Shown here one piece after another: positions 1 through 57,244 of a stretch of DNA of 57,244 bases. The notes under the pieces were generated by a model. The model saw only the letters and a program-made list of their open reading frames with translations, did not search any database and was not told the origin of the DNA. The position numbers were made by a program, and so were the translations under genes. Position 1 is the stretch's first letter. Each line of letters starts with the position of its first letter. The stretch is from positions 1 through 57,244 of IMG/VR virus record IMGVR_UViG_3300044838_000003; one strand, given 5' to 3'. This DNA comes from a virus.

Positions 1-102
1 CCTTGCAACCCCTGGGAGCCCAACATGGGCCATCGCCACGGTGATGGCACCACCACGTACCCGAACGGTGACGTGTTGACAGATGACGGTGAAGAGGCGT
101 AA
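1..102 (+). CDS. 3' end of exported/membrane protein gene (complete copy at 56881)
   Basis: Reading from base 1, this is the last 33 codons of the small hydrophobic-leader protein whose complete copy is at 56881-57198. Two residues differ here (E-P-N versus E-A-D after the P-W), caused by the edge mismatches of the terminal repeat and most likely sequence errors at a contig end. It carries no separate function. Confidence 0.85.
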   Translation, partial: PCNPWEPNMGHRHGDGTTTYPNGDVLTDDGEEA

Positions 103-105
103 GGT
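76..105 (+). promoter_or_regulatory. Sigma70-type promoter, likely leaderless start of the gene at 113
   Basis: TTGACA at 76-81, 18-nt spacer, TAAGGT at 100-105. The next start codon lies 7 nt beyond the -10 box, where transcription would begin. The same geometry is seen at 55001 and 55674. Confidence 0.6.
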
Positions 106-112
106 ATCACTC

Positions 113-259
113 ATGGCAAAACCAACACACCAGCGGATGGCGATGCTCGCGAGGATTCGCGAGGAAGCTAGGCTTGACCGCTTGGCCGAAGACATGTACG
201 CTGACTTCAAAGAAGACCAAAGGGATGAGGAGTTCCACCGCTATGACGACCGCTACTGA
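113..259 (+). CDS. Small hypothetical protein, 48 aa
   Basis: A 48-residue, highly charged protein starting MAKPTHQRMAM, rich in Arg, Glu and Asp, with no membrane segment. It is the first gene behind the promoter at 76-105 and overlaps the methyltransferase start at 243 by 17 bases. The ATG lies 7 nt after the -10 box with no clear Shine-Dalgarno, suggesting leaderless translation. I do not recognise the family. Confidence 0.6.
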   Translation: MAKPTHQRMAMLARIREEARLDRLAEDMYADFKEDQRDEEFHRYDDRY

Positions 260-815
260 TTCGGCCGCGGTAACGACCGCGAGGCAGATCTTGGGGACTC
301 ATATCCCCCGCGTCGGTTCGCTGTTCTCCGGTGTCGGAGGCTTGGACATGGCGATCGAACAGTACTTCGGCGCCAGCACATCTTGGATGTGCGAGGCCAA
401 CCCCGAGGCCCGTAAAGTCTTGGGCGCCCACTGGCACAATGTGCCGATCTACCCCGACATCACCAAGCTCGATTGGCAGTCGTTGCCGCAGGTTGAGATA
501 CTCGCCGGCGGTTTCCCGTGCCAAGACGTGTCGTCCGCTGGACTCCGCAAGGGCATGGGTGAGGGTACCCGTTCGGGTCTCTGGCGGTACTTCGCCGAAG
601 GGATAGACGCTCTTCAGCCCAAGCTGGTCGTGATCGAGAACGTCAAGGGTCTGTTGACCCTGAAGGGCACCGATGGCCGCAAAGCCATCGAGACCGTACT
701 TGACGATCTGCACGACATCGGCTACGATCACCGCATGGGACTTTTCAAGGCATCGGATGCGGGAGCGCCGCACCGACGCGAGCGAGTGTTCATCCTCGCG
801 AGGCCAAAGGTATAA
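243..815 (+). CDS. C5-cytosine DNA methyltransferase, N-terminal part (frameshifted)
   Basis: Catalytic half of a Dcm-type DNA (cytosine-5) methyltransferase. Motif I (LFSGVGGLD, about residues 27-35) binds S-adenosylmethionine, the GGFPCQD motif holds the nucleophilic Cys (about residue 93), VIENVKG is the ENV motif, and RRERVFI is the QxRxR-type motif VIII. The ATG at 243 is preceded by GAGGAG. The frame stops just after motif VIII, before the target-recognition domain and the final conserved motifs, which continue in another frame from 823. Either an indel split one gene of about 358 codons or two polypeptides assemble. A phage enzyme of this kind usually masks sites from host restriction. 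Confidence 0.85.
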   Translation: MTTATDSAAVTTARQILGTHIPRVGSLFSGVGGLDMAIEQYFGASTSWMCEANPEARKVLGAHWHNVPIYPDITKLDWQSLPQVEILAGGFPCQDVSSAGLRKGMGEGTRSGLWRYFAEGIDALQPKLVVIENVKGLLTLKGTDGRKAIETVLDDLHDIGYDHRMGLFKASDAGAPHRRERVFILARPKV

Positions 816-822
816 CGGAACC

Positions 823-1317
823 GTGAAACTTCTGCCCACCACGACAGCGCGGGACCACAAAGGGTCCGCTGCTGGATTCCTAGACCGCCGTGATGGTGGT
901 CCCGATCTTGAGGGAGCGATCATGCGACTACTGCCCACGCCGTTGACGACCGACGCACAAGGTGCTGGCGGTCACGGTGATGGTGGTCGAGACTTGCGGA
1001 CCACGGTCGTCCAGGACTGGGATACAGAGGCTTGGGCTGAGTATCTGCCCGCGATCCTACGTTGGTGCAAGATCACCAACGGCGCCCCGCCCGTACCGGT
1101 CGAGCCCAACAGCAACGGCAACCTCCGGATTGCTGCTCGGTTCTCCGAGTGGATGATGGGTTGGCCCAGCGGGTGGGTTACGTCGATGATCACGACCAAC
1201 CGCAAGCTGATGCGCGAAGACATGATCAGCCGCACCGCTGGGATGCGGATGATCGGCAACGGGGTAGTACCCCAACAGGCAATCATGGCGATCGACGCAC
1301 TGATGGAGGAATGGTGA
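823..1317 (+). CDS. C5-cytosine DNA methyltransferase, C-terminal part
   Basis: Carries the expected remainder of the methyltransferase: a target-recognition-like stretch (LLPTTTARDHKG, repeated loosely as LLPTPLTTDAQG) and, at the end, RMIGNGVVP, a good match to motif X (GN-V-P). It lies in the +1 frame relative to the upstream part; a one-base skip near 802-811 would join them without a stop. If independently translated, the GTG at 823 is 8 nt after the upstream stop. Same-frame reading extends back to 673, consistent with a recent frameshift. Confidence 0.7.
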   Translation: MKLLPTTTARDHKGSAAGFLDRRDGGPDLEGAIMRLLPTPLTTDAQGAGGHGDGGRDLRTTVVQDWDTEAWAEYLPAILRWCKITNGAPPVPVEPNSNGNLRIAARFSEWMMGWPSGWVTSMITTNRKLMREDMISRTAGMRMIGNGVVPQQAIMAIDALMEEW

Positions 1318-1859
1318 CCAACGCTACCGCACTTCAGACGGACGGTATCGAGTTCGGGCAGATCACGCCCGCACCGCTCCGCAAGATGACGCAGGATGAG
1401 GCGCGTCGGTTGACGCTCAACCTGATCCACCGCATGAACCTAACCGGTTGGAAGGTGACGTTCGACAACGCCTCCCGGCGTGCCGGCGTTTGTCGTTACC
1501 GGACGGCTGAGATCTCTCTGAGTCTTGACCTGCTCGGACGGCGTGAGTACGCCGATACGCTGGACACGATCACCCACGAGGTGGCTCACGCCATCGTGGG
1601 CCACGCTGCTGGTCACGGTTGGCAGTGGCAGCGCGTCCACCAGAGTCTTGGCGGCAACGGCCACCGCGTGTTCCACGTTGACGAGCATGACCCCAAAGCT
1701 CTGTACCACGCCACTTGCCCGCACGGCAAGGCTTGGAACCGCTACAAGCGGATCACGGCCCGCACCCCCAAAGAGCAGGCTTGCAACTGCGAGCGTGGCG
1801 GGTTCAAGCCCGCCAACGTGATCACCTGGACACTCAACCCAGCTAGGAGCAGCGCATGA
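1311..1859 (+). CDS. SprT-like zinc metalloprotease
   Basis: A 182-residue protein with the HExxH zinc motif as HEVAH (about residue 90), followed by GHGWQWQRVHQSLGG, which matches the SprT/Spartan layout of a metalloprotease with a downstream histidine. C-terminal cysteines (CPHGK and CNCERGG) fit the zinc-ribbon tail common in the family. SprT-like domains cleave DNA-protein crosslinks or other DNA-bound proteins; what the phage uses it for is unknown. The ATG follows GGAGGA and overlaps the methyltransferase stop, so the two are probably co-translated. Confidence 0.85.
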   Translation: MVTNATALQTDGIEFGQITPAPLRKMTQDEARRLTLNLIHRMNLTGWKVTFDNASRRAGVCRYRTAEISLSLDLLGRREYADTLDTITHEVAHAIVGHAAGHGWQWQRVHQSLGGNGHRVFHVDEHDPKALYHATCPHGKAWNRYKRITARTPKEQACNCERGGFKPANVITWTLNPARSSA

Positions 1860-2317
1860 CCAACTACAACATCCGGCCGTTCAAGGGTCGCACCATCGAG
1901 GTTGGCGACCCGATCAAGGCATACCGCAACCTCCACCAGGGTGACTGGTCGGTCGTGGCTACGTCAGGCCCGTACAGGGGCTTGGTTGTCGCTCACAGCG
2001 ACGAGCTGCCCATCTGGGGTCCACGCTTCGAGGTATCGCTTGCAGGCCGCGAGCGTGTCCTACGGGACGGTAAGAAGAACGTCCACGCGTTCATCGTGGG
2101 CACCCTCGGCGGTCACATGCCGCGGGGTCTGCTGCTCAACATCCGGAACGAGGTTACTTATAGCCCGTGGATGCGGCCTTACTTCGTCGCCCACCCGCGG
2201 AGGCTCAAGAGCGACCACGATCGCGTTCCCTACGCGATGAAGGTGACAGCCGGCGGTCTCGCGACCCTCGACGCCTACGGAAAGGCTTGGGTCTATGCGC
2301 CACGAGGGCTGTCCTGA
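1856..2317 (+). CDS. Hypothetical protein, 153 aa
   Basis: Starts within the stop of the SprT gene (ATGA overlap). It is soluble, without membrane segments or recognisable catalytic motifs, and has several Tyr, Trp and His clusters. Position suggests the same early operon. Family not recognised. Confidence 0.75.
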   Translation: MTNYNIRPFKGRTIEVGDPIKAYRNLHQGDWSVVATSGPYRGLVVAHSDELPIWGPRFEVSLAGRERVLRDGKKNVHAFIVGTLGGHMPRGLLLNIRNEVTYSPWMRPYFVAHPRRLKSDHDRVPYAMKVTAGGLATLDAYGKAWVYAPRGLS

Positions 2318-2519
2318 CCCTGAAGTCTGCCGTCACCCCTGGTGTAAGGCTTGGTGGGTCGAGGCGTTCCGCGCCATCTTGACAAACTCCCACCAACTGT
2401 GCAAGGATGATCTACATGACCAAGAGCAAGCAAGAGAAGCCGCGAATCGTGTTCGCGACTGCCGCAAGTGGCGAGACGCTTCGGGAGAGGCTGGAACTAC
2501 GCCGTTCCTCGGCTGCTAG
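2295..2519 (+). CDS. Possible small Cys-rich protein, 74 aa
   Basis: The N-terminal 26 residues contain CPDPEVCRHPWC, a pattern that could bind zinc, and overlap the upstream gene by 23 bases. The C-terminal half runs through the gene at 2416 in another frame and looks less protein-like. No clear ribosome site precedes the ATG. It may be real or a chance frame. Confidence 0.4.
   Translation: MRHEGCPDPEVCRHPWCKAWWVEAFRAILTNSHQLCKDDLHDQEQAREAANRVRDCRKWRDASGEAGTTPFLGC
2379..2408 (+). promoter_or_regulatory. Possible promoter ahead of the gene at 2416
   Basis: TTGACA at 2379-2384, then 18 nt and AAGGAT at 2403-2408, 7 nt before the ATG at 2416. The layout resembles the promoter at 76, but the -10 is poor and the same AAGGA could simply be the ribosome site. 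Confidence 0.3.
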
Positions 2520-2583
2520 CAAGCACCGCAACAAAACCAAGTACCACCGTCCAACCGAGAAGAGGAACCATGACGGATCTTGA
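2416..2583 (+). CDS. Small basic hypothetical protein, 55 aa
   Basis: A Lys/Arg-rich 55-residue protein (MTKSKQEKPRIVF...) with AAGGA 8 nt before the ATG. Its end overlaps the next gene by 14 bases. The basic character could suit nucleic-acid binding, but there is no motif to prove it. Confidence 0.6.
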   Translation: MTKSKQEKPRIVFATAASGETLRERLELRRSSAASKHRNKTKYHRPTEKRNHDGS

Positions 2584-2704
2584 CAGCATCATCTCTGACC
2601 TGCGGAGCAACCGCGACGAGCTGATCACCCAGCGCGTCAAGCTGAGCGAAGCGATCGACAGCCTTGACGACGCGATCAACCAGCTTGAGGACGTGTCCCG
2701 ATGA
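2570..2704 (+). CDS. Small coiled-coil-like protein, 44 aa
   Basis: A short acidic helix-forming protein with heptad-like Leu/Ile spacing (LDSIISDLRSNRDEL). GAGGA precedes the ATG at 2570, and the stop overlaps the next start (ATGA). Possibly a small adaptor or inhibitor; no family recognised. Confidence 0.6.
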   Translation: MTDLDSIISDLRSNRDELITQRVKLSEAIDSLDDAINQLEDVSR

Positions 2705-3006
2705 GCCATACCGACGACATGGAAGCCAAGCTGTACCGTTCGGCCATCGCGGCACGTAGCCCGCGGCCCTTGTACCAGATCGCGGCCGAGATCAAAGCCG
2801 ACTGGGCTACCGCTAAGAGCGGCGTCTACTTCGGCGCCGTGCCCTACCTCGAAGCGATGGCGTCGTTGGTCGAGATCACCGACAACTACTTCGAGGACAG
2901 CGCCGCGCTCGTCGTGATCTACTTCTTGGCTAACGCCAACACATGGCGGGGCGAGACCGCCCGCCGCGTGAAGGCCGAGCTGAAGAAGATGGCTGGTATC
3001 AAGTGA
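2701..3006 (+). CDS. Hypothetical protein, 101 aa
   Basis: A soluble, mostly helical protein (MSHTDDMEAKLYRS...). Its middle, covering a tyrosine-rich turn and 'EAMASLVEITDNYFEDSAA', is compact and balanced in composition. It overlaps its neighbours by 4 bases on both sides. Similar small proteins occur in actinophage early regions, but I cannot name a function. Confidence 0.7.
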   Translation: MSHTDDMEAKLYRSAIAARSPRPLYQIAAEIKADWATAKSGVYFGAVPYLEAMASLVEITDNYFEDSAALVVIYFLANANTWRGETARRVKAELKKMAGIK

Positions 3007-3260
3007 CGCCGGAAGAGGCTTGGATCATCGCGATGCACGTCCGCTTCCAGCGGATCATGGTCGTGACCCGGATGCACGTCCCGAAGTGGCTGATGGCGGT
3101 CATCATGGCCGCCCTGGCCATCCCAGGACCGCAGGACGAGCTGTTCGTCGCCCTGATCATCCTAGGCTGGGCCGCGTTCCGGCCCGAGATGAGGGAGGAC
3201 CTGAAGTTCGCGTGGTACTCTATCTACCACGAGGCCGAGTGGATCAGACATGCTCGATAG
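3003..3260 (+). CDS. Small membrane protein, 85 aa
   Basis: Begins at a GTG inside the previous stop. Two hydrophobic stretches (WLMAVIMAALAIP and LFVALIILGWAAF) separated by a short polar turn predict a two-helix inner-membrane hairpin, with charged ends. Function unknown; a holin-like fold is possible, but its place among early genes argues against a lysis role. Confidence 0.65.
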   Translation: MTPEEAWIIAMHVRFQRIMVVTRMHVPKWLMAVIMAALAIPGPQDELFVALIILGWAAFRPEMREDLKFAWYSIYHEAEWIRHAR

Positions 3261-3396
3261 CGACAGCTCGGCGCTGCGCGCCGCGACCCAACGTAAGATA
3301 GAGCGGCTGCGGATGGAGAGAGACCATCACGAAAGACTTGCCATGTTGGCGGGTCGTGAGCTAGAATTAGCATGCGGTCAACTCGACCGGATCTGA
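3250..3396 (+). CDS. Small charged protein, 48 aa
   Basis: A 48-residue, Arg/Glu-rich helical peptide (MLDSDSSALRAATQRK...), overlapping the upstream gene by 11 bases. The promoter of the next gene lies inside its 3' part. Unknown function. Confidence 0.55.
   Translation: MLDSDSSALRAATQRKIERLRMERDHHERLAMLAGRELELACGQLDRI
3338..3367 (+). promoter_or_regulatory. Promoter for the gene at 3410
   Basis: TTGCCA at 3338-3343, 18-nt spacer, TAGAAT at 3362-3367, about 43 nt before the ATG at 3410, with GAAGGAG in between as the ribosome site. Confidence 0.55.
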
Positions 3397-3409
3397 GAAG
3401 GAGATCAAC

Positions 3410-3952
3410 ATGAGCGTAGCAACAGCAAGCAAAGAAGCCTACGGCCGGATGCGGAGCGTCCCGCCCAAAGAGCACCCGGTCTACAAGTTCCTGAAGACCT
3501 TCGGGACGGGAACCGCCGGCTACTCAAACCGCCAGATCGCGGCGATCATGGGTCGCCCGATCAACACCATCACGCCGCGCATCTTCGAGCTGCGCGAGGC
3601 GGGGGTTGTCGTCCTCGCTGGCAAGCGCAAGGACACGTACTCGGGCATCGAGGTGTCACACTGGCGCATCGCTACCGCGGCCGAGGAGGCCGCGTACAAA
3701 GCGTTCACGACGCCACCCGTGCTGACCGACGAGGAGATCGCCAAGCTGCCGCGGACGTGGCTGCACTTGGCCGACATCCCGGAGGGTGTCATCGTCAAAG
3801 AGACCACGGGTGCTGGATGGCACTGGCTGCGCCGCGCCAACGGCGACTTCGGTCACCGCACCGCCAACGTGGAAGACACGACGTTCGGTGGCTGGCTGCC
3901 GCTCGGACGTCAGGAGCACTTCTACGGGCCGATGGTCGAGGTGCTCGCATGA
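3410..3952 (+). CDS. Winged-helix DNA-binding protein
   Basis: 180 residues. Residues about 22-80 form a helix-turn-helix with wing: a short helix, then YSNRQIAAIMGRPINTIT (recognition helix) and RIFELREAGVVVLAGKRKD (helix and beta-wing). The C-terminal half is globular, with an LHLADIPEGVIVKE segment. It has its own promoter (3338-3367) and a strong ribosome site, unlike most neighbours, so it may be separately controlled and could be a regulator. Whether it is an activator, repressor or replication protein cannot be told from sequence. Confidence 0.75.
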   Translation: MSVATASKEAYGRMRSVPPKEHPVYKFLKTFGTGTAGYSNRQIAAIMGRPINTITPRIFELREAGVVVLAGKRKDTYSGIEVSHWRIATAAEEAAYKAFTTPPVLTDEEIAKLPRTWLHLADIPEGVIVKETTGAGWHWLRRANGDFGHRTANVEDTTFGGWLPLGRQEHFYGPMVEVLA

Positions 3953-4062
3953 CCTCGTACCGGCTGTACGTCGCCTATCAGGCGCTCAAGTCTTTCGCTG
4001 TCACGATGGTCGTCTTCGACGGCCTCGTGCTGATCTACCGACTCAGGACCGGGAGCCTGTGA
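3949..4062 (+). CDS. Single-span membrane micro-protein, 37 aa
   Basis: A 37-residue peptide with one hydrophobic helix (SFAVTMVVFDGLVLIYRL) that overlaps its neighbours by 4 bases on each side, a strong sign of co-translation. Function unknown. Confidence 0.6.
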   Translation: MTSYRLYVAYQALKSFAVTMVVFDGLVLIYRLRTGSL

Positions 4063-4367
4063 AGGGTCGAGAGCTGCGGAAGGTGTTGACGTTCATCGCA
4101 GCCATCGCCTGGGTGTGGTGGATGGTCTGGGCGCCCGCCAGCGCCCACGCCCAGCCGCTCTGTGAGCACCGTTCGGCCGAGCACGCCGCCCAGTCTCACA
4201 CCACCCGCGAGGGTGACTCACGCTGGCACGTAGCGCACGGCCAGCTCCCAACGTGCGGCCTTGATCAGAGCAGTGACGACCGGGACAAGGGACACGGAGA
4301 CGAAGGGTCTCCGCGACCCCATCGGGACCGTCCGGGTTTTCACTGCACTCTTCACGGCTGCGGATAG
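4059..4367 (+). CDS. Exported His/Cys-rich protein
   Basis: 102 residues from a GTG inside the previous stop. A positively charged start (VKGRELRK), a Trp-rich hydrophobic core (FIAAIAWVWWMVW) and APASAHA-QP give a textbook signal peptide cleaved after Ala-His-Ala. The mature part has four Cys and many His, suggesting disulfides or metal binding outside the membrane. An early secreted phage protein may act on the envelope, for example in superinfection exclusion; this is inference. Confidence 0.65.
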   Translation: MKGRELRKVLTFIAAIAWVWWMVWAPASAHAQPLCEHRSAEHAAQSHTTREGDSRWHVAHGQLPTCGLDQSSDDRDKGHGDEGSPRPHRDRPGFHCTLHGCG

Positions 4368-4374
4368 GAACCGC

Positions 4375-4458
4375 ATGATTAACGTGTACTTAGATGATGT
4401 GGCTCCCTACTGGGAATTAGCCAACCGGCTACACGCCGAAGAGAGCGAGGAGGAGTGA
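4375..4458 (+). CDS. Micro-ORF, 27 aa, acidic
   Basis: An acidic 27-residue peptide ending EESEEE, with AGGA before the ATG and beginning 8 nt after the upstream stop. Its last codons contain the GAGGAGGAG that serves as ribosome site for the next gene. The frame is open further upstream from 4261, but that part overlaps the exported-protein gene. Confidence 0.5.
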   Translation: MINVYLDDVAPYWELANRLHAEESEEE

Positions 4459-4913
4459 TGGGCTGGCTAGCGATCGGCAGCGAGAACGATTTCATCGACT
4501 ACATCTACAACAGCGGCCCATACCAGCGCGACCCGAGAGGGTTAGCGGCAGAACGAATCGACCGCCAGACGCGGCTCGATCAACTGAAAAGAGAGGAGCC
4601 AGCAATGGCAACTAGCATCACCCCTTCACGTATCGCACTGAAGGTTCAGGCAGAGGCGCTTCAGCGCCAGCTCGCGGAGATCCAACTAGGCTTGGCGAGT
4701 CTCACCCCCGACGAGCCGGCAGGTCAGGGCACCGTCGTCCGCTTCCGGAAGTACAACCGTCGCTACACCTACGCGGCGATCCGCGTGCTGAGCGAGTGGT
4801 ACCTCACCCAGAACCCGACCCGTCCGCAGGACCGCAAGGCTCCGAAGACTTGGGCCGAGCTGCTCGACTTCGTTGGTGAGCGTAACTGGGACACCATCGA
4901 GGTCCTGTCCTGA
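4458..4913 (+). CDS. Hypothetical protein with two possible starts
   Basis: From ATG 4458 (preceded by GAGGAGGAG) the protein has 151 residues; an internal ATG at 4605 has its own strong site (GAGAGGAG, 6 nt away) and would give 102 residues. Both may be used. The C-terminal part, after a helical stretch (LQRQLAEIQLGLASL), holds basic and aromatic residues (FRKYNRRYTYAAIR) and could bind nucleic acid. It is followed by about 100 intergenic bases with a 6-bp hairpin (4978-4994). Confidence 0.65.
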   Translation: MGWLAIGSENDFIDYIYNSGPYQRDPRGLAAERIDRQTRLDQLKREEPAMATSITPSRIALKVQAEALQRQLAEIQLGLASLTPDEPAGQGTVVRFRKYNRRYTYAAIRVLSEWYLTQNPTRPQDRKAPKTWAELLDFVGERNWDTIEVLS

Positions 4914-5016
4914 TCTAAGGCGTCGGTCCCGGTGCCCCAGCGGCGATGAGCCCAGTAGAAGCACGGTGATTGGTAGGGGTGACACTCCGTCACCGGGATT
5001 GACGCTTAGGAGTCAG

Positions 5017-5856
5017 ATGAGAGACGTATTCGGGCCACCAAAGGCCCCACGATCGGTTTCACAGCTCAACCAGTACAAGCGTTGTCCGTACAGCTACTAC
5101 CTCGCTCGGATCAAGAAGGCTTGGCAGCGTCCTGCTGCCTGGCTGCCCCAGGGAACCGCGGTCCACGAGACCGCGGAGTGGTGGGAGCGGGGAGGTCGTA
5201 AGGCCACCGTAGAAGAGATGCTGGCCTACTTCAACGCGGCGTATGACGCCGACGTGAACCGCTACCTCAAGATCACCCCGAACACCTCGTTCTGGTCGGC
5301 TTCCGGCCAGTACCACGGCGCACGGGACATTCAGCGCCGGTTCGAGAAGGGTCGGGAACAAGTTGTCGCCTACCACCGTTACTACACGGAGACGGCGCCG
5401 AAGGACGCTATCTGGATCGCTCCGGATGGCACCCCCGGTATCGAGCTGGGGTTTGACTTTGACCTAGATGGTGTTAGGATCAGAGGGTTCATCGACGCGA
5501 TGATCTCGCGTCCCCTGTCCATCCCGCAACATACAGACGAGGGAGTGATCACACATGAAATCATCGTCCGAGACAACAAAACTGGCAACAACCCCGGAGA
5601 CGACTTCCAGCTCGCCGTCTACGGAATCGCCATCACCGATAGCTACGGCGTTGAAGTACCTCTGGGGGATTACTGGATGGGCAGATCAGGAAAGCCCACA
5701 GCACCCTTCGACCTCACCAAGTGGCCCCGCTCCCGCGTTGCGGAAAGTTTCGCAGAACTTGAAGCACAGCTCGACAAGGGAGATTTTCCGCCCCTTCCCG
5801 AGACCGATCGCTGCCACTTCTGCGATGTCTCCGCAGCCTGCGAGTATCGCGTCTGA
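5017..5856 (+). CDS. RecB/Cas4-like PD-(D/E)XK exonuclease
   Basis: 279 residues. The N-terminal SQLNQYKRCPYSYYLARI motif, a GFIDAMI Asp, the RDNKTG core lysine, the QLAVYG helix and a final cluster with C-x2-C plus another Cys (CHFCDVSAAC) match the RecB-family nuclease of Cas4/AddB type with a probable 4Fe-4S cluster made from the first and last three cysteines. It should degrade or resect DNA ends during phage recombination. The ATG at 5017 has TTAGGAG upstream; longer in-frame starts run into the previous gene. Confidence 0.85.
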   Translation: MRDVFGPPKAPRSVSQLNQYKRCPYSYYLARIKKAWQRPAAWLPQGTAVHETAEWWERGGRKATVEEMLAYFNAAYDADVNRYLKITPNTSFWSASGQYHGARDIQRRFEKGREQVVAYHRYYTETAPKDAIWIAPDGTPGIELGFDFDLDGVRIRGFIDAMISRPLSIPQHTDEGVITHEIIVRDNKTGNNPGDDFQLAVYGIAITDSYGVEVPLGDYWMGRSGKPTAPFDLTKWPRSRVAESFAELEAQLDKGDFPPLPETDRCHFCDVSAACEYRV

Positions 5857-5941
5857 CCGCGACCCGAAGTGCATCGAGTGCGGGCTACGCGCTAGCACCG
5901 CGGTCCTGATCGGCGGCAACGAAAGGTGTGTCTACGCATGA
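5825..5941 (+). CDS. Micro zinc-ribbon-like protein, 38 aa
   Basis: A 38-residue peptide with CIECG and a later Cys near the end, a half zinc ribbon. It overlaps the exonuclease end by 32 bases and the next gene by 4. Unknown role. Confidence 0.5.
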   Translation: MSPQPASIASDRDPKCIECGLRASTAVLIGGNERCVYA

Positions 5942-6102
5942 ACATCAAACTGGTCGTCCTCGGCTACGAGCTGGGACGCATACAGATAGACCTACCAGCC
6001 GGCATTACGTCCCCGCAAGAGCCAGAGAAGCTGGTCGAGGCGTTGGTTGACGGCGTGTCCGGTTGGTGGGTACAGCGCATGATGAAACGACGTTCGCGGT
6101 GA
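5938..6102 (+). CDS. Small hypothetical protein, 54 aa
   Basis: MNIKLVVLGYELGRIQIDL... reads as a beta-strand-rich start followed by a helix and a basic tail (RMMKRRSR). It overlaps the upstream stop (ATGA). The family resembles small actinophage proteins beginning with a similar beta motif, but no function can be given. Confidence 0.65.
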   Translation: MNIKLVVLGYELGRIQIDLPAGITSPQEPEKLVEALVDGVSGWWVQRMMKRRSR

Positions 6103-6145
6103 GCGAGCGTCTGAGCGCCGCTACCGCGGCGAGACGGAGGACACG

Positions 6146-6376
6146 ATGACCAAGCTGATCAACGGGATGCTGTGGCTCATCGCCGCCCTGCTCGTGTGGG
6201 GGGCGGTGCTGAACCCACCCGCCTACCACGCGACCTCATGCGACCCCCGCTGGGAGTCGTGTCAGGTCCCTCGATGGTGCCCCTCGACCGGTAGCTTCCT
6301 GCCGCCGTTCTCGGGATACTGCCCCGTTGGTCCGCACAACTACTCACCCCCGTTCGGAGATGATGACGATGCCTAG
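6146..6376 (+). CDS. Exported Cys-rich small protein
   Basis: 76 residues: a signal-anchor (MLWLIAALLVWGAVLN) followed by a mature region with five Cys within about 40 residues and an acidic DDDD end. It probably lies outside the membrane with disulfides. The ATG follows GGAGGA. Together with the proteins at 4059 and 56881 it forms a set of early exported proteins. Confidence 0.65.
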   Translation: MTKLINGMLWLIAALLVWGAVLNPPAYHATSCDPRWESCQVPRWCPSTGSFLPPFSGYCPVGPHNYSPPFGDDDDA

Positions 6377-6581
6377 TCCGATAGAGCTGGGCAACGACGG
6401 CGCCTACTGGTACGTTGACCTAGGGCCAATCCCGAACAAGCCCGACTGGCACGCCCAGTCGCAGGGCACGAGCTACCGCTTCCCGACCGAGAAAGCCGCA
6501 GAGACCTTCGTGCGGGTCCACCAGCTTCAGGAGCCGAATCGAGAGATTCGAGTTCGGCGTCCTGGTGAGTTACCTACGTAG
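6360..6581 (+). CDS. Hypothetical protein, 73 aa
   Basis: Three close ATGs (6360, 6363, 6369) are possible; 6360 overlaps the previous gene by 17 bases. The protein has WYVDLGPIP and a SYRFPTEKAAETFVRVH stretch, resembling small proteins that recur in actinophage early regions. No motif gives its function. Confidence 0.6.
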   Translation: MMTMPSPIELGNDGAYWYVDLGPIPNKPDWHAQSQGTSYRFPTEKAAETFVRVHQLQEPNREIRVRRPGELPT

Positions 6582-6621
6582 GTTCTGGGACTGGATGAAC
6601 ATCATCAAACTAGGAGGACCT

Positions 6622-6876
6622 ATGGGCGGTAACATGCAGTTGGAGCCTTTTGACGAGGAACGCGACTGGTGGCTGCTAGAGAACACCACCCAAGCCGCTC
6701 ACGAGCCCATCGCTGCCCTCCGGTTCCAACGGAGAGGCATGAAGGGCCAAGCCTTGGTCAAAGCCACCGGAATCAAGCCTACGGCGCTCCAGGCGGCTCT
6801 CAAGGCCGCTCTGGACGATGAAGGTGCGGCGTTCAGCCGCGGGGTGGCGATCCACGACCAGGGCACCAAACCGTGA
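6622..6876 (+). CDS. Hypothetical protein, 84 aa
   Basis: The ATG at 6622 has AGGAGG 4 nt upstream and is preferred; the frame is open back to a GTG at 6565. The ending region (GMKGQALVKATGIKPTALQAAL) resembles a helix-turn-helix. Possibly DNA binding. Confidence 0.6.
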   Translation: MGGNMQLEPFDEERDWWLLENTTQAAHEPIAALRFQRRGMKGQALVKATGIKPTALQAALKAALDDEGAAFSRGVAIHDQGTKP

Positions 6877-7085
6877 GCAGCGGCGGCTACCTGTCGGTAC
6901 GCGGTCAGGCCCGCGTCACGCTAGGCGTGGTCCTCGTGCTGCTCGCCGCGGTAGCGTGGATGGCGTTTCACCCCGTCAGTACGCAGGACGTAGGCCAGGA
7001 GGGTACGCAGTGCATAGTCAGGCACACGGAGCACATGCCCCGGAACAACCCGACTCACCAGTATTGGGTACCGCGAAGCACCTGA
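6873..7085 (+). CDS. Membrane-anchored small protein, 70 aa
   Basis: GTG start overlapping the previous stop. One hydrophobic segment (VTLGVVLVLLAAVAWMAF) near the N-terminus and a polar tail with a single Cys predict a type II membrane protein. Function unknown. Confidence 0.6.
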   Translation: MSSGGYLSVRGQARVTLGVVLVLLAAVAWMAFHPVSTQDVGQEGTQCIVRHTEHMPRNNPTHQYWVPRST

Positions 7086-7222
7086 GACGGCTGGTCCATC
7101 TGCGGGAGTCTGCTCCCGCAGACCACCACCGCTATCTGCTCCACCTGATCATCCTGTTCATGGCGAAGCCGCAGAACGCGGACGATCTGATCGAGATGTA
7201 CCGAGAGGAGTTCGGCCTATGA
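7010..7222 (+). CDS. Hypothetical protein, 70 aa
   Basis: Starts at a GTG 5 nt after AGGAGGG and overlaps the preceding gene by 76 bases in another frame. The C-terminal half is a His- and Leu-rich helix ending in an acidic segment. Family not recognised. Confidence 0.55.
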   Translation: MHSQAHGAHAPEQPDSPVLGTAKHLRRLVHLRESAPADHHRYLLHLIILFMAKPQNADDLIEMYREEFGL

Positions 7223-7392
7223 TCCGATGGGGAAGCATAGACACGCTCGGCGCACTACGCGCCATCGTCCGGGAGACCGAGCACCTGCCCGACGACACCC
7301 GGACGGCCATCACCATGTCGGCCACCTCCGGTGAGTTCGCCTACGGTGGGATCGCGGTCTATGGCCGCATGTTCCCGAAGGGGGAGGGATAG
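7219..7392 (+). CDS. Small hypothetical protein, 57 aa
   Basis: A compact 57-residue protein (MIRWGSIDTLGALRA...) that starts within the stop codon of the upstream gene and ends 1 base before the ATPase gene. Its last codons contain the purine-rich ribosome site of the ATPase. Unknown function. Confidence 0.6.
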   Translation: MIRWGSIDTLGALRAIVRETEHLPDDTRTAITMSATSGEFAYGGIAVYGRMFPKGEG

Positions 7393-7393
7393 C

Positions 7394-8206
7394 GTGTACA
7401 CACCAGTCCAGAGCCTATACATCCGGGGTAGCGCCGGCGACCCGCTGCCGACCGTGTTCGACGCGTTCACCGCGCAAGGCATCATCTTCCGAAGGGGGCA
7501 GCTATGCCTGATCAGTGCTGGGGCCGGGACGGGGAAGAGTGGACTTGTCCTGACCTATGCCCTGCTCGCAAAAGTCCCGACGCTGTACTTCTCGGCCGAC
7601 TCGGATGCTTTTACGCAGCTCTCCCGCAGCCTGAGTATCTTGACCGGAGCCCCGTTGGAGAAGACCGTGGACGCCGTGAGGAACGGCGACTTGCGAGGAG
7701 CCGAGAGCGTGTTCAGCGACATCCCGATCCGGTTTGTCTACGATGCCAGCCCAAGCTTGGACCGCATCGAGGTCTCGATGGCCGCTTACGAGGAGGTATA
7801 CGGTGATTTTCCCGCGCTTGTGGTCATCGACAACATTACGAACGTACGCACGGGGTCCGGTGAGGATGACCCGTTTTCGGGTCTGGAAGCACTCATGGAT
7901 TACCTGCACGGTATGGCCCGCGCCACCGCGGCGTGTGTCATTGGGCTTCACCACGTCACAGGCCCGAACAACGATGGAGATAAGCCTATCCCGCTCTCGG
8001 GCGTTAAAGGCCAGATAGGTCGTGTTCCCGAGCTGATCCTGACGGCCCACAAGGTCACCGAGACCTACGGCAACACCACGCTCAACGTCTCCCCGGTCAA
8101 GAACCGGGGAGGGAAGTCTGACCCCTCGGGAATGACTTACGCCTCGTTGGAGTTCAAGGGAGAGAGTATGTGGATTCGGGACTACGACCAAGGAGGTCAG
8201 CAGTGA
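7394..8206 (+). CDS. RecA/DnaB-like ATPase (replicative helicase-like)
   Basis: 270 residues from a GTG with GGGGGAGGGA upstream. It has Walker A GAGTGKS (about residue 45), a hydrophobic strand ending in D for Walker B (ALVVIDNI), and a GLHHVTGP motif followed by a conserved Gly-Arg segment, as in RecA/DnaB single-domain ATPases. In cluster A-type phages a gene like this stands among replication genes and is annotated as a DnaB-like helicase or RecA-like protein. A loader, recombinase or helicase role would each fit. Confidence 0.8.
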   Translation: MYTPVQSLYIRGSAGDPLPTVFDAFTAQGIIFRRGQLCLISAGAGTGKSGLVLTYALLAKVPTLYFSADSDAFTQLSRSLSILTGAPLEKTVDAVRNGDLRGAESVFSDIPIRFVYDASPSLDRIEVSMAAYEEVYGDFPALVVIDNITNVRTGSGEDDPFSGLEALMDYLHGMARATAACVIGLHHVTGPNNDGDKPIPLSGVKGQIGRVPELILTAHKVTETYGNTTLNVSPVKNRGGKSDPSGMTYASLEFKGESMWIRDYDQGGQQ

Positions 8207-8505
8207 GCACACCAGACATCTTGGAGACCCTCGCCAAGGCGCTGTGGGAGATCGTTCCCTACGAGCGCGCCATCAAGTGGGACGACCATAACGAGACCAC
8301 CAAGTGGCACTACCGGACCCGTGCGGCCTCGCTGCTTGAGAAGTTCGACATCGGGCCGCGTCACCCCTACACCCCGCCGATCATCGACCTCTCGGACGAT
8401 GACGCCTACGAGCGGGCCTCGAAGAGCATGTTGGTCTACGGACATGCGATCGTCCGTGTGACGGCTCCCCCGGCCGGTTCCGGATACGAGTACTTCGGTG
8501 TTTAG
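8203..8505 (+). CDS. Hypothetical protein, 100 aa
   Basis: GTG start with AGGAGG, overlapping the ATPase stop. A soluble protein with a helical N-terminal half (LETLAKALWEIVP...). Related short proteins seem common in actinophages next to the ATPase; function unknown. Confidence 0.65.
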   Translation: MSTPDILETLAKALWEIVPYERAIKWDDHNETTKWHYRTRAASLLEKFDIGPRHPYTPPIIDLSDDDAYERASKSMLVYGHAIVRVTAPPAGSGYEYFGV

Positions 8506-8749
8506 CCCACGGACGGAGGCCGAGTGGATGCCGCCGTGGGCGACACCGGGATGGCTGGAATGGTGGAAGAGCCTCGACCACGCTGGCTGCACGCAGGTGG
8601 CGATGGACCCAGACGTGCCAGCGTACATCCGCTGTCACTCGATGCACTGCCCGAAGTGTAACCGGTCCACCGGGGGCCAGGGTCACTTCGACTGCAAGCA
8701 GGAGCGCGTCAACGGCCTGCCATACCCGATTAGTACAGCTAAGCATTAG
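8498..8749 (+). CDS. Zinc-finger-like protein, 83 aa
   Basis: Trp-rich start (WMPPWATPGWLEWWKSL) and four Cys in a C...C..HCPKC pattern plus a final Cys that may coordinate zinc. The GTG start overlaps the previous gene by 8; an ATG at 8528 is an alternative. Its stop lies inside the inverted repeat of the next gene's leader. Confidence 0.6.
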   Translation: MFSPRTEAEWMPPWATPGWLEWWKSLDHAGCTQVAMDPDVPAYIRCHSMHCPKCNRSTGGQGHFDCKQERVNGLPYPISTAKH

Positions 8750-8786
8750 CTGAAACCCCCACGTAGCGCGGGAGAGGATTTGGGAC
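8738..8786 (+). promoter_or_regulatory. Duplicated 5' leader, copy 1
   Basis: An inverted repeat GCTAA-GCA-TTAGC (8738-8750), then CGTAGCG (8762) and GAGAGGATTTG (8772), 15 nt before the ATG at 8787. The same parts with identical spacing between CGTAGCG, GAGAGG and ATG occur at 12013-12069. Likely a shared control element for translation or transcription. Confidence 0.55.
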
Positions 8787-9626
8787 ATGAGCACAAAACT
8801 GATGGCAGCCGATTTGGTGGACCGCAGCGGGTGGTTCAACACGCCGCCGCTGGATGTGTCGGAGTGGTGGAACGTGTCCCAGCCGAACTACACCATCACC
8901 ATCGGTGGCAGCCCGGTCAAGGCCGATGGGCCTACCGGGGGTACGACGGCAGCTCCCGTTGCAACGGGAGGGACGTACAGCACCAGCAAGCTGGACCACG
9001 ATACGGGCGATACGATCCTCCGGACGTGGAACTACGACCAGACGTTGACGGAGCAGCCGATCAGCGAAGAGCGCAAGCCGATGGTCCAGATGGACACCGT
9101 GCGGCCGAGCACCAGCAAGTACCAGATGCCCGGAGCTAGGGTGATGAACTTCACCGAGACCTACATGGAAGAGGGTCACGACCATGGTCTGCTGCTGTCC
9201 TCCTGGAAGGACCTGGTAGGCAAGACGAAGGTGGACACGTTGGTGGGCACCGGAGTCTCCGGAACGATCGCGGTCGTGAACCTCGCCCGCGACCTAGGTA
9301 TCCACTACCTGATCATCCGCAAGCCAGGGGTGAATACCCACAGCTCGTGGCCTGCGGAGGGACACCTAGGCAAGAACTGGGCGTTCGTTGACGACCTCGT
9401 GTCGTCGGGCGCCACGATCCAGCGGGTGTGGGATGCTATGAACAGCATCCAAGAGAGCGGGTTCAGCACACAATTCAAAGGCGTGTTCCTCTACGCCAAC
9501 GGGAACCCGCGTTGGGTCGCACCGGGTAAGGGCCGGTACGACAAGAGTAGGTTGCACGAGTGGCTGGCAGGAGCCGAGTCATACAAGTCAGAGTTCGGCC
9601 GAGGTAGAGGAGAATCAGCATGGTGA
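8787..9626 (+). CDS. Phosphoribosyltransferase-like protein
   Basis: 279 residues. The middle holds a type I phosphoribosyltransferase fold: VDTLVGTGVSGTIAVVNLA, then the PRPP-binding motif WAFVDDLVSSGATI (two acidic residues then a Gly-rich loop). Type I enzymes transfer ribose phosphate from PRPP to bases or nucleosides; the substrate is not visible. The N-terminal 130 residues carry no known domain and may be phage-specific. It lies behind a special leader (8738-8786). A nucleotide-salvage or base-modification role is plausible next to the RNR and dCMP deaminase. Confidence 0.75.
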   Translation: MSTKLMAADLVDRSGWFNTPPLDVSEWWNVSQPNYTITIGGSPVKADGPTGGTTAAPVATGGTYSTSKLDHDTGDTILRTWNYDQTLTEQPISEERKPMVQMDTVRPSTSKYQMPGARVMNFTETYMEEGHDHGLLLSSWKDLVGKTKVDTLVGTGVSGTIAVVNLARDLGIHYLIIRKPGVNTHSSWPAEGHLGKNWAFVDDLVSSGATIQRVWDAMNSIQESGFSTQFKGVFLYANGNPRWVAPGKGRYDKSRLHEWLAGAESYKSEFGRGRGESAW

Positions 9627-9850
9627 AACCAGTAGCGAAGGTCAACCCGATTCGGGCCCAGATCTTGGGAAGCCTGATCGAGGGCACCAAAACCACCCGC
9701 ACCCAGCACACGCTGGTGCGGAACACCGAGACCGGGAAGATCGACGTGGCCGAGGTATCGGTCCCCGCGGGCTTCGCTCTCCGCTACCCGCTCGCCCAGA
9801 ACATGAGCGAGCACAACGTCAACGTGCTGGCCGGCAAGTGGATCGCGTAG
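9620..9850 (+). CDS. Hypothetical protein, 76 aa
   Basis: Overlaps the phosphoribosyltransferase end by 7 bases, with GAGGAGA before the ATG. The sequence alternates basic N-terminus and beta-type strands (HTLVRNTETGKIDVAEVSV). Function unknown. Confidence 0.6.
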   Translation: MVKPVAKVNPIRAQILGSLIEGTKTTRTQHTLVRNTETGKIDVAEVSVPAGFALRYPLAQNMSEHNVNVLAGKWIA

Positions 9851-9915
9851 CGCAGCGGTGGGCTGAGTTCACCGAGTGGCTGCTGTGGTACACGATCGGC
9901 AGGCACCTACCGTGA
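9838..9915 (+). CDS. Micro-ORF, 25 aa, Trp-rich
   Basis: A 25-residue peptide from a GTG inside the preceding gene, with Trp at four positions (WAEFTEWLLWY). The stop overlaps the next start as TGATG, so both may be translated by coupling. Only the tight packing argues for it. Confidence 0.4.
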   Translation: MDRVAQRWAEFTEWLLWYTIGRHLP

Positions 9916-9995
9916 TGGTCAACGTGTGGTGGGTCGTCGGGATGGGCTGGTGGGGATTCCTCTGGGGATACCTGCTCGGGAAGCCCTGGACATGA
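9915..9995 (+). CDS. Trp-rich membrane micro-protein, 26 aa
   Basis: 26 residues with six Trp and mostly hydrophobic (VWWVVGMGWWGFLWGYLLG), long enough for a single membrane span. It starts at TGATG coupling with the preceding micro-ORF and overlaps the endonuclease VII start by 4 bases. Confidence 0.45.
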   Translation: MVNVWWVVGMGWWGFLWGYLLGKPWT

Positions 9996-10468
9996 CCAGA
10001 TCACTAACCCAGCGGGGATGCATCGACTGTGCCTCGGAGGGGTTGCCGCTGACCCGCCCAGCGACCCCTCCGGGGCCGCGGTGCGCCACGCACAAGCGGG
10101 CACGCCGTGGCTCTACCCGCGAGCAGGCTTGGGCCATCCGCATCCTCAAGAACTACGCTCTGACGGCACTGGAATACTGGGCCATCTACCGACACCAGGG
10201 AGGCCATTGTGCCATCTGCGAAAGAGCTACAGGACGGGTCAAAAAGCTGTCTGTGGACCACGACCACGGAACCTCTCTGGTCCGCGGTCTTCTCTGCACG
10301 TCCTGCAATAAGATGCTCGGTCATCTCCGAGACGATCCGGACGCGTTTGTCCGCGCTGCCAACTACCTACTCGATCCCCCAGCCCGTGCTATCGTGGGTC
10401 TGAGGATCGCACCAATCGACCAGCTCAAGAAGGAGAATCCAGATGCCAAGAGATCTTATAGTCGTTGA
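9992..10468 (+). CDS. Recombination endonuclease VII-like (HNH/ColE7 fold)
   Basis: 158 residues. The pattern C-x2-C (CAIC), VDHDH and C-x2-C (CTSCN) with LGHLRDDP is the signature of T4 gp49-like endonuclease VII, a His-Me finger nuclease that resolves branched DNA before packaging. Basic N-terminal region (KRARRGSTREQ) and two extra Cys near the start. It overlaps the next gene by 26 bases. Confidence 0.85.
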   Translation: MTRSLTQRGCIDCASEGLPLTRPATPPGPRCATHKRARRGSTREQAWAIRILKNYALTALEYWAIYRHQGGHCAICERATGRVKKLSVDHDHGTSLVRGLLCTSCNKMLGHLRDDPDAFVRAANYLLDPPARAIVGLRIAPIDQLKKENPDAKRSYSR

Positions 10469-10955
10469 CTTCGAGACGACCGGACTTCACGACCGCGCGG
10501 TGATCGTGGAGGCGGCAGCCATCAACGTGGAGACCGGGACCGAGCTGTACTTCGTGCCCGAGTTCCTCGGTACCACGCCGTGGTCGGACATCGAACCGAT
10601 CGCTCTGAAGATCAACGGCTACTTCGAGCGTGAGCTGTGGAAAGAAGAGCTGAGCGGCAACGAGACCCGGAAGCAGTACGCCAACTTGCTCCGGATGTTG
10701 GAGGGCAACACGTTCGCGGGGAGCAACCCGTCGTTCGACTCTAAGCTGCTGCTGCGGTCCTACCGCCAGTCGTGGCACCACCGCCTCGGGGACCTCGCGG
10801 CCTACGCCGCGGGGAAGCTGGACCTCGACCCCACAGACCTGCCTGGGCTGGACGAGGTTGGTCGTCGGCTGGAGATCGACATCACAGGACGCCACGGCGC
10901 CCTGGACGACGCTCGTGCGACGGCCAAGGCGTTCCAGATCTTGCGGACCATGTGA
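10443..10955 (+). CDS. DnaQ-like 3'-5' exonuclease (DEDDh)
   Basis: 170 residues with Exo I (VDFETTG), Exo II (GSNPSFDSKLL) and Exo III (HGALDDARAT, the HxxxxD of DEDDh enzymes). It should degrade single strands or proofread with a polymerase; the polymerase at 19582 already has its own exonuclease domain, so this may serve repair. The ATG is preceded by AAGGAGA. Confidence 0.85.
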   Translation: MPRDLIVVDFETTGLHDRAVIVEAAAINVETGTELYFVPEFLGTTPWSDIEPIALKINGYFERELWKEELSGNETRKQYANLLRMLEGNTFAGSNPSFDSKLLLRSYRQSWHHRLGDLAAYAAGKLDLDPTDLPGLDEVGRRLEIDITGRHGALDDARATAKAFQILRTM

Positions 10956-11143
10956 TGGCTGCTGGCAGGGTGCTGGACTACGAACGCCGCTGGTATGCGA
11001 CGGGCACGATGTCGGTGCTCGACGTGGACGACAGGCACCCCGAAGAGAACATCGAGGAGCGCATCCATCAGGCGCTCCGCGGTGCGGGGATCACGTTCAA
11101 CGAGCTAATCGTGGTCGAGCAGTTCCCACCGGACCCGCGGTGA
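10955..11143 (+). CDS. Small hypothetical protein, 62 aa
   Basis: Starts at the stop of the exonuclease gene (TGATG) and ends in the primase start. Residues 'SVLDVDDRHPEENIEERI' suggest an acidic helical segment. Probably co-translated with the primase. Unknown function. Confidence 0.6.
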   Translation: MAAGRVLDYERRWYATGTMSVLDVDDRHPEENIEERIHQALRGAGITFNELIVVEQFPPDPR

Positions 11144-11550
11144 TGCCCCCGCCCGAGACGTTCTCGATCGTTCGGGCGATCCAGCACTACCACCCTGAGT
11201 TCGAGCCACCGGAGGTGGCTCCGGGTTGGATCAAGGTCCAGTGCCCATTCCACGACGACAACCGAGCGTCGGCGGGAATCAACTACGAGATGGACGCGTT
11301 CTCATGTCTAGGATGCGGTGTCTCGGGGAACTACTACACCTTGATCGCAGGTCAGGAGGATAGCTATGCAGCGACTCAGCGAGTCACAGAGGGAGTGGTT
11401 AAGGTCAGCGACCGTCCGGTACCACCAAGCCCTCCCGAACAGTCCGGGAGAAGAGTATTTGGCGACCCGAGGCGTGCTCGGGGTGAGCGTCCGCGAGCAG
11501 ACGGACCAGTTTCGTCTGGGATACGTGGCCGAACCACTCCCTGGACATGA
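11143..11550 (+). CDS. DNA primase, zinc-binding part
   Basis: About 135 residues. The first 80 form a CHC2-type zinc finger: CPFHDDNRAS and later CLGCG, with helices on both sides. This is the template-recognition module of DnaG-like primases. The downstream part reads through the overlap with the next gene. In cluster A phages primase likewise comes as two adjacent frames; whether a frameshift joins them is not known from the sequence. The start overlaps the previous stop (TGATG). Confidence 0.8.
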   Translation: MPPPETFSIVRAIQHYHPEFEPPEVAPGWIKVQCPFHDDNRASAGINYEMDAFSCLGCGVSGNYYTLIAGQEDSYAATQRVTEGVVKVSDRPVPPSPPEQSGRRVFGDPRRARGERPRADGPVSSGIRGRTTPWT

Positions 11551-12016
11551 GGGGTATCGAGGGATGCTCGCACTGCCGTATATTCGCTACTCCCAGGAGT
11601 ACGGATGGGGAGTCGTCAGCATCCGGTTCCGCAAGCTGCACGCAGACGCCGACAACAAGTACCTCACCGTCGCGGGAGACAAGCCGCGTCTGTACAACAC
11701 CCAAGCTCTGCTTCGCAGGTCTGCCACGATAGCCATCACCGAGGGGGAGATAGATGCCATCACAGCCGAGCTGTGCGGTGTGCCCGCTGTGGGGGTGCCC
11801 GGAGCCACGATGTGGAAGCCCCATCACGTCGAGCCCTTCTTGGGCTACCGCGAGGTATTCATCCTTTCGGACGGCGATGACGCGGGTCGGGACTTTTCTG
11901 CGAAGGTAGCGCGTTCTCTACCTAATGGGAAGGTCATCCCCTCACCCGAGGGCGAAGATGTAAACAGCATGGTGCTTCGGGAAGGACCCGCCGCCCTGCT
12001 ACGCAGGTTAAGTTAG
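11366..12016 (+). CDS. DNA primase, TOPRIM catalytic part
   Basis: 216 residues with AGGAGG before ATG 11366. The N-terminal SPGEEYLATRG resembles the DnaG RNA-polymerase-basic domain. TOPRIM motifs follow: TEGEIDAITA (catalytic Glu), then SDGDDAGRDF (DxD). It makes RNA primers with the zinc part encoded in another frame; the two frames overlap by 185 bases, which is far longer than usual here. Confidence 0.85.
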   Translation: MQRLSESQREWLRSATVRYHQALPNSPGEEYLATRGVLGVSVREQTDQFRLGYVAEPLPGHEGYRGMLALPYIRYSQEYGWGVVSIRFRKLHADADNKYLTVAGDKPRLYNTQALLRRSATIAITEGEIDAITAELCGVPAVGVPGATMWKPHHVEPFLGYREVFILSDGDDAGRDFSAKVARSLPNGKVIPSPEGEDVNSMVLREGPAALLRRLS

Positions 12017-12069
12017 TGCAACTAAGTATGAGCGGGAACCCTCCCGTAGCGGAAGAGAGGATTTGCAAC
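12013..12069 (+). promoter_or_regulatory. Duplicated 5' leader, copy 2
   Basis: TTAGT-GCA-ACTAA inverted repeat (12013-12025), CGTAGCG (12045), GAGAGGATTTG (12055), ATG at 12070. CGTAGCG-to-GAGAGG (10 nt) and GAGAGG-to-ATG (15 nt) equal copy 1 at 8738-8786. Confidence 0.55.
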
Positions 12070-12468
12070 ATGAGCGTAGAACGTGAACACCGGGTCGTCC
12101 GAGAGGTCCGACGCCTCGTGGCGGCGTACCCCGACTTCAAGTACGAGATCCCGACGACCGTCACCGAGGACGGTCAGTCTTTCCAGGGCGACTCCTGCCT
12201 ATACGTCTTCGACGGCAAGGGCTCCTGCGGCGTCGGTCAGGCCCTGGTCAACACCGGGGACCTGAACCCCGCCAAGCCGTTCGGTAAGGCAGGCGAGCGC
12301 ATCGAGAACACCGGAGCCGGTGTCGTCGTCCAGCTCCTCGGCCTCCGCATCCCCAAGAGCCAGAAGGTCTGGCTGGAACGGTTCCAGGAGCTGCAGGACG
12401 ACGGTAAGCAGTGGTCCGAGGCAGCGGCAGACGCCGACATCTACGTCTACGGAGAGGTACAAGCATGA
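12070..12468 (+). CDS. Hypothetical protein, 132 aa
   Basis: Begins behind the second copy of the special leader. It is soluble, with a helical start (VEREHRVVREVRRLVAAYP) and later strands (SCLYVFDGKGSCGVGQAL). Unknown family. The shared leader suggests expression matched to the phosphoribosyltransferase gene. Confidence 0.7.
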   Translation: MSVEREHRVVREVRRLVAAYPDFKYEIPTTVTEDGQSFQGDSCLYVFDGKGSCGVGQALVNTGDLNPAKPFGKAGERIENTGAGVVVQLLGLRIPKSQKVWLERFQELQDDGKQWSEAAADADIYVYGEVQA

Positions 12469-13133
12469 CCAACACACTCGAAGAGGCACAGGACATCATC
12501 TTCGGTGCCCGCAACGCGTCCTACGGTCACCCGCGGGACAACTTCCAGAACATCGCCGACCTCTGGTCGGCCTACCTGGGAGTGCCGATCACCCCGATGG
12601 ACCACGCCAACATGATGGTCCTGCTCAAGGTGGCCCGCCTCAAGTCAGGCGTCTACCACCGCGACTCGGTGGTGGACATCGCTGGCTATGCGGGCACCAT
12701 CGAGCGCCTTCAAGAGACCCCCACAGACGCGGTGAGCTACTCGGCCACCGACATCGTGCCCGACACCGGCGCCTACGTCGTGGACGGTCGGACCTACTAC
12801 GCCCGCTGGGAAGATGTCCCGGTGGACCAGCCCGTCAACAGCTCGGACGAGAGCGACAACATATCACCGTGGTACGGCGACGGCACGCTCGGCGACTTAG
12901 GCGAGCCGCCGTGGCGTGACTGGATACACCCGGATGTGGGGCCCATTGTCTGGTACCACCTCCGCGACCTGCCCAGCGGCACGGTCGTCACCGACAAGGA
13001 CGGCGAAAAGTGGAAGAGGTTCTCCCGCGGTGTCAAGCTGTACGACCAGTACGCCGAGCGTTGGGGCGATATGCTATCGCTTCGGTCGGCCGACAGCCAC
13101 GACATGTTCGGCCCGTTCGAGGAGATCAAATGA
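12465..13133 (+). CDS. DUF6378-like protein with extra C-terminal domain
   Basis: 222 residues. Residues 5-85 (YGHPRDNFQNIADLWSAYLG and MDHANMMVLLKVARLKSG) look like the DUF6378 domain common in actinophages, an all-helical domain of unknown role sometimes compared with MazG-type folds. The remaining part (WYHLRDLPSGTVVTDKDG) is a beta-type domain. Overlaps its neighbours by 4 bases. Confidence 0.7.
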   Translation: MTNTLEEAQDIIFGARNASYGHPRDNFQNIADLWSAYLGVPITPMDHANMMVLLKVARLKSGVYHRDSVVDIAGYAGTIERLQETPTDAVSYSATDIVPDTGAYVVDGRTYYARWEDVPVDQPVNSSDESDNISPWYGDGTLGDLGEPPWRDWIHPDVGPIVWYHLRDLPSGTVVTDKDGEKWKRFSRGVKLYDQYAERWGDMLSLRSADSHDMFGPFEEIK

Positions 13134-13207
13134 CGGTCACCTGGTGGGAATGGTTATTGATAGCCATCGTTATAGCGGGAGCTATTTTCATGGGACAGGA
13201 AGGCTAG
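13130..13207 (+). CDS. Membrane micro-protein, 25 aa
   Basis: One hydrophobic helix (WWEWLLIAIVIAGAIFMG) with the start overlapping the previous stop. It precedes the metallophosphoesterase by 2 bases, so it is in the operon. One of several membrane micro-proteins in this genome. Confidence 0.5.
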   Translation: MTVTWWEWLLIAIVIAGAIFMGQEG

Positions 13208-13209
13208 CA

Positions 13210-13977
13210 ATGACCGTGACCGTAGTCATCTCGGACACCCAGATGCCCTACGAGAATCGGTCAGCCCTAGCGGGGCTGATCCGGTTCATCGGGGACTACC
13301 AGCCCGACGAGGTTATCCACATCGGAGACCTCATGGACTACCCGACACCCAGTCGGTGGTCCAAGGGCTCGGCTGAGGAGTTCGCCCAGATGATGGTTCG
13401 CCACAACGAATACGCAAAGAGCCGTCTGCTTGGCCCGCTGCGGGACGTTTATGACGGACCCATCAAAGTACATGAGGGGAACCATGATCTCCGTCCACGG
13501 CACTACCTGGCCTCGTATGCACCCGCGCTGGCTGAGTACGCGGATGACTTCCACATCAAGTCGCTCCTCGACTTCGAGGGATTCGGCGTGGAACTACTAC
13601 CTGACTTCAACGAAGTTGCGCCAGGCTGGCTTACTACCCACGGCCATGTGGGAAAGATCTCGCTCAGCCGCAATGCAGGAAGCACAGCGAGCAACGGGGC
13701 GCTGAAGTTCGGGAAGAGTGTGGTCATGGGCCACACCCACCGGATGGGTATCGTCCCGGTCACCAAGGGCTACGCTGGCCGAGAGTCCCAGATCCTCTGG
13801 GGCGTCGAGGTCGGTCACCTGATGGACCAGAAGAAAGCACAGTATCTCGCGGGGGCTACCGGTAACTGGCAGACCGGGTTCGCCATCCTGAACACCCACG
13901 AGACACACACCAAGCCCGAGCTGGTGCCGATCAACAAAGGGAGGTTCATCGCTGATGGATTCGCTTGGGAACTCTAA
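13210..13977 (+). CDS. Metallophosphoesterase
   Basis: 255 residues with the calcineurin-like motif set: SDTQMP (motif I, with Gln in place of the usual His), IGDLMD (GDxxD), EGNHD (GNHD) and GHTH (GHxH). It should hydrolyse phosphomono- or diesters in the cytosol. The DxH to DxQ change affects one metal ligand, so the metal or activity may differ from typical members. Similar genes stand in the same position in cluster A phages. Confidence 0.85.
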   Translation: MTVTVVISDTQMPYENRSALAGLIRFIGDYQPDEVIHIGDLMDYPTPSRWSKGSAEEFAQMMVRHNEYAKSRLLGPLRDVYDGPIKVHEGNHDLRPRHYLASYAPALAEYADDFHIKSLLDFEGFGVELLPDFNEVAPGWLTTHGHVGKISLSRNAGSTASNGALKFGKSVVMGHTHRMGIVPVTKGYAGRESQILWGVEVGHLMDQKKAQYLAGATGNWQTGFAILNTHETHTKPELVPINKGRFIADGFAWEL

Positions 13978-14875
13978 GGAAGACCTCGGGGAGCACGTCG
14001 AGGCCGCTGCGCGGCGTGCTCTCCACGACTGGGGTCACCCGATCGAGGGCCTGGACGATCTGGTCCAGGACCTCTGGGTCTGGTACCTTGCCCGACCGAG
14101 CACCCAGGAAATGGTGAACCGCCCGAATAACAACCAGACCTTCATCCGGAATCTGTTCTACCGTGCTGCTGGCCAGACCTTGGCCGGTCAGGTGCTGGAT
14201 GCGGACGTGTTCAAGGGCAACGACCTATACTCCGCGGACGCAGTGAAGGACTGGCTGGCCGGTGCATCCACCAACAAGTACCTCGGGAAGCTGATCCAGA
14301 AAGCCCTCACTAAACTGAGTGATCAGAACGCCGAGCATCGCTCAGCCATCCGAGACCGATACGAGGAGGGTGACCCTCGGTACCTGGTACCGGGTGCCCC
14401 CGCGATGCTGCTGTCCAGGGCCGTCAAGTCCCTCACTGGGCACGTCAATGCGCTCGCTATCGAGGACAAGCAGGGAGATACGGTGCGGCCGAGCCGAGGG
14501 GTCTCGGCCGGAAGTCGCCGCGGAGGCGGCGGTTACTCCGACCCCACCGCCGACATGGCACTCGGCCTGATCCGCGCTGGTGACGCACCTATCGAGACAG
14601 CCTCGGGGGAGGTGACAACGATGCGCAAGGAATTTGAAGACGCAGACAACATCATGGCCTCCCGCTACGACAGCCCAACCCCGCCCTGGTCTGGAATAGA
14701 TCTGTTTGAGGGGGAGTTGAACGATCGGACGGACATGTACAGGGCTCAGGTCTTCCCTGAGCTGTACCCCGACGAGAAGCCGATGATGGTTGGCAACTGG
14801 TCACGAGAAGACCAGGAAGCTTACTGCGGTGGTGAGTACACAGCAGGATACCGACGACTGAAGGTGGTAAGGTGA
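13955..14875 (+). CDS. Sigma-factor-like protein
   Basis: 306 residues, overlapping the metallophosphoesterase by 23. Residues 10-75 match sigma-70 region 2 in style: [17 protein letters not shown] and [15 protein letters not shown]. Residues about 118-165 ([19 protein letters not shown], then [12 protein letters not shown]) resemble region 4 with a helix-turn-helix. A Gly/Ser/Arg linker and an acidic C-terminal tail follow. It might redirect host RNA polymerase to late promoters. Matching is by eye and weak, so a general DNA-binding role remains open. Confidence 0.6.
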
Positions 14876-16956
14876 GCTACGATGAGCCAATCAACTGGGG
14901 CCCAACTGGAAAGCTGGTATATGAGAGGACGTATAGCAGGACGAAACCGGACGGCACCAAAGAAACCTGGCCTGAGACTGTCAGCCGAGTTGTGGATGGC
15001 AACCTTGCGCTGGTACCTGAGCGGTACCAAGACGAGGGGGAGCGAGAAGCCCTCGTCCGACTGATGACGGAGTTCAAGATCCTGCCAGCGGGTAGGCATC
15101 TGTGGGCGTCGGGCGTCAAGAACGCCCAACACCTGTTCAACTGCTGGGTCTCGGGGTGGACCGACAACCCGTCCGACCACTTCGAGTTCACGTTCATGCG
15201 ACTAATGGAAGGAGGGGGTGTCGGTGCAAATTACTCTAACCGTCTCATCCCGGACTATGGCCCGGTTCAACAGGATCTCCTGGTGGAGATCGTCTGCGAC
15301 GAGGAGCATCCAGACTACGAGCGTCTCCGGGACGCGGGTGTCCTCAGTAACGGATACGATCCGGATTGGTCCGGTGCTTTTGTCATTGAGGATAGTCGGG
15401 AAGGATGGGCTTCGGCCCTTGTGGACCTCGTTGACACCCACTACCGGGAAGAGGTAGAGCATGTACGCCGAGTTTATGACGTGTCTCGTGTGCGGGAGGC
15501 CGGTCGCAAGCTCCGTACGTTTGGCGGCAGAGCATCCGGTCCTCTTCCACTCGCCAGGATGCTCCTTGAGGTCAACGACATCCTCTCCGACATCGCCTAC
15601 GGATTAGGCAACCCATCTCTCGCAGGTAAATCGGGCAAGCTGACCGGGATGGACGCGATGGCTATCGACCACGCTATCGCTCAGTGCGTGGTGGCCGGCG
15701 GTGTCCGCAGGTCGGCGCGTATGTCGATGATGCACTGGCTGGACCCTCAGATCCGGGACTTCATCAGCTCCAAGTCCAGCGGGATCAACCACTGGACGAC
15801 GAACATCTCGGTGGAAGTTGACCAGGAGTTCTGGGATTCACTGGCAGGCCAGGGCGATACTAACGCCCAGGGCTGGGCAGAGAACGTGTTCAAGCGGATG
15901 ACCGAGGGGATGGTGCAGAATGGTGAACCAGGATTCTGGGACAGCAGTCTTTCAAACGAAGGTGGAAAGGGTGAGCCTAACCGGGTCGACTGCACTAACC
16001 CTTGTGGCGAGATCACCCTGGAATCGTGGGAGCCATGTAACCTTGGTCATGTCAATCTGGCGGCGTTTGTCCGGGATAACGGTAAAGTTGACACGCTGGG
16101 ACTCATCGTCGCTCACCGGCTGGTCACACGTTTTCTTGTACGAGCCACCTTTTCGGATGTCTCGGATGCAAAGAGTCGTGAAGTACTAGACCGGAACCGA
16201 CGCATCGGTGTCGGACACCTCGGAGTAGCGTCGTTCCTGTCCTTAACGGGTACTAAGTTCTCAGAGGCACCACGGTCCCAGCGGTTCCAGAACTTGTTGA
16301 CGGAGCTGGCCGAGGTTGTGGAGCGTGCGAGCGAGGAGTTCTCTCGCGAGCTGCGTATTCCGGCACCGGTAAAGACCCGGACTGTCGCCCCCACCGGGAC
16401 GATTGCCAAGATGCCGGGAGTCAGCGAGGGTATCCACCCAATCTTCTCGCGGTACTTCTTACGTCGGATCAGGTTCAGCAAGGTGGACCCCGCCCAGCTA
16501 GCCCAGCTCGACGGCCTAGAGGCCCAGGGCTACGACGTACAGGATGACCTGTACGCCGCTAACACCGCGGTGGTAACCATTCCTACCAAGGACAGCCTCT
16601 TAGAGGCTGTGGAGGCCATCTGGGGGGCAAAGCGGGCAGAGGAACTGGTCGAGGGGGCTAACGATCTTAGCTTGCACCAGCTCCTAGCGTTCCAAGAGCT
16701 GTACCAGTCTCACTGGGCAGACAACGCGGTGTCGTTCACCGCGAACATCGAGCAGGGGGTCGAGGCCCCGATGCTCGGAGAGATCGTCCAGCGTTTCGCT
16801 GGCCGGTTGAAGGGAGCTACGGTGTTCCCCGAGACCTCGATGGCTATGGCGCCTTATCAGGCGATCACCAGAGAGGTGTACGAAGCGTTCGAGGCGACCA
16901 GCGTCTCTGACGGGCTCGATGAAGAGTGCAAGCAAGGCGCTTGCCCAATCCGATAG
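14872..16956 (+). CDS. nrdJ: Adenosylcobalamin-dependent ribonucleotide reductase (class II)
   Basis: 694 residues from a GTG in the previous stop. It has the ten-stranded barrel features of class II reductases: NCWVSGW early, [10 protein letters not shown] with the active-site Cys, [17 protein letters not shown] (nucleotide-binding turn), and a C-terminal CKQGACPIR redox pair. It converts ribonucleotides to deoxyribonucleotides using vitamin B12 and needs no oxygen-dependent small subunit. It feeds replication together with dCMP deaminase. Length is normal for phage NrdJ. Confidence 0.95.
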
Positions 16957-16965
16957 GGGATACAA

Positions 16966-17490
16966 ATGACGGCAGCAGTACCAGACCCATTCGGCGCGCA
17001 GGCAGCCCCAGTGGCACCAGCACCCGAGGAAGCACAACAGCAGACCCCGCCGAGCGATCCTTGGCAGTCCGCTCCCGCCCCGGCCGTAGCTCCCCCGCAC
17101 ACGATCGTGCAGGGTGCCGACGGCAAGGTCGTCCTCACCTTCAAGGGTGGCGGCGGCTTCGAGGCACCGTGGGTGGTTGTTCACGCGAACAACCTCGAAG
17201 AGGCCCTCAGCTACGTCACCGAGAACGGTGAGCGGCTGCTCGACCTGTTCAACCGCGTCCAGGCAGCGGCCACGCTGTTCCGTGGCGGCGCCCCGCTGTC
17301 GGCACCGTCCGCTCCGCGGGAGTCCGCTCCCGCTGCGGCTGTTGGACCGCCTCCGGGCAGCCCAGCGATGCCCGCAGGCTACACCTACGTCACCAAGGTG
17401 AAGAACGGTCGGCCGTGGCACGGCTACTTCCCGTCCGACGCCCAGAAGGCGGCTGGCGAGAAGGCCATCTTCTTCGACCCGCCCAAGTAA
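16966..17490 (+). CDS. Pro/Ala-rich hypothetical protein, 174 aa
   Basis: A low-complexity N-terminal half rich in Pro, Ala and Gln, then a compact domain (VVLTFKGGGGFEAPWVVV), another Pro/Ser/Ala linker, and a short C-terminal module (VKNGRPWHGYFPSDAQ). Two small domains joined by flexible linkers fit a binding protein, for example of single-stranded DNA, but nothing proves it. It follows the reductase by 9 bases. The 120 bases after it hold a CCGGA...TCCGG hairpin and no gene. Confidence 0.65.
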   Translation: MTAAVPDPFGAQAAPVAPAPEEAQQQTPPSDPWQSAPAPAVAPPHTIVQGADGKVVLTFKGGGGFEAPWVVVHANNLEEALSYVTENGERLLDLFNRVQAAATLFRGGAPLSAPSAPRESAPAAAVGPPPGSPAMPAGYTYVTKVKNGRPWHGYFPSDAQKAAGEKAIFFDPPK

Positions 17491-17611
17491 ACTCTGCGGG
17501 GCCGGGGTCCGGATGATAGTCCGGTGAAAGGTCCGTGTTGATTGTGACCGCCCCGCCCGCAGCCCAACCAAGAGAGCCCGCCGTAGCGACGGTGGACCGA
17601 GAGGAGCCGTC

Positions 17612-17878
17612 ATGGCCCAACACGTCACGATCGTCCTCGCCTCCGGTGGTGCTATGCACTACCACGGTGAGGTCATGTACGACCCGTCCGAGGGTATCTT
17701 GGTGGTCGATCTCTTGGAGACCGAAGCCATCGCCCACTTCCCAGTCAAAGAGGGCTTCGTCGTCTCGTGGATCACCAGCGAGATGGACGATGAGGAAGCC
17801 CACATACGTAAGGAGCTGGCCGAAGAGGCTCGCCGCAAGTACCGAGAGGAGAACCCAGATGGTGGACTTGATCATTAA
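17612..17878 (+). CDS. Hypothetical protein, 88 aa
   Basis: Starts after GAGAGGAG; a CGTAGCG motif 30 nt upstream gives a loose third version of the leader seen at 8738 and 12013. The protein has beta strands first (VTIVLASGGAMHYHGEV) and an acidic/basic helix at the end. Function unknown. Overlaps the next gene by 20 bases. Confidence 0.65.
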   Translation: MAQHVTIVLASGGAMHYHGEVMYDPSEGILVVDLLETEAIAHFPVKEGFVVSWITSEMDDEEAHIRKELAEEARRKYREENPDGGLDH

Positions 17879-18362
17879 GAACGATGGGCCGTCGCCCATC
17901 TTCACCGCGCTGCTCACCGAGCTGTCGGTCGTGTTCCAAGAGCGGGATGATTTCCGCGACGAGGTGGAGCGCCTTACCTCCGAGCAGGGGGAGCTGGCAG
18001 GACTTCGCAACGAGGTCGGCGCCTACGCCAACCGCTTGCTGGACCAGGACAGCGAGATCGCCCGTCTTCAGGAGCAGTATGCTGAGACGGCAGAGGAGAC
18101 CTACCAGCGGGGAAAGCTGATCTCCAGGCTGCGGGAAGAGCTGGCCGCAGCCAAGCGCGTCTTCGGGGATGCGTTCGGCCACGGAGAGACTGGCCCGACC
18201 CGCAAGAACCGCCCGAAGCTGACGCCGGCACAGGCCGGCGGCATCCGCAGCATGGTTCGGAATGGTTCCGAGCGCAAGCACGTTGCATGGGTGTACGGAG
18301 TTCACCCCACCACCGTCACGAGGATCGTGAACGGGACCTACCACCGAGAGGTAAGCGCATGA
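17859..18362 (+). CDS. Coiled-coil protein with C-terminal helix-turn-helix
   Basis: 167 residues. Residues 20-100 form a long coiled coil (FQERDDFRDEVERL, LLDQDSEIARLQEQY), and the C-terminal 45 residues give a resolvase/Xre-like helix-turn-helix: LTPAQAGGIRSMV and VAWVYGVHPTTVTRIVNG. A dimeric DNA-binding regulator or origin/operator binder is likely; it could be one reader of the repeats in the 54 kb region, which is speculation. Confidence 0.75.
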   Translation: MVDLIIKNDGPSPIFTALLTELSVVFQERDDFRDEVERLTSEQGELAGLRNEVGAYANRLLDQDSEIARLQEQYAETAEETYQRGKLISRLREELAAAKRVFGDAFGHGETGPTRKNRPKLTPAQAGGIRSMVRNGSERKHVAWVYGVHPTTVTRIVNGTYHREVSA

Positions 18363-18646
18363 GCATCAAGGCACACGAGATCGAGACGATCACCAACGTG
18401 GTAGCTCCTACCATCGCGTCGCTGGCGCTGTCGGCCACCACCGCCAAGTACGAGTCCACCTCCGTCTTCACAGGCGCGGAGTTCGAGGCCGAGTTCCAGG
18501 AAGAGGTCGACCGGATCGCGGACGGCTTCAAGGATGCTCTGAACAACGTCGAGGGCGCCATCGAAGAGCCCGAGGTACCGGACTTCCTGCGGGCCCTCGG
18601 CCTGGGCGACGTGCTGGCCGATCTCGAATCCAACCCGTTCGGGTGA
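18359..18646 (+). CDS. Acidic helical protein, 95 aa
   Basis: A strongly acidic protein (many Glu/Asp) with helices such as FEAEFQEEVDRIADGF. It overlaps its neighbours by 4 bases. An acidic phage protein may mimic DNA or bind a partner; nothing more can be said. Confidence 0.65.
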   Translation: MSIKAHEIETITNVVAPTIASLALSATTAKYESTSVFTGAEFEAEFQEEVDRIADGFKDALNNVEGAIEEPEVPDFLRALGLGDVLADLESNPFG

Positions 18647-19245
18647 CCGACGCGGCGGCGGTTACCACCGCTAACCCGTTCTCGTTTCAACCGTGGCCCA
18701 AACTGCCACGGTTGAACCGGGAGATCATCGTCACCGAGAAGATCGACGGGACCAACGCTGCCATCCAGTTCGATGAGGATGGCAACTGGGCAACCCAGTC
18801 TCGGAAGCGGCTGATCACTCCGGGCAAGGACACGGACAACTACGGCTTCGCCGCGTGGGTCGAAGAGAACCACGAGGACCTGTTCATCGACTTGGGTCCT
18901 GGGATTCACTTCGGCGAGTGGTGGGGCAAGGGCATCCTCCGGAACTACGGGCTGGACCATCGACGGTTCAGCCTCTTCAACACCAGCCGTTGGGCGGGCG
19001 TCAACTTCATCACACCGAAGGTACGCACCGTTCCGGTCCTCTACCGAGGCCCGAACCGCACCGCGGAAATAACCCTGGTCGGTCTGATGTTGAGGATGAA
19101 TGGCAGCGTTGCCATGCCGGGGTTCGACAAGCCAGAGGGCATCGTGGTGTTCCACACCGCGGCCAACCAGATGTTCAAGGTCACCCTCGAAGACGACGAG
19201 AACCCGAAGAGCGTCCTACCAGGAGCAGGTGATCCGATTGGCTGA
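18643..19245 (+). CDS. RNA ligase-like nucleotidyltransferase
   Basis: 200 residues from a GTG. Motif I KIDGTN supplies the lysine that becomes AMP-linked, motif III-like FGEWWGKGI follows, then PEGIVV (motif IV) and FKVTLE (motif V, with lysine). This matches the covalent nucleotidyltransferase family of T4 Rnl2-type RNA ligases, here short and without a clear C-terminal domain. It may reseal cut tRNAs or act in RNA repair; phage tRNAs are encoded at 49 kb. Confidence 0.8.
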   Translation: MTDAAAVTTANPFSFQPWPKLPRLNREIIVTEKIDGTNAAIQFDEDGNWATQSRKRLITPGKDTDNYGFAAWVEENHEDLFIDLGPGIHFGEWWGKGILRNYGLDHRRFSLFNTSRWAGVNFITPKVRTVPVLYRGPNRTAEITLVGLMLRMNGSVAMPGFDKPEGIVVFHTAANQMFKVTLEDDENPKSVLPGAGDPIG

Positions 19246-19573
19246 TCGACTGACTTGTCTCCTGATCCGTCCGATCCAGGACGACCTTCCCATCGACGTG
19301 CAGGCTGTCGGCCTGCGCGAAGAGGCGCTGCTGGCTATGGAGAAGGTAGCCGACGTGGAGCGTTCCTCGCTCCGCTACAAGCACGCCTCGGACAACGCCA
19401 CCATCCTGCTGGACAACGGTACGATGATCAGTCTGTGGCAACACAACAGCATCGGAGCACTATTCCGGGCTGATGGGAAGGTCCACAAGGAAGTGGTCCT
19501 GCCGAGCTACGAGCACGAGGAATCAAAACGGCACTGGACTACGGTGTCGTTCGAGCGCGACGGTATGTTCTAG
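19229..19573 (+). CDS. Hypothetical protein, 114 aa
   Basis: Start chosen at GTG 19229 after AGGAG; a TTG at 19238 has better spacing. It overlaps the ligase gene by 17 bases. The protein is soluble with strands (NATILLDNGTMISLWQHNS) and no known motif. Coupled to the ligase, perhaps a partner. Confidence 0.6.
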   Translation: MIRLADRLTCLLIRPIQDDLPIDVQAVGLREEALLAMEKVADVERSSLRYKHASDNATILLDNGTMISLWQHNSIGALFRADGKVHKEVVLPSYEHEESKRHWTTVSFERDGMF

Positions 19574-19581
19574 GAGGAAAC

Positions 19582-21399
19582 GTGATCGTTATCGAAGAGA
19601 CCGTTGCCGGTAGTCCGGTGACGATCAACGTCCTAGAGGACATCGAAGACATCGAGGCAGTCGAGGGGTTCGTCGCCAAGCACGGCGGCGAGCTTCTCGG
19701 CCTCGACACCGAGACCACCGGTCTCGACATCTACGTGAAGGACTACCGCATCCGTCTGTTCCAGTTTGGAACGGCCCGCGAGTCCTTCGTCATCCCGATG
19801 GACGAGCACAAGTTCGACGGGACGGCCCGCATGGTGCTCGACAAGTGCGAGCAGTTCGTGCTGCACAACGCCAGCTTCGACTTGCAGGTCCTAGCCCAGA
19901 CGTTGGAGTACCCGATGGATAAGCTGTGGCCGAAGGTCACGGACACCTACACCCTCGCTCACCTGGTGGAGTCCAGGGCCAAGAAGGAAGGTGGCATCGA
20001 CAAGAAGCTAGAGAATCTGGCCGAGTACTACATCTCGCCCGAGGACGCGGAGCGGATCAAGGGCCAGATCCCCGCGCTGGCCGCGAAGTACAAGGCCACC
20101 AGGGTCACGATCTGGAAGAAGGTGGACCAGTTTGACCGCGACTACCTCACCTACGCTGGCATGGACCCGGTGTGGGCCGTACGACTACACGAGATCCTCT
20201 ACCCGCTGGTGCCGAAGGTCTCGCTGGGTCTCCTACCCTTCGAGCGAGAGGTCGCACGGGTCTGCTCGAAGATGGAGCAAAACGGGTTCCTCTTGGACGT
20301 GGAGTACACCACGAAGTTCCGCGACGAGCTGAAAGCGGCCGAGTCGATCCAGAAGGAGATCGCCTCGTCGTTCGGGGTAGAGCGTGTCTCGGCTAACGCC
20401 GAGGTCATCGAGGCCCTAGAGCAGTTCGGGGTCACCATCGACGGTCGTACTCCTGGTGGAGACAAGCAGGTCAACGACGCATTCTTGCAGCGCGTCGTGG
20501 CTGGCGGGGGCCAGGCCGGTGAGCTGGCTGCTGCGGTCATCGCAGCCAAGCGGATCGGCAAGCAGCGTACCTCGTGGATCGAGAACTTCCTGAAGGGCCG
20601 CGACCCGAGCGATCGGGTCCACCCCCACATCCACCCGCTGCAAGCACGTACCGGCCGGATGAGCATCAGCAATCCGGCCACCCAGCAGCTCCCTAGCGAC
20701 CGTTGGGAGGTTCGGCGATGCTTCCTAGCCGACGAGGGCCATTCGATCGCCAGCGTGGACTACGCGTCCCAGGAACTACGTGTCCTAGCCGCGTTGTCCG
20801 GGGACCGGACGATGAGCACCGCGCTACTGCGCGGAGACAACCTCCACTTGCTGACCGCCCGAGCCGCTTTCGGGAACCACATCACCAAGGAGATGAACGA
20901 GTACAAGTACGGGAAGACGACGAACTTCTCGAAGGTGTACGGCGGCGGTGCGAAGAGCATCGCGGAGAAGTTCGACCTGCCGTTCCCGGTCGCCAAGAAG
21001 ATCGTTGACGCGTTCGACAACACCTACAAGGAGGTGCCGGTATTCTCAGCGAAACTCCAAGCGGAGGCGACGAAGACGGGATACATCGTGACGCCGACAG
21101 GTCGCCGTCTCGCTGTGGATGCAGATCGTGCCTACTCGGCGCTGAACTACGTGATCCAGTCAACGAGTCGGGATGTTACCGCGTCGGCGTTACTCCGTCT
21201 GGACGCGGAAGGTTTTACCCCGTATCTCCGACTCCCTATCCACGACGAGGTTTTGGCGAGCCTGCCTGCCGACAAGGCTGAGTGGGGCGCCAACCGCATC
21301 GGGGAGATCATGCGACACCAGATGGGCGCGATGCCCATCACCACCGACGCTGAAGTGGGACTCCGGTCCTGGGGCAGCCTATACGGAGCGGACTACTGA
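19582..21399 (+). CDS. polA: DNA polymerase I (family A)
   Basis: 605 residues from a GTG, preceded by AGGAGGAAAC. The N-terminal part is a 3'-5' exonuclease (LDTETTGLD, later NASFDLQVL, and YAGMDPVWAV). The polymerase part has motif A (VDYASQELRVLAALSGD, with A-S in place of the usual S-Q), motif B (KTTNFSKVYGGGAKSI) and motif C (IHDEVLAS). No 5' nuclease domain, as in phage replicative polymerases of T7 and L5 type. It replicates the phage genome. Confidence 0.95.
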   Translation: MIVIEETVAGSPVTINVLEDIEDIEAVEGFVAKHGGELLGLDTETTGLDIYVKDYRIRLFQFGTARESFVIPMDEHKFDGTARMVLDKCEQFVLHNASFDLQVLAQTLEYPMDKLWPKVTDTYTLAHLVESRAKKEGGIDKKLENLAEYYISPEDAERIKGQIPALAAKYKATRVTIWKKVDQFDRDYLTYAGMDPVWAVRLHEILYPLVPKVSLGLLPFEREVARVCSKMEQNGFLLDVEYTTKFRDELKAAESIQKEIASSFGVERVSANAEVIEALEQFGVTIDGRTPGGDKQVNDAFLQRVVAGGGQAGELAAAVIAAKRIGKQRTSWIENFLKGRDPSDRVHPHIHPLQARTGRMSISNPATQQLPSDRWEVRRCFLADEGHSIASVDYASQELRVLAALSGDRTMSTALLRGDNLHLLTARAAFGNHITKEMNEYKYGKTTNFSKVYGGGAKSIAEKFDLPFPVAKKIVDAFDNTYKEVPVFSAKLQAEATKTGYIVTPTGRRLAVDADRAYSALNYVIQSTSRDVTASALLRLDAEGFTPYLRLPIHDEVLASLPADKAEWGANRIGEIMRHQMGAMPITTDAEVGLRSWGSLYGADY

Positions 21400-21611
21400 T
21401 GGCTACAGATAGCAGCGAGAAGATGCTCCGCATTCCCCCCTTTCCTGGGTGGTTCGCGGAGCTGACTGACGCGGACTACTTCGGGGTCAACCCCGATTTC
21501 GTCTACCTCACCCTGAGTACCAAGATCTCCAAGCAGGAGATCGCCGATGGCAAGTGGGACATGGGTCAGATCACGGCCAAGCTGAAGGAGGTGTTCGATG
21601 GGAATGGATGA
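21399..21611 (+). CDS. Small hypothetical protein, 70 aa
   Basis: Starts at the polymerase stop. Balanced composition with PPFPGWFAELTDADYF; no recognisable domain. Overlaps the next gene by 14 bases. Confidence 0.65.
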   Translation: MATDSSEKMLRIPPFPGWFAELTDADYFGVNPDFVYLTLSTKISKQEIADGKWDMGQITAKLKEVFDGNG

Positions 21612-21981
21612 CCGGGACTTCATGGACATGATGTACCAGGGCATGACCAAGACGACCCACGCCGAGACGGCCTACTGGGGGTTCGAGCCCGACCTCTCCG
21701 AGCGCGGGTTCGACATCTTCTACGTGGACCAGTCTGCGCCCGACGAGAAGCAGATCCTAGGCTGGGTCGAGCACGAGGTGGACGCGGCTTTTATCACCGC
21801 GGTCCACGGAGCCTTCCCGGACATACACCGACGCTGGCTGATGGCCCTAGACGAAGCGGAGCAAAAGGATGCGGAGAAGGATGAAGCGGAGTCTACTGCC
21901 GCCGACCTCTCGGAGCGCCTCGGCGCCTACGAGGCCAGGTACGGGATCGAGGACTGGCATGGCAAAGCAAGCGGGTCGTAA
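21598..21981 (+). CDS. Hypothetical protein, 127 aa
   Basis: An acidic protein with a folded first half (WGFEPDLSERGFDIFYVDQ) and a charged coiled-coil second half (AEQKDAEKDEAESTAADLSE). No domain recognised. Confidence 0.65.
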   Translation: MGMDDRDFMDMMYQGMTKTTHAETAYWGFEPDLSERGFDIFYVDQSAPDEKQILGWVEHEVDAAFITAVHGAFPDIHRRWLMALDEAEQKDAEKDEAESTAADLSERLGAYEARYGIEDWHGKASGS

Positions 21982-22036
21982 GCCACCTCCTGGACCGCCG
22001 TACAACGTGGTTGACCTGAAGGAGTTGGGACGATGA
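21959..22036 (+). CDS. Micro-ORF, 25 aa
   Basis: MAKQAGRKPPPGPPYNVV... overlaps the previous gene by 23 and the next by 4 bases. It contains the GGAG that could serve the next gene. Basic and Pro-rich; possibly translated, uncertain. Confidence 0.4.
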   Translation: MAKQAGRKPPPGPPYNVVDLKELGR

Positions 22037-22383
22037 TGTTCATACCGTGGTTCGACGTGGAGCACATCGCCGGCGATACCTCTTGGATCGCCGCGCTGTC
22101 GGTTACCATCGTCAACGACGACCACGAACGCAACGTCCGAGAGATCTATTCGGGCGGTCAGGTAGTCAAGACCAAAGTCTCAGCCGCCGAGATCTTCGAG
22201 CGGATGGGCGCTGCTATCGAAGGAGCCCGCAATGCCGAACTGGAAGCTATGGCGCAAGCGGGGACTGAGATTCCCGAACGGAATCCCGAGGGTGGCAGTA
22301 CCATCGTCACCGACGAAGCCGGAATCACGCACGGTACTCTTCTCGACGGTAGACCGTTCACCATCGAGGGCACCAGAGACTAG
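22033..22383 (+). CDS. Hypothetical protein, 116 aa
   Basis: A soluble protein (FIPWFDVEHIAGDTSW...) with a helical middle (AAEIFERMGAAIEGARNAELEAM) and a beta-rich end. No family recognised. It is overlapped over its last 150 bases by the next gene. Confidence 0.65.
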   Translation: MMFIPWFDVEHIAGDTSWIAALSVTIVNDDHERNVREIYSGGQVVKTKVSAAEIFERMGAAIEGARNAELEAMAQAGTEIPERNPEGGSTIVTDEAGITHGTLLDGRPFTIEGTRD

Positions 22384-22642
22384 GTACTGGGACGAGCACT
22401 ACAACTGGCTGCCCGAGGATTTCTTCGACATCACCCCGTGGCTCGGGGCGCTGGGAATCATACAGCTCTGGGCGGTGTTAACCCTAGCAGACGCAGAACA
22501 CGAGGAGGACTACTACCGCGGAGCGGTGGAGGTTCCTCCTCTGGAAGGAGAAACCGATGCCGCACCCATACTGGCCGACGACCAGCGATGGTACGATGAC
22601 GGTGGCCGAGGCGATCCAGATCGCCCGTCCGGGCTGGCATGA
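22232..22642 (+). CDS. Membrane-associated hypothetical protein
   Basis: Up to 136 residues. The part beyond 22383 reads like protein: RYWDEHYNWLPEDFF, then a hydrophobic helix (WLGALGIIQLWAVLTLA), then an acidic tail. The part before that runs inside the previous gene in another frame, so the start is unclear (ATG 22232 or GTG 22292). Confidence 0.5.
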   Translation: MPNWKLWRKRGLRFPNGIPRVAVPSSPTKPESRTVLFSTVDRSPSRAPETRYWDEHYNWLPEDFFDITPWLGALGIIQLWAVLTLADAEHEEDYYRGAVEVPPLEGETDAAPILADDQRWYDDGGRGDPDRPSGLA

Positions 22643-23051
22643 GTACTTCCTCGGGATCGCCCGAGCAGCAGCCGCCCGTAGCGACTGTGTTCGATCGAAA
22701 GTGGGAGCTGTTCTTGTCCGAGAGCGTCGTGTACGCTCTACCGGGTACAACGGGGCACCGGCCGGAATGGCTGGTTGTGGGACATGTCCAAGGGCGAGGT
22801 CCGTGGTTGCACCTCTCTCCGGGGGATACGATACTCCTGGGGCGGCAGGAGCTTGTGTGGCCGTCCACGCGGAAGTCAACGCTGTCCTTTACGCCGAGCG
22901 CAGCGATGTCGTCGGCAGCACTGTCTACGTTACTCGCGGGCCCTGTGCGGCCTGCACCAAAACCTGCCGCGCCGCGGGAGTCCACTTCATCGTCTGGCCT
23001 GTTGAGGACGTTGGTTCAATTGTCGTCCAAGATCTGAGGGTGAGCTGCTGA
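22557..23051 (+). CDS. dCMP deaminase
   Basis: 164 residues with GGAAGGAG before the ATG. HAEVNAV (zinc His and catalytic Glu) and GPCAAC (two zinc Cys) define the cytidine/dCMP deaminase family; CGTCPRAR upstream resembles the extra zinc site of phage dCMP deaminases. It makes dUMP for dTMP synthesis. No thymidylate synthase was seen here, so the host enzyme would complete the step. Confidence 0.9.
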   Translation: MPHPYWPTTSDGTMTVAEAIQIARPGWHEYFLGIARAAAARSDCVRSKVGAVLVRERRVRSTGYNGAPAGMAGCGTCPRARSVVAPLSGGYDTPGAAGACVAVHAEVNAVLYAERSDVVGSTVYVTRGPCAACTKTCRAAGVHFIVWPVEDVGSIVVQDLRVSC

Positions 23052-23323
23052 TGTGGCCCAACAACGATCCGGAGATGATGCAGATACTCTCCGACCACCC
23101 GCTGCCCATACCGGACAGCTTCACCAAGCTGCCGATCCAGAAGATCGGTGTGGTCGTCAACGTGTCCACCGAGGTGTTCGAGCAGGCCGAGAAGGACCGG
23201 CTGGACTTCCTGTTCTACATGACCCACCGCGAGGAGATCAAGGCCCAGAACGCAGCGTTCGCCACGTACTGGCCTAACCACCCGTCCTTCGACAACCCGA
23301 ACATCGTGAGAGGATACAACTGA
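23051..23323 (+). CDS. Hypothetical protein, 90 aa
   Basis: Begins 1 base into the deaminase stop and ends at the next start. Mixed composition with VFEQAEKDRLDFLFYM. No domain recognised. Confidence 0.65.
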   Translation: MWPNNDPEMMQILSDHPLPIPDSFTKLPIQKIGVVVNVSTEVFEQAEKDRLDFLFYMTHREEIKAQNAAFATYWPNHPSFDNPNIVRGYN

Positions 23324-23499
23324 TGAGGATCAAGAAACTACGCCGCGAGCTGAAGCAGGAGCTGAAGGACCACGGCAACATCGAGGTCGAGATGGCCCAG
23401 TACGGCGGCTACGGCAACGAGGCCCGCGTCGATGGTACCGAGCTGCTGCGGCGCTACAACTACGGTACCGAGCTGCCCCCGGTGCTGCGTCTCTGGTGA
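23323..23499 (+). CDS. Small hypothetical protein, 58 aa
   Basis: A basic helix (MRIKKLRRELKQELK) followed by a Gly/Tyr-rich stretch. It starts in the stop of the gene before (TGATG). Function unknown. Confidence 0.6.
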   Translation: MRIKKLRRELKQELKDHGNIEVEMAQYGGYGNEARVDGTELLRRYNYGTELPPVLRLW

Positions 23500-23503
23500 T
23501 CCG

Positions 23504-23656
23504 ATGAGGCCCAGTACGGACTACGAGTACCGGTTCGACATACCCTACGTGGTGATCGACTGGTACCGTCCCAACCAGGTTAGGCCCGTCTTCACCACCA
23601 TCCGTCCAAAGCCCACCAGGGGAAAGCACAGTAAACGGCCCTGGTTTCTCTTCTAG
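23504..23656 (+). CDS. Small hypothetical protein, 50 aa
   Basis: The last + strand gene before the terminators. A 50-residue protein with Tyr-rich strands (DYEYRFDIPYVVIDWY) and a basic C-terminus. No family recognised. Confidence 0.55.
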   Translation: MRPSTDYEYRFDIPYVVIDWYRPNQVRPVFTTIRPKPTRGKHSKRPWFLF

Positions 23657-23659
23657 CCC

Positions 23660-23678
23660 TTCGCCCCACCAGGGCGAA
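23660..23678 (+). terminator. Hairpin after the last early gene
   Basis: A 7-bp stem, TTCGCCC with GGGCGAA, loop of 5, beginning 4 bases after the stop of the 50-aa gene. No T-run follows, so it probably assists the stronger terminator 40 bases on. Confidence 0.45.
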
Positions 23679-23718
23679 TGGCGATACGAGGGGCCACAAG
23701 CCGCTCTAACGCAAGAAA

Positions 23719-23756
23719 CCCCCTCCCGGACCACATTGGTCTGGGAGGGGGCTTTT
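23719..23756. terminator. Bidirectional rho-independent terminator
   Basis: A stem of about 14-15 bp, CCCCCTCCC-GGACCA against TGGTCTGGGAGGGGG, with a 3-nt loop, followed by CTTTTC on the + strand and preceded by AAGAAA (TTTCTT on the - strand). It sits between the ends of the early (+) and late (-) units. Confidence 0.85.
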
Positions 23757-23768
23757 CGTCGTTCTGGG

Positions 23769-23912
23769 TTAGGAGGGGTTGGGCAGGGACGCTATCGCAG
23801 CCTCGACGGCTGCCCGTACTTGCTCGACCGTGAAGAGCTTGTTGGGGTCCGGGGCGGGAACATCGTTCTCATCCAGCGGGACGCTGGTCATCGGTAGCTC
23901 GTGAAGGCCCAT
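23769..23912 (-). CDS. Small protein after the last minor tail protein, 47 aa
   Basis: MGLHELPMTSVPLDENDVPA... , an acidic N-terminus then a helix (FTVEQVRAAVEAAIASL). It overlaps the upstream tail gene stop by 1 base (TGATG). Possibly a small tail-associated protein. Confidence 0.55.
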   Translation of the reverse strand: MGLHELPMTSVPLDENDVPAPDPNKLFTVEQVRAAVEAAIASLPNPS

Positions 23913-26140
23913 CAGGCAATCCTGCTTACTGTGAGGTAGGTAGCGATCCCGGTACCTTCTCCGAGGAGGTAGTAGGTACCGGACCCGGAGACGGAGGGTC
24001 CGGGAGCCCAGGTCTCCGACACGCCACCGTCACCTATCGCGTTGAACTCGTAGGTGCCGCTGATGTGGATGATGTCGTTGTTGGTGAACCCGAACTGGGA
24101 ATAGGTGGATATGGTGGGGCCCGGTGTCACATGCTGCAGCACCGCCCCGGTGGTGCTCCCGGTCAGCGCCGCCCACGACCCGGAGAGGGACGAGATGCGG
24201 ATAGCGTGGGTTACCCGGTACCGACCCGGCGTATAGATCGCCAGCCCAGATGTCCCCATCACGATGTCCGGTGAGCAGTATTCCGTCGTATCGTAGATCG
24301 TGGAGCCCAAGCCTACGGCTGCGCCCTTCGAGAGGGCCACCGCGGTGGTGGAGGCGCGGTAGAACCGAGCCGACGTGCCGTACGTGGTAGCCGTAGCGTT
24401 GGAGTCCTGCAGCTTGAACTGGGTGATCCTGGCCGGGGGGAACGTGTCGTTCGCGATACCCTTGGTAGCCAGCATGTCCTGACCGCCGCCTCGGTATGAG
24501 GCGCCCATCTGGGATGAGGTACCGGACTCTGTGTAGTCGATGACCACCGCGCCGTTTACCCTGACCTGGTACTTGCGGTGTCCTGCTGCTGTACCGCAGA
24601 CCAGCTCCACCAGAGCGCCCGCGGGCACCGTTAGGGAGCTGGCCGTAGCCCACGCCGTCTGTTCTACGCCGGATACGGCGTAGCCTAGCTGGACCGAGTT
24701 GTAGTTCACCCGAGCGTAGACGTAGTTGTTCCCGGCCGAGTCCATCCGGCTCTTGATCGTGTTCTTTGGACCCGTACCACCGGCCATGCTCTTGGCCGCG
24801 TCCTGGAATACCGCCGACACTATCTGGTCGTCGGTGAGGGTAACGCCAGCGGTGAACCGGCCCGTCAGCTTCAGGTCGATGGTGCTGGTCGCTACCAGCG
24901 TCATGTCGAAGATGCCGAGAGAGGACTTGGTGGCGATGTTGCCGTTGGTGGCTGCGACCGTCCACTGACTCCCCCAGGTGGAGCCCGAAGTACCCGCCGT
25001 GGAGACGAACTTCTGACCCGCGACCGATGGGTTCGCTGTGATCAGCGAATCTACGGCTGCCTGTACGGTAGCCAGCGTATCTTGGTTGGTCACCACGGTG
25101 GTGTGGGTGTCTATGGCAAACGTACCCACGTCGCCGCTCACCGCGGCCGGGGCCGTGGTGCCCTTGGTGTCGTTCCAGAGCTGCTTCCAGTCTGCCTGAG
25201 CAGAGTACCAGGTACGACGCGCCGGCCCGTAGGCCGTCGAGGTAGTCGTCGCCGTATCGCTCGGGGTACCGAGCGGGTAGTACAGGTGCAGCCCGTCCCC
25301 GTAGATGATCCAGAGATCCTCGGCCATCCTGGACCACCACGCCTGTTGCGTGGTGATGCTGGTGTTGTTGCCCGCTAGCTGGGCACCTGCCGCGGTAGCG
25401 GACCCCAGCCCGATGGAAGCTAGGAACGCGTTCCACTTGGCCTGTGAGGCCAAGGTAGCCGCCGCTACGTCGGCGGGCGTACCGACACCCCAGGACGCCA
25501 TGAAGGCGGTCCAGTTGGCTGCCGCTGTCTTGGCCCAGTCGTAGTTGCCCGAGATGATGTTGGCCACCGTAGCCGATAGGGTCGGGTCGAGGCCGAGGTC
25601 TACGAACAGCGTGGACCACCAGGTGGCGACCGTGGCAGCCGAGCTGCCAGCAGTCGGGTAGGAGCTGAGCTGGGCGAACAGCGTGTCCCACCACGCCTTA
25701 GCGTCTGCCCACAGGAACGAGTTCGGGTTGAATATGTCGTCCAACCACTGCTGGAACGCTTCCAGCGACATCATAAGCTGGATGTTGAATTGGCCCAGCA
25801 CGGTCTCTACCGCGGTCTCGGTGTCCACGAAGTCCGCGTTGGTAGATCCGGGGATGAACGGCTGAAGCAGCTTGAGAGCGTCCAGCGACATCGTGTTGAG
25901 GAACGTACCCAGGTTGGTCAGAGCTGACGCGATCGTGCCGTCACCAGGACCCATGTTCATAGCGGTCGAGTAGACGAACGACTTCACGAAGTCCTCGCCC
26001 GTTATGTCCTGACCGAAGTTGGTCCCGGACCCCGAGCTGGCGTCGTCTATCTGGTAGGCACCGATGCCCAGCAGGGCAGACATGTTCTTGATGTTGCCGG
26101 CCTGCCCCGGCGCGTCCGGGTAGGGAGTATCGGTGACCAT
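23912..26140 (-). CDS. Minor tail protein with Trp-repeat middle, 742 aa
   Basis: A late-operon tail protein. Residues about 145-330 contain repeated Trp motifs, each with a short helix (WWDTLFAQL, WWSTLFVDLG, NWTAFMASWG, KWNAFLASIG, WWSRMAEDL), about 28-45 residues apart. The second half is beta-rich and typical of a jelly-roll or C1q-like adhesin (YTPGRYRVTHAIRIS, SGTYEFNAIG). It is likely a receptor-contacting tail protein at the end of the structural operon. AGGAG precedes the ATG. Confidence 0.75.
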   Translation of the reverse strand: MVTDTPYPDAPGQAGNIKNMSALLGIGAYQIDDASSGSGTNFGQDITGEDFVKSFVYSTAMNMGPGDGTIASALTNLGTFLNTMSLDALKLLQPFIPGSTNADFVDTETAVETVLGQFNIQLMMSLEAFQQWLDDIFNPNSFLWADAKAWWDTLFAQLSSYPTAGSSAATVATWWSTLFVDLGLDPTLSATVANIISGNYDWAKTAAANWTAFMASWGVGTPADVAAATLASQAKWNAFLASIGLGSATAAGAQLAGNNTSITTQQAWWSRMAEDLWIIYGDGLHLYYPLGTPSDTATTTSTAYGPARRTWYSAQADWKQLWNDTKGTTAPAAVSGDVGTFAIDTHTTVVTNQDTLATVQAAVDSLITANPSVAGQKFVSTAGTSGSTWGSQWTVAATNGNIATKSSLGIFDMTLVATSTIDLKLTGRFTAGVTLTDDQIVSAVFQDAAKSMAGGTGPKNTIKSRMDSAGNNYVYARVNYNSVQLGYAVSGVEQTAWATASSLTVPAGALVELVCGTAAGHRKYQVRVNGAVVIDYTESGTSSQMGASYRGGGQDMLATKGIANDTFPPARITQFKLQDSNATATTYGTSARFYRASTTAVALSKGAAVGLGSTIYDTTEYCSPDIVMGTSGLAIYTPGRYRVTHAIRISSLSGSWAALTGSTTGAVLQHVTPGPTISTYSQFGFTNNDIIHISGTYEFNAIGDGGVSETWAPGPSVSGSGTYYLLGEGTGIATYLTVSRIA

Positions 26141-26143
26141 GTT

Positions 26144-26815
26144 TTACGCTCCTGGTCCAGGTAGAGGCAGTGGGATCTGGTTCGGGGTGAACTCTGGGTC
26201 GCGCTGTGGGTCCGCGGGGTCCGCGTCGTGGATACCGGGGGCCAGCGGAGGGCCGGGAGGTGGAATCACAGCATCTGGGGGCGGGGCCGCGGTCGGGTCA
26301 GGCTCCCCGGGAGGGAGGATCTGGTTGACCACCACGATGATGTTGGGGTCCACCGGGGGCCACGGCGCGTTCAGCGCCAGCGGCGCGCGCTCGGTGGCCG
26401 GGCACTTGACGCCGTTGAAGTTCAGCGGATCACGCCACGCACCGATACCGTTGGGTGGTGCTGCGATGTACCGCTCGTCCGGACAGCGCCAGCTCTGTGA
26501 CCACAGCGACATGCCGATGCCCAAGTGGACACCCAGCCCGCCCGTGGGCAGCAGTCCGGGGGAGTACGTCGACCCACCCGTCATGTAGGAGCCAAGCTCG
26601 GCGTGCAGGTGCTGCAGTCCACGCTCGATCGGGTAGTTGCAGATGTACCCTACCGCCTCGCCTATGAGAGGCTGCACACGGGCCTGAAAGCCCGTCGCGG
26701 GGTAGGGACACTGCATGAGGTCCGCTCGTGCGGGAGCGTTACCGACAGGACCCACCAGGAGCATCCCCAGTGCGGTCGCTATCAGGATGAGCACACGCTT
26801 CAGCTTCATGGTCAT
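26144..26815 (-). CDS. Secreted Pro-rich protein in the late operon
   Basis: 223 residues with a clear signal peptide (MKLKRVLILIATALGMLLVG, APARA-D cleavage). The mature part has four Cys and a globular region (PIERGLQHLHAELGSYMTGG); the final 60 residues are Pro-rich. A phage-coded exported protein made late might modify the envelope, assist lysis or block adsorption. I do not recognise the family. Confidence 0.7.
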   Translation of the reverse strand: MTMKLKRVLILIATALGMLLVGPVGNAPARADLMQCPYPATGFQARVQPLIGEAVGYICNYPIERGLQHLHAELGSYMTGGSTYSPGLLPTGGLGVHLGIGMSLWSQSWRCPDERYIAAPPNGIGAWRDPLNFNGVKCPATERAPLALNAPWPPVDPNIIVVVNQILPPGEPDPTAAPPPDAVIPPPGPPLAPGIHDADPADPQRDPEFTPNQIPLPLPGPGA

Positions 26816-26987
26816 GGCGAACCTTCCAACGATCGACTATTCCCCGACCGTACAATGCTATCGAGGCCGAGGCGAACGAAGTCGCACCCAGCCAGAGGAC
26901 GTTTTCAAGAAGTGGATGCCCGAGATGTGGGACCGCGGCGCCCGAGAACGCCGCGATCATCACAGTCAGGTTGGTCATCTCCCGCAT
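26739..26987 (-). CDS. Small membrane protein, 82 aa (possible)
   Basis: Hydrophobic stretches NLTVMIAAFSGAAV and VLWLGATSFASASIALYG predict two membrane helices, followed by a polar tail that overlaps the start of the secreted-protein gene by 77 bases. The start at 26987 or 26978 lacks a clear ribosome site. Confidence 0.45.
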   Translation of the reverse strand: MREMTNLTVMIAAFSGAAVPHLGHPLLENVLWLGATSFASASIALYGRGIVDRWKVRHDHEAEACAHPDSDRTGDAPGGSCR

Positions 26988-27325
26988 CGGATGTCCGGTA
27001 GGGGAGTGGGCTTCTCCTGGTAGAACAGGTTGAGAGCCCTGTTGGATACACCTTGCAGCCACGCCAGCCGTTCGGGGCCGTAGACATCAGCCCCCGGAGG
27101 CGGGGTGCTGAAGTCCTTGATCCAGGACGCTATAGCCTCGCGTTGGTTCTCGGTAGCCTGAGCACGGTCGATCAGCGCGGAGCGGAACTCCTCGTCGCAG
27201 GACGCTTCGCGGTAGTTGATGAACATCGTGTAGCCAGATACACCGGCTACCGTAATCCACACCGCCGCGAGAGTCCTAGCCGTGGGGCTGGTTATCTTCC
27301 GGAGCCACGTCTTCATCATCGTCAC
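26975..27325 (-). CDS. Single-span membrane protein, 116 aa
   Basis: A basic start and a hydrophobic segment (TLAAVWITVAGVSGYTMFI) precede a soluble helical part (EEFRSALIDRAQATENQREAIASW). In the late operon between holin-like genes and the last tail gene, this layout could be a spanin- or lysis-accessory-type protein. Inference only. Confidence 0.6.
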   Translation of the reverse strand: MTMMKTWLRKITSPTARTLAAVWITVAGVSGYTMFINYREASCDEEFRSALIDRAQATENQREAIASWIKDFSTPPPGADVYGPERLAWLQGVSNRALNLFYQEKPTPLPDIRCGR

Positions 27326-27536
27326 CTGCCTTAGCCTTTGGTTCCCTGGTCTTGCCCGCTTCGAGTGCCTTGCTGGTGCCGAACCAGCCCAGGACGCCCA
27401 TCACCACGGTGCCTAGATCCTTGGGCGGGGGTGGGCCACCGTGCATCGCCCACCAGGGCCAGAACGCGTAGACACCGATGGTAGCCGGGAAAATAACATC
27501 GACGGTCTTCAGCCGTCGCCAGTGCTTGAACACCAT
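27276..27536 (-). CDS. Small membrane protein, 86 aa (holin-like)
   Basis: One or two hydrophobic stretches (VIFPATIGVYAFWPWWA and LGTVVMGVLGWFGTS) and a highly charged C-terminal tail (DDDEDVAPEDN). Short length, two spans and charged tail fit a holin-like protein. It overlaps the next gene by 50 bases. Confidence 0.55.
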   Translation of the reverse strand: MVFKHWRRLKTVDVIFPATIGVYAFWPWWAMHGGPPPPKDLGTVVMGVLGWFGTSKALEAGKTREPKAKAGDDDEDVAPEDNQPHG

Positions 27537-27577
27537 CGTTGCCCCTACTCATCGTGTTGCCCCGAGGGACTTAACTG

Positions 27578-27892
27578 CTAGCCGCGTGCGCCGCGCTCGT
27601 CGTGTACGGTGACCGGTAGAACCGGCTCTGGCTCGGTGAGTGCTTGGATAGCCTGTACACCGGCCGTGGTGGTGCTAAGCGCCGCGGTGACGGCCTGGGA
27701 CTTGGCGCCGTAGGCGACTACCGCGATCAGGATCGAGACGATGGCCGAGCCTCCGGAGAGGCTGATCAGCGTCTCCCAGTCGATACCGTACAGGTGGGCG
27801 GCGTTGCCTCCCAGGATCGGGATAGCTACGGTAGCGGCGTGCTGCGCCGCGGATAGCAGGGTCGCTTGGACCCAGGTCAGGTTAAGAGCCAC
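27578..27892 (-). CDS. Holin candidate, 104 aa
   Basis: Two hydrophobic helices ([17 protein letters not shown] and [16 protein letters not shown]), a short N-terminus and a charged end fit the holin shape: small, two spans, polar tail. It stands in the late operon well away from LysA/LysB, as seen in some actinophages. Function inferred from topology. Confidence 0.55.
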
Positions 27893-28343
27893 GAGGGCGT
27901 TCTCCTTCGACTTGTGCGGTATCCCGCTTGATCTGCTGAGGGATACGGAATCCCCGTTGCTCTAGTTGGTAGAGCAGAGCCCAGTTCTCCTGGTCGGTCA
28001 GCTTGTCGATGTTGACGACGCGGAACGCTTCGGGATCTGGTACGTCGGTACCCACCCATCGGGCGGCGTTGTTGTAGTGGTGTCCGGGCCCGCGGAACGC
28101 CGGCTGGAACTTGATCGTCTGTTCGGGCAGCTTGGAGACGTGGATGTTGCCATCCTCGTCGGCCAGCTTGCGTATCCAATCGACGTGCCGGAAACCGGCC
28201 TGCCAGATGTGCTTGGACCACGACTTGAGGAACGCGGGGTGGGTGATGGCACCCACGCCCGCGATCGTCGGTAGATTACGCAGAGCCCAGACAACGTGCT
28301 CTTCTGGCTCGTTGGAGTTGTGCTCTGCCTGGGATGGAATCAT
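27882..28343 (-). CDS. DUF2744-like protein
   Basis: 153 residues. The first part ([39 protein letters not shown]) and ...[13 protein letters not shown] match my memory of DUF2744, a family found downstream of minor tail genes in mycobacteriophages. Possibly a tail-associated protein; biochemical role unknown. Confidence 0.7.
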
Positions 28344-28370
28344 AGCGGGCCTTCCGTCACTGTGACGTTA

Positions 28371-28661
28371 CTAGACTGAGGGAGCCTCTTCAGCCGGAAC
28401 GGCTGACTCGGCGCGAGCGATCTGCGCGTCCACCGAGCTGAAGTCCAGCGGGGTTTCCACCGGAGCCTCTGCCAAGCGGGCCTCGATGCGGTCTACCGCA
28501 GTCGAGAGTCGAGCCGCACGGTCGTTCAGTTCATCTTGATTTGCCAAGATACTGTCCAACTTTCTGTTGATTAGCTTGAACCAGGGATAGATGTCCCCGA
28601 CCCCTTCGATGAGCCACTCGATCTTGCGATCGAGTGTATCGTTACCGAAGATGATTTTCAT
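28371..28661 (-). CDS. Hypothetical protein with coiled coil, 96 aa
   Basis: Residues 35-70 form a heptad-like helix (NQDELNDRAARLSTAVDRIE), followed by an acidic tail. Located between two tail genes; possibly a tail-fibre attachment or chaperone protein. Confidence 0.6.
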   Translation of the reverse strand: MKIIFGNDTLDRKIEWLIEGVGDIYPWFKLINRKLDSILANQDELNDRAARLSTAVDRIEARLAEAPVETPLDFSSVDAQIARAESAVPAEEAPSV

Positions 28662-28668
28662 GTGCCTC

Positions 28669-31266
28669 CTATAGGATGCCGAAGGTGCTCAACGCCTGGT
28701 TGACCATCTTCACCTCGTCCAGCGCCTTGAACGCTGGGTCTTGAGGCTCAGACCATCCGACCGTGAACGTCCAGCCTCGGGAGCCGTCCTTGCCCCAGCC
28801 GTACTTGGCTCGGGAGACTCGCTCCATGAAGATGGTGTTCGCGACCGGATACTCGCGGAACGTGGTACCGATCCGGTCCCCGATGCCGAAGTCACCGTAG
28901 CCCTTCTCACCGAAGATGTAGGGTGCCGCGTCCGCTACCGTGATCTTATGCACGGTGCGGGCGCGGGTAGCCCAAATCTTGGCTCGAACAGCCATGAATG
29001 CACTAAGCGTAAATGCACGATCCGCACCGTCAGCCCAACCCTCGTAGTAGTGGAGGTCACCCAGAGAGGTGGGGTGCCCTTCCAATCCTGCGACGGGTAG
29101 CGTCAGCCCGCCGGGGCTGGCGCGCAGCGTGGGTACCTCCATGAAGGCCATGAAGGTGTCCTCGTAGAGGATCTTCGCTACGGCGTCCATGATACCGCCC
29201 AGGGGCGGGATGTCGATGGACGGTATGTGAACGTCTACGTTACCGCCTAGCCCGCCACCAACACCTACGGCCCCTGCTTCGGAGATGATGGTGTTGATTA
29301 TGCTGGTCAGGAAGTCGCCTGCCATGTTCACGCCCGCCGAAAACGCCTCGTTGACTCCGGGCATACTGTGTCCTCCGACGAGGAAACTGGTGTCGGTAGA
29401 CTCGAAGAACGTGAACTCAGACTCGGATACCCCGGTGAACATGCTGTCAGCGTATACAACGTGCGGAGCCTGCGGACTTGTTCCCAGGTAGTTCGGGGTG
29501 TAATACTCCCCAGGATACGTCGGGTCACCTGTGAAGATGTCGATGCCCTCGGTAGTGCCGTCGCCCGCTATGTTGACGACGGCCCTGAGCAACCCGGTGA
29601 GGAGCGAACCCCCAAAAGCGGTTTCCGTGCCCCAGCCTGACTTGTCCACGATGTCCCAGACCAGCACGAAGTGCCGAAGCGGGACCAGCGAGAACAGGTC
29701 TTCCACGAAGTCCAAGTTCAGCTCGCCTTGCAGGTCGCTGAACGGGTGGGGATCTTCGCCCTCGATGTAGCGTCGGCAGACCACGGTGAGCTGAGCGTCC
29801 TGTAGGTCCTTCTTGGCGACATCGTGCCACGACTTGAACCGCGAGAAGATGATCGTCAGGTTGGAATTGTCCGCTAGGAACGGGAACGGCTTGGTGATGT
29901 TGCGCCAGGTCGAGGTGTCAAAGGAGAACGGAATCCAGGATCGGATGTCCATTGGGTTGTCGGGCAGCGTCCAGAGGGACGTTTCCAACCTCATTAGGTT
30001 GACGAACAAGGTAACTAGGAGGCACCATTTGGCCGGTCCAAAGATTACCCACAGCTTGGGAAACTGCACTTCAGGGATAAGAAACGGGTTTGCCCAGACT
30101 AGGATGTGCTTTGCTTGCTCGTAGTCGTGCTTGAAGGTGATCGTCAGATAACGATCGCCCTCTTTGGTGTGGACGACCTTGTAGTTGTCCATGAACCCCG
30201 ACCAGCGATACCCCTGCTTGTCGATGGTGATCAGCACGTTGCGCTTCTCGCGGCCACGGAAGTCCATGACCCACTTCGCGAGGTAGTGGTCGAGCGACAG
30301 CTCTAGGGCTGCGGTGCCCGTATCGTTCTCCACGATCTCGTAGTCGATGTCCCGCCAGCCAGCGACCTCGCCGCGGAGTACGCCGTCTCCGTCCCACAGA
30401 CGAATCTTAGGGGGAGCCAGCCGACGACGCTCCTTCAGAGCGCGCTCGGCCATCGCGATGTTCCAGAGGCGTTCTGAGTCCTCTAGGCTGGTGATACCGC
30501 CGAGGGGGACGATGTTGGGTACGCCCTCGATGCGGTCGTACTTGATCTCGATCATCGGCCGCACCTTGGCGTCCATCGTGGACTGGTACGAGCTGACGAA
30601 GAAACCAAGCGGGTACTTGAAGTCGGTGATCGGGCAGGGATACGTGGTGTAGACCCGGTACTCGACCTGACCCTCGGTGTGCGAGAAATACTCGTCGGCC
30701 ACCACGTCTACGCCGTCGTAGGTCGGGTGGATCAGGTTCATCCCGAGGACAGCATTCTGACCGGCCAGCGTGCCTGTGCCCGCTAGGGTCTGGAGGATGT
30801 TATCCCAGGTCAGACCGGCCAAATCCGAAAGGACCGCGCTGCGATCCGGCCAGTCAGACCACCCGTCGTACTGCCTTTTGATGTCGAGCGTGGGGTGCGT
30901 CCAACTCGTCGGTTGATCCACCAAGTTGCGAAGAACGCCACCGTACTTACGGCCTGAGTTAGCAACCAGCACGATGTTAAGATCGCTCGCTGTTTTGCTG
31001 CTTGTCGGACCATAACGCTTCTCCCAGCTCTGGATCATAACCGCGCCGAAGCTGGCGCCGAACAGCGTGACGTGTCCTGGCGTGGCGATGATCTGCGCGT
31101 TGAGGTCGTCCACCAGTATGTCGAAGGCAGCCCCGTCCGGGAACAACTGCCAGTCGTTGTAGTAGTACGGCGTCACGGTGTTGCCGTTGGTGACCCAGCC
31201 CTTGAGCTTGTGGGTCATGTCCTGGGAGCCGAAGGCGCCGTCTACCGTGATCACCGTCGTAGTCAT
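28669..31266 (-). CDS. Minor tail protein with N-terminal serine hydrolase domain, 865 aa
   Basis: Residues 1-220 look like an alpha/beta hydrolase of the PE-PPE/cutinase type: TVDGAFG first, then LFGASFGAVMI with Ser72 in a G-x-S-x-G context, and downstream Asp/His candidates (YDGVDVVAD, FSHTEG). From about residue 285 (KIRLWDGDGVLRGEV) it becomes a tail baseplate protein resembling the ReqiPepy6 Gp37-like family, ending in a structural C-terminus. It may cut mycolate or other esters in the envelope as the tail tip meets the host. The fold assignment of the N-terminus is by eye. Confidence 0.75.
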   Translation of the reverse strand: MTTTVITVDGAFGSQDMTHKLKGWVTNGNTVTPYYYNDWQLFPDGAAFDILVDDLNAQIIATPGHVTLFGASFGAVMIQSWEKRYGPTSSKTASDLNIVLVANSGRKYGGVLRNLVDQPTSWTHPTLDIKRQYDGWSDWPDRSAVLSDLAGLTWDNILQTLAGTGTLAGQNAVLGMNLIHPTYDGVDVVADEYFSHTEGQVEYRVYTTYPCPITDFKYPLGFFVSSYQSTMDAKVRPMIEIKYDRIEGVPNIVPLGGITSLEDSERLWNIAMAERALKERRRLAPPKIRLWDGDGVLRGEVAGWRDIDYEIVENDTGTAALELSLDHYLAKWVMDFRGREKRNVLITIDKQGYRWSGFMDNYKVVHTKEGDRYLTITFKHDYEQAKHILVWANPFLIPEVQFPKLWVIFGPAKWCLLVTLFVNLMRLETSLWTLPDNPMDIRSWIPFSFDTSTWRNITKPFPFLADNSNLTIIFSRFKSWHDVAKKDLQDAQLTVVCRRYIEGEDPHPFSDLQGELNLDFVEDLFSLVPLRHFVLVWDIVDKSGWGTETAFGGSLLTGLLRAVVNIAGDGTTEGIDIFTGDPTYPGEYYTPNYLGTSPQAPHVVYADSMFTGVSESEFTFFESTDTSFLVGGHSMPGVNEAFSAGVNMAGDFLTSIINTIISEAGAVGVGGGLGGNVDVHIPSIDIPPLGGIMDAVAKILYEDTFMAFMEVPTLRASPGGLTLPVAGLEGHPTSLGDLHYYEGWADGADRAFTLSAFMAVRAKIWATRARTVHKITVADAAPYIFGEKGYGDFGIGDRIGTTFREYPVANTIFMERVSRAKYGWGKDGSRGWTFTVGWSEPQDPAFKALDEVKMVNQALSTFGIL

Positions 31267-31457
31267 CGGAATCCTATCCTCTTGCCTTCTTCGTAGTAGG
31301 GTTCCATGCGATCGGCTCTGAGAGGCTCTGTGTCGCGTTCAAACGCGCCGTTGGTATGAGTAGACCCATTCCACTCCGCTGACGAGTCAGCGTAGAGCGT
31401 GGGGGCTAGTTCTATACCGAACACCTCCGTCCCGAGGACGGAGATGCTCAGCCTCAC
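31263..31457 (-). CDS. Small tail-region protein, 64 aa
   Basis: Starts at GTG overlapping the stop of the large distal tail gene (GTGA), ends in the start of the next. It begins VRLSISVLGTEVFGIEL, beta-rich. Such small frames between tail-tip genes are usual in this phage group; role unknown. Confidence 0.6.
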   Translation of the reverse strand: MRLSISVLGTEVFGIELAPTLYADSSAEWNGSTHTNGAFERDTEPLRADRMEPYYEEGKRIGFR

Positions 31458-33445
31458 TTCTTTACACCCCACGGACGAGAATACGGCCGGGGAATCCGGA
31501 GGGTCACCATCTGACCCTCGACGGCCCCCGTCACCCGGATGTGGAAGTCCATCGCTCCGGTCCACTTGGGGATGTGGTTCTTGAACCTCACCCCGTTCAT
31601 CCGCGCCCACAGGGCGCTACCGGACTCTGACTTGACCTGCTCGACTCTGGGATCAGAGTCGATGAGGGCGTTCTCCGCGGGCGCTGTCGCGCCGTCGCGG
31701 ATCGTGATAGCCTCGATGTTCACCCCAGAGCCACCGGTTAGGGTGGAAGAGTCGGGAATGACCAACGGTACATCGAGACCGGAGATGTTCTGCTGGAACT
31801 CGATGATGTACGGCCACTCGCCCTGTACGTCGGTCAGGATCGTCGCACTCGGGCTGACGCCGCCGACCAGCGAGGCCGGGTCGATCGTGAGCTGCGGGAC
31901 GTTTACGCCCGCCTGGGTGCCGCCGAAGCGGATCGTGTACTTGGTGTTACCCTCGGTCGTGGTGTTGACCTGCATCCCCACCATCGCCCCGCCAGTAAGG
32001 TGGGTCGTGTCTACGGTGACCTGATTCTGGTTGATGCCCGCGACGTTGCCGCCGACGAACGTCAGCCGGAACGGCTGGTAGAGCTGGAAGAATCCGTCTT
32101 GGGTGACCACGATCTGGAAGACCCCGACGTTGGACAGCGCGCTGAGCGCGTTGCTGATGTCCAGAGCCGAGCAGTTGTAGGCTAGATGCCCGGTGGTCTG
32201 ACCGTTGAACGTGATGGTCCAATACCCGCCTGATGGCTCGCCAGTAAAGCTGATCGTCTGGACCTCGTTTGTAACCTCCGTCGCCTCGACGGAGATGTCG
32301 AAGAATCCCAGGTTGGGGAGCAGGCCAAGAGCGAGCTGAACGTCGTAGGGCCCGAGCCACGGCACGATCGGCGCCGTGAACTGACCATCGAAGCCCAGCT
32401 TATACGAGCCACCGGTAGGACCTCCTGTGAGGATGTACTCTTGTACCTCGTTGACCGGGGTACCGCGGGTGACGTTCACGTCGTTCACCGTCAGGTTGGG
32501 CAGAGCCTCTAGGGCCGTCTTGAGCGCCGCGTCGGTGATCGTCGGGCTGAGGTGGCCCGTAACCTCTCCGTCGAAGTCCAGAGTCCAGTAACCACCGGTC
32601 GGGTGGGCGTCACCCTTGATGGTGACGCGCTGGACCTCATTCGTCCGCAAGCCACCAATCAGGGAAGGCATTTTCAGCCTCCGGTCCACCGTACCGTTGT
32701 CCGGGAATGTCTCCGTATCGAGGTTGTAGTCCGGAAGTGTCCAGGTCACAGCAGGGCTGTTGGGTGCGCCTAGCCACGGGATACCGGGGACATAGGGCTC
32801 GGCAGGAGGGAGGGTACTCCCCGGTGCTGTCCACTTCGGGAATACTCCGTCCTGGTCGGTCGGGTTAGCGTGCGGTACCGAGATGGTCAGCTCCTCGAAA
32901 GGGAGCGTCTCCTGCGGCCACGGCCACGGTAGTGGGTTGGGGTCGAACGTGGTGTCGGTCGCCGTCACGGCCGAGAAGATAGCATCCTTCTCGTACCAGA
33001 ACGGGTCGCCGGCGATCAGGTGGATCGTCGCCTGATTGATCAGCCCGAGGTTCGGGTCGGTCTTCAGGTCCACTTCGTACTGCTCGCCCAGCCGCGCCTT
33101 GAGGACGCGCTGCGGCCACTCGGGGTGGGTGATCTTGATGAGCGAGTCGCGGTTGTAGTCGAACATCATCCGCAGCTCGGAGTCCCGGTAGGCCCAGGAC
33201 TCGTCATCGTCGTCCAAGATCCAGATCGGGAGTATGATGTCCCGTCGTAGAATCCTGTGTGACAGATAACGAGCCCCAGGCCAGTAACCGGGCTCTTCGT
33301 AGACAACCTTGGCCTGAGCGTCGTAGAGCTGCTGCGGGTCGGTGGCGAGGACGTAGCCCTCGTCACCCCAGCCTTCACCAGCGATGGTGATGTGCTTCCC
33401 GTTTGAGCCGACGATCTCAACGATGGTGTCGCGATTGATCGACAC
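31454..33445 (-). CDS. Distal tail protein with repeated Ig-like modules, 663 aa
   Basis: Starts at GTG with AGGAGG. The first 180 residues form a siphovirus distal-tail-type domain (ITHPEWPQRVLKARL, IHLIAGDPFWYEKD). Residues about 270-585 are three copies of an N-half module (EVQ-x-[IV]-x-G-x-P-[ST]-G-G) followed by three copies of a C-half module (x-G-x-x-[AV]-G...LTGG). Half-modules A and B also occur once each in the capsid and tail tube. It probably surrounds the tail tip at the end of the tube. Confidence 0.8.
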   Translation of the reverse strand: MSINRDTIVEIVGSNGKHITIAGEGWGDEGYVLATDPQQLYDAQAKVVYEEPGYWPGARYLSHRILRRDIILPIWILDDDDESWAYRDSELRMMFDYNRDSLIKITHPEWPQRVLKARLGEQYEVDLKTDPNLGLINQATIHLIAGDPFWYEKDAIFSAVTATDTTFDPNPLPWPWPQETLPFEELTISVPHANPTDQDGVFPKWTAPGSTLPPAEPYVPGIPWLGAPNSPAVTWTLPDYNLDTETFPDNGTVDRRLKMPSLIGGLRTNEVQRVTIKGDAHPTGGYWTLDFDGEVTGHLSPTITDAALKTALEALPNLTVNDVNVTRGTPVNEVQEYILTGGPTGGSYKLGFDGQFTAPIVPWLGPYDVQLALGLLPNLGFFDISVEATEVTNEVQTISFTGEPSGGYWTITFNGQTTGHLAYNCSALDISNALSALSNVGVFQIVVTQDGFFQLYQPFRLTFVGGNVAGINQNQVTVDTTHLTGGAMVGMQVNTTTEGNTKYTIRFGGTQAGVNVPQLTIDPASLVGGVSPSATILTDVQGEWPYIIEFQQNISGLDVPLVIPDSSTLTGGSGVNIEAITIRDGATAPAENALIDSDPRVEQVKSESGSALWARMNGVRFKNHIPKWTGAMDFHIRVTGAVEGQMVTLRIPRPYSRPWGVKK
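31709..32638 (-). repeat. Ig-like half-modules, A-A-A-B-B-B order
   Basis: Coding repeat in the distal tail gene. N-halves start at the codons for EVQRVTIKG, EVQEYILTGG and EVQTISFTGE, about 62 residues apart. C-halves with LTGG or LVGG ends follow, about 42 residues apart. Copies differ in sequence, so they are not recent. Confidence 0.75.
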
Positions 33446-33486
33446 TCTGCCTCCTGCTCTGTGCGTGGCTGTTACCACGGCCTCGC

Positions 33487-36400
33487 TTAGTTGCTACGCT
33501 GCGTGTGTTCCATAGACTCGCGAGTCTTCACCCGCTCGTAGTTCTTCATGGTCCCGTCGTGGTCCATCGACTGGAAGTTGTAGGTGTTTCCACCTTGACC
33601 GCCACCGAAAGCACCTTGGGCTACGCTGTTCACCGCCGAGGACAGGAAGCCGATGCCGTAGTCGGCCAGCTTCTCTACGGCTCCGTTGCCGCTCATCCCG
33701 AGGTCGGTCTGTAGCTGACTGACGTTGGCCATCGCCATGCCCTTCAGCGCGTCCAGTCCGGACGCAAGAGCCTGCGTGATCATCGAGGCAGCCTGCGAGG
33801 TCGAGTCGGAACCCGAACCCTTGCCGCCGAACTGCGAGTTGTACTTGGACTCCTTCGAGTCCAGGCCCAGCTCCGTCCGGAGATCCTGAAGCTGCTTCAT
33901 CTGGGCTTGGATACCCGCACGGCCGGTCTTGTCCTTGGGGTCGAGAGATTCCTTTGACTGCTTCAGACGGTCGTACTGGATACCGATCGCCTGTAGCTCA
34001 CGACCGATCTGACCCTTCAGTTCGGGCGACACTACGCCGCTCTCCTGCATGGTCTCGGAGACCCGCTGAGCAAGCTCCTGGGCCTTGGAGACGACGCCTT
34101 GGAAGCCTTCCGACATCCCGTCGTCAAACCCCTGAGCGAAGTCCTGTCCGGACTTGTGCGACTTCTTGGAGGGCGAGTGTGCGTCGATACCAAACGGACC
34201 CGCCAGGGCCGCAGCGACACCGCTACCGAGGGCCTGAGCCGCCGCTAGAGCGGCTGGCGCCGAGGCAGCTATACCGCCAGCCAGACCAGTACCCAGAGCA
34301 ACACCAGCGGCGTTACCCGCTGGGCCGAGCCCTTGTAGGCTAGCCTGAATCTGTCCGACCATCGCGGAGATGCTGCCGTTTACCTGACCCGCCGCCGCCT
34401 GCGTAGAGGCGATCAGCGGCTCCCAGATCTTCTCGCTACCCGGAGGTAGCTTGGGGACCTCGATCTTCGGTGCTTTTATCTCGCCCTGAGAGCCCCCAGG
34501 AGCGATCGGAGCGACCGGTGCGGGTGGATGTGGCTGGATCGGGTTACCAGGGCCTCCTGGGAACAACCCGGCCGTACTAGGACCCTGTACAATCTGGACG
34601 GGGACCGGTGGTGAGCCGGGAGCCAGAGGCTTACCGGCGTTGAACGGCTCGGGGGCCGCGTTAGCGGTCGGCGTACCGCCGCCTAGCAGCATCGAGATCA
34701 GGTTTCCACCGATGGTCTGTTCGGTGACGAACTTCTTAGCTCCGTCGAACATGTGGCCGAGGAAGTCCTTAGCCTTATCACCGATCCACTGAACCGGGTC
34801 GTCTACGAACCCGACCTTTTGGTTCATCGCCTCCTCGTGGGTGACGGGTACCGCGGGAGAGCCAGCAGTAGGACCGGGCTTGGTACCGTAGGGGGCGTTC
34901 GGGTCGGGCTTGTCCGAAGACGGGATCAGCTTCAGTATCGTGGCTAGACCCTCGAAGACCGGACCCATCCGAGCGACCTGCTCGGCTAGGTGCTCTAGTC
35001 CCGTCAGGAAGTCGGTGATACCGCGGATCAGGTTGGGATCGCCCGCGAGCTGCAAACCCTTTTCCAGCAGGTTTCCAACGAAGTCCTTGATGCCGTTCAG
35101 CACCGGCTTCATGTTGGAGATCGCGGTATCCAGCTCCGAGCTACCGGGGACCTCCTTGCCAAACCAGTCCTGCTTCGGCTTGGAGATCTTGCCGACCCAG
35201 TTCTGGAACTGACCAGCCCACTCGGTCATGGTGTTGGCTAGACCGGGGAGGTGGTCTCCGACGTTGACGATCAGGTTCGACATAGCCGACGTGAACAACT
35301 GCAACGCGGGGGAGAGGTTGGTCAGCATCGTACCGACGCTGTTCGTGAAGCGGTCGAAGCCTTCGGTGAACGCGGGGGTAGCTAGGACGTTGCCCAGACC
35401 CTCTGCCATCTTCACGAGGCCCTGTGCTACGAACGGCAGACCGCGGGTAAGCTGCGGGATGACGCCGGCAATCTGCTGGAAGACCGGCTTCAGGCCGGTC
35501 GCGAAGACATCCGAGACGTTGGTCTGTAGCTCGCTGAGTACGGAGCCTAGGCCCTGCTTGGCCTTGCCCTTCGGCTTGCCGTCCTTGTCGAACTTCTGCT
35601 CATCCTTGAGGATACCAGAGTCGTCCAGTGCCTTCTTCACGCCCTTGAAGCCCAGCGCGAATACGCCAAGCGGTAGAGCGAAGCCAGCGACCAGCGCGGG
35701 CAAGCCGACTAGGGCCTGCGATACCAGAGCTAGGGCGGGAGCCAGCAGCGACAGACCGGCGACGATGATGCCGATCGAGCCGAATGCGCCCAGCCCACCG
35801 ATGTTGGGTACCAGGTCGGGGGCCTTGAAGTTGCTGATGGCGTTACCGCCGCGGTCCATCAGGCGGCTGAGGAAGTTGCCCTGCTTTTGGTCACCCAGGT
35901 GCTTGTTGAATATGCGGTCTAGGTCACCCTCAGCGGACTGCATCAGGTTGTGGAGGGACGCCTCATCACGCTGCATCTTCACCTTGATGGTGAAGTTCTC
36001 GTGGGCCAGGCGCAGCCGCATCTCTTCGATCTCGTGCTCATCCATACGTGGCTTGAGCTGGATACGCTGCTCCATGTCCGCGAGGTCGCGGCGTGCTTGG
36101 GCCTGCGGCGACCACTCCCGCATGGTGTTGGCTAGGCGCTGTTGGGCGCGACCGATGTCCAGCGACTCGTCGGTCAGGAACCGGTCGATACGCTTCTTGG
36201 CGAGGTCGAGCCCGAACGTGTCGGCCTCAACCTTGATCTTGATCTTCTCGCCCAGCTCGGCCTCTTTGGCTAGAGCGTGGACCTTCGCACGGAGACCCTT
36301 GCCATCGGCGTCGAGGTCGATCCGCATGTCGTACTTCTCGTTGGTGACCTCTTCGATCTTCCGACGAGCCTTGCTGGTATCCGCGTCAACAGGTACCTCG

Positions 36401-36519
36401 ATGTCCTTGCCAGCGCCTAGGGCGCCAGCCCGGACCTCTTCGCGGAAACCCGTCATGTCCGGGACAACGCGAATCGAAAGGCGTCCTACTTCCTTGTCGA
36501 TCCCGGCACCACTAGCCAT
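33487..36519 (-). CDS. Tape measure protein, 1010 aa
   Basis: The longest gene of the late unit, right after the frameshifted chaperone genes. Long helical N-terminus (AEADTF..., KKRIDRFLTDESLDIGRAQQ), a central hydrophobic region (LSLLAPALALVSQALVGL, GLPALVAGFALPLGVFALGF), Gly/Ala/Pro-rich parts and a helical end. It sets tail length; about 1010 residues at 0.15 nm per residue gives roughly 150 nm. No peptidase domain was seen. Confidence 0.9.
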   Translation of the reverse strand: MASGAGIDKEVGRLSIRVVPDMTGFREEVRAGALGAGKDIEVPVDADTSKARRKIEEVTNEKYDMRIDLDADGKGLRAKVHALAKEAELGEKIKIKVEADTFGLDLAKKRIDRFLTDESLDIGRAQQRLANTMREWSPQAQARRDLADMEQRIQLKPRMDEHEIEEMRLRLAHENFTIKVKMQRDEASLHNLMQSAEGDLDRIFNKHLGDQKQGNFLSRLMDRGGNAISNFKAPDLVPNIGGLGAFGSIGIIVAGLSLLAPALALVSQALVGLPALVAGFALPLGVFALGFKGVKKALDDSGILKDEQKFDKDGKPKGKAKQGLGSVLSELQTNVSDVFATGLKPVFQQIAGVIPQLTRGLPFVAQGLVKMAEGLGNVLATPAFTEGFDRFTNSVGTMLTNLSPALQLFTSAMSNLIVNVGDHLPGLANTMTEWAGQFQNWVGKISKPKQDWFGKEVPGSSELDTAISNMKPVLNGIKDFVGNLLEKGLQLAGDPNLIRGITDFLTGLEHLAEQVARMGPVFEGLATILKLIPSSDKPDPNAPYGTKPGPTAGSPAVPVTHEEAMNQKVGFVDDPVQWIGDKAKDFLGHMFDGAKKFVTEQTIGGNLISMLLGGGTPTANAAPEPFNAGKPLAPGSPPVPVQIVQGPSTAGLFPGGPGNPIQPHPPAPVAPIAPGGSQGEIKAPKIEVPKLPPGSEKIWEPLIASTQAAAGQVNGSISAMVGQIQASLQGLGPAGNAAGVALGTGLAGGIAASAPAALAAAQALGSGVAAALAGPFGIDAHSPSKKSHKSGQDFAQGFDDGMSEGFQGVVSKAQELAQRVSETMQESGVVSPELKGQIGRELQAIGIQYDRLKQSKESLDPKDKTGRAGIQAQMKQLQDLRTELGLDSKESKYNSQFGGKGSGSDSTSQAASMITQALASGLDALKGMAMANVSQLQTDLGMSGNGAVEKLADYGIGFLSSAVNSVAQGAFGGGQGGNTYNFQSMDHDGTMKNYERVKTRESMEHTQRSN

Positions 36520-36520
36520 G

Positions 36521-37027
36521 TCAGGCTCCTGTCTGCTGCTTTGCTTCCGCTGCTGCGGCTAATCTCTTGCGCTTGTTGCGCTTAGCCTGCTGCAACATAT
36601 CGCCGAACGATCCGGCCTTGAACGTGGTTTTCTGGTCATCCGGTAGGGTACCGGGGTCTGGCTTGTCACCAGGGCGTGGGTAACGCTTCGGGGGTGACGG
36701 TACTGGCTTGTTCGGGTCGCGGTGGGCCATGATCAGGATGTAGGCTAGGTCCTGTAGGCTGTCCACCATGTCGGCCGCTGTGTAGCGATCCTGGTCCCAG
36801 CCGCGGTACTGGATGCCGCCGCGTTGCGCCGCCACGAACGCCGAAGCGATCGGGAGGTTAGCGACGTGGAGCAGAGCCCACCGTGGGTCCAGCGGGTCGT
36901 CCTCCGAGAACAAGTCCCGGAGGTCGATCCGATAGTAGTGCATCAAGTCTGGGACTAGGTGCTGGCCGTACTCGTCTATGAGACGAGCCAGCTCTAGGCT
37001 TCCCCCGCTTGGGTGTTCTCCATCCAC
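36521..37027 (-). CDS. Tail assembly chaperone, downstream frame (-1)
   Basis: About 168 codons open in the -1 frame of the gene before it, with no good start of its own. It ends with a basic region (AKRNKRKRLAAAAEAK). It is read as a fusion with the upstream chaperone after a -1 slip at the TTCCCCC site (+ strand 37000-37006), like the gpG/gpGT of lambda. The product guides tape measure folding. Confidence 0.85.
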   Translation of the reverse strand: MDGEHPSGGSLELARLIDEYGQHLVPDLMHYYRIDLRDLFSEDDPLDPRWALLHVANLPIASAFVAAQRGGIQYRGWDQDRYTAADMVDSLQDLAYILIMAHRDPNKPVPSPPKRYPRPGDKPDPGTLPDDQKTTFKAGSFGDMLQQAKRNKRKRLAAAAEAKQQTGA

Positions 37028-37380
37028 TTGCCCAGGATCTCTCCGAGCAGGTTGGCTGTGTAGAGTGGGTCATCCGACGCAACGGCGTCCAGGATGAGCT
37101 GTGCGTCGTCGGTGATCTGCAACAGCACCGCGCTGATGGTCTCAACCAGCAGCTCGTAGCCAGCGATCTCGTCGCCGTCGTCGCCGTCACCGATCTCGTC
37201 AACCTGCTTCAGCGTCTCCCAGACCTTCTCTCGGGTCTTCTTTGGCAGCCGGAAGATCGACGGCAGCTCGACCTCGATGTCCTCGCCCAGCACGAAGCGG
37301 GTGGGACCGAGGCGGCGCCGCGTGGCGGTCGCTAGGTCGTTCAGGGTGTAGGTGTTCGACGGTGTTTCAGTCTTGGACAT
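36994..37380 (-). CDS. Tail assembly chaperone, upstream frame
   Basis: 128 residues starting MSKTETPSNTYTLNDL, preceded by an AGGAAAGG site. Middle region has VELPSIFRLPKKTREKVWETL typical for this protein in actinophages. The stop TAG lies just after the slip site GCG-GGG-GAA; most ribosomes stop here, a fraction continues in the -1 frame to make the longer chaperone. Confidence 0.85.
   Translation of the reverse strand: MSKTETPSNTYTLNDLATATRRRLGPTRFVLGEDIEVELPSIFRLPKKTREKVWETLKQVDEIGDGDDGDEIAGYELLVETISAVLLQITDDAQLILDAVASDDPLYTANLLGEILGKWMENTQAGEA
37000..37006 (-). promoter_or_regulatory. Programmed -1 ribosomal frameshift site
   Basis: On the - strand GGGGGAA within the context A-G-E-A-stop. 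A one-base backward slip joins the two chaperone frames as ...Q-A-G-G-S-L-E-L... The site stands 4 bases before the stop codon, the usual position. Confidence 0.8.
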
Positions 37381-37450
37381 GACGGGCCTTTCCTGTAGGT
37401 GATGATAGCGGCGGGCGTTATTCTCACTTGTGGGTCTAAGTGAGTACATG

Positions 37451-37495
37451 AAAAGGGGGAGCCTCCCAGGCCCGCCAAGGTAAGGAGGCTCCCCC
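37451..37495 (-). terminator. Rho-independent terminator after the tail tube gene
   Basis: A perfect 12-bp stem, GGGGGAGCCTCC with GGAGGCTCCCCC, 17-nt loop, then TTTT on the - strand. It follows the tail tube gene by 10 bases and probably trims messages so that abundant capsid and tube mRNA exceed tape measure mRNA. Confidence 0.75.
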
Positions 37496-37505
37496 GGTCT
37501 GGCGA

Positions 37506-38399
37506 CTAGCTCGGCACGGGGCCGATCAGGTCGTTGGAGATCCAGTCGTACAGACGCCGAGTCCCCAGGTTCAGGAACGCTGCGCGGATCGGTAGAGACG
37601 AGAAGTCATCAATCGGGATTTCCACCGCGGCGTCACGAGCGATGCTCGCCTTGCTCGCGTAGCAACCCAGGTTGACTTCCTGGTCCACGAGGACCGTCAG
37701 GAAGCTCTTCTCGACGGGGGTCCAGTCTCCGGAGACACCGAACACGCCATCGGTCTCTGCGACATCTGCACCGAAGTACAGTTCCAGAGTACGGCGGTTC
37801 CACTGCTCAAGCTGAGCCTTCACCGAGTCCTCGATGGGCTGAGAGCCCCAGACCTGACGCAGACGCTGCTTTTGCCAAGAGCCCTTCATCTCAAGCTTGC
37901 CACCCTCGTAGCCAAACTCAGGAAGCTTGGTACGGCTTGAGTGGCCGAGGTTGATCCAGCCGTTGGCGGCGGTGGGCGTGGTGATCGCGACTGCTGGCGT
38001 GGTGCCACCAGTCAGGCTGGCCGCGGACCCGGTGACCACAACGGTCTCTCCGAGCAGAGCGCCAGCGAACGCGATGTCCAGCCCAGATCCGTCGCTGAGC
38101 GACGTTCCGGTGACCGTGGTGTTACCAGCCCCGACCGAGGCGAGAGCCTCGACAGCGGCCTGCACAGCGGCCTTGCTGGCGTTGTAGGCAATTCCGGCCG
38201 TGGTGTCTCCACCGACCGTCAGGGTGAACGTGCCACCCGTTGGTGTTCCGGTGATCTTGACCTTCGTGACCTGACCACCGAAGGTGGCGGCGTCGAATTC
38301 GTCAATCTCATCGGGAGTCGGTGCAACCGCTCCGAGGGTATCGTTGATGTAGAGATACCCAGTAGCGGCGACAACAACTTCGCTGTCATCGAGCGACAT
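37506..38399 (-). CDS. Major tail (tube) protein, 297 aa
   Basis: Position between the tail terminator and chaperone genes and a strong terminator after it mark the tube protein. Residues about 43-142 hold an inserted Ig-like module (VKITGTPTGG, IAYNASKAAVQAAVEAL, SLTGGTTPAV) of the type found in the capsid and distal tail protein. The rest is the tube core (WINLGHSSRTKLPEFGYEGG). The module should stand outward on the tube surface. Confidence 0.85.
   Translation of the reverse strand: MSLDDSEVVVAATGYLYINDTLGAVAPTPDEIDEFDAATFGGQVTKVKITGTPTGGTFTLTVGGDTTAGIAYNASKAAVQAAVEALASVGAGNTTVTGTSLSDGSGLDIAFAGALLGETVVVTGSAASLTGGTTPAVAITTPTAANGWINLGHSSRTKLPEFGYEGGKLEMKGSWQKQRLRQVWGSQPIEDSVKAQLEQWNRRTLELYFGADVAETDGVFGVSGDWTPVEKSFLTVLVDQEVNLGCYASKASIARDAAVEIPIDDFSSLPIRAAFLNLGTRRLYDWISNDLIGPVPS
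37974..38273 (-). repeat. Ig-like module in tail tube gene
   Basis: Codes about 100 residues inserted near the N-terminus of the tube protein: one A-half (ITGTPTGG) and one B-half (SLTGG). Shared with the capsid (40373-40633) and the distal tail protein. Confidence 0.7.
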
Positions 38400-38408
38400 G
38401 CGCTCCTC

Positions 38409-38834
38409 CTAGTTTCGTGGTTTGCGCTTGACACGAGTGCCAAGCAGTATGAGGCCCTGAACTCGCCAGGAGTCCTGGAATGGTGAATCGAACTGCGTCA
38501 TGCCCATGTTCTCGTGAACGAACGAGAGCGATCCGTAGTCCGTAACTTTCTGCTTCCACCAGGCGTTATACAGCGCCTCAAGCGCATCCTGATAGAGATC
38601 CTCGGTCGAGGGCAAATCTTCCGTGGCGTACACCGTCATTTCGATGACGGGCTTTCCCAGCAGCAAAGGCTGAGATGTGGAGGCGGTGCCTCCGACACGT
38701 CGGACGTTGATCATCGGGAAGTCCCGATAGTCGATGTCCTCGACCCAGGAACCGATCTTCAGTCCTGGGTATTGGGTAAGACCATCCTGCAAGATTGGGA
38801 GGACGATCCGCTGCACGCGGGGCATCTGCGGCAT
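38409..38834 (-). CDS. Tail terminator protein, 141 aa
   Basis: Follows the connector genes and precedes the tube gene, the fixed place of the tail terminator. Sequence VLPILQDGLTQYPGLKIGSW and an alternating strand/helix pattern suit the family. It caps the finished tail for joining to the head. Confidence 0.75.
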   Translation of the reverse strand: MPQMPRVQRIVLPILQDGLTQYPGLKIGSWVEDIDYRDFPMINVRRVGGTASTSQPLLLGKPVIEMTVYATEDLPSTEDLYQDALEALYNAWWKQKVTDYGSLSFVHENMGMTQFDSPFQDSWRVQGLILLGTRVKRKPRN

Positions 38835-39271
38835 TAGCCGTCCTCTCCTACCGGCCGACTGCGGCCTGTCTTGACTCGGAAGTCTCGACCCATACGCGGG
38901 CGGTTCTCCGTGCCGGCCAGATCTGCTGCCCGGTGTAGTATGTACGTGCCCGCGGGGGCTTTTGTTTTGGTTCCGGCGAAGTGGCCGGAAGGCTCGTGGC
39001 CGTACTCCAAGGCCATCGGGTTATCCCCGACCAGCGAGACGTTGTAGGAGCTGGCGGGATACTTCCCGCCGCCCTTGGTCAGCTCGATCTTGTGCGGCTT
39101 GTGAGGCACAATCCGGACGTGGTGGTGAGCGGCTGCGAGGTTCTGGTTGGCCCGGATCTCCACCGTCAGTGCTGCTTGGTGGGTAGCTCGGTCAACCTCT
39201 CCGAACCTCGCGATCGTGCCGTACATCAGGGTCCGGTTCTTACCGATACCGGTCCACTCAAACCTCGCCAC
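38834..39271 (-). CDS. Head-tail connector / neck protein (DUF5403-like), 145 aa
   Basis: Basic protein with HHHVRIVPHKPHKIELTKG and NPMALEYGHEPSG, matching the DUF5403/HK97 gp10-like family of head-tail joining proteins. It overlaps the tail terminator start by 1 base. Confidence 0.75.
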   Translation of the reverse strand: MARFEWTGIGKNRTLMYGTIARFGEVDRATHQAALTVEIRANQNLAAAHHHVRIVPHKPHKIELTKGGGKYPASSYNVSLVGDNPMALEYGHEPSGHFAGTKTKAPAGTYILHRAADLAGTENRPRMGRDFRVKTGRSRPVGEDG

Positions 39272-39273
39272 GG

Positions 39274-39663
39274 CTAGTACCGGCGTATGGTGTAGATGTT
39301 GTGCCGCGTACGGCGGGAGCCGGTGTACCGGATAGCGTCACCGAAGATCTCGTACATCTTCGGCCGTGCCCTATCGTCCAGACCCCACGAGAGTCGGGCC
39401 TGAGCCCCTAGGGGGCCGTGGTCGGCCTCGAACTTCCTGGTGAACCGGACGGAGTAGACCATCTCCGTCGAGTAGCCCTCGTCGTTGCTCTCTTGGAGCC
39501 GCGAGCTGGTACCCGACTGGTTGAAGATCTGGAAACGTCCGGTGGTGGGGATGCCTGCCGCTAGGTTGGCTTTGGTGACGATGTTACCGTCAGCGTCCAT
39601 GGTGTGCATCTCCGGGTAGACGATGCAGGGCTCGTAGCCCTGACCCCGGTCTAGTAGGCTCAC
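39274..39663 (-). CDS. Head-to-tail stopper, 129 aa
   Basis: Small mixed protein (MSLLDRGQGYEPCIVYPEM..., FGDAIRYTGSRRTRH) between the adaptor and the connector, the typical stopper place. Function by position; sequence alone is not decisive. Confidence 0.65.
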   Translation of the reverse strand: MSLLDRGQGYEPCIVYPEMHTMDADGNIVTKANLAAGIPTTGRFQIFNQSGTSSRLQESNDEGYSTEMVYSVRFTRKFEADHGPLGAQARLSWGLDDRARPKMYEIFGDAIRYTGSRRTRHNIYTIRRY

Positions 39664-39705
39664 GCTAGTATCCCTTCGGGAGACGACGCTTTGATGCTAC
39701 GCATC

Positions 39706-39903
39706 TCAGATCAGATCCGACTGGGCGTTGCCCGTCTGCTCGACGTTGCCCCAGAACTCCGGTGCTGAACCGTCGAGGTTCTTGGCTCCAACGGGACCGG
39801 CGATACGCCAGTCGTGGATGCAATGGGTGGCGTTCTCGCCGCCCTCGGTGTGGTCGCACTTGGTGGCATCGACCTCGTAGGGCCCTACGATGATGACGGC
39901 CAT
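39706..39903 (-). CDS. Small connector-region protein, 65 aa
   Basis: Starts 2 bases after the adaptor stop. Cys/His residues (CDHTEGGENATHCIHDW) could bind metal. The family recurs between adaptor and stopper genes in actinophages; role unknown. Confidence 0.6.
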   Translation of the reverse strand: MAVIIVGPYEVDATKCDHTEGGENATHCIHDWRIAGPVGAKNLDGSAPEFWGNVEQTGNAQSDLI

Positions 39904-39904
39904 G

Positions 39905-40297
39905 TTAGCTCCCTGGGGCTAGGTTGGGTACCAGGACGAAGAATCCGTCCGAGTCGGTGATGCCCAGCGTGTACCAGTCCTCCGGGGGTATCTCTAGCTT
40001 GCCGCTAGCGAGGGCCTGGATGACCTGGTAGCCGTAGTTCCCGTCGTTCTCCGACAGATACCCGTCCATGTTCCGGATGATCCGGAGGACGGCATCTGAC
40101 TCGACTTGCTCTACGTCTTCGGTCTCGAACTCGTTGGCGGTGATCTGCTCAGCGATCGTGCCTACGCCCTCGTCGCGGAACCGGCGTTCGATCAGCCGTT
40201 CTACGTCTCCGAGGCGCTTGTTTATGGCGGCGGTCATGGCGTCGTCCGCGGGCTGGCCCCAGCGGTCAACCACGTCCTGCACTGTGGCGATAGCCAT
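39905..40297 (-). CDS. Head-to-tail adaptor, 130 aa
   Basis: Helical N-terminus (TVQDVVDRWGQPADDAMTAA, KRLGDVERLIERRF) typical of adaptor proteins of the gp6/gp15 type that join portal to stopper. It follows the capsid gene. Confidence 0.75.
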   Translation of the reverse strand: MAIATVQDVVDRWGQPADDAMTAAINKRLGDVERLIERRFRDEGVGTIAEQITANEFETEDVEQVESDAVLRIIRNMDGYLSENDGNYGYQVIQALASGKLEIPPEDWYTLGITDSDGFFVLVPNLAPGS

Positions 40298-40324
40298 TCG
40301 CTCTCTCCTAAGTTTGGACCCGGC

Positions 40325-40348
40325 CCGAGGCGCCCGAAGGCGCCCCGG
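40325..40348 (-). terminator. UUCG-capped hairpin after the capsid gene
   Basis: A 10-bp GC stem with TTCG loop on the - strand, 22 bases after the capsid stop. No T-run, so it may be a stabiliser or processing site giving higher capsid mRNA rather than a full terminator. Confidence 0.5.
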
Positions 40349-40369
40349 AGCGGGGTGAAGCAGTTGGAA

Positions 40370-41554
40370 CTACGCAGCCGCAACCACGGCGTGAGGTGAA
40401 GTTCCACCGGTCAGGGTGTTGTCCACGCCGAGCGAGATGGTCGCAGGCGACACGATGAGCCCGGAGGTCACGGTAACGTCGGCAGCGAGGATGCTGTCGT
40501 CCACGGCGACGATCGCGGCCTTGATGGCAGCGTCGTTCGCGTTGAAGGCGATCGCGGCAGTCGAGACGCCGTTTACCTTCAGGGTGTAGGTACCACCGGT
40601 CGGTGCGCCAGTGATCGTGAGCTGGTAGCTCAGCGGTCCATCGACCAGCTTGTAGAACGCGGCAACGTCGTTGATGAGCAAACCGAACTCAGCTTCGACC
40701 AGGACCGCGACCAAGTTGTGCTGCCAGAGCGAGATGAACTCGGGGGTGTCGAGAGTCCCGAAGTTCAGGGTGGCCTGATCGGAGACCGAGTAGCTAAGCC
40801 CGCCGACCTGTCCCCAGACGATCTGGTTGAAGTCACCAGCGAAGCCCAGGACGTTGCCAGAGGCAACGGTCTCGGCCAAGATGGACGGACGGCCGACGAT
40901 GCGGCCTTCGCGGTTGACAGGGTTCTCCTGCGAGAACGGGCTGTCAATCCACAGAGGGCGACCGTTGTTGTCGTAGGACCCGTTCAGGATCGGCTCAACG
41001 GTATCGTCCAGCAGAGTCGCGGTCCACTTCTTGTGGTCATCAGCAAGGGCCCGTAGACCGCGCACCGCGGTGGCGTCGTACAGGTTGTTGTTGATGGCGA
41101 CCGTCTTCGTGGTCTCCGCGAGGTAGTGAGCGAACGGGCTGTCCACGCCGTACAGAACGGCCTGGTCGAATGCCTGACCGATCGCCGTGGCGACCTTGGT
41201 CCGCATGACGTTCAGGTAGTTGGCAGGGTTCGCCCGCACAACTTCCGAGGACGCCGTGAAGATGGTGGCAATCTTGTGGGGGACCACAGTCTGCTTGCCG
41301 AAGTTACCCTTGGTGAGGGGCTTCATTTCACCTTCGCCGACCCATCCGGCACTGACATCGCCAGTCCAGTGGGGGATCTTGACGCCTGTAGCGCCCATCG
41401 GGATCTTGCGAGCGAAACGCTGCACGATCGAGGTCTTCTCCGCGAGAGCGAAGTAGTCCTGCGCCTGCTCGGGGTCGAGGTAGCCCTCGAACATCGTATC
41501 CCCAGTCTGGGCGATACGGCTGTCGTTGGCACCGGCCAAGTGTCCGGTTGTCAT
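40370..41554 (-). CDS. Major capsid protein with C-terminal Ig-like module, 394 aa
   Basis: HK97-type capsid: N-terminal helical start, VQRFARKIPMGATGVKIP, SEVVRANPANYLNVMRTKVA and FGLLINDVAAFYKLVD. Residues about 308-394 form an extra Ig-like module (LTITGAPTGGTYTLKVNG, IAFNANDAAIKAAI, NTLTGGTSPHAV), which would decorate the capsid surface. Preceded by scaffold and protease-like genes. Confidence 0.9.
   Translation of the reverse strand: MTTGHLAGANDSRIAQTGDTMFEGYLDPEQAQDYFALAEKTSIVQRFARKIPMGATGVKIPHWTGDVSAGWVGEGEMKPLTKGNFGKQTVVPHKIATIFTASSEVVRANPANYLNVMRTKVATAIGQAFDQAVLYGVDSPFAHYLAETTKTVAINNNLYDATAVRGLRALADDHKKWTATLLDDTVEPILNGSYDNNGRPLWIDSPFSQENPVNREGRIVGRPSILAETVASGNVLGFAGDFNQIVWGQVGGLSYSVSDQATLNFGTLDTPEFISLWQHNLVAVLVEAEFGLLINDVAAFYKLVDGPLSYQLTITGAPTGGTYTLKVNGVSTAAIAFNANDAAIKAAIVAVDDSILAADVTVTSGLIVSPATISLGVDNTLTGGTSPHAVVAAA
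40373..40633 (-). repeat. Ig-like module in capsid gene
   Basis: The last 87 codons of the capsid gene: one A-half and one shortened B-half of the module seen in the tail tube and distal tail genes. Confidence 0.7.
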
Positions 41555-41582
41555 GTAGTTCTCCTAGTTTGAGAGTGGTTGG

Positions 41583-42104
41583 TTAGCGGCGATTCGCTGC
41601 GGCGGTCAGAGCGACCAGCAGCGGATCTTGAGCCGGGTTAGCGAGTCCGCGCTGTCCCGAGCCCTGGGTGGGGTCCGTAGCACCGACCTGCACCGTTCCG
41701 GTCAGGCCGAAGAGGGCCTTGAGGCTCTCCGCGCTGGCCTTGATGGATGCGGGGTCAACACCCTGCACGGCACCAGCGAACGAGGAGACCTGAGCGGCCT
41801 TCTCTTCTCCGATGATCGCCACGAGAGCTGCTTCCAGCTTCGCAGCACCGACCCACGCGCTGCCGAGGTCATCCTGAAGCCGGGTGGCGTCAGCCTTGGC
41901 CGCGTCGATCACGGGCTGGACTTCGCCGAGGACCGCGGTGCGGACCGATTCGGCGGCGTCCCGCGCCTTGATGCGGGCTTCTGCATTCTCCGCGCGTAGT
42001 TCCTTCACGTAAGAGAGAGGGAACAGTTCCTCAGAGGTTCCCGCCGGGGGAGCTGCTGGGGGTGTAACGCCGAGGGTGCTGGTTGTGTCTGGTGCTTCGG
42101 TCAT
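41583..42104 (-). CDS. Scaffolding protein, 173 aa
   Basis: Start at MTEAPDTT (AGGAGT upstream). Pro/Ala-rich N-terminus, a central coiled coil (LRAENAEARIKARDAAESVR, DAAKADATRLQDDL) and a C-terminal small region are the shape of siphovirus scaffolds that guide capsid assembly and are then removed. Just upstream of the capsid gene. Confidence 0.8.
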   Translation of the reverse strand: MTEAPDTTSTLGVTPPAAPPAGTSEELFPLSYVKELRAENAEARIKARDAAESVRTAVLGEVQPVIDAAKADATRLQDDLGSAWVGAAKLEAALVAIIGEEKAAQVSSFAGAVQGVDPASIKASAESLKALFGLTGTVQVGATDPTQGSGQRGLANPAQDPLLVALTAAANRR

Positions 42105-42150
42105 TATTTCGACTCCTGGTCGGTTGGAGCCCACCGGGGGCTCTTCGGGG

Positions 42151-43170
42151 TTAACTCGCTAGCCGTAGGCCGGCGAATTCTTGGGGGGAGATGGCGCCGG
42201 TATTTAGCTGGCGCCGCAGCGCGTTTATAGCGCGCTGGTTGCGGGAAACAATTTGCCCTTTGTTCTTGCCCGCGGTGTAAACTCGGTCGGGATTGTCTTC
42301 GAGGTCGGCGTCAGCCGCCTTGGAAGCTTCGATCCACAACTCCTCGGCACGCTGCTGGGCACGTTCCCCAGACCACGCACGCTGCTTGAATACGGGGACC
42401 ACGATGCAGTCACACCCGTCGTGCCACTCTTCCATAGCTCCGGAGATGTCCTCACCGGCTGCCGTCAGGTTGATGGCGTTGAGGTCGTCTAGGTCTAGGC
42501 CCGCGTTCTCCGCTGAGCGGTAGACCGGCCCTCTTGAGACGAGCATCAGACACCAAGCGCAGGTTTCCCTGCCCGTAGCGACCCGAGCCCAGCCGCGGAT
42601 GTTCTCAACGGTGTCGCCCTGGCCCCCAGTCGCCTCCTGCGCGGTTTTCACCAGTTGCAGGGGTGGACGGGCCACCGGCACGTCTTTAAGCTCTGAGGCG
42701 GGCGCTGAGGCGATGTTTACGAGCTGAGCCACGCTGGCGTGGATCTCGTCTATGATCGGGTCGTTGTCCACCATGTGGATGATCTGCTGGCGTCCCGCGT
42801 TGCCCACCTCCCGAGCTGTCCGGAGAGCGAGGGTCTGTACCGCGTGTTGCGGGGAGTCCTGCTGGGACAGCTTCAGGCGGGCGGGTTCCATGTTGCTGAC
42901 GAACTCAGCCCAGTCCGTACCCTCCAACGGTCTGAGATTTACCGGTAGGGAAGGGTAGGACAGGTGACGCTGAGAGTCGTAGAACTGGCGGGCCAACCTA
43001 GCCGAGCCGTCCCGGTGCGATTGCACGATGGGGAACAGCGTCCGGAGGAGGCCCATCCAGTCCTGGGGGGATAGAGCGGGTCGGGTGACCAGCGATCCGA
43101 GCTGAAGAGTAGATGAGATCATCTGCTGTACGATGACTAGCTGAGCCGCGTCATACTCTTCGGGGTTCAC
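42151..43170 (-). CDS. MuF-like head protein / capsid maturation protease, 339 aa
   Basis: Follows the portal gene with 4-base overlap. Helical N-terminal half; the middle has CAWCLMLVSRG and EEWHDGCDCIVVPVF, Cys/His pairs typical of the MuF/VG-like fold that actinophages carry here and usually annotate as capsid maturation protease. C-terminus is helical. Enzyme activity is not proven by the motifs. Confidence 0.75.
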   Translation of the reverse strand: MNPEEYDAAQLVIVQQMISSTLQLGSLVTRPALSPQDWMGLLRTLFPIVQSHRDGSARLARQFYDSQRHLSYPSLPVNLRPLEGTDWAEFVSNMEPARLKLSQQDSPQHAVQTLALRTAREVGNAGRQQIIHMVDNDPIIDEIHASVAQLVNIASAPASELKDVPVARPPLQLVKTAQEATGGQGDTVENIRGWARVATGRETCAWCLMLVSRGPVYRSAENAGLDLDDLNAINLTAAGEDISGAMEEWHDGCDCIVVPVFKQRAWSGERAQQRAEELWIEASKAADADLEDNPDRVYTAGKNKGQIVSRNQRAINALRRQLNTGAISPQEFAGLRLAS

Positions 43171-44840
43171 TTCTTGGCGCCCTTACTGGGAGGCGGGGAT
43201 GCCGCCTTAGCGTCCGCGGCTGCTTGGGCTGCCTGGGCGCTTTGGTGAGCGCCTACTGCTGCCGTCGCGTCAGCCTTGTTGGCGGGATTGCCACCGGTCG
43301 GGGCTGAGCCTGGTGCGAACGCTCCCAGCAAGTTCTGGGCGTCCTGTCGGTCGAACTCCTGCATCATCAGCCGAGCCTCGACGGAGTAGCCCATGTCGAT
43401 ACGAGCCTGTTCCTTCGGGATCGGACCCATGCCGTTCGCGTAGAGCTTGGTCGCGCCGTCTGCCTTAGCGGCATACGTCGGGGTGCTCGGGTCGGCCCAC
43501 AGCATCTCTAGCCGGTACAAACCGGGGTCGATGCTCTGTAGCCCGCCGCCCATGACGGCGGTGGCGATACGCATAGCCTGCTCCCAAGCGCCTCCGAAGA
43601 GGACGTTCTTACGCTCACACAGCTTGACCAGACGGGCTTCGGACGCCTTGATTGCTTCGGCGCTGGCCGGGTTCTGGCTGCTGTAGCTGAGGTACTGAGG
43701 GGGCAAGCCTGTGTAGGCTGCCGTCTTCTTGTCGATGGCATCTAGTGCCGCGACGAAGTTCATCAGCTCGGCAGCCGAGAACTGGCCTGCCTTGCCGTTG
43801 GGGTCCTTGAACGCGAGGATGCGACCGAGGTACGCATCCCAGTTCTTCAGGCCGGTCTCGGGGTCCACGCCGACCTCCGCGGCGTTCACGCCGAAGAAGT
43901 ACCGCTGCGGTACCGCGAGGATCTCCGCGGCGCCCTGCATGTCCATCATAATCCGGGCAGCGGCGTCGGTAGCCGAGCGCAGCTCGGGGGTGATCTGGGA
44001 AGTGCCCAGTGTGTCGGAGAGCAGGGTGCGGTTGGTGATCGGGACCACCGGTACCACGCCGAGGTTGTGGGGGATCGTCTGTAGGATGGCGAACTGGTTT
44101 TCCTGCTTGATCCACACGGTGGTGGAGAGCGGGAGGTACAGTGTCGCCGAGACTACGTTCGATCCGGTGTCGTCGTAGATGACCCGGATAGCCTGACGCA
44201 CCGCGCCCGTGCGGGGCTCGGTGATAGCGAACAGGGTGTTGGCCGACTCGACCTTGATGATCGGTACGGTCGGGTCCCAAAACACGTCTACCGCGGGGTC
44301 AGCCTGCGAGATCGTGATGTAGGCCCGTCCGTGGACTAGGGCCTCGGTGTGGCCGAGTACGGAGTACACGTCGAGGTCGTTGTACTGCCACCAGTCCCAC
44401 AGGACGCTGGCCGGGTCGGTCGCTGCTCCGGTCGTGGACGGGGGGCTACCGGCCGCAGGCGGCGTGGTGCTACTCGCACCAGCAGCGGGGCTGGTGCTCA
44501 CCGTGGTCGCCGTCTGGGCGGCTGCCTGCATCGTCTTGACCCGGAAGCCCTGGGCCTCCTGGCGCTCAGCGATCGAGTCCACGTAGAGACGCGGGTATCC
44601 TACGTTCGCGAGCAGCTTCCGCATAGCGGGAGGTACCGCCAGCCCGATGGCATCCGGCCGCTTCTCGGCGTTGTAGTAGTCGAGGTTGTCCTTCAGCGAC
44701 GAGATGTTCTGCTCGAACAGGTTGATCATGTCGTCGCGGGTGGCCTCGATGTCCGTCGAGATGGAGCCGTCTTGCAGGTACCCGACCGGGGCCGGCTGGA
44801 TGGTGGCGGTCGAACCGCCGCCTCCACTTGGGGAAGTCAT
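43167..44840 (-). CDS. Portal protein, 557 aa
   Basis: Situated between large terminase and MuF genes. Hallmarks of SPP1-like portals: early helical region with Tyr (LKDNLDYYNAEKRPDAIGL), central beta/helix core, long LQTIPHNLGVVPVVPI and the Leu/Ala C-terminal crown rich in Ala. It forms the dodecameric DNA gate. Confidence 0.9.
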   Translation of the reverse strand: MTSPSGGGGSTATIQPAPVGYLQDGSISTDIEATRDDMINLFEQNISSLKDNLDYYNAEKRPDAIGLAVPPAMRKLLANVGYPRLYVDSIAERQEAQGFRVKTMQAAAQTATTVSTSPAAGASSTTPPAAGSPPSTTGAATDPASVLWDWWQYNDLDVYSVLGHTEALVHGRAYITISQADPAVDVFWDPTVPIIKVESANTLFAITEPRTGAVRQAIRVIYDDTGSNVVSATLYLPLSTTVWIKQENQFAILQTIPHNLGVVPVVPITNRTLLSDTLGTSQITPELRSATDAAARIMMDMQGAAEILAVPQRYFFGVNAAEVGVDPETGLKNWDAYLGRILAFKDPNGKAGQFSAAELMNFVAALDAIDKKTAAYTGLPPQYLSYSSQNPASAEAIKASEARLVKLCERKNVLFGGAWEQAMRIATAVMGGGLQSIDPGLYRLEMLWADPSTPTYAAKADGATKLYANGMGPIPKEQARIDMGYSVEARLMMQEFDRQDAQNLLGAFAPGSAPTGGNPANKADATAAVGAHQSAQAAQAAADAKAASPPPSKGAKK

Positions 44841-46525
44841 CGGATGATCACCACCCCGTCGCCTCGGTTGTTCTTGCTCATCAGGTAATCCTGTCTGCTA
44901 CCGAAGGCGAGCACGGCGCACACCGCCGCGTCGATCTTGCGGGAGGAGTCCTTCGTGGCCTTGCGTATGGCTACTGCATCGTAGGTTGTCATGTGCATCT
45001 TGGCGTTGGTGACGTGCTGCTTCAGCGTCGGGTTACCGTCGTGGGAGACTGTCCGCTCGATAACCGCGTCGTGGAACTTCTCGCAGTTCAGGGCGAACGT
45101 CTTCTGGTTGCCTCGCATGTCGAACGCGACGGGGTTGGCTGGGGACGCGTTCACCTTGAGGTCGAGCCTGAATAGCTCGCCCCACTGGTCAACGTATGCC
45201 TCGAACTCCTTCACGTCGGCGCGGAAGCCGACTACCTCGTACTTGTCCTTGGTGTTGCGAACCACCGCGTCAACCTGCTCGCGGTCGATCTCACCGGACG
45301 GGGTGTCCTTTGGATTCCACACCCCGAGGACGAACAGCATCCCGTCGCTCACGCGGCAGGCTACTAGAGCGGTCCAGTCGTTGGACTTGCTGCCGTCGAA
45401 GCCTAGGGTGATCTTCTCGCCCTTTTGCAGGACGGGCTGGTCTCCCTCGAATGCACATAGGTTCCACTGCTGTGGGCTGATCCACGAGTCCTCGGACGCG
45501 TTGATCTGGTTCAGGAACTTGCGTCGGGATTCGGTGATCGGGTTCCTGGTATCCAGTATGAGCTGGACGATGGTGTCGATGGGCAGCCAGTAGGAGTCGC
45601 CGCGGGCGATGACTACGCCCTCGCGGAGCTTCTTTACTCCCAGCTCGTGGCCTTCGGGGTCCTCCTTTAGGGAGGGAATCTCCGAGACCGGGGTGTCTGC
45701 TGGCGCTTCCAGCGCGTCGTACAGGATGCCGGTATCGACGGCTTTGCCGCCCATGACATCCTGGTAGTTGTCCCACGCTGCCTCCGCTACCGATTCGGTA
45801 CCGGGGATGTGGGCGTTGAAAATCGAAAGCGAACGGGCGTGGGGCGTCTTACCGAGGTTACCGGTGATGACAGCCGCCATCTCGTGCCCGTCGTTCGCCT
45901 CCCCTCCGGGTCCGCGACCCCACCACTGGATCTCGTTTTGGATCACGAAGGTCGGGCGGTTGCCCTCCATGCTCGCGGGGGAGCTGGTCACGGCTTCGAT
46001 GACCCCGCCATCGCTGGCGTAGATGACGAACTTGTTCACGTCGAGGTTGTAATCCCGCTTGAGTGCCTGCGAGATCATAATCGGGAACAAGCGGAACGTG
46101 TTCTTGGTTTGGTCCTGACTGACCGCCGCGATCTGAACCCACGCGGCGTGGCGGCGCTTACCAACGGGCGAACCGTCAGCGCCCCAGTGTGAGAAGGCTA
46201 CCGGGCCGACCAGCTCAGCGAGAGCTAGAGCGGCGGCGAACGGGTCCTTCCCCCAGCCCTTCAGGCGTCGGAGCATCCCCTCGCGGTACGTGTAGTTGCC
46301 ATCGGCGTCTACAGCGTACCACCAGAGGGTGAAGCGGGCCTGCTCTAGCGTGGGCATGAAGCCCTCGCCGGCGTGCTCGCCTCCGGGCGTCCGAACGTAT
46401 GTTGCCCACCAGTCTAGGATTCCCCACCCGAGTGAGAACTCGGGGAGGAACCAATGTCCGTCCAGGGTGCGAGCCCACGTTGGGCCTATTACGTGCGGGG
46501 GTGAGACTCGCAATTCCTGGGACAC
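44837..46525 (-). CDS. Large terminase subunit, 562 aa
   Basis: GTG start. Walker A-like LKGWGKDPFAAALALAE (a known deviant form in actinophages), Walker B-like TFVIQNEIQWWG region, and a nuclease domain with ITLGFDGSKSNDWTALVA (first catalytic Asp), VVGFRADVKEFE and DAAVCAVLAFG (last Asp). It packages and cuts the DNA. Overlaps the portal start by 4 bases. Confidence 0.9.
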   Translation of the reverse strand: MSQELRVSPPHVIGPTWARTLDGHWFLPEFSLGWGILDWWATYVRTPGGEHAGEGFMPTLEQARFTLWWYAVDADGNYTYREGMLRRLKGWGKDPFAAALALAELVGPVAFSHWGADGSPVGKRRHAAWVQIAAVSQDQTKNTFRLFPIMISQALKRDYNLDVNKFVIYASDGGVIEAVTSSPASMEGNRPTFVIQNEIQWWGRGPGGEANDGHEMAAVITGNLGKTPHARSLSIFNAHIPGTESVAEAAWDNYQDVMGGKAVDTGILYDALEAPADTPVSEIPSLKEDPEGHELGVKKLREGVVIARGDSYWLPIDTIVQLILDTRNPITESRRKFLNQINASEDSWISPQQWNLCAFEGDQPVLQKGEKITLGFDGSKSNDWTALVACRVSDGMLFVLGVWNPKDTPSGEIDREQVDAVVRNTKDKYEVVGFRADVKEFEAYVDQWGELFRLDLKVNASPANPVAFDMRGNQKTFALNCEKFHDAVIERTVSHDGNPTLKQHVTNAKMHMTTYDAVAIRKATKDSSRKIDAAVCAVLAFGSRQDYLMSKNNRGDGVVIIR

Positions 46526-46540
46526 CGTGAGCCTCCTGGG

Positions 46541-47590
46541 CTAGGGTAGAATACCCCGTAGCCAGTTGAGACCTCCGTCGATGTTGAACGGACTGTAGTG
46601 GGGGTTGTTGCCCTGCTGAGCGAGGAAGCCGATACCCGACACGATCGCCAGGAATGCGGCCCACACGAAGTCCAGCGGGACAACGAATGCTGAGGCGATC
46701 TGCGCCACCAGCGACGTGGGGTTGGAGAAGAGGTCAAATCGAGCTACAGCCTGGTAGATCGCGGCCTTGACCTGGCCTTCTTTGTTGGGCTCGTTGTCTG
46801 AGAAGATGTCCCCCTTGCGGTAGACATCCTCGATGAGGTAGGGCGGGAGGACCGGGTTATTGGGTAGCCCGAACCCTCGTAGAGGGTCCAGTCCACCATT
46901 CGTGATTGGACCACCCTGTCCGATCGACCAAGGAGCAACAGAACCACGCTGACGAGTAGGGTTGCCATAGGCTAGCCTCCCGAGGATGTCGGGCGTACGC
47001 CAAGCCAACTCCTGTCCGGGCATGAGGTACTGCGTGGTGAAGTCGTAGACGACGATGCCGCCCTGACTGAAGTCCGCGAGGACGCTCTTCTTGCCGCGGG
47101 GGAACGGGGTGCCGTCATCAAGACGGTCGCTCCGGTAGAACCGCGCCAGCTCATCTACACCGGACTGATTATCAAACGGCATCGCGCCGTTGTTGTAGCC
47201 GGTGGGCTGGTGGTGCAGACGCTTCTCGTTAGCGAGAATCGTGAGCGTATCGGCCGCGGGGCCGCGCCACATGTCCGACATGTGGCCTTCGACCGAGAAT
47301 CCGATGACCGCGGGCTCGACCGGCTTGGGGGCGACCTTGACATAGCCCAGAGCTACCTGGGTGTCGTAGTTCAGCACACCGTTGGCTTGGCCGTGGTACT
47401 TGCCGCTCGCGATCAGGTTCCGCTGTAGCTGGGCTACGGTATCGGCGGTAAACTGGTCGTACGTCCCAGTAGCCACAAGGCTACCGGCTGTTGCATGGTA
47501 GGTTCGGGCGAGGAACTTTTGGATGTCGGCAACCTTGGGGTCAACGTCTCCGAGACCCCATCCGACCCACTTGCCGGTTGCGTCCTTCAA
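46541..47590 (-). CDS. lysB: LysB: mycolyl-arabinogalactan esterase
   Basis: 349 residues from a TTG overlapping the LysA stop (TTGA). Residues about 15-82 are a peptidoglycan-binding domain; the rest is a cutinase-like hydrolase with the nucleophile Ser175 in LADFSQGGIV (G-x-S-x-G variant). It cleaves mycolic acids from arabinogalactan so that the outer membrane opens at lysis. Such enzymes are typical for phages of mycolate hosts. Confidence 0.9.
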   Translation of the reverse strand: MKDATGKWVGWGLGDVDPKVADIQKFLARTYHATAGSLVATGTYDQFTADTVAQLQRNLIASGKYHGQANGVLNYDTQVALGYVKVAPKPVEPAVIGFSVEGHMSDMWRGPAADTLTILANEKRLHHQPTGYNNGAMPFDNQSGVDELARFYRSDRLDDGTPFPRGKKSVLADFSQGGIVVYDFTTQYLMPGQELAWRTPDILGRLAYGNPTRQRGSVAPWSIGQGGPITNGGLDPLRGFGLPNNPVLPPYLIEDVYRKGDIFSDNEPNKEGQVKAAIYQAVARFDLFSNPTSLVAQIASAFVVPLDFVWAAFLAIVSGIGFLAQQGNNPHYSPFNIDGGLNWLRGILP

Positions 47591-48954
47591 GGTGCATCTC
47601 CGTAGAATACTTGGTCACGCACCGTGCGGCCCGACGAGGGCCAGTCCGGGTGACCTGGGCCGACCTGTAGCACCAGGTATTCGAGCAGGTCGCGCTCGGT
47701 GGTGTTGTTGCGGTCGGAGACCCACTTCAGGAAGGCGACCGCCATCTCGTGGCGAACGTCTACCGCGGGAGGCGGGACTACGACGGGCGGCGGGGCTTGC
47801 GACTCTCCACCGGCTAGCCAGTAGAGGAACCGCTCGGTGAAGTAGTCGGCCGGGAAGTTCGGGCCAACGTCGGTGTGAGATCCCCATCCGAAGACCTCGG
47901 TCACCCACTCGTGGTCGGTGATGCCGCTGTCGTCGGCGGTGCTGTCTCCGTAGTCGCCACCGAAGCCGATGACCTTCGCCTTGATGCTCGGGTACTTCGC
48001 GATGTCTTGTACCGCGTACCAGGCGAACACGTCGATGACGTTGCCCGCATACTTCAGCCACTCTTCGCGAGACCAGCTCGCGTTGGAGCCAGCGAAGCAG
48101 TAGTTGATCGCGATGTGGTTCGCGTTGCCGACAGACCACGAGGCCACGTCGGTATCCACGCCGTCAACGATCGTCACGCCGCCGTCGCGGGCCTGAGAGC
48201 CGTAGAGGTGGTAGGAGACCTCGACCGAGGGGTTGGCGCAGTAGTTCCCGAGACGCTCCGCAGCGTCGTCGGGCGGCGGGACCGGGTTACCCTCTTGGGT
48301 GTGGAGCGCGATGATCCGCGGGAGGTTGCCGTCGCGGCTCTCGTTGTTCGGGGACCAGATCGGGAACTCGTTGAAGCTGGGGCGCTTGCTGCTAGCCATA
48401 GGAGGCTCCTTGGGTGGATCGGCGGGCTGGGGTGCTGGTTCCGGGGGCTGTGTGGGCGCTGGGGCCTCTGTCAGGACCCCGACCAGTAGAGCGTATGCGT
48501 CGTCCCATTCCTCGGCGTAGCGGCCTCTGTAGGCCGGGGCGCACTGCTGGACATCTGCTACGCGCTGTCCTAGCGCGTCCCTGCCCATCGAGTAGTCTAG
48601 CCCGTCCGGTAGCCGGGAGAGGAACACGTCGGTAGACTTTTCCAGCGACATGCGTGATTCCATCGTGCCCCACCAGTCGTTCTGTGGTGAGGGGACGGGG
48701 CCTGCGACCTTGTTCTGCTGCTGGTAGTAGCCTACCGACCGGCCGTCGTCGGACTCCGAGTCGTAGTCGAAGTTCTTCGAGGACGGGTCCGAGGCGTTCC
48801 ACGGACACCAGTATCCGGACTCGACCGCCACGCAGGATAGCGCGGCGTTCGCGTAGACCAGTCCCAGTCCGCGGGCCACGGCCACGTCGTAGATTACCTT
48901 TGCGACCTGTTCCGGGGTGCGGAGGGGCGTGTCGGCCTTCCAGATGAAGTTCAT
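47587..48954 (-). CDS. lysA: LysA: two-domain endolysin
   Basis: 455 residues. The first 155 resemble a transglycosylase/lysozyme domain (CVAVESGYWCP with catalytic Glu, SVGYYQQQNK), then a Pro-rich linker (about 165-190), and an N-acetylmuramoyl-L-alanine amidase (Amidase_2: IALHTQEGN, HLYGSQAR, HIAINYCFAG, HTDVGPNFP zinc site). The C-terminal 90 residues may bind the wall. It cuts both glycan and peptide parts of peptidoglycan. Confidence 0.88.
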   Translation of the reverse strand: MNFIWKADTPLRTPEQVAKVIYDVAVARGLGLVYANAALSCVAVESGYWCPWNASDPSSKNFDYDSESDDGRSVGYYQQQNKVAGPVPSPQNDWWGTMESRMSLEKSTDVFLSRLPDGLDYSMGRDALGQRVADVQQCAPAYRGRYAEEWDDAYALLVGVLTEAPAPTQPPEPAPQPADPPKEPPMASSKRPSFNEFPIWSPNNESRDGNLPRIIALHTQEGNPVPPPDDAAERLGNYCANPSVEVSYHLYGSQARDGGVTIVDGVDTDVASWSVGNANHIAINYCFAGSNASWSREEWLKYAGNVIDVFAWYAVQDIAKYPSIKAKVIGFGGDYGDSTADDSGITDHEWVTEVFGWGSHTDVGPNFPADYFTERFLYWLAGGESQAPPPVVVPPPAVDVRHEMAVAFLKWVSDRNNTTERDLLEYLVLQVGPGHPDWPSSGRTVRDQVFYGDAP

Positions 48955-48975
48955 GGTGATCCTCTCGGGTTAAGC

Positions 48976-49047
48976 TCCCTACCGTGGACTCGAACCACGA
49001 ACCGCGAGATTAACAATCTCGTGCTCTGCCAATTGAGCTAGCGGGGA
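48976..49047 (-). tRNA. tRNA-Asn (GTT)
   Basis: 72-nt cloverleaf with T-arm CGTGG-TTCGAGT-CCACG, anticodon stem CGAGA/TCTCG with loop TTGTTAA (anticodon GTT) and a mostly paired acceptor with one mismatch. No encoded CCA. Confidence 0.9.
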
Positions 49048-49075
49048 TGAGCCCCTTGCGGGGCGAAGTGGGGCG

Positions 49076-49147
49076 CGGGGGATCAAGGACTCGAACCTCG
49101 TTCTGCGGCTTTGGAGACCGCGGTCTTACCGGGTAAACGAATCCCCC
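49076..49147 (-). tRNA. tRNA-Trp (CCA)
   Basis: 72-nt cloverleaf with acceptor GGGGGAT/ATCCCCC, anticodon stem GCGGT/GCCGC and loop CTCCAAA (anticodon CCA), T-arm CGAGG-TTCGAGT-CCTTG. The late genes upstream encode many Trp residues. Confidence 0.9.
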
Positions 49148-49215
49148 TGGCCCCCAGCCATCACGACCACGGCGCTCTCACGCGCCGCCGCTGCGGTCTG
49201 GGGGTTTGGAGCGGT

Positions 49216-49332
49216 CTAGAGTGCAGCGCGGATCAAGTTGGCTGCGTATTGCTCAGTCAACTGTCGTGGCGTCTGCTCGCGTGCCTGCTCGGAGAGCTCG
49301 GCGTACTCTTCATTGCTGAGAGAAACGAACAC
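49216..49332 (-). CDS. Ribbon-helix-helix-like micro-protein, 38 aa
   Basis: GTG start with a GGAGGTGGGT site. VFVSLSNEEYAELSEQ then a helix and a final helix (YAANLIRAAL) give the strand-helix-helix order of Arc/MetJ-type repressors at the minimal length. It lies between the tRNA genes and a tail-region gene. Candidate small regulator. Confidence 0.5.
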   Translation of the reverse strand: MFVSLSNEEYAELSEQAREQTPRQLTEQYAANLIRAAL

Positions 49333-49351
49333 TGGACCCACCTCCTTCCTA

Positions 49352-49774
49352 CTATCCTTCGGGTACGTCGATCGTCGCGCTGGTGATAGCGACGGTCGAT
49401 CCCGCGGTGATGGCCGTGGTGTTGAGGATCAGGCTCGTGGCCGTGGTCCCAACTAGGCCCTGTGCGACGGCGGTGCCACCGGTCTGTGTCTTGATCCGGA
49501 AGTACGCCGCGGTTCCTGTTGCGTCTGCGCTGGTGTCGCTGGTGATCGCCGCTGCGGTGATCCGTCCGTTGTTACCGGACCCAGCGACCGACCCGAAGGT
49601 TGCCGAGCATGTCAGCGAGGCCAGCAGCGTCGGAGACGATGGTGTGGCGTCACAATCTGCGGGTACGGCGCCAGCGTAAATCTCGATGACCGCCGCGGTG
49701 CCCGCGTCGATCTGCCCTTCCAGTGCGGTAGCCAGAATCTGCGCCACAGCGTTGGAGATGTAAAAGTCGCCCAT
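49352..49774 (-). CDS. Virion-associated beta-rich protein, 140 aa
   Basis: Alanine/Thr/Ser-rich with alternating strands (AAVIEIYAGAVPADCDATPS, GTAAYFRIKTQTGGTAVAQG). This composition is common in small phage tail-associated or appendage proteins. It stands in the group just before the tRNAs. Confidence 0.65.
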   Translation of the reverse strand: MGDFYISNAVAQILATALEGQIDAGTAAVIEIYAGAVPADCDATPSSPTLLASLTCSATFGSVAGSGNNGRITAAAITSDTSADATGTAAYFRIKTQTGGTAVAQGLVGTTATSLILNTTAITAGSTVAITSATIDVPEG

Positions 49775-49778
49775 TGGC

Positions 49779-50123
49779 CTAGCTCTCTACGTTGTAGGGG
49801 TAGCGAACGTCAATGAAGACGTGTAGCATATGGTCGGCTGTTTCAACGGATGGTACATAGACCGATCCACAGTAGCCCCGGGCGTTGTAGGGGGCCGAAG
49901 GCAGCTCTACCGAGGATGGGGTGGCCCACACTGTGGCCGGAACCTCGTCAAACCCTATCAGCACCTCGTTTACAACTCCGGTGACGATGATGGATTCGTC
50001 TCCGTCGAACACCGCGCTGCCGCCACCCGCTGGGGCGAAGCTGTGCGGTACGGTTGTAGCGTAGCCATAAATCTCGTCTGTCTCTTCTGCCGGGATCGTG
50101 ATCGTGTACGCCTTGACTGGCAT
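49779..50123 (-). CDS. Hypothetical protein, 114 aa
   Basis: Beta-rich (KAYTITIPAEETDEIYGYAT, SIIVTGVVNEVLIGF), no signal peptide. Probably part of the tail-appendage group; overlaps the next by 1 base. Confidence 0.65.
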   Translation of the reverse strand: MPVKAYTITIPAEETDEIYGYATTVPHSFAPAGGGSAVFDGDESIIVTGVVNEVLIGFDEVPATVWATPSSVELPSAPYNARGYCGSVYVPSVETADHMLHVFIDVRYPYNVES

Positions 50124-50404
50124 TAGGAGACCCTCACCTTCGGCTCGGCGTTGCCGCCGATGTTCTGCGGCTCAAAGTGATGCCACAGCCATACGTCGAT
50201 GCGCTGTACGGAATCGGTCAGGCCCGCGGCGCGGAATACGTCGATTGCCTTCACCAGGTCTTCGAGAGACAGGCTGGACAGCTCGGTGAACTCGTCCGGG
50301 TTCTCGGAGACGTAGGCGTCGGCGAGTGAGCGGGTAAGCTCCTCGTCCCGTCCTTCGCCCTCCGTCTTGTCCCACGCGGCGTGGACTTCGGCTAGGGTGG
50401 TCAT
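50123..50404 (-). CDS. Helical hypothetical protein, 93 aa
   Basis: Acidic helical protein (EVHAAWDKTEGEGRDEELTR, LSLEDLVKAIDVFRA) resembling small proteins encoded between fibre genes. Function unknown. Confidence 0.6.
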   Translation of the reverse strand: MTTLAEVHAAWDKTEGEGRDEELTRSLADAYVSENPDEFTELSSLSLEDLVKAIDVFRAAGLTDSVQRIDVWLWHHFEPQNIGGNAEPKVRVS

Positions 50405-50728
50405 CTACTGCTCCTCAAAGGTGAACTGGTAGGACCGATCCTTGGCCCTGTCTTGGTTGGTTTCGACGTGGTTCGTCAGGAACCGCGTCTGGCCGCGGAT
50501 TGCGGCGTCGTCGTCGGCAGGCCCGAAGAATACCGTCGTGGTGGTGCTGGTGCTGGTGTCGTCGTCCACCGTCACGTCGGTTACCACGTTCCAGTCCTCG
50601 TCGTACAAGGTCCAGGTGGAGGTCGATAGGGTCTCCCCGTCCGAAAGGAACGGGTCCTTCGGATCAGCGTACCAGAAGCCGTAATCCAGCCTGTCGGCCG
50701 GATCTACCTTGAACTTGGTGAATGCCAC
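50405..50728 (-). CDS. Hypothetical protein, 107 aa
   Basis: GTG start. Central strands with Thr/Ser/Asp runs (VDDDTSTSTTTTVFFGPAD) suggest an extracellular beta-sandwich. It follows the fibre gene; a fibre-associated role is possible. Confidence 0.6.
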   Translation of the reverse strand: MAFTKFKVDPADRLDYGFWYADPKDPFLSDGETLSTSTWTLYDEDWNVVTDVTVDDDTSTSTTTTVFFGPADDDAAIRGQTRFLTNHVETNQDRAKDRSYQFTFEEQ

Positions 50729-50729
50729 G

Positions 50730-52586
50730 CTATCTCCCTACTGAGGTCGTGCGTGGCTCGGATGGCACGCTGGTGAATCTGGACGTTCCGGGAACGGTGG
50801 TATTCCGCTGGCTCCCGAACACGCTGGTTTCCCGAACGCTGTCCAGCACCGAGGTGAACCGGGATGCGCTGCCTACCGTGGTCATCCGCTCCGGGGGAGG
50901 CGGGCTGACCTGCAGCAACAGACCCGCAAACAGCGCCGGCACGGTTCGTGCCGCGATGTGCGGCACGATGTTGGTCAGGCTGGCCGTGGCCGGTCGCGTG
51001 GTGCTCGCGATCAGCCCGGTGATAAGTTGCGAAGCCGTCAGGCTGGCCTGAGCTGGTCTGGCTGCAGCTGCGATAGTCCCTGTGAACGTCTGAGCGCCGC
51101 TGAGGGCCGCTGTCGCTGCTCGTAGCAGGACGGCGACTACCCCTTCGTTCGCGTAGTGCCCGGAGGCTGCCATCGTGGCCGCAGCCGCCTGAGCAGCTAT
51201 AGCGCCGGTCAGGAGCTGGTACCCGATGAACGACCCGACCGACTTCGGAAGAACCGCCGCGATCTGGCCTAGGTTAGCTCCCGAGCTGTTGATCAACGCG
51301 CCTACTAGCTGGGCGGTCGCCGCGATGGTGCCAGTCTGGGACTGGGCGCCGAGCGCGGAGAAGAGTGCCTTTTGCAGGCTGACCGTGATCGTACCGGTCT
51401 GGGACTGGCTTCCGATCAGGGAGGCCACCGTCTTGGCCAGCGTGGCGCCGACAGTACCGGTCTGGGACTGAGCGCCTGCTGCCGCTAGGATCGCCGTCTG
51501 CAAGGTGGCTGCTAGGGTGCCCTGGTAGGACTGGGTGCCCGCTGCTGCTGCGACGAGCGGCTGAAGCAGAGCCGCTATGGTTCCCGCTATAGTCTGGGTA
51601 CCGGCTAGATCCGCTGTCGCTTTTGTGACCGTGGCCGTCATCGTACCGTCCACCGACAGCAGTAGGCTTGACCCCGAGCCGTCGAAGACGGCCATGCGGG
51701 TTGTGGCCCCGACGGTGCCGGTGTATGTCTGCCCGCCGTTCAGTGCGGCTACCGCCTTCAGCAGGGATGCTGCCACGGTGCCGTTGAATCGCTGCGAGGC
51801 GTTGCCCGAGAACAGGCCCTTTTGTAGGGTCGCTGCTATCGTGCCGGTGTCGAGGTCGATGAATGTCAGTGCTGCGTATCCTATGGCACCAGCCCCGCCG
51901 ATACCAGCGGTATCGCCGCCGTTGCCGCCGCCTCCGCCAGCTCCGTACAGACCGCCAGCGCCGCCGTTGCGGGCTACTGCCGAACTCCACCCAGCCCCGC
52001 CGCCGCCTCCGCCGGGCTCTCCTGCTGATCCTGCTGTGCCGGCTGTGCCGTTGGCCGTTCCGGTGCTGCCTGCACCACCGCCAGCGAAGTTTGAGTCTCC
52101 ACCTTTGGCGCCGTTGCCGCCCGTGGTTACCGAGTTACGCCCGCAGCCGCCGCCGCCGCCTGGGCAGCCACCCGATGAGTTGGCTGCCGCGTTCGACGGT
52201 AGAGCGCCACCGTAGCCGCCGCTTGAGCCGTCTGTCCCGGCTATCGAGGTCAGACCGGTGAAACCGGAGACTGAAGCCGTCCCGCCCAATCCGCGGTTGG
52301 TCGTGACCGTGGTACCGCCCGCTGTGGCGGTGGCCCCCGCCGTGGCGGTTGCCGTGTTGGACCCTGTGACCAGCGTGGAGTTGGTAGCCGCTGCGCCAGC
52401 GGTGAGTGTGTACGTGCCGCTGAACTGGGCTATCGGGATGAACTGGTTGTAGAATCCAGCGGCTCCGCCGCCTCCGCCCCCACCTTGGCGGTTGCTGAAC
52501 GAGCCTGCGGACCCTGTGCTACCGTTACCTCCACCACCGATGAGGGTGACGAAGGCTCCCGCCTTGCCGGTCGGTGTGGTGGTCAT
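50730..52586 (-). CDS. Tail fibre with Gly-rich head and 21-residue repeats, 618 aa
   Basis: Residues 1-235 are a Gly-rich collagen-like region with Cys pair (CPGGGGGCG). Residues 246-543 are fourteen copies of a 21-residue unit (consensus T-G-T-I-A-A-T-L-Q-K-A...G-A-Q-S-Q). Residues 569-618 are five and a half copies of a 9-residue unit (T-[TS]-V-x-x-S-x-R-x). A host-recognition fibre is likely. Its place between the terminases is unusual for a fibre. Confidence 0.75.
   Translation of the reverse strand: MTTTPTGKAGAFVTLIGGGGNGSTGSAGSFSNRQGGGGGGGAAGFYNQFIPIAQFSGTYTLTAGAAATNSTLVTGSNTATATAGATATAGGTTVTTNRGLGGTASVSGFTGLTSIAGTDGSSGGYGGALPSNAAANSSGGCPGGGGGCGRNSVTTGGNGAKGGDSNFAGGGAGSTGTANGTAGTAGSAGEPGGGGGGAGWSSAVARNGGAGGLYGAGGGGGNGGDTAGIGGAGAIGYAALTFIDLDTGTIAATLQKGLFSGNASQRFNGTVAASLLKAVAALNGGQTYTGTVGATTRMAVFDGSGSSLLLSVDGTMTATVTKATADLAGTQTIAGTIAALLQPLVAAAAGTQSYQGTLAATLQTAILAAAGAQSQTGTVGATLAKTVASLIGSQSQTGTITVSLQKALFSALGAQSQTGTIAATAQLVGALINSSGANLGQIAAVLPKSVGSFIGYQLLTGAIAAQAAAATMAASGHYANEGVVAVLLRAATAALSGAQTFTGTIAAAARPAQASLTASQLITGLIASTTRPATASLTNIVPHIAARTVPALFAGLLLQVSPPPPERMTTVGSASRFTSVLDSVRETSVFGSQRNTTVPGTSRFTSVPSEPRTTSVGR
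50733..50882 (-). repeat. 9-residue coding repeat at fibre C-terminus
   Basis: Codes TTVGSASRF, TSVLDSVRE, TSVFGSQRN, TTVPGTSRF, TSVPSEPRT, TSVGR. Strict period of 27 bases. Confidence 0.8.
50958..51848 (-). repeat. 21-residue coding repeat in fibre gene
   Basis: Units begin at residues 247, 268, 289, 313, 334, 355, 376, 397, 418, 439, 460, 481, 502 and 523: constant 63-base spacing apart from one unit longer by 3 residues. Sequence drift between units shows age. Confidence 0.85.
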
Positions 52587-52677
52587 GGGACTCCTTCGGG
52601 AGGGTCAAGGCCGGGGCGGGAGCGCATGGAGAGGGCACGCGCTCAGAACCGCCCCGACCGACCACCGCGGTTTCCCG

Positions 52678-53163
52678 CTAAGCCTGCTGTTGAGCCCGCA
52701 GGCGGTCTTCGTAGACCTTGGAGATTGGGATGACCTTGGCTTCTTCCCCGACTTCTCCGGTGCTACGATCGACTTCTATCCGCAGTCGGCGTCGTTCTCC
52801 CTCTGTTACAGCGATCGAGGTTAGCATCTGCCAAACTGCGGCGACCATCGTCGGGGATACCTGGCCGACCTTCATCTTCCCATCTTTGTCCTCGTACGGC
52901 CGAAGCTGCTTATCGAGGAGGTGGAGAGCGGTGAGCGCGGTCATCCAGTCCGAGGGCTCGTAATACTTGGCTTGGCCGGATTGTCCGAGGGACTCCCAGA
53001 ACGCTTTGGTGATGTTCTGGGTCAGCATGTTCGGGAATTGTCGGAGGCTGGGCTGTTTTACTTCGCCCTCCATCGCGACCTTATCGACGGACTCGATTTT
53101 GTCTTTCGCGACGTGACCGGCTAGTTGGTCTACACGCTTCGGAATGGGTCCGGTGAGGTTCAT
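52678..53163 (-). CDS. Small terminase subunit, 162 aa
   Basis: Start ATG 53163 with AGGAGT. Begins NLTGPIPKR; middle GQAKYYEPSDWMTALTALHL and end VTEGERRRLRIEVDR match the actinophage small terminase pattern I recall. It recognises the packaging site, probably the cos region upstream. Far from the large terminase gene, as fits this phage type. Confidence 0.8.
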   Translation of the reverse strand: MNLTGPIPKRVDQLAGHVAKDKIESVDKVAMEGEVKQPSLRQFPNMLTQNITKAFWESLGQSGQAKYYEPSDWMTALTALHLLDKQLRPYEDKDGKMKVGQVSPTMVAAVWQMLTSIAVTEGERRRLRIEVDRSTGEVGEEAKVIPISKVYEDRLRAQQQA

Positions 53164-53179
53164 AATGGGACTCCTGGTC

Positions 53180-53470
53180 CTACATTCGGCCTGGGTGTCT
53201 TTCCACTGGACGGAGAGCCCGTTGCCGTTTCTGGGTGCGGGCATTTACGCCCTGGGCCGACGAACGATCGTCGTGGCACGGCTTGCAGGCCGCGCGTAGC
53301 TTGGTGTGGTCGTCTTTATCGCCGTAGTGGTCGATCTGGGTCGCCCGATGGATACACCGGGGTCCGCGGATCTGACACAACCCGCGAGCTGCCTTCATCG
53401 TAGGCTTTCGGTAGGCCGACTCCCAGTCGGCCGGCAGCTCGCTGTGACGACGGCTATCGGCCTCCCACAC
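53180..53470 (-). CDS. HNH endonuclease, 96 aa
   Basis: GTG at 53470 with GGGAGG, better than the ATG at 53521. SRRHSELPADW, then CQIRGPRC, QIDHY (HNH His) and LRAACKPCHDD (second zinc pair with final His). HNH proteins beside terminases help cut cos DNA in other siphoviruses. It is the first late gene from the divergent region. Confidence 0.85.
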   Translation of the reverse strand: MWEADSRRHSELPADWESAYRKPTMKAARGLCQIRGPRCIHRATQIDHYGDKDDHTKLRAACKPCHDDRSSAQGVNARTQKRQRALRPVERHPGRM

Positions 53471-53507
53471 AGCAGACCTCCCTAGGCGGCGCCTCGCGCC
53501 GCATGGA

Positions 53508-53624
53508 GCGATGCGCAGCATCGCGACCTTCGCTTCGCTCCGGTCTTTTATTGCCCATCCAATAGAACCTAACGACCGACCCGCGAAAAGCGGGTCGCGA
53601 CGGGAGGAGGTCCGAAGGACCTCC
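53508..53624. other. Hairpin cluster upstream of the HNH gene
   Basis: Three perfect inverted repeats: GCGATGC/GCATCGC loop GCA (53508-53524), GACCCGC/GCGGGTC loop GAAAA (53578-53596), GGAGGTCC/GGACCTCC loop GAA (53606-53624). No gene overlaps. Could be leader structure of late mRNA or part of cos/packaging recognition. Confidence 0.6.
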
Positions 53625-53842
53625 GACCTTTGGGGTCTCCGGTCCTTCGGAGGGGTTCACCAGAACCCCGACTGGTAGGTCGTTCGGTCGCTTGTCGCTC
53701 CCTCACTCCCTCAATGGTTAAGTACGCGTTAATAGATTTTCCAGAGCGGTGCTCTCATCTCACTATGTGGGAAGTTGCAGGTCATACCCCCCGCCTGGGC
53801 TGGGTTCAGTAGACCGAACCCAGGGGGCCAGGGTCAGGCGCA
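53625..53842. other. Gene-free stretch beside cos
   Basis: No convincing gene. It contains a perfect 8-bp hairpin CTGGGTTC/GAACCCAG (53800-53823), a T/A-rich stretch near 53715-53745 and the first TACCCC copy (53785). Confidence 0.6.
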
Positions 53843-53852
53843 TAACCGACCG
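53843..53852. other. Candidate cos site
   Basis: TAACCGACCG; the complement CGGTCGGTTA is, from memory, the cohesive-end sequence of some cluster A mycobacteriophages. It stands about 370 bases upstream of the HNH/small terminase genes, the expected place. Not proven here. Confidence 0.45.
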
Positions 53853-53876
53853 GTCAGCCCGCAAGCGGGTAAGGGA

Positions 53877-54326
53877 TACCCCCCGTGGGGTACTGCCACC
53901 CCCATACCCCCTCCGACCTGCGCTTATGCTCTGCCGGCTACTCCGCCTGGACACTGCCCACCCTGCCCCACCAGGGCATACCCCACCGAAGGGGTATGCA
54001 CCAGCAAACAACCCTGCATACCCCCTGCCCACCATGCCTACCCCTGCCACCAGTGCATACCCTGCCCATACCCCCTGCTACCAGCACCGATACCCCTGCC
54101 ACTACCCCCTTGCCCTGCCCTGCCACTAGCCGAGGGCGGCTACCCCCGACCTAGCACTACCCCCTATGCAAGGGGTATCTGTAACCGAGGGGTAAGCGAA
54201 AAATTCCTACCTGGGAATATACCCCGATCTATGTGTAACCATGCTGGTCCAGGCCCCGTCGTTGGGAACACCGAGTTATCTGTAACCGACCATTACAAAA
54301 CCACTTCCCACCAGCGTCTTTACCCC
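53877..54326. repeat. TACCCC / GGGGTA repeat cluster (iteron-like)
   Basis: TACCCC starts at 53785, 53877, 53905, 53979, 54019, 54039, 54069, 54091, 54103, 54141, 54158, 54220 and 54321; GGGGTA starts at 53887, 53991, 54172 and 54189. Four of the forward/reverse neighbours make hairpins, the best being GCATACCCC-6nt-GGGGTATGC (53976-53999). Possible origin or packaging/regulator binding region. Its open frames are Pro-rich and not gene-like. Confidence 0.75.
54176..54289 (+). repeat. TAT-[CG]-TGTAACC motif, three copies
   Basis: TATCTGTAACCGA at 54176-54188 and 54277-54289, and TATGTGTAACCAT at 54230-54242, all in one orientation, starts 54 and 47 bases apart. Candidate protein-binding sites in the divergent region. 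Confidence 0.55.
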
Positions 54327-54619
54327 AATGTATCCGATAAGCTTGCTTAGCTGGCCATGGGGGACTACCTTGGTGATTGTTCGACCAGCACGGCACAACT
54401 TCACAGAGGCAATCAAGACATTCCCTGAGGGCATGTTCCGAAGTGCGGCCGAACCTAGCGCAACACAATGGCTAGGCAGAGTAGGCAAGGGCGAGGTTCG
54501 ACCTCGATAGCGCGGAACGGCAGATGGTACCCGGATGGGAGCGTCGGATCAGGTGAGACCTTCGCAACGCGGGTCTTAATGGGCCGCTACGCACATAGCT
54601 ACCAGCCACAATCCCAAGT
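54327..54619. other. Gene-free stretch of the divergent region
   Basis: Short open frames on both strands have no ribosome sites or protein-like composition. It has a GCGAGGTTCGACCTCG-like dyad near 54488 reminiscent of a T-arm. Otherwise nothing clear. Confidence 0.4.
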
Positions 54620-54648
54620 TTGACAAAACGTGAAACGGCTGGTAGTGT
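54620..54648 (+). promoter_or_regulatory. Rightward promoter, sigma70-type
   Basis: TTGACA at 54620-54625, 17-nt spacer, TAGTGT at 54643-54648. No start codon follows closely, so it may make a leader or non-coding RNA over 54.65-55.03 kb. Confidence 0.6.
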
Positions 54649-54919
54649 TCTCCACAGATCGAAAGTTTCCACCAGAACGGCGGCAACGCGGAAAGGCGAT
54701 CCGGGAAACCGGTGATGGCCCGTTCACAGTTAGACCTTTGACAATTGAATCAACGGATACCGGCTAGGGTTGGCGCCCAATGATCCGGAGTAGTCTAGCA
54801 ATGATCGGCCTAGGTCACGGCGTGGTAGTGAGTACCGAGAGGGAAAACACGCTTCCGTGGTAGGACTGGATCGCAGCCGCGAGAGCGGAGTAGCTAGGGT
54901 TGATTCATACATACGCTTG
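54649..54919. other. Transcribed leader or non-coding stretch
   Basis: No gene seen between the promoter at 54620 and the tRNA-like element at 54921. A second TTGACA (54738) lacks a well-spaced -10. CTAGGG words recur (54764, 54894). Confidence 0.4.
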
Positions 54920-54920
54920 A

Positions 54921-54993
54921 CGGTGCAAAGGTTGGCGTGGCTTAACCACGTCATTCGGAAGTATTCGCGACAGGTTCGATTCCTGCGGCACCT
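54921..54993 (+). tRNA. tRNA-like sequence, possible degenerate tRNA-Pro (CGG)
   Basis: GGTGC/GCACC acceptor part (5 of 7 pairs), D-arm GGTT/AACC with GG in the loop, T-arm CAGG-TTCGATT-CCTG and a loop TTCGGAA (anticodon CGG). The anticodon stem does not pair, so it may be a decayed tRNA or a tRNA mimic. Confidence 0.4.
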
Positions 54994-55000
54994 CTCCCGC

Positions 55001-55029
55001 TTGACAAGATGTCAGGCACTAGGTAAGGT
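55001..55029 (+). promoter_or_regulatory. Leaderless promoter with operator-like dyad
   Basis: TTGACA at 55001-55006, 17-nt spacer, TAAGGT at 55024-55029, ATG 6 nt later at 55036. The -35 is inside the inverted repeat TGACA-AGA-TGTCA (55002-55014), a likely repressor site. Confidence 0.65.
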
Positions 55030-55035
55030 ATGGGA

Positions 55036-55248
55036 ATGGCACAACGACAGATAATCGCCCGCATTCCAGGTATGTCCACTACGGGCCAGCGTCACGATTT
55101 GCTGATCGAACGCACGGCGGATGACATGATCATGGTGACCGTTCTAGGTGCTGATGGTAAGAAGCGTCACGCTTCGGCCATCATTCTCCCCGGAGCTTTG
55201 ACCGACGAAGTTCAGGCAGAGAAGTATCGCACGGACAGGAACCTGTGA
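55036..55248 (+). CDS. First early gene, hypothetical, 70 aa
   Basis: MAQRQIIARIPGMSTTG..., beta-rich with a DNA-binding-sized fold but no motif I can name. ATG at 55036 falls where transcription should start; the upstream ATG at 55030 would lie before the mRNA 5' end. No Shine-Dalgarno is present. Confidence 0.7.
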   Translation: MAQRQIIARIPGMSTTGQRHDLLIERTADDMIMVTVLGADGKKRHASAIILPGALTDEVQAEKYRTDRNL

Positions 55249-55267
55249 TACCTCGATAGGTACTAGC

Positions 55268-55335
55268 GGATGCTGGCTAGGCGAGCGACTGTAAGAGCGC
55301 ATACCCTAGAGGGTTCGACTCCCTCATCCGCACGA
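55268..55335 (+). tRNA. tRNA-like sequence with GTA loop, possible tRNA-Tyr
   Basis: Perfect ends GCGGATG/CATCCGC and T-arm GAGGG-TTCGACT-CCCTC (sharing one base), a short D-like arm GCT/AGC, and ACTGTAAGA in the anticodon place. The anticodon stem is not formed and total length is only about 67 nt, so identity is uncertain. Confidence 0.45.
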
Positions 55336-55375
55336 CGGCCAAACGGCCGGCAATTGATGGAAATTAGGTGGTACC

Positions 55376-55444
55376 ATGCTCTGGATACTCTACGCGTTCG
55401 TAGTTATCATGGTCTCTGGCGCCGCTTACCTGAGTGTGAGGTAG
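55376..55444 (+). CDS. Membrane micro-protein, 22 aa
   Basis: MLWILYAFVVIMVSGAAYLSV... is one membrane-spanning helix. It ends 5 bases before the next ATG and supplies its GAGG site, so coupling is likely. Evidence is position and hydrophobicity only. Confidence 0.4.
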   Translation: MLWILYAFVVIMVSGAAYLSVR

Positions 55445-55448
55445 AGGG

Positions 55449-55694
55449 ATGGCGTATTCGCCAGATAAGGTAACGATCGAGATCGAAGCGATCGTTGATC
55501 ATGTCCAGGAATTGCAGCACCGTAGCGATCGCTTGGCAGCGATCATGCAGCGTGCATCGCGAGGGTTGGACTTCTCGCTGTCTCAGCAAGAATTGACCAA
55601 AGGCTTCCCGAACAGCGAGTACTGGACCGGTAAGGTTGACGCCTACACGGCGTTACTCGAAACCGGGTTCGGCTTGACAAGCGATGAGAACTAG
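55449..55694 (+). CDS. Hypothetical protein, 81 aa
   Basis: Helical protein (VTIEIEAIVDHVQELQHRSD) with a GAGGTAGAGGG ribosome site. Its 3' end contains the promoter of the next gene. Confidence 0.65.
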   Translation: MAYSPDKVTIEIEAIVDHVQELQHRSDRLAAIMQRASRGLDFSLSQQELTKGFPNSEYWTGKVDAYTALLETGFGLTSDEN

Positions 55695-55702
55695 GCTAGG
55701 TT
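55674..55702 (+). promoter_or_regulatory. Leaderless promoter
   Basis: TTGACA at 55674-55679, 17-nt spacer, TAGGTT at 55697-55702, then 6 nt and ATG at 55709. Same geometry as 55001. Confidence 0.65.
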
Positions 55703-55708
55703 AGGGTT

Positions 55709-56287
55709 ATGAAATCACACACCGAAGCGTTGGCCCGCCAAGGGCTCACGATGAACCAGGTCCGCAACAACATCCGCGCATACCTCAACCACGCCTCACC
55801 CGAGGACATCAACGCCGGCATCGGCTGGTATGAGGACGCGATGAGTCTTGGCGAGTGGATGGCGAAGACGTGTCACGTCTCGCTGGACCACGCCGCCGTA
55901 GCTATCGCTCACCTGTCACCACGTACTCGCTGGTCTGAGAATGTGCGTCTCGCCAAAGACTTGGCCGAGACGGGTGACGCATTCGGCACGATCCGAGGTC
56001 ACGTTACTCGGGCCAAGGCGGCTCTGGCCGCTGACGACCCGTGGTCCACGTTCGGTAAGGCACCGAAGACACGATCCTTCGCGGCCAACATCCGCGGTGA
56101 CCTGTCGGCCGTTACGGTTGATGTTTGGGCATCGAGAATCGCAGGTGTCTCGGAACAACAGCTCGGAAGGGTTGGCGTCTACGAAGCCATCGCCCACGCT
56201 TACAGGCTTGAAGCACGCCGTGCAGGTATCCTACCCGCACAGCTCCAAGCAATCACATGGATAGTAATCAGAGGAGCAGCGAAGTAA
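55709..56287 (+). CDS. Hypothetical protein (DUF7178-like), 192 aa
   Basis: Helical protein. Key segments: ARQGLTMNQVRNNIRAYL, AIAHLSPRTRWSENVRLAKDL, KTRSFAANIRGD, VTVDVWASRIAGV and PAQLQAITWIVIRG. The order (helix pair, Lys-Ser, Asp-x-Trp) recalls helix-hairpin-helix DNA glycosylases and matches a family in phages and plasmids I recall as DUF7178. Role unknown. Confidence 0.65.
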   Translation: MKSHTEALARQGLTMNQVRNNIRAYLNHASPEDINAGIGWYEDAMSLGEWMAKTCHVSLDHAAVAIAHLSPRTRWSENVRLAKDLAETGDAFGTIRGHVTRAKAALAADDPWSTFGKAPKTRSFAANIRGDLSAVTVDVWASRIAGVSEQQLGRVGVYEAIAHAYRLEARRAGILPAQLQAITWIVIRGAAK

Positions 56288-56457
56288 TGGCACGCACATA
56301 CCAAGGCATGAAAACCGATCGGGCTAATGCCCGCCGGCAGTTGGCCAACCTACGCACCACGAGGATTGACGCTAGACACGAGAGTGTGAGCGATGTCCTC
56401 TCGATTCACGATCGCTATATGCGAGAGGATTGGGACGATGAAACAGATAGCGCGTGA
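56287..56457 (+). CDS. Small basic hypothetical protein, 56 aa
   Basis: MARTYQGMKTDRANARRQL..., helical and Arg-rich with an acidic end. GAGGAGC lies 8 nt before the ATG. Overlaps its neighbours. Unknown. Confidence 0.6.
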   Translation: MARTYQGMKTDRANARRQLANLRTTRIDARHESVSDVLSIHDRYMREDWDDETDSA

Positions 56458-56536
56458 TACGCTGAAGTTCGTCGTCATGTTCACTTGGCCCTACTGGGTC
56501 GAACTACCACTATGGCTCTACAACGATGAGAATTGA
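56438..56536 (+). CDS. Amphipathic micro-protein, 32 aa
   Basis: A 32-residue peptide with a Trp/Tyr/Leu-rich middle (FVVMFTWPYWVELPLWLY) able to sit at a membrane. It overlaps the previous gene by 20 bases and ends 3 bases before the next ATG. GAGAGGATTGGGAC upstream resembles the leader word at 8772. Confidence 0.45.
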   Translation: MKQIARDTLKFVVMFTWPYWVELPLWLYNDEN

Positions 56537-56539
56537 GGA

Positions 56540-56881
56540 ATGACCGTGATTGAAGCACTGAGAGCGATAGACAGGCCGATCGTGATGGCATCCGAGCTTG
56601 CTCCGATCTTCGGGATTACTGCAGACGCGATGAAGTCGCGCTTGGATACCGCCCACGCCCGTGACGGCCTGACTCGTTTCAAGATGCCGTGGAACAATCA
56701 AGCCAAGTTCACCTGGACCTATTCGGTTGACGACGTGATCGCTGCCGTTGAGTCGGGGACTAGCGCGCTAACCCCTCGTAAGGCATCTCCCAAGCCTCCT
56801 GTCTCGGGAGTCACAGAACGCATCGAGCGTAAGCTTGACGCGATCCTACGTATCCACGGTATCAACCCGGAAGAGGTATGA
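56540..56881 (+). CDS. Possible helix-turn-helix protein, 113 aa
   Basis: Residues 15-40 (MASELAPIFGITADAMKSRL) look like a MerR-type helix-turn-helix, then a strand/wing (FKMPWNNQAKFTWTYSVDDV), a Pro/Lys linker and a C-terminal helix (VTERIERKLDAILRIHG) for dimerisation. TTGAGGA precedes the ATG. A small early regulator is plausible. Confidence 0.6.
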   Translation: MTVIEALRAIDRPIVMASELAPIFGITADAMKSRLDTAHARDGLTRFKMPWNNQAKFTWTYSVDDVIAAVESGTSALTPRKASPKPPVSGVTERIERKLDAILRIHGINPEEV

Positions 56882-57198
56882 TGAGTAAACTCAGCACAGC
56901 GGTCTATGTAGGCCTGGCTGCCGGCATTCTTGTCGGAGTGCCGTTGGCGATCGAGGGAACACCGATCGAGAACATCACCGAAGATAGTCCCGACTGGGAT
57001 TGCGTGATGGACGGTAACCACGTCTGCGGTCCAAACAACCCCCAGGGCAAGCCTGCCGCTTGTTACGACGACGGAGGGGTTATGGTCCAGGTTTGGCCGT
57101 GCAACCCCTGGGAGGCCGACATGGGCCATCGCCACGGTGATGGCACCACCACGTACCCGAACGGTGACGTGTTGACAGATGACGGTGAAGAGGCGTAA
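56881..57198 (+). CDS. Exported or membrane-anchored Cys-containing protein, 105 aa
   Basis: Hydrophobic N-terminus (LSTAVYVGLAAGILVGVPLA) as signal anchor, then an acidic outer part with four Cys, His and many Gly. Start chosen at the second ATG because AAGAGG sits 4-8 nt upstream. Its 3' end is repeated at window start (1-102). The promoter of the gene at 113 lies within its last codons in the circular map. Confidence 0.7.
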   Translation: MSKLSTAVYVGLAAGILVGVPLAIEGTPIENITEDSPDWDCVMDGNHVCGPNNPQGKPAACYDDGGVMVQVWPCNPWEADMGHRHGDGTTTYPNGDVLTDDGEEA

Positions 57199-57244
57199 GG
57201 TATCACTCATGGCAAAACCAACACACCAGCGGATGGCGATGCTC
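57097..57244. repeat. Terminal direct repeat, right copy
   Basis: Equals bases 1-148 with three mismatches. This copy keeps the open frame consistent with the full-length gene at 56881, so it is likely the correct version. Confidence 0.9.

Follow-up and report, generated by a model that had tools for sequence, protein, structure and literature searches.

Three A and three B half-modules in a distal tail protein of a mycobacteriophage-like virus, probably arranged by recursive insertion

The distal tail protein and its described relatives

The distal tail protein (DTP) of phage Bxb1 is gp23, to which a preprint ascribes 'three additional CTE-like domains'. Ig-like domains on the capsid and tail tube of phage Douge attach to glycans of the mycobacterial surface (PMC13033339). 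In SI3 of the RNA polymerase beta' subunit the nesting of domains reaches six levels (PMC13114784).

The DNA analysed here (the window) is an IMG/VR virus record of 57,244 bases. It encodes a 674-residue protein on the minus strand (31454..33478), assigned by phmmer, PHROG and AF2 as a distal tail protein (Dit/DTP) homologous to Bxb1 gp23. Phmmer matches it to the Bxb1 gp23 "tail tip cage" (PDB 9d93, chain 9d93_Ma) with an E-value of 7.8e-164, and its PHROG matches are PHROG 106 (minor tail, E-value 1.7e-75) and PHROG 33 (Dit, E-value 1.3e-4). The AF2 full-length model (mean pLDDT 72.9, pTM 0.44, insert blocks mostly 66-91) resembles Bxb1 gp23, Douge gp17 and SPP1 Dit. The ORF is preceded by a tape-measure-like ORF of 1010 residues (33487-36519), and the protein has the core sequence, the fold and the gene position after the tape measure of a Dit/DTP; the phage is probably a siphophage of the mycobacteriophage-like kind. 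Alignment with module-free homologues divides its core into an N-terminal part, residues 1-278 (32645..33478, minus strand), and a C-terminal part that begins at about ENALIDSDPR, residues 597-674 plus the stop codon (31454..31690, minus strand).

Six half-modules in one loop of the core

The insert between these parts consists of three A halves followed by three B halves, all on the minus strand. Half A1 (residues 280-339, 32462..32641), A2 (residues 343-400, 32279..32452) and A3 (residues 404-461, 32096..32269) score 38.2, 27.2 and 45.5 bits respectively to an independent A profile, compared with a best score of 8.1 bits in 500 shuffles of the insert. Half B1 (residues 468-510, 31949..32077), B2 (residues 512-553, 31820..31945, the putative partner of A2) and B3 (residues 555-596, 31691..31816, the putative partner of A1) score 10.9, 11.0 and 13.2 bits to the B profile, where the best of 500 shuffles reached 10.3 bits; a single B half taken alone barely exceeds chance, and the conserved register is the main support for these halves. 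The single A-B modules from which both half-profiles derive come exclusively from other proteins, namely capsids, tail tubes, a sheath and one-module distal tail proteins. Translation and these profiles together bear out the claim of an earlier note on this DNA that three A halves are followed by three B halves in the distal tail protein, and its span (31709-32638) agrees within about 20 bases with that found here (31691-32641).

The order is a stable one. Among 131 distinct ORFs with matches, 68 read AAABBB and 46 read AB, and none has the order ABAB. All 68 of the distinct long homologues scored have A-A-A-B-B-B, with one further reading AAAABBB. In that case, a single metagenomic homologue, a 17-residue direct repeat lies within A3 (LTFDGQTTQPIPWNAGP twice), either real or an assembly artefact. 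In the Bxb1-type protein and two related proteins, B1 is lengthened by a partly hydrophobic stretch of about 28-50 residues that is absent from the window.

Homologues aligned on the common core carry no module (Tomathan, 336 residues), one A-B module (DirtyDunning, 446 residues; Heliosoles, 457 residues) or three (Bxb1, 685 residues; Sheen, 659; Timshel and SWU2, 660; the window, 674). The insertion site is the same in all of them, a core loop between LIGGLR and AENALIDSDPR, so that homologues with and without the inserted domain exist for this host site. A three-module form differs from a one-module form by a complete A-A-B-B set inside the outer halves. In a spread of 60 records over 1472 matching phage records, the distal-tail spans fall near 1000, 1350 and 2030 bases; none lies near 1670 bases, the span of a two-module form, and no such form occurs among the 131 ORFs. 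Halves A1, A2 and A3 are each 46-52% identical across phages and 39-42% identical to one another; because each A half is closer to its counterparts in other phages than to the other A halves, the triple arrangement is older than the split between these lineages. From trees of the halves, neither the order in which modules were inserted nor a link between A1/B3 and the one-module form emerged.

In capsid, tail tube and sheath proteins the two halves stand next to each other as a single module. As the earlier note had it, the window itself holds the module both in the capsid C-terminus and in the tail tube, each as a single contiguous copy. One lies at the C-terminus of the major capsid protein (40373..40633, minus strand; P0001 match, PHROG 10909 with E-value 3e-17, and alignment) and the other near the N-terminus of the tail tube protein (37959..38279, minus strand; P0001 match and alignment with other tail tube proteins). 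The halves of the insert belong to this A-B (CTE-like) module of Bxb1-type phages, which is present in only 10 of the 396 genomes sampled from the phylum. Its position in the tail tube varies, being near the N-terminus in the window (ORF 37506-38399, minus strand) and in a Segniliparus tail tube protein and at the C-terminus in Bxb1, while the tail tubes of Sheen and Heliosoles are without it. The capsids of these two phages are also short (329 and 332 residues, compared with 394 in the window and 397 in Bxb1, a gap of about 65 residues), which is consistent with absence of the C-terminal module, yet the distal tail protein of Sheen is a three-module one.

No Pfam or NCBIfam model detected the module here, a single-protein scan of viral contigs with P0001 gave no relatives, alignments being required, and the tail-tube module alone gave no matches as a tblastn query, for which low-complexity filtering is possibly responsible. 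'Ig-like' is a label from the earlier note and from the literature on related phage surface domains; each A half contains a helix in the AF2 model of the insert, and the PDB fold matches listed for that model include no canonical Ig domain. Homology to Flagellin_IN is not supported by sequence: the PDB profile search gave neither flagellin nor FliD chains, and Pfam scans of the protein and its module-bearing relatives gave no Flagellin_IN. The fold search with the insert model also gave a BFVD match to a 222-residue 'minor tail protein' of phage Zenon; the 221-residue minor tail proteins of phages Blinn1 and Blue7 are collagen-like and without the module.

Pairing of the halves and growth of the insert

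The arrangement is best explained, with a probability of roughly 0.83, by recursive insertion at a single loop of this protein, all in one chain, written A1(A2(A3 B1)B2)B3. A surface loop of the core would have hosted a small A-B module, in which A is strands-helix-strand and B about three strands, and further copies of the same module would have entered at the seam where A meets B. The innermost A3 and B1, which form the only contiguous A-B unit in the insert, would then be complete in themselves, B2 would complete A2 and B3 would complete A1, giving a three-domain arm from a single chain. We infer both the A1:B3 and A2:B2 pairings and the growth by recursive insertion.

Structure models are in keeping with this. 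The AF2 model of the insert alone, made with 17 sequences, has a pLDDT of 88.3 and a pTM of 0.75, and it superposes on Bxb1 gp23 chains 9d93_Ma, 9d93_Mc and 9d93_Md with TMq 0.76-0.77 and an rmsd of 4.0-4.3 A over 332-338 columns; the predicted monomer is thus in agreement with the solved homologue. A contiguous unit of the model fits the Bxb1 tail-tube module 9d94_Jb over 102 columns at 3.0 A with 28% identity, and is taken to be A3+B1 because no other A-B of the insert is contiguous. Single-module matches to the Bxb1 tail tube (9d94_Jb and 9d94_Jh) span about 102-107 columns at 3.0-3.3 A, and BFVD tail proteins give similar ones.

These models also bear on a parallel or crossed pairing in one chain (A1:B1, A2:B2, A3:B3; or A1:B2 with A2:B3), which would set three domains side by side. 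Such a pairing ranks first in a distance-correlation test of half-by-half distances with the core trend removed, the sums being 1.69 for A1:B1/A2:B2/A3:B3, 1.62 for A1:B1/A2:B3/A3:B2 and 1.36 for the nested pairing, in third place, though with 12 lineages and halves of 42-60 residues this test has little power. Precedents for exchanged strands exist in the HABAS domains recursively inserted in RNA polymerase, which sometimes swap them (PMC11515920), and in PAO1 flagellin, whose D2 and D3 have a strand in common (PMC10256154). However, A3:B3 pairing would not yield a contiguous unit that fits a whole single module at 3.0 A, and the strand-to-strand connectors of the insert model (A1|A2 6, A2|A3 2, A3|B1 9, B1|B2 2 and B2|B3 5 residues) are mirror-symmetric about A3|B1. 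This symmetry is expected from two-stranded links between nested domains and supports nesting, without being proof of it; parallel or crossed pairing is accordingly considered unlikely. Three modules interlocked within the chain by strand swapping or crossed pairing (for example A1:B1, A2:B2, A3:B3) are unlikely too; if true, they would represent a topology beyond simple recursive insertion.

Completion of the halves between the chains of a hexamer, by domain swap, would suit the six copies of the homologue in the Bxb1 tail tip, but the confident insert-only monomer prediction matches a single experimental chain at TM 0.77, so that pairing between chains is not needed and is very improbable.

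A second family bears on how the insert grew. The module search uncovered an LtfC-like protein (PF23926), the gene for which adjoins that of the terminase small subunit. It occurs as a core of about 106 residues without the module, as A-X-B of about 320 residues and as A-(AB)-X-B of about 432-453 residues, the last in Acolyte, a Segniliparus rugosus prophage and others. The two longer forms differ by one contiguous A-B inside the A...B frame. X may be a much diverged A half (hhalign E-value 0.016, probability 3%, in the right register), making the frame A-A'-B, but the extra A-B would still be contiguous; the change could be loss rather than gain. In both families the inserted unit is a whole same-family domain, contiguous A3-B1 here and contiguous A-B in the LtfC-like relatives. 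Separate duplication of A and B halves, each as its own folding unit, is the least probable explanation, since half order alone would be compatible with it but capsid, tail tube and sheath proteins carry A and B joined in one module, and in the LtfC-like family the two are gained or lost as a unit.

Of the possibilities raised in the earlier note, nesting is therefore favoured by the order, the shared site, the 0/1/3 series and the model, while pairing between chains is unnecessary. Growth by half-units is disfavoured, as relatives differ by a contiguous A-B (LtfC-like) or by a whole A-A-B-B (distal tail protein).

Implications and comparison with known systems

The A-B module seems to accept copies of itself at its own seam. 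It offers a countable natural series, with 0, 1 and 3 modules in the distal tail protein and 0, 1 and 2 in the LtfC-like family, and comparison of these relatives could test the evolution of nested multi-domain arms. Linear domain calls miss such proteins, which is a caution for annotators.

Going by its homologue Bxb1 gp23, the protein would supply six of these arms as a 'cage' around the tail tip, and the six Bxb1 copies suggest that they would project outward around it. It is speculative that they touch host cell-wall glycans, and a glycan-binding role is drawn by analogy only, because no Douge chain among the PDB chains matched the module profile.

Bxb1 gp23 (PDB 9d93) resembles the present protein in whole-length homology, in its A-A-A-B-B-B insert, in the insertion site and in the predicted fold of the insert (TM 0.77), and differs in being about 42% identical and in having roughly 28 extra residues in B1. 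The Bxb1 capsid and tail-tube modules (9d9w/9d9x and 9d93/9d94) share the A-B profile (E-values 8.6e-23 and 2.2e-19) and the fold, but each is a single contiguous copy appended at the C-terminus and is not nested. Flagellin and FliD D2-D3 show weak Foldseek similarity (8erm, 5h5w; TM about 0.2-0.3), and in Salmonella flagellin D3 is likewise inserted into D2 (PMC10256154); however, there is no sequence match and the strand order of PAO1 FliC differs. In RNA polymerase beta' SI3 (HABAS), same-family domains are inserted into each other within one chain (PMC11515920, PMC13114784), although domain and protein are unrelated to those described here and the nesting is deeper and partly strand-swapped. 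With such nesting already known, the idea of a new structure is not supported; with a relative's structure also solved, the arrangement is neat rather than revolutionary.

Follow-up and report, generated by a model that had tools for sequence, protein, structure and literature searches.

The TACCCC/GGGGTA cluster in this phage genome is most likely part of a DNA packaging signal, as judged from the position of the repeat at the cos end and from its recurrence in many mycobacteriophages, without annotation in the records checked. Specifically, we lean toward the view that the repeats flank the packaging site cos on its right-end side in an L5-like phage and comprise a conserved core followed by a variable array. 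Cluster A phages such as L5, D29, and Bxb1 form a heavily used mycobacteriophage group that has supplied genetic and therapeutic tools, and their packaging site beyond the overhang is seemingly undescribed in the open literature searched. Our analysis marked a core of 50 bp at the right end and a block of 30 bp at the left end, identified a neighboring small terminase where PHROGs lists a tail protein, and showed that the gap before Pleft holds lineage-specific repeats. The outcome is a set of defined, testable pieces of the packaging signal.

The cos site and its right-end core

The window, which is the whole of virus record IMGVR_UViG_3300044838_000003 (57,244 bases), belongs to an L5-like (mycobacteriophage cluster A-like) actinobacterial phage, and the record continues across cos. 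Its terminase gene showed ~75% DNA identity to the terminase genes of mycobacteriophages over 1.5 kb, and its lysin gene was adjoined by tRNA-Asn and tRNA-Trp, an arrangement also known from L5. One gene block runs leftward and one runs rightward from the divergent region, as expected from the L5 layout once the cohesive ends of the linear genome have been joined. The two ends of the window (positions 1 and 57244) fell inside the early gene block, and a terminal repeat of at least 15 bases was absent. Since the contig continued through cos and had no terminal repeat, the sequenced DNA was probably cos-joined (circular or concatemeric) and not virion ends only.

The location of cos in the window is, on sequence grounds, close to certain. 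The nicking region TAACCGACCGGTCAG agreed with complete cluster A genomes over the first 13 to 15 bases of their right ends, and in complete relatives the right-end sequence, taken in the inward direction, opened with T(T/A)ACC..CCGGTC. Across the cut from TAACCGACCGGTCAG, the window had TGCG, and the left ends of relatives likewise started with TGCG. A 10-base overhang was predicted at 53843-53852 (CGGTCGGTTA on the - strand); in this record, a contig assembled through cos, the overhang length was set by analogy with the cluster A phage Eagle, which has 10-base 3' ends (PMC3029335).

A cos-proximal core of 50 bp with a G-run/C-run palindrome was nearly universal among the cluster A ends that were compared. 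The palindrome and a TACCCC...GGGGTA hairpin were located at about positions 28 to 50 from the right end; the corresponding sequence in the window, GGGATACCCCCCGTGGGGTA, was imperfect but aligned with those of the relatives. In 32 distinct right ends, information content was high at positions 1 to 50 and was 0.3 to 0.5 bit past position ~90. When subclusters were compared via BLAST, the last 49 to 60 bp were the sole alignable stretch.

The order of cos, repeat interval, and Pleft-type promoter was found in ~30 complete relatives, and in most complete relatives the equivalent Pleft-type promoter was the first one after cos, 265 to 805 bp in. The array in the window started 35 bases inside the right end and stopped short of the first Pleft-type match at 54620. 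Because it filled the interval from cos to the first Pleft-type promoter, we placed the array at the right-hand physical terminus of the mature genome. In L5, Pleft transcription starts at 51,672, and the abundant RNA made from this promoter heads away from this interval; in cluster A phages this noncoding RNA lies downstream of Pleft, outside the cos-Pleft interval (PMC5712189). By analogy, the array would lie outside that RNA. The features of the region and of the packaging genes are listed in Table 1.

Table 1. Coordinates of the cos region, the repeats, and the packaging genes in the window
Feature	Position	Strand	Support or detail
Terminase large subunit gene	44837-46525	-	phrog_9, E 5.5e-98
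Terminase small subunit gene	52678-53244	-	Pfam PF25673 Terminase_7, E 1.2e-29
HNH endonuclease gene, nearest to cos on the left side	53180-53521	-	phrog_333, E 8.9e-24
Left physical end	53785-53842	-	One GGGGTA, at left-end position 53
cos nicking region TAACCGACCGGTCAG	53843-53857	+	
Conserved right-end cos core	53843-53896	+	Ends with TACCCC-CCGT-GGGGTA
Distal TACCCC/GGGGTA array	53877-54326	+	12 + 4 copies; CCCTGC repeats interspersed
GACCTGCGCTTATGC	53915-53929	+	Single copy of motif GACCTGCGACGATGC/GACCTGGGCATATGC
Best hairpin, GCATACCCC-ACCGAA-GGGGTATGC	53976-53999	+	Perfect 9-bp stem, 6-nt loop; z -5.1 versus shuffles
TATCTGTAACCGA, copy 1	54176-54188	+	
TATCTGTAACCGA, copy 2	54277-54289		
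Candidate Pleft-type early promoter	54620-54648	+	TTGACA-17-TAGTGT
Second candidate Pleft-type early promoter	55001-55029	+	

The repeat array in the window and in relatives

Between 53785 and 54326, TACCCC occurred 13 times on the + strand and GGGGTA occurred 4 times (TACCCC on the - strand), exactly the counts given in the initial annotation. The remaining 56,684 bp of the window contained 9 TACCCC and 11 GGGGTA, which were scattered. Because the array stretch is C-rich, local, dinucleotide-preserving shuffles (n = 5,000) served as the control. Positions 53843-54342 held 12 TACCCC and 4 GGGGTA, compared to shuffle means of 2.1 and 0.18 and shuffle maxima of 8 and 3, and the observed count was reached by none of the 5,000 shuffles. 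TACCCC was also among the three 6-mers with the strongest local clustering in the window. The concern that the hexamer might be equally dense elsewhere was answered by the genome-wide count, which gave a far lower density outside the cluster.

The array showed a strong + strand skew, with C over G, and the G+C content of the region was up to 69%. Copy spacing was irregular (12 to 101 bp). The strand bias that was first described is real in the window (13:4), but it is not a general property, since the copies in many relatives are palindromic and balanced between the strands. The initial annotation had also described several copies as perfect hairpins. Three short-loop TACCCC...GGGGTA pairs were indeed present, at 53877, 53979, and 54158, but only the hairpin at 53976-53999 folded clearly better than shuffles; folding of the whole array region was borderline (z -1.9). 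We rejected a G-quadruplex since neither strand of 53843-54620 contained four runs of three or more G separated by short loops. A direct DNA similarity search of the array region against phages gave no match, and an Rfam search of the region gave only chance-level matches. The motif GACCTGCGACGATGC/GACCTGGGCATATGC occurred near cos in L5-type phages and some other relatives, and in a relative of L264, a TACCTGTAACCG repeat occupied the interval matching the TATCTGTAACCGA copies.

The element recurred at the same end in relatives, which ran against the possibility that it might lack conservation. The right-end intervals fell into 14 mutually unalignable groups, and TACCCC/GGGGTA was the top-ranked 6-mer over all 14. 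It was enriched beyond local dinucleotide composition in 5 of the 14 (the window, Microwolfvirus, Sheen/Rockstar, L256, and L089), and the remaining groups, L5-type included, had different repeats. When TACCCC was counted genome-wide in six relatives, five of them complete genomes, it accumulated at the right end, and roughly 40 to 60% of the copies in the five complete genomes were in the last 300 to 400 bp. The complete genomes used throughout the analysis came mostly from phages isolated on a single host, M. smegmatis, and are not independent. PurpleHaze had 12 of its 27 TACCCC in the last 375 bp, the L027 genome had 18 of 29 in the last 282 bp, and the Microwolfvirus array contained 8 to 11 TACCCC (ten ends). 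In the Microwolfvirus-type records listed, there was no annotation under the repeat region. The initial statement that no actinophage repeat of this form has been described holds for the open literature searched, but the repeat itself is present in dozens of deposited mycobacteriophage genomes.

Cluster A right ends, such as those of L5, D29, PurpleHaze, Rockstar, and Sheen, shared the same cos, core, and order, and several lineages carried TACCCC/GGGGTA arrays. In the case of the L5-type phages, the core was kept and the array was absent, with GACCTGCG/CGATGC-type repeats in place of TACCCC, indicating that the array is not universally required. The right ends of three more distant relatives (L094, L095, and L096) had simple CCCTGCC/GGCAGG-type tandem repeats. 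In prophage relatives in Actinocrispum, Saccharopolyspora, Amycolatopsis, and Nocardioides, an array upstream of the HNH gene was absent, which counts against the packaging reading. TACCCC arrays were also detected in unrelated viral contigs: at least two of nine such clusters (L317 and L304) were in repetitive coding sequence and the others looked unrelated, so presence of the hexamer by itself is not diagnostic.

The left end, the packaging genes, and a proposed role for the array

The motif continued at the other physical end. In the first 300 bp of 39 left ends, TACCCC/GGGGTA occurred 27 times, compared to 3.5 expected from the rest of the same loci, which is an enrichment of ~8-fold. Nine otherwise divergent phages (L012, L020, L029, L032, L049, L055, L070, L075, and L080) shared a TACCCC at left-end position 122/123. 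The relatives also had a conserved block at positions 13 to 27 from the left end. This block (GTACGGGTTT; ATCNTGTACGGGTTT) was missing from the window alone, where GGGTT at positions 22 to 26 was the only remnant, and the absence of ATCNTGTACGGGTTT indicated a divergent cos of the cluster A type.

The small terminase (TerS) gene overlaps the HNH gene, and this pair was found near the left end, across cos from the array, in most relatives. PHROGs labels the family of the gene at 52678-53244 (-), phrog_226, as "minor tail protein"; this label is probably wrong, given the Pfam match to PF25673 and the position of the gene beside the HNH gene and cos. The window TerS was the most diverged of the set, with a median identity of 40% versus 49 to 65%, and the divergence of the large subunit (TerL) and the portal was only slightly above that of the others. 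Loss of the left block together with the most diverged TerS fits a TerS that reads the left block, in what is a single case. Searches of viral contigs with the TerS and HNH proteins yielded no close relatives. The predicted TerS structure was of moderate quality (pLDDT 66), and its best structural match, which was not significant, was HK97 TerS.

HK97 likewise has a cos, an HNH protein, and a small terminase. In HK97, TerS binds 15 to 29 bp from the cut (PMC11331095), a spacing similar to that of the relatives' left block; HK97 is not known to have a repeat array. A lambda-type cos (cosQ-cosN-cosB) also has a cohesive-end cut with short recognition elements on either side, among them repeated or inverted sites that lie within ~200 bp and vary in sequence between lineages, as seen here (PMC4669245). 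Compared to lambda, the repeats here extend over ~480 bp, with 6-bp units and up to ~18 copies, and cluster A ends differ in being 3' overhangs (PMC3029335). The TerS repeats of lambda cosB are on the side of cos that terminase still holds when packaging begins. Unlike these, most of the repeats here lie across cos from the terminase genes, which counts against the packaging reading. A lambda-type cosB was rejected because the terminase side of the window cos has a single GGGGTA and the array is opposite. Since the core and array are opposite the probable TerS site, we placed them on the side of lambda cosQ, which is needed for termination of packaging (PMC4669245).

Among the roles first suggested for the cluster (origin of replication, packaging control region, or master operator), packaging fits, because the cluster abuts cos, has a cos-proximal copy inside the 50-bp block conserved in nearly all cluster A ends compared, and has TerS and HNH genes across cos; the other two had no positive support. 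In the scheme that we propose, the packaging machinery (TerL, the HNH protein, and TerS) would cut concatemeric DNA at cos. The left block of the relatives, on the terminase gene side, is rightly placed for a TerS loading site, as in HK97, and packaging would start from the left end. A motor that started there would reach the TACCCC core and array last, just before the terminal cut, and the core and array might be recognized or might act as a brake on the motor, which would allow accurate cleavage of cos. The location of cos, the conservation of the core, the recurrence of TACCCC, the neighboring HNH and TerS genes, and the position before the early promoters were observed directly; we inferred the polarity of packaging, the binding protein, and the role of the distal copies.

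It is doubtful that the array is a packaging-termination signal that is read by the motor or stalls it before cos, with lineages having swapped repeat alphabets to match their own packaging proteins. Array type did track the terminase tree (3 changes versus 11 in shuffled data). A specific link to terminase was rejected, however, because the portal and capsid trees did equally well; the fit of array type to TerS, TerL, and HNH did not exceed its fit to portal or capsid, which points to genome kinship only and not to a link with packaging proteins.

Other explanations for the array

The packaging reading was weighed against the idea that only the 50-bp core is functional and that the distal copies form a low-complexity spacer under weak or no constraint, produced by slippage of C-rich repeats in a protected gap between cos and the early promoters. 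We regard this idea as unlikely, although several results agree with it. Copy number and position differed by small indels in close relatives, and the gap in other lineages held unrelated simple repeats, such as CCCTGCC, CGATGC, and CACGCA. Moreover, the hexamers of the Microwolfvirus array were not significantly better conserved than their surroundings (ten ends, circular-shift p 0.28), which counts against a packaging role; slippage may therefore explain part of the array. In contrast, neutral spacer DNA does not readily explain why five unalignable groups are enriched in the same hexamer beyond what local dinucleotide composition predicts, or why it is also enriched near left ends.

The array is directly upstream of the Pleft-type promoters and, in the circular genome, sits between both transcription units. 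It could thus be a cis-regulatory region for divergent early (Pleft) and late promoters, with TACCCC as the operator of an early-to-late switch, but we consider this improbable. The known control sites, a TTGACA-overlapping operator and stoperators, have a different motif (PMC5712189), the motif in the window runs on across cos to the other physical end, and the best conserved copy is tied to the position of cos and not to that of the promoter. Iteron origins (e.g., P1 RepA) and cluster A stoperators also consist of multiple short-motif copies in noncoding DNA; the window motif is unrelated to the stoperator consensus of cluster A phages. A stoperator or operator array was rejected because the motif is unlike the GGTGGNTGTCAAG-type repressor site and the promoter-type sites with TTGACA lie downstream; the array does not overlap the Pleft-type promoters or the repressor sites that belong to them.

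A lytic origin of replication with TACCCC as iterons is very improbable: short direct repeats at a divergent junction that is free of genes and where the skew changes would suit one, but the spacing is irregular and the G+C content is high, a marked AT-rich stretch and a nearby or linked initiator gene were not found, DnaA-box-like sites were at chance level with none inside the array, and the described prophage origins of cluster A relatives are near parA or repA (PMC7157519).

Downstream of the array, we observed two tRNA-like stretches on the + strand, at 54922-54992 and about 55265-55330, with the T-arm-like sequences GGTTCGATTCC and GGTTCGACTCC, respectively. Both scored under the ARAGORN and Rfam thresholds, and both fall in the region that gives rise to the abundant Pleft noncoding RNA in L5.
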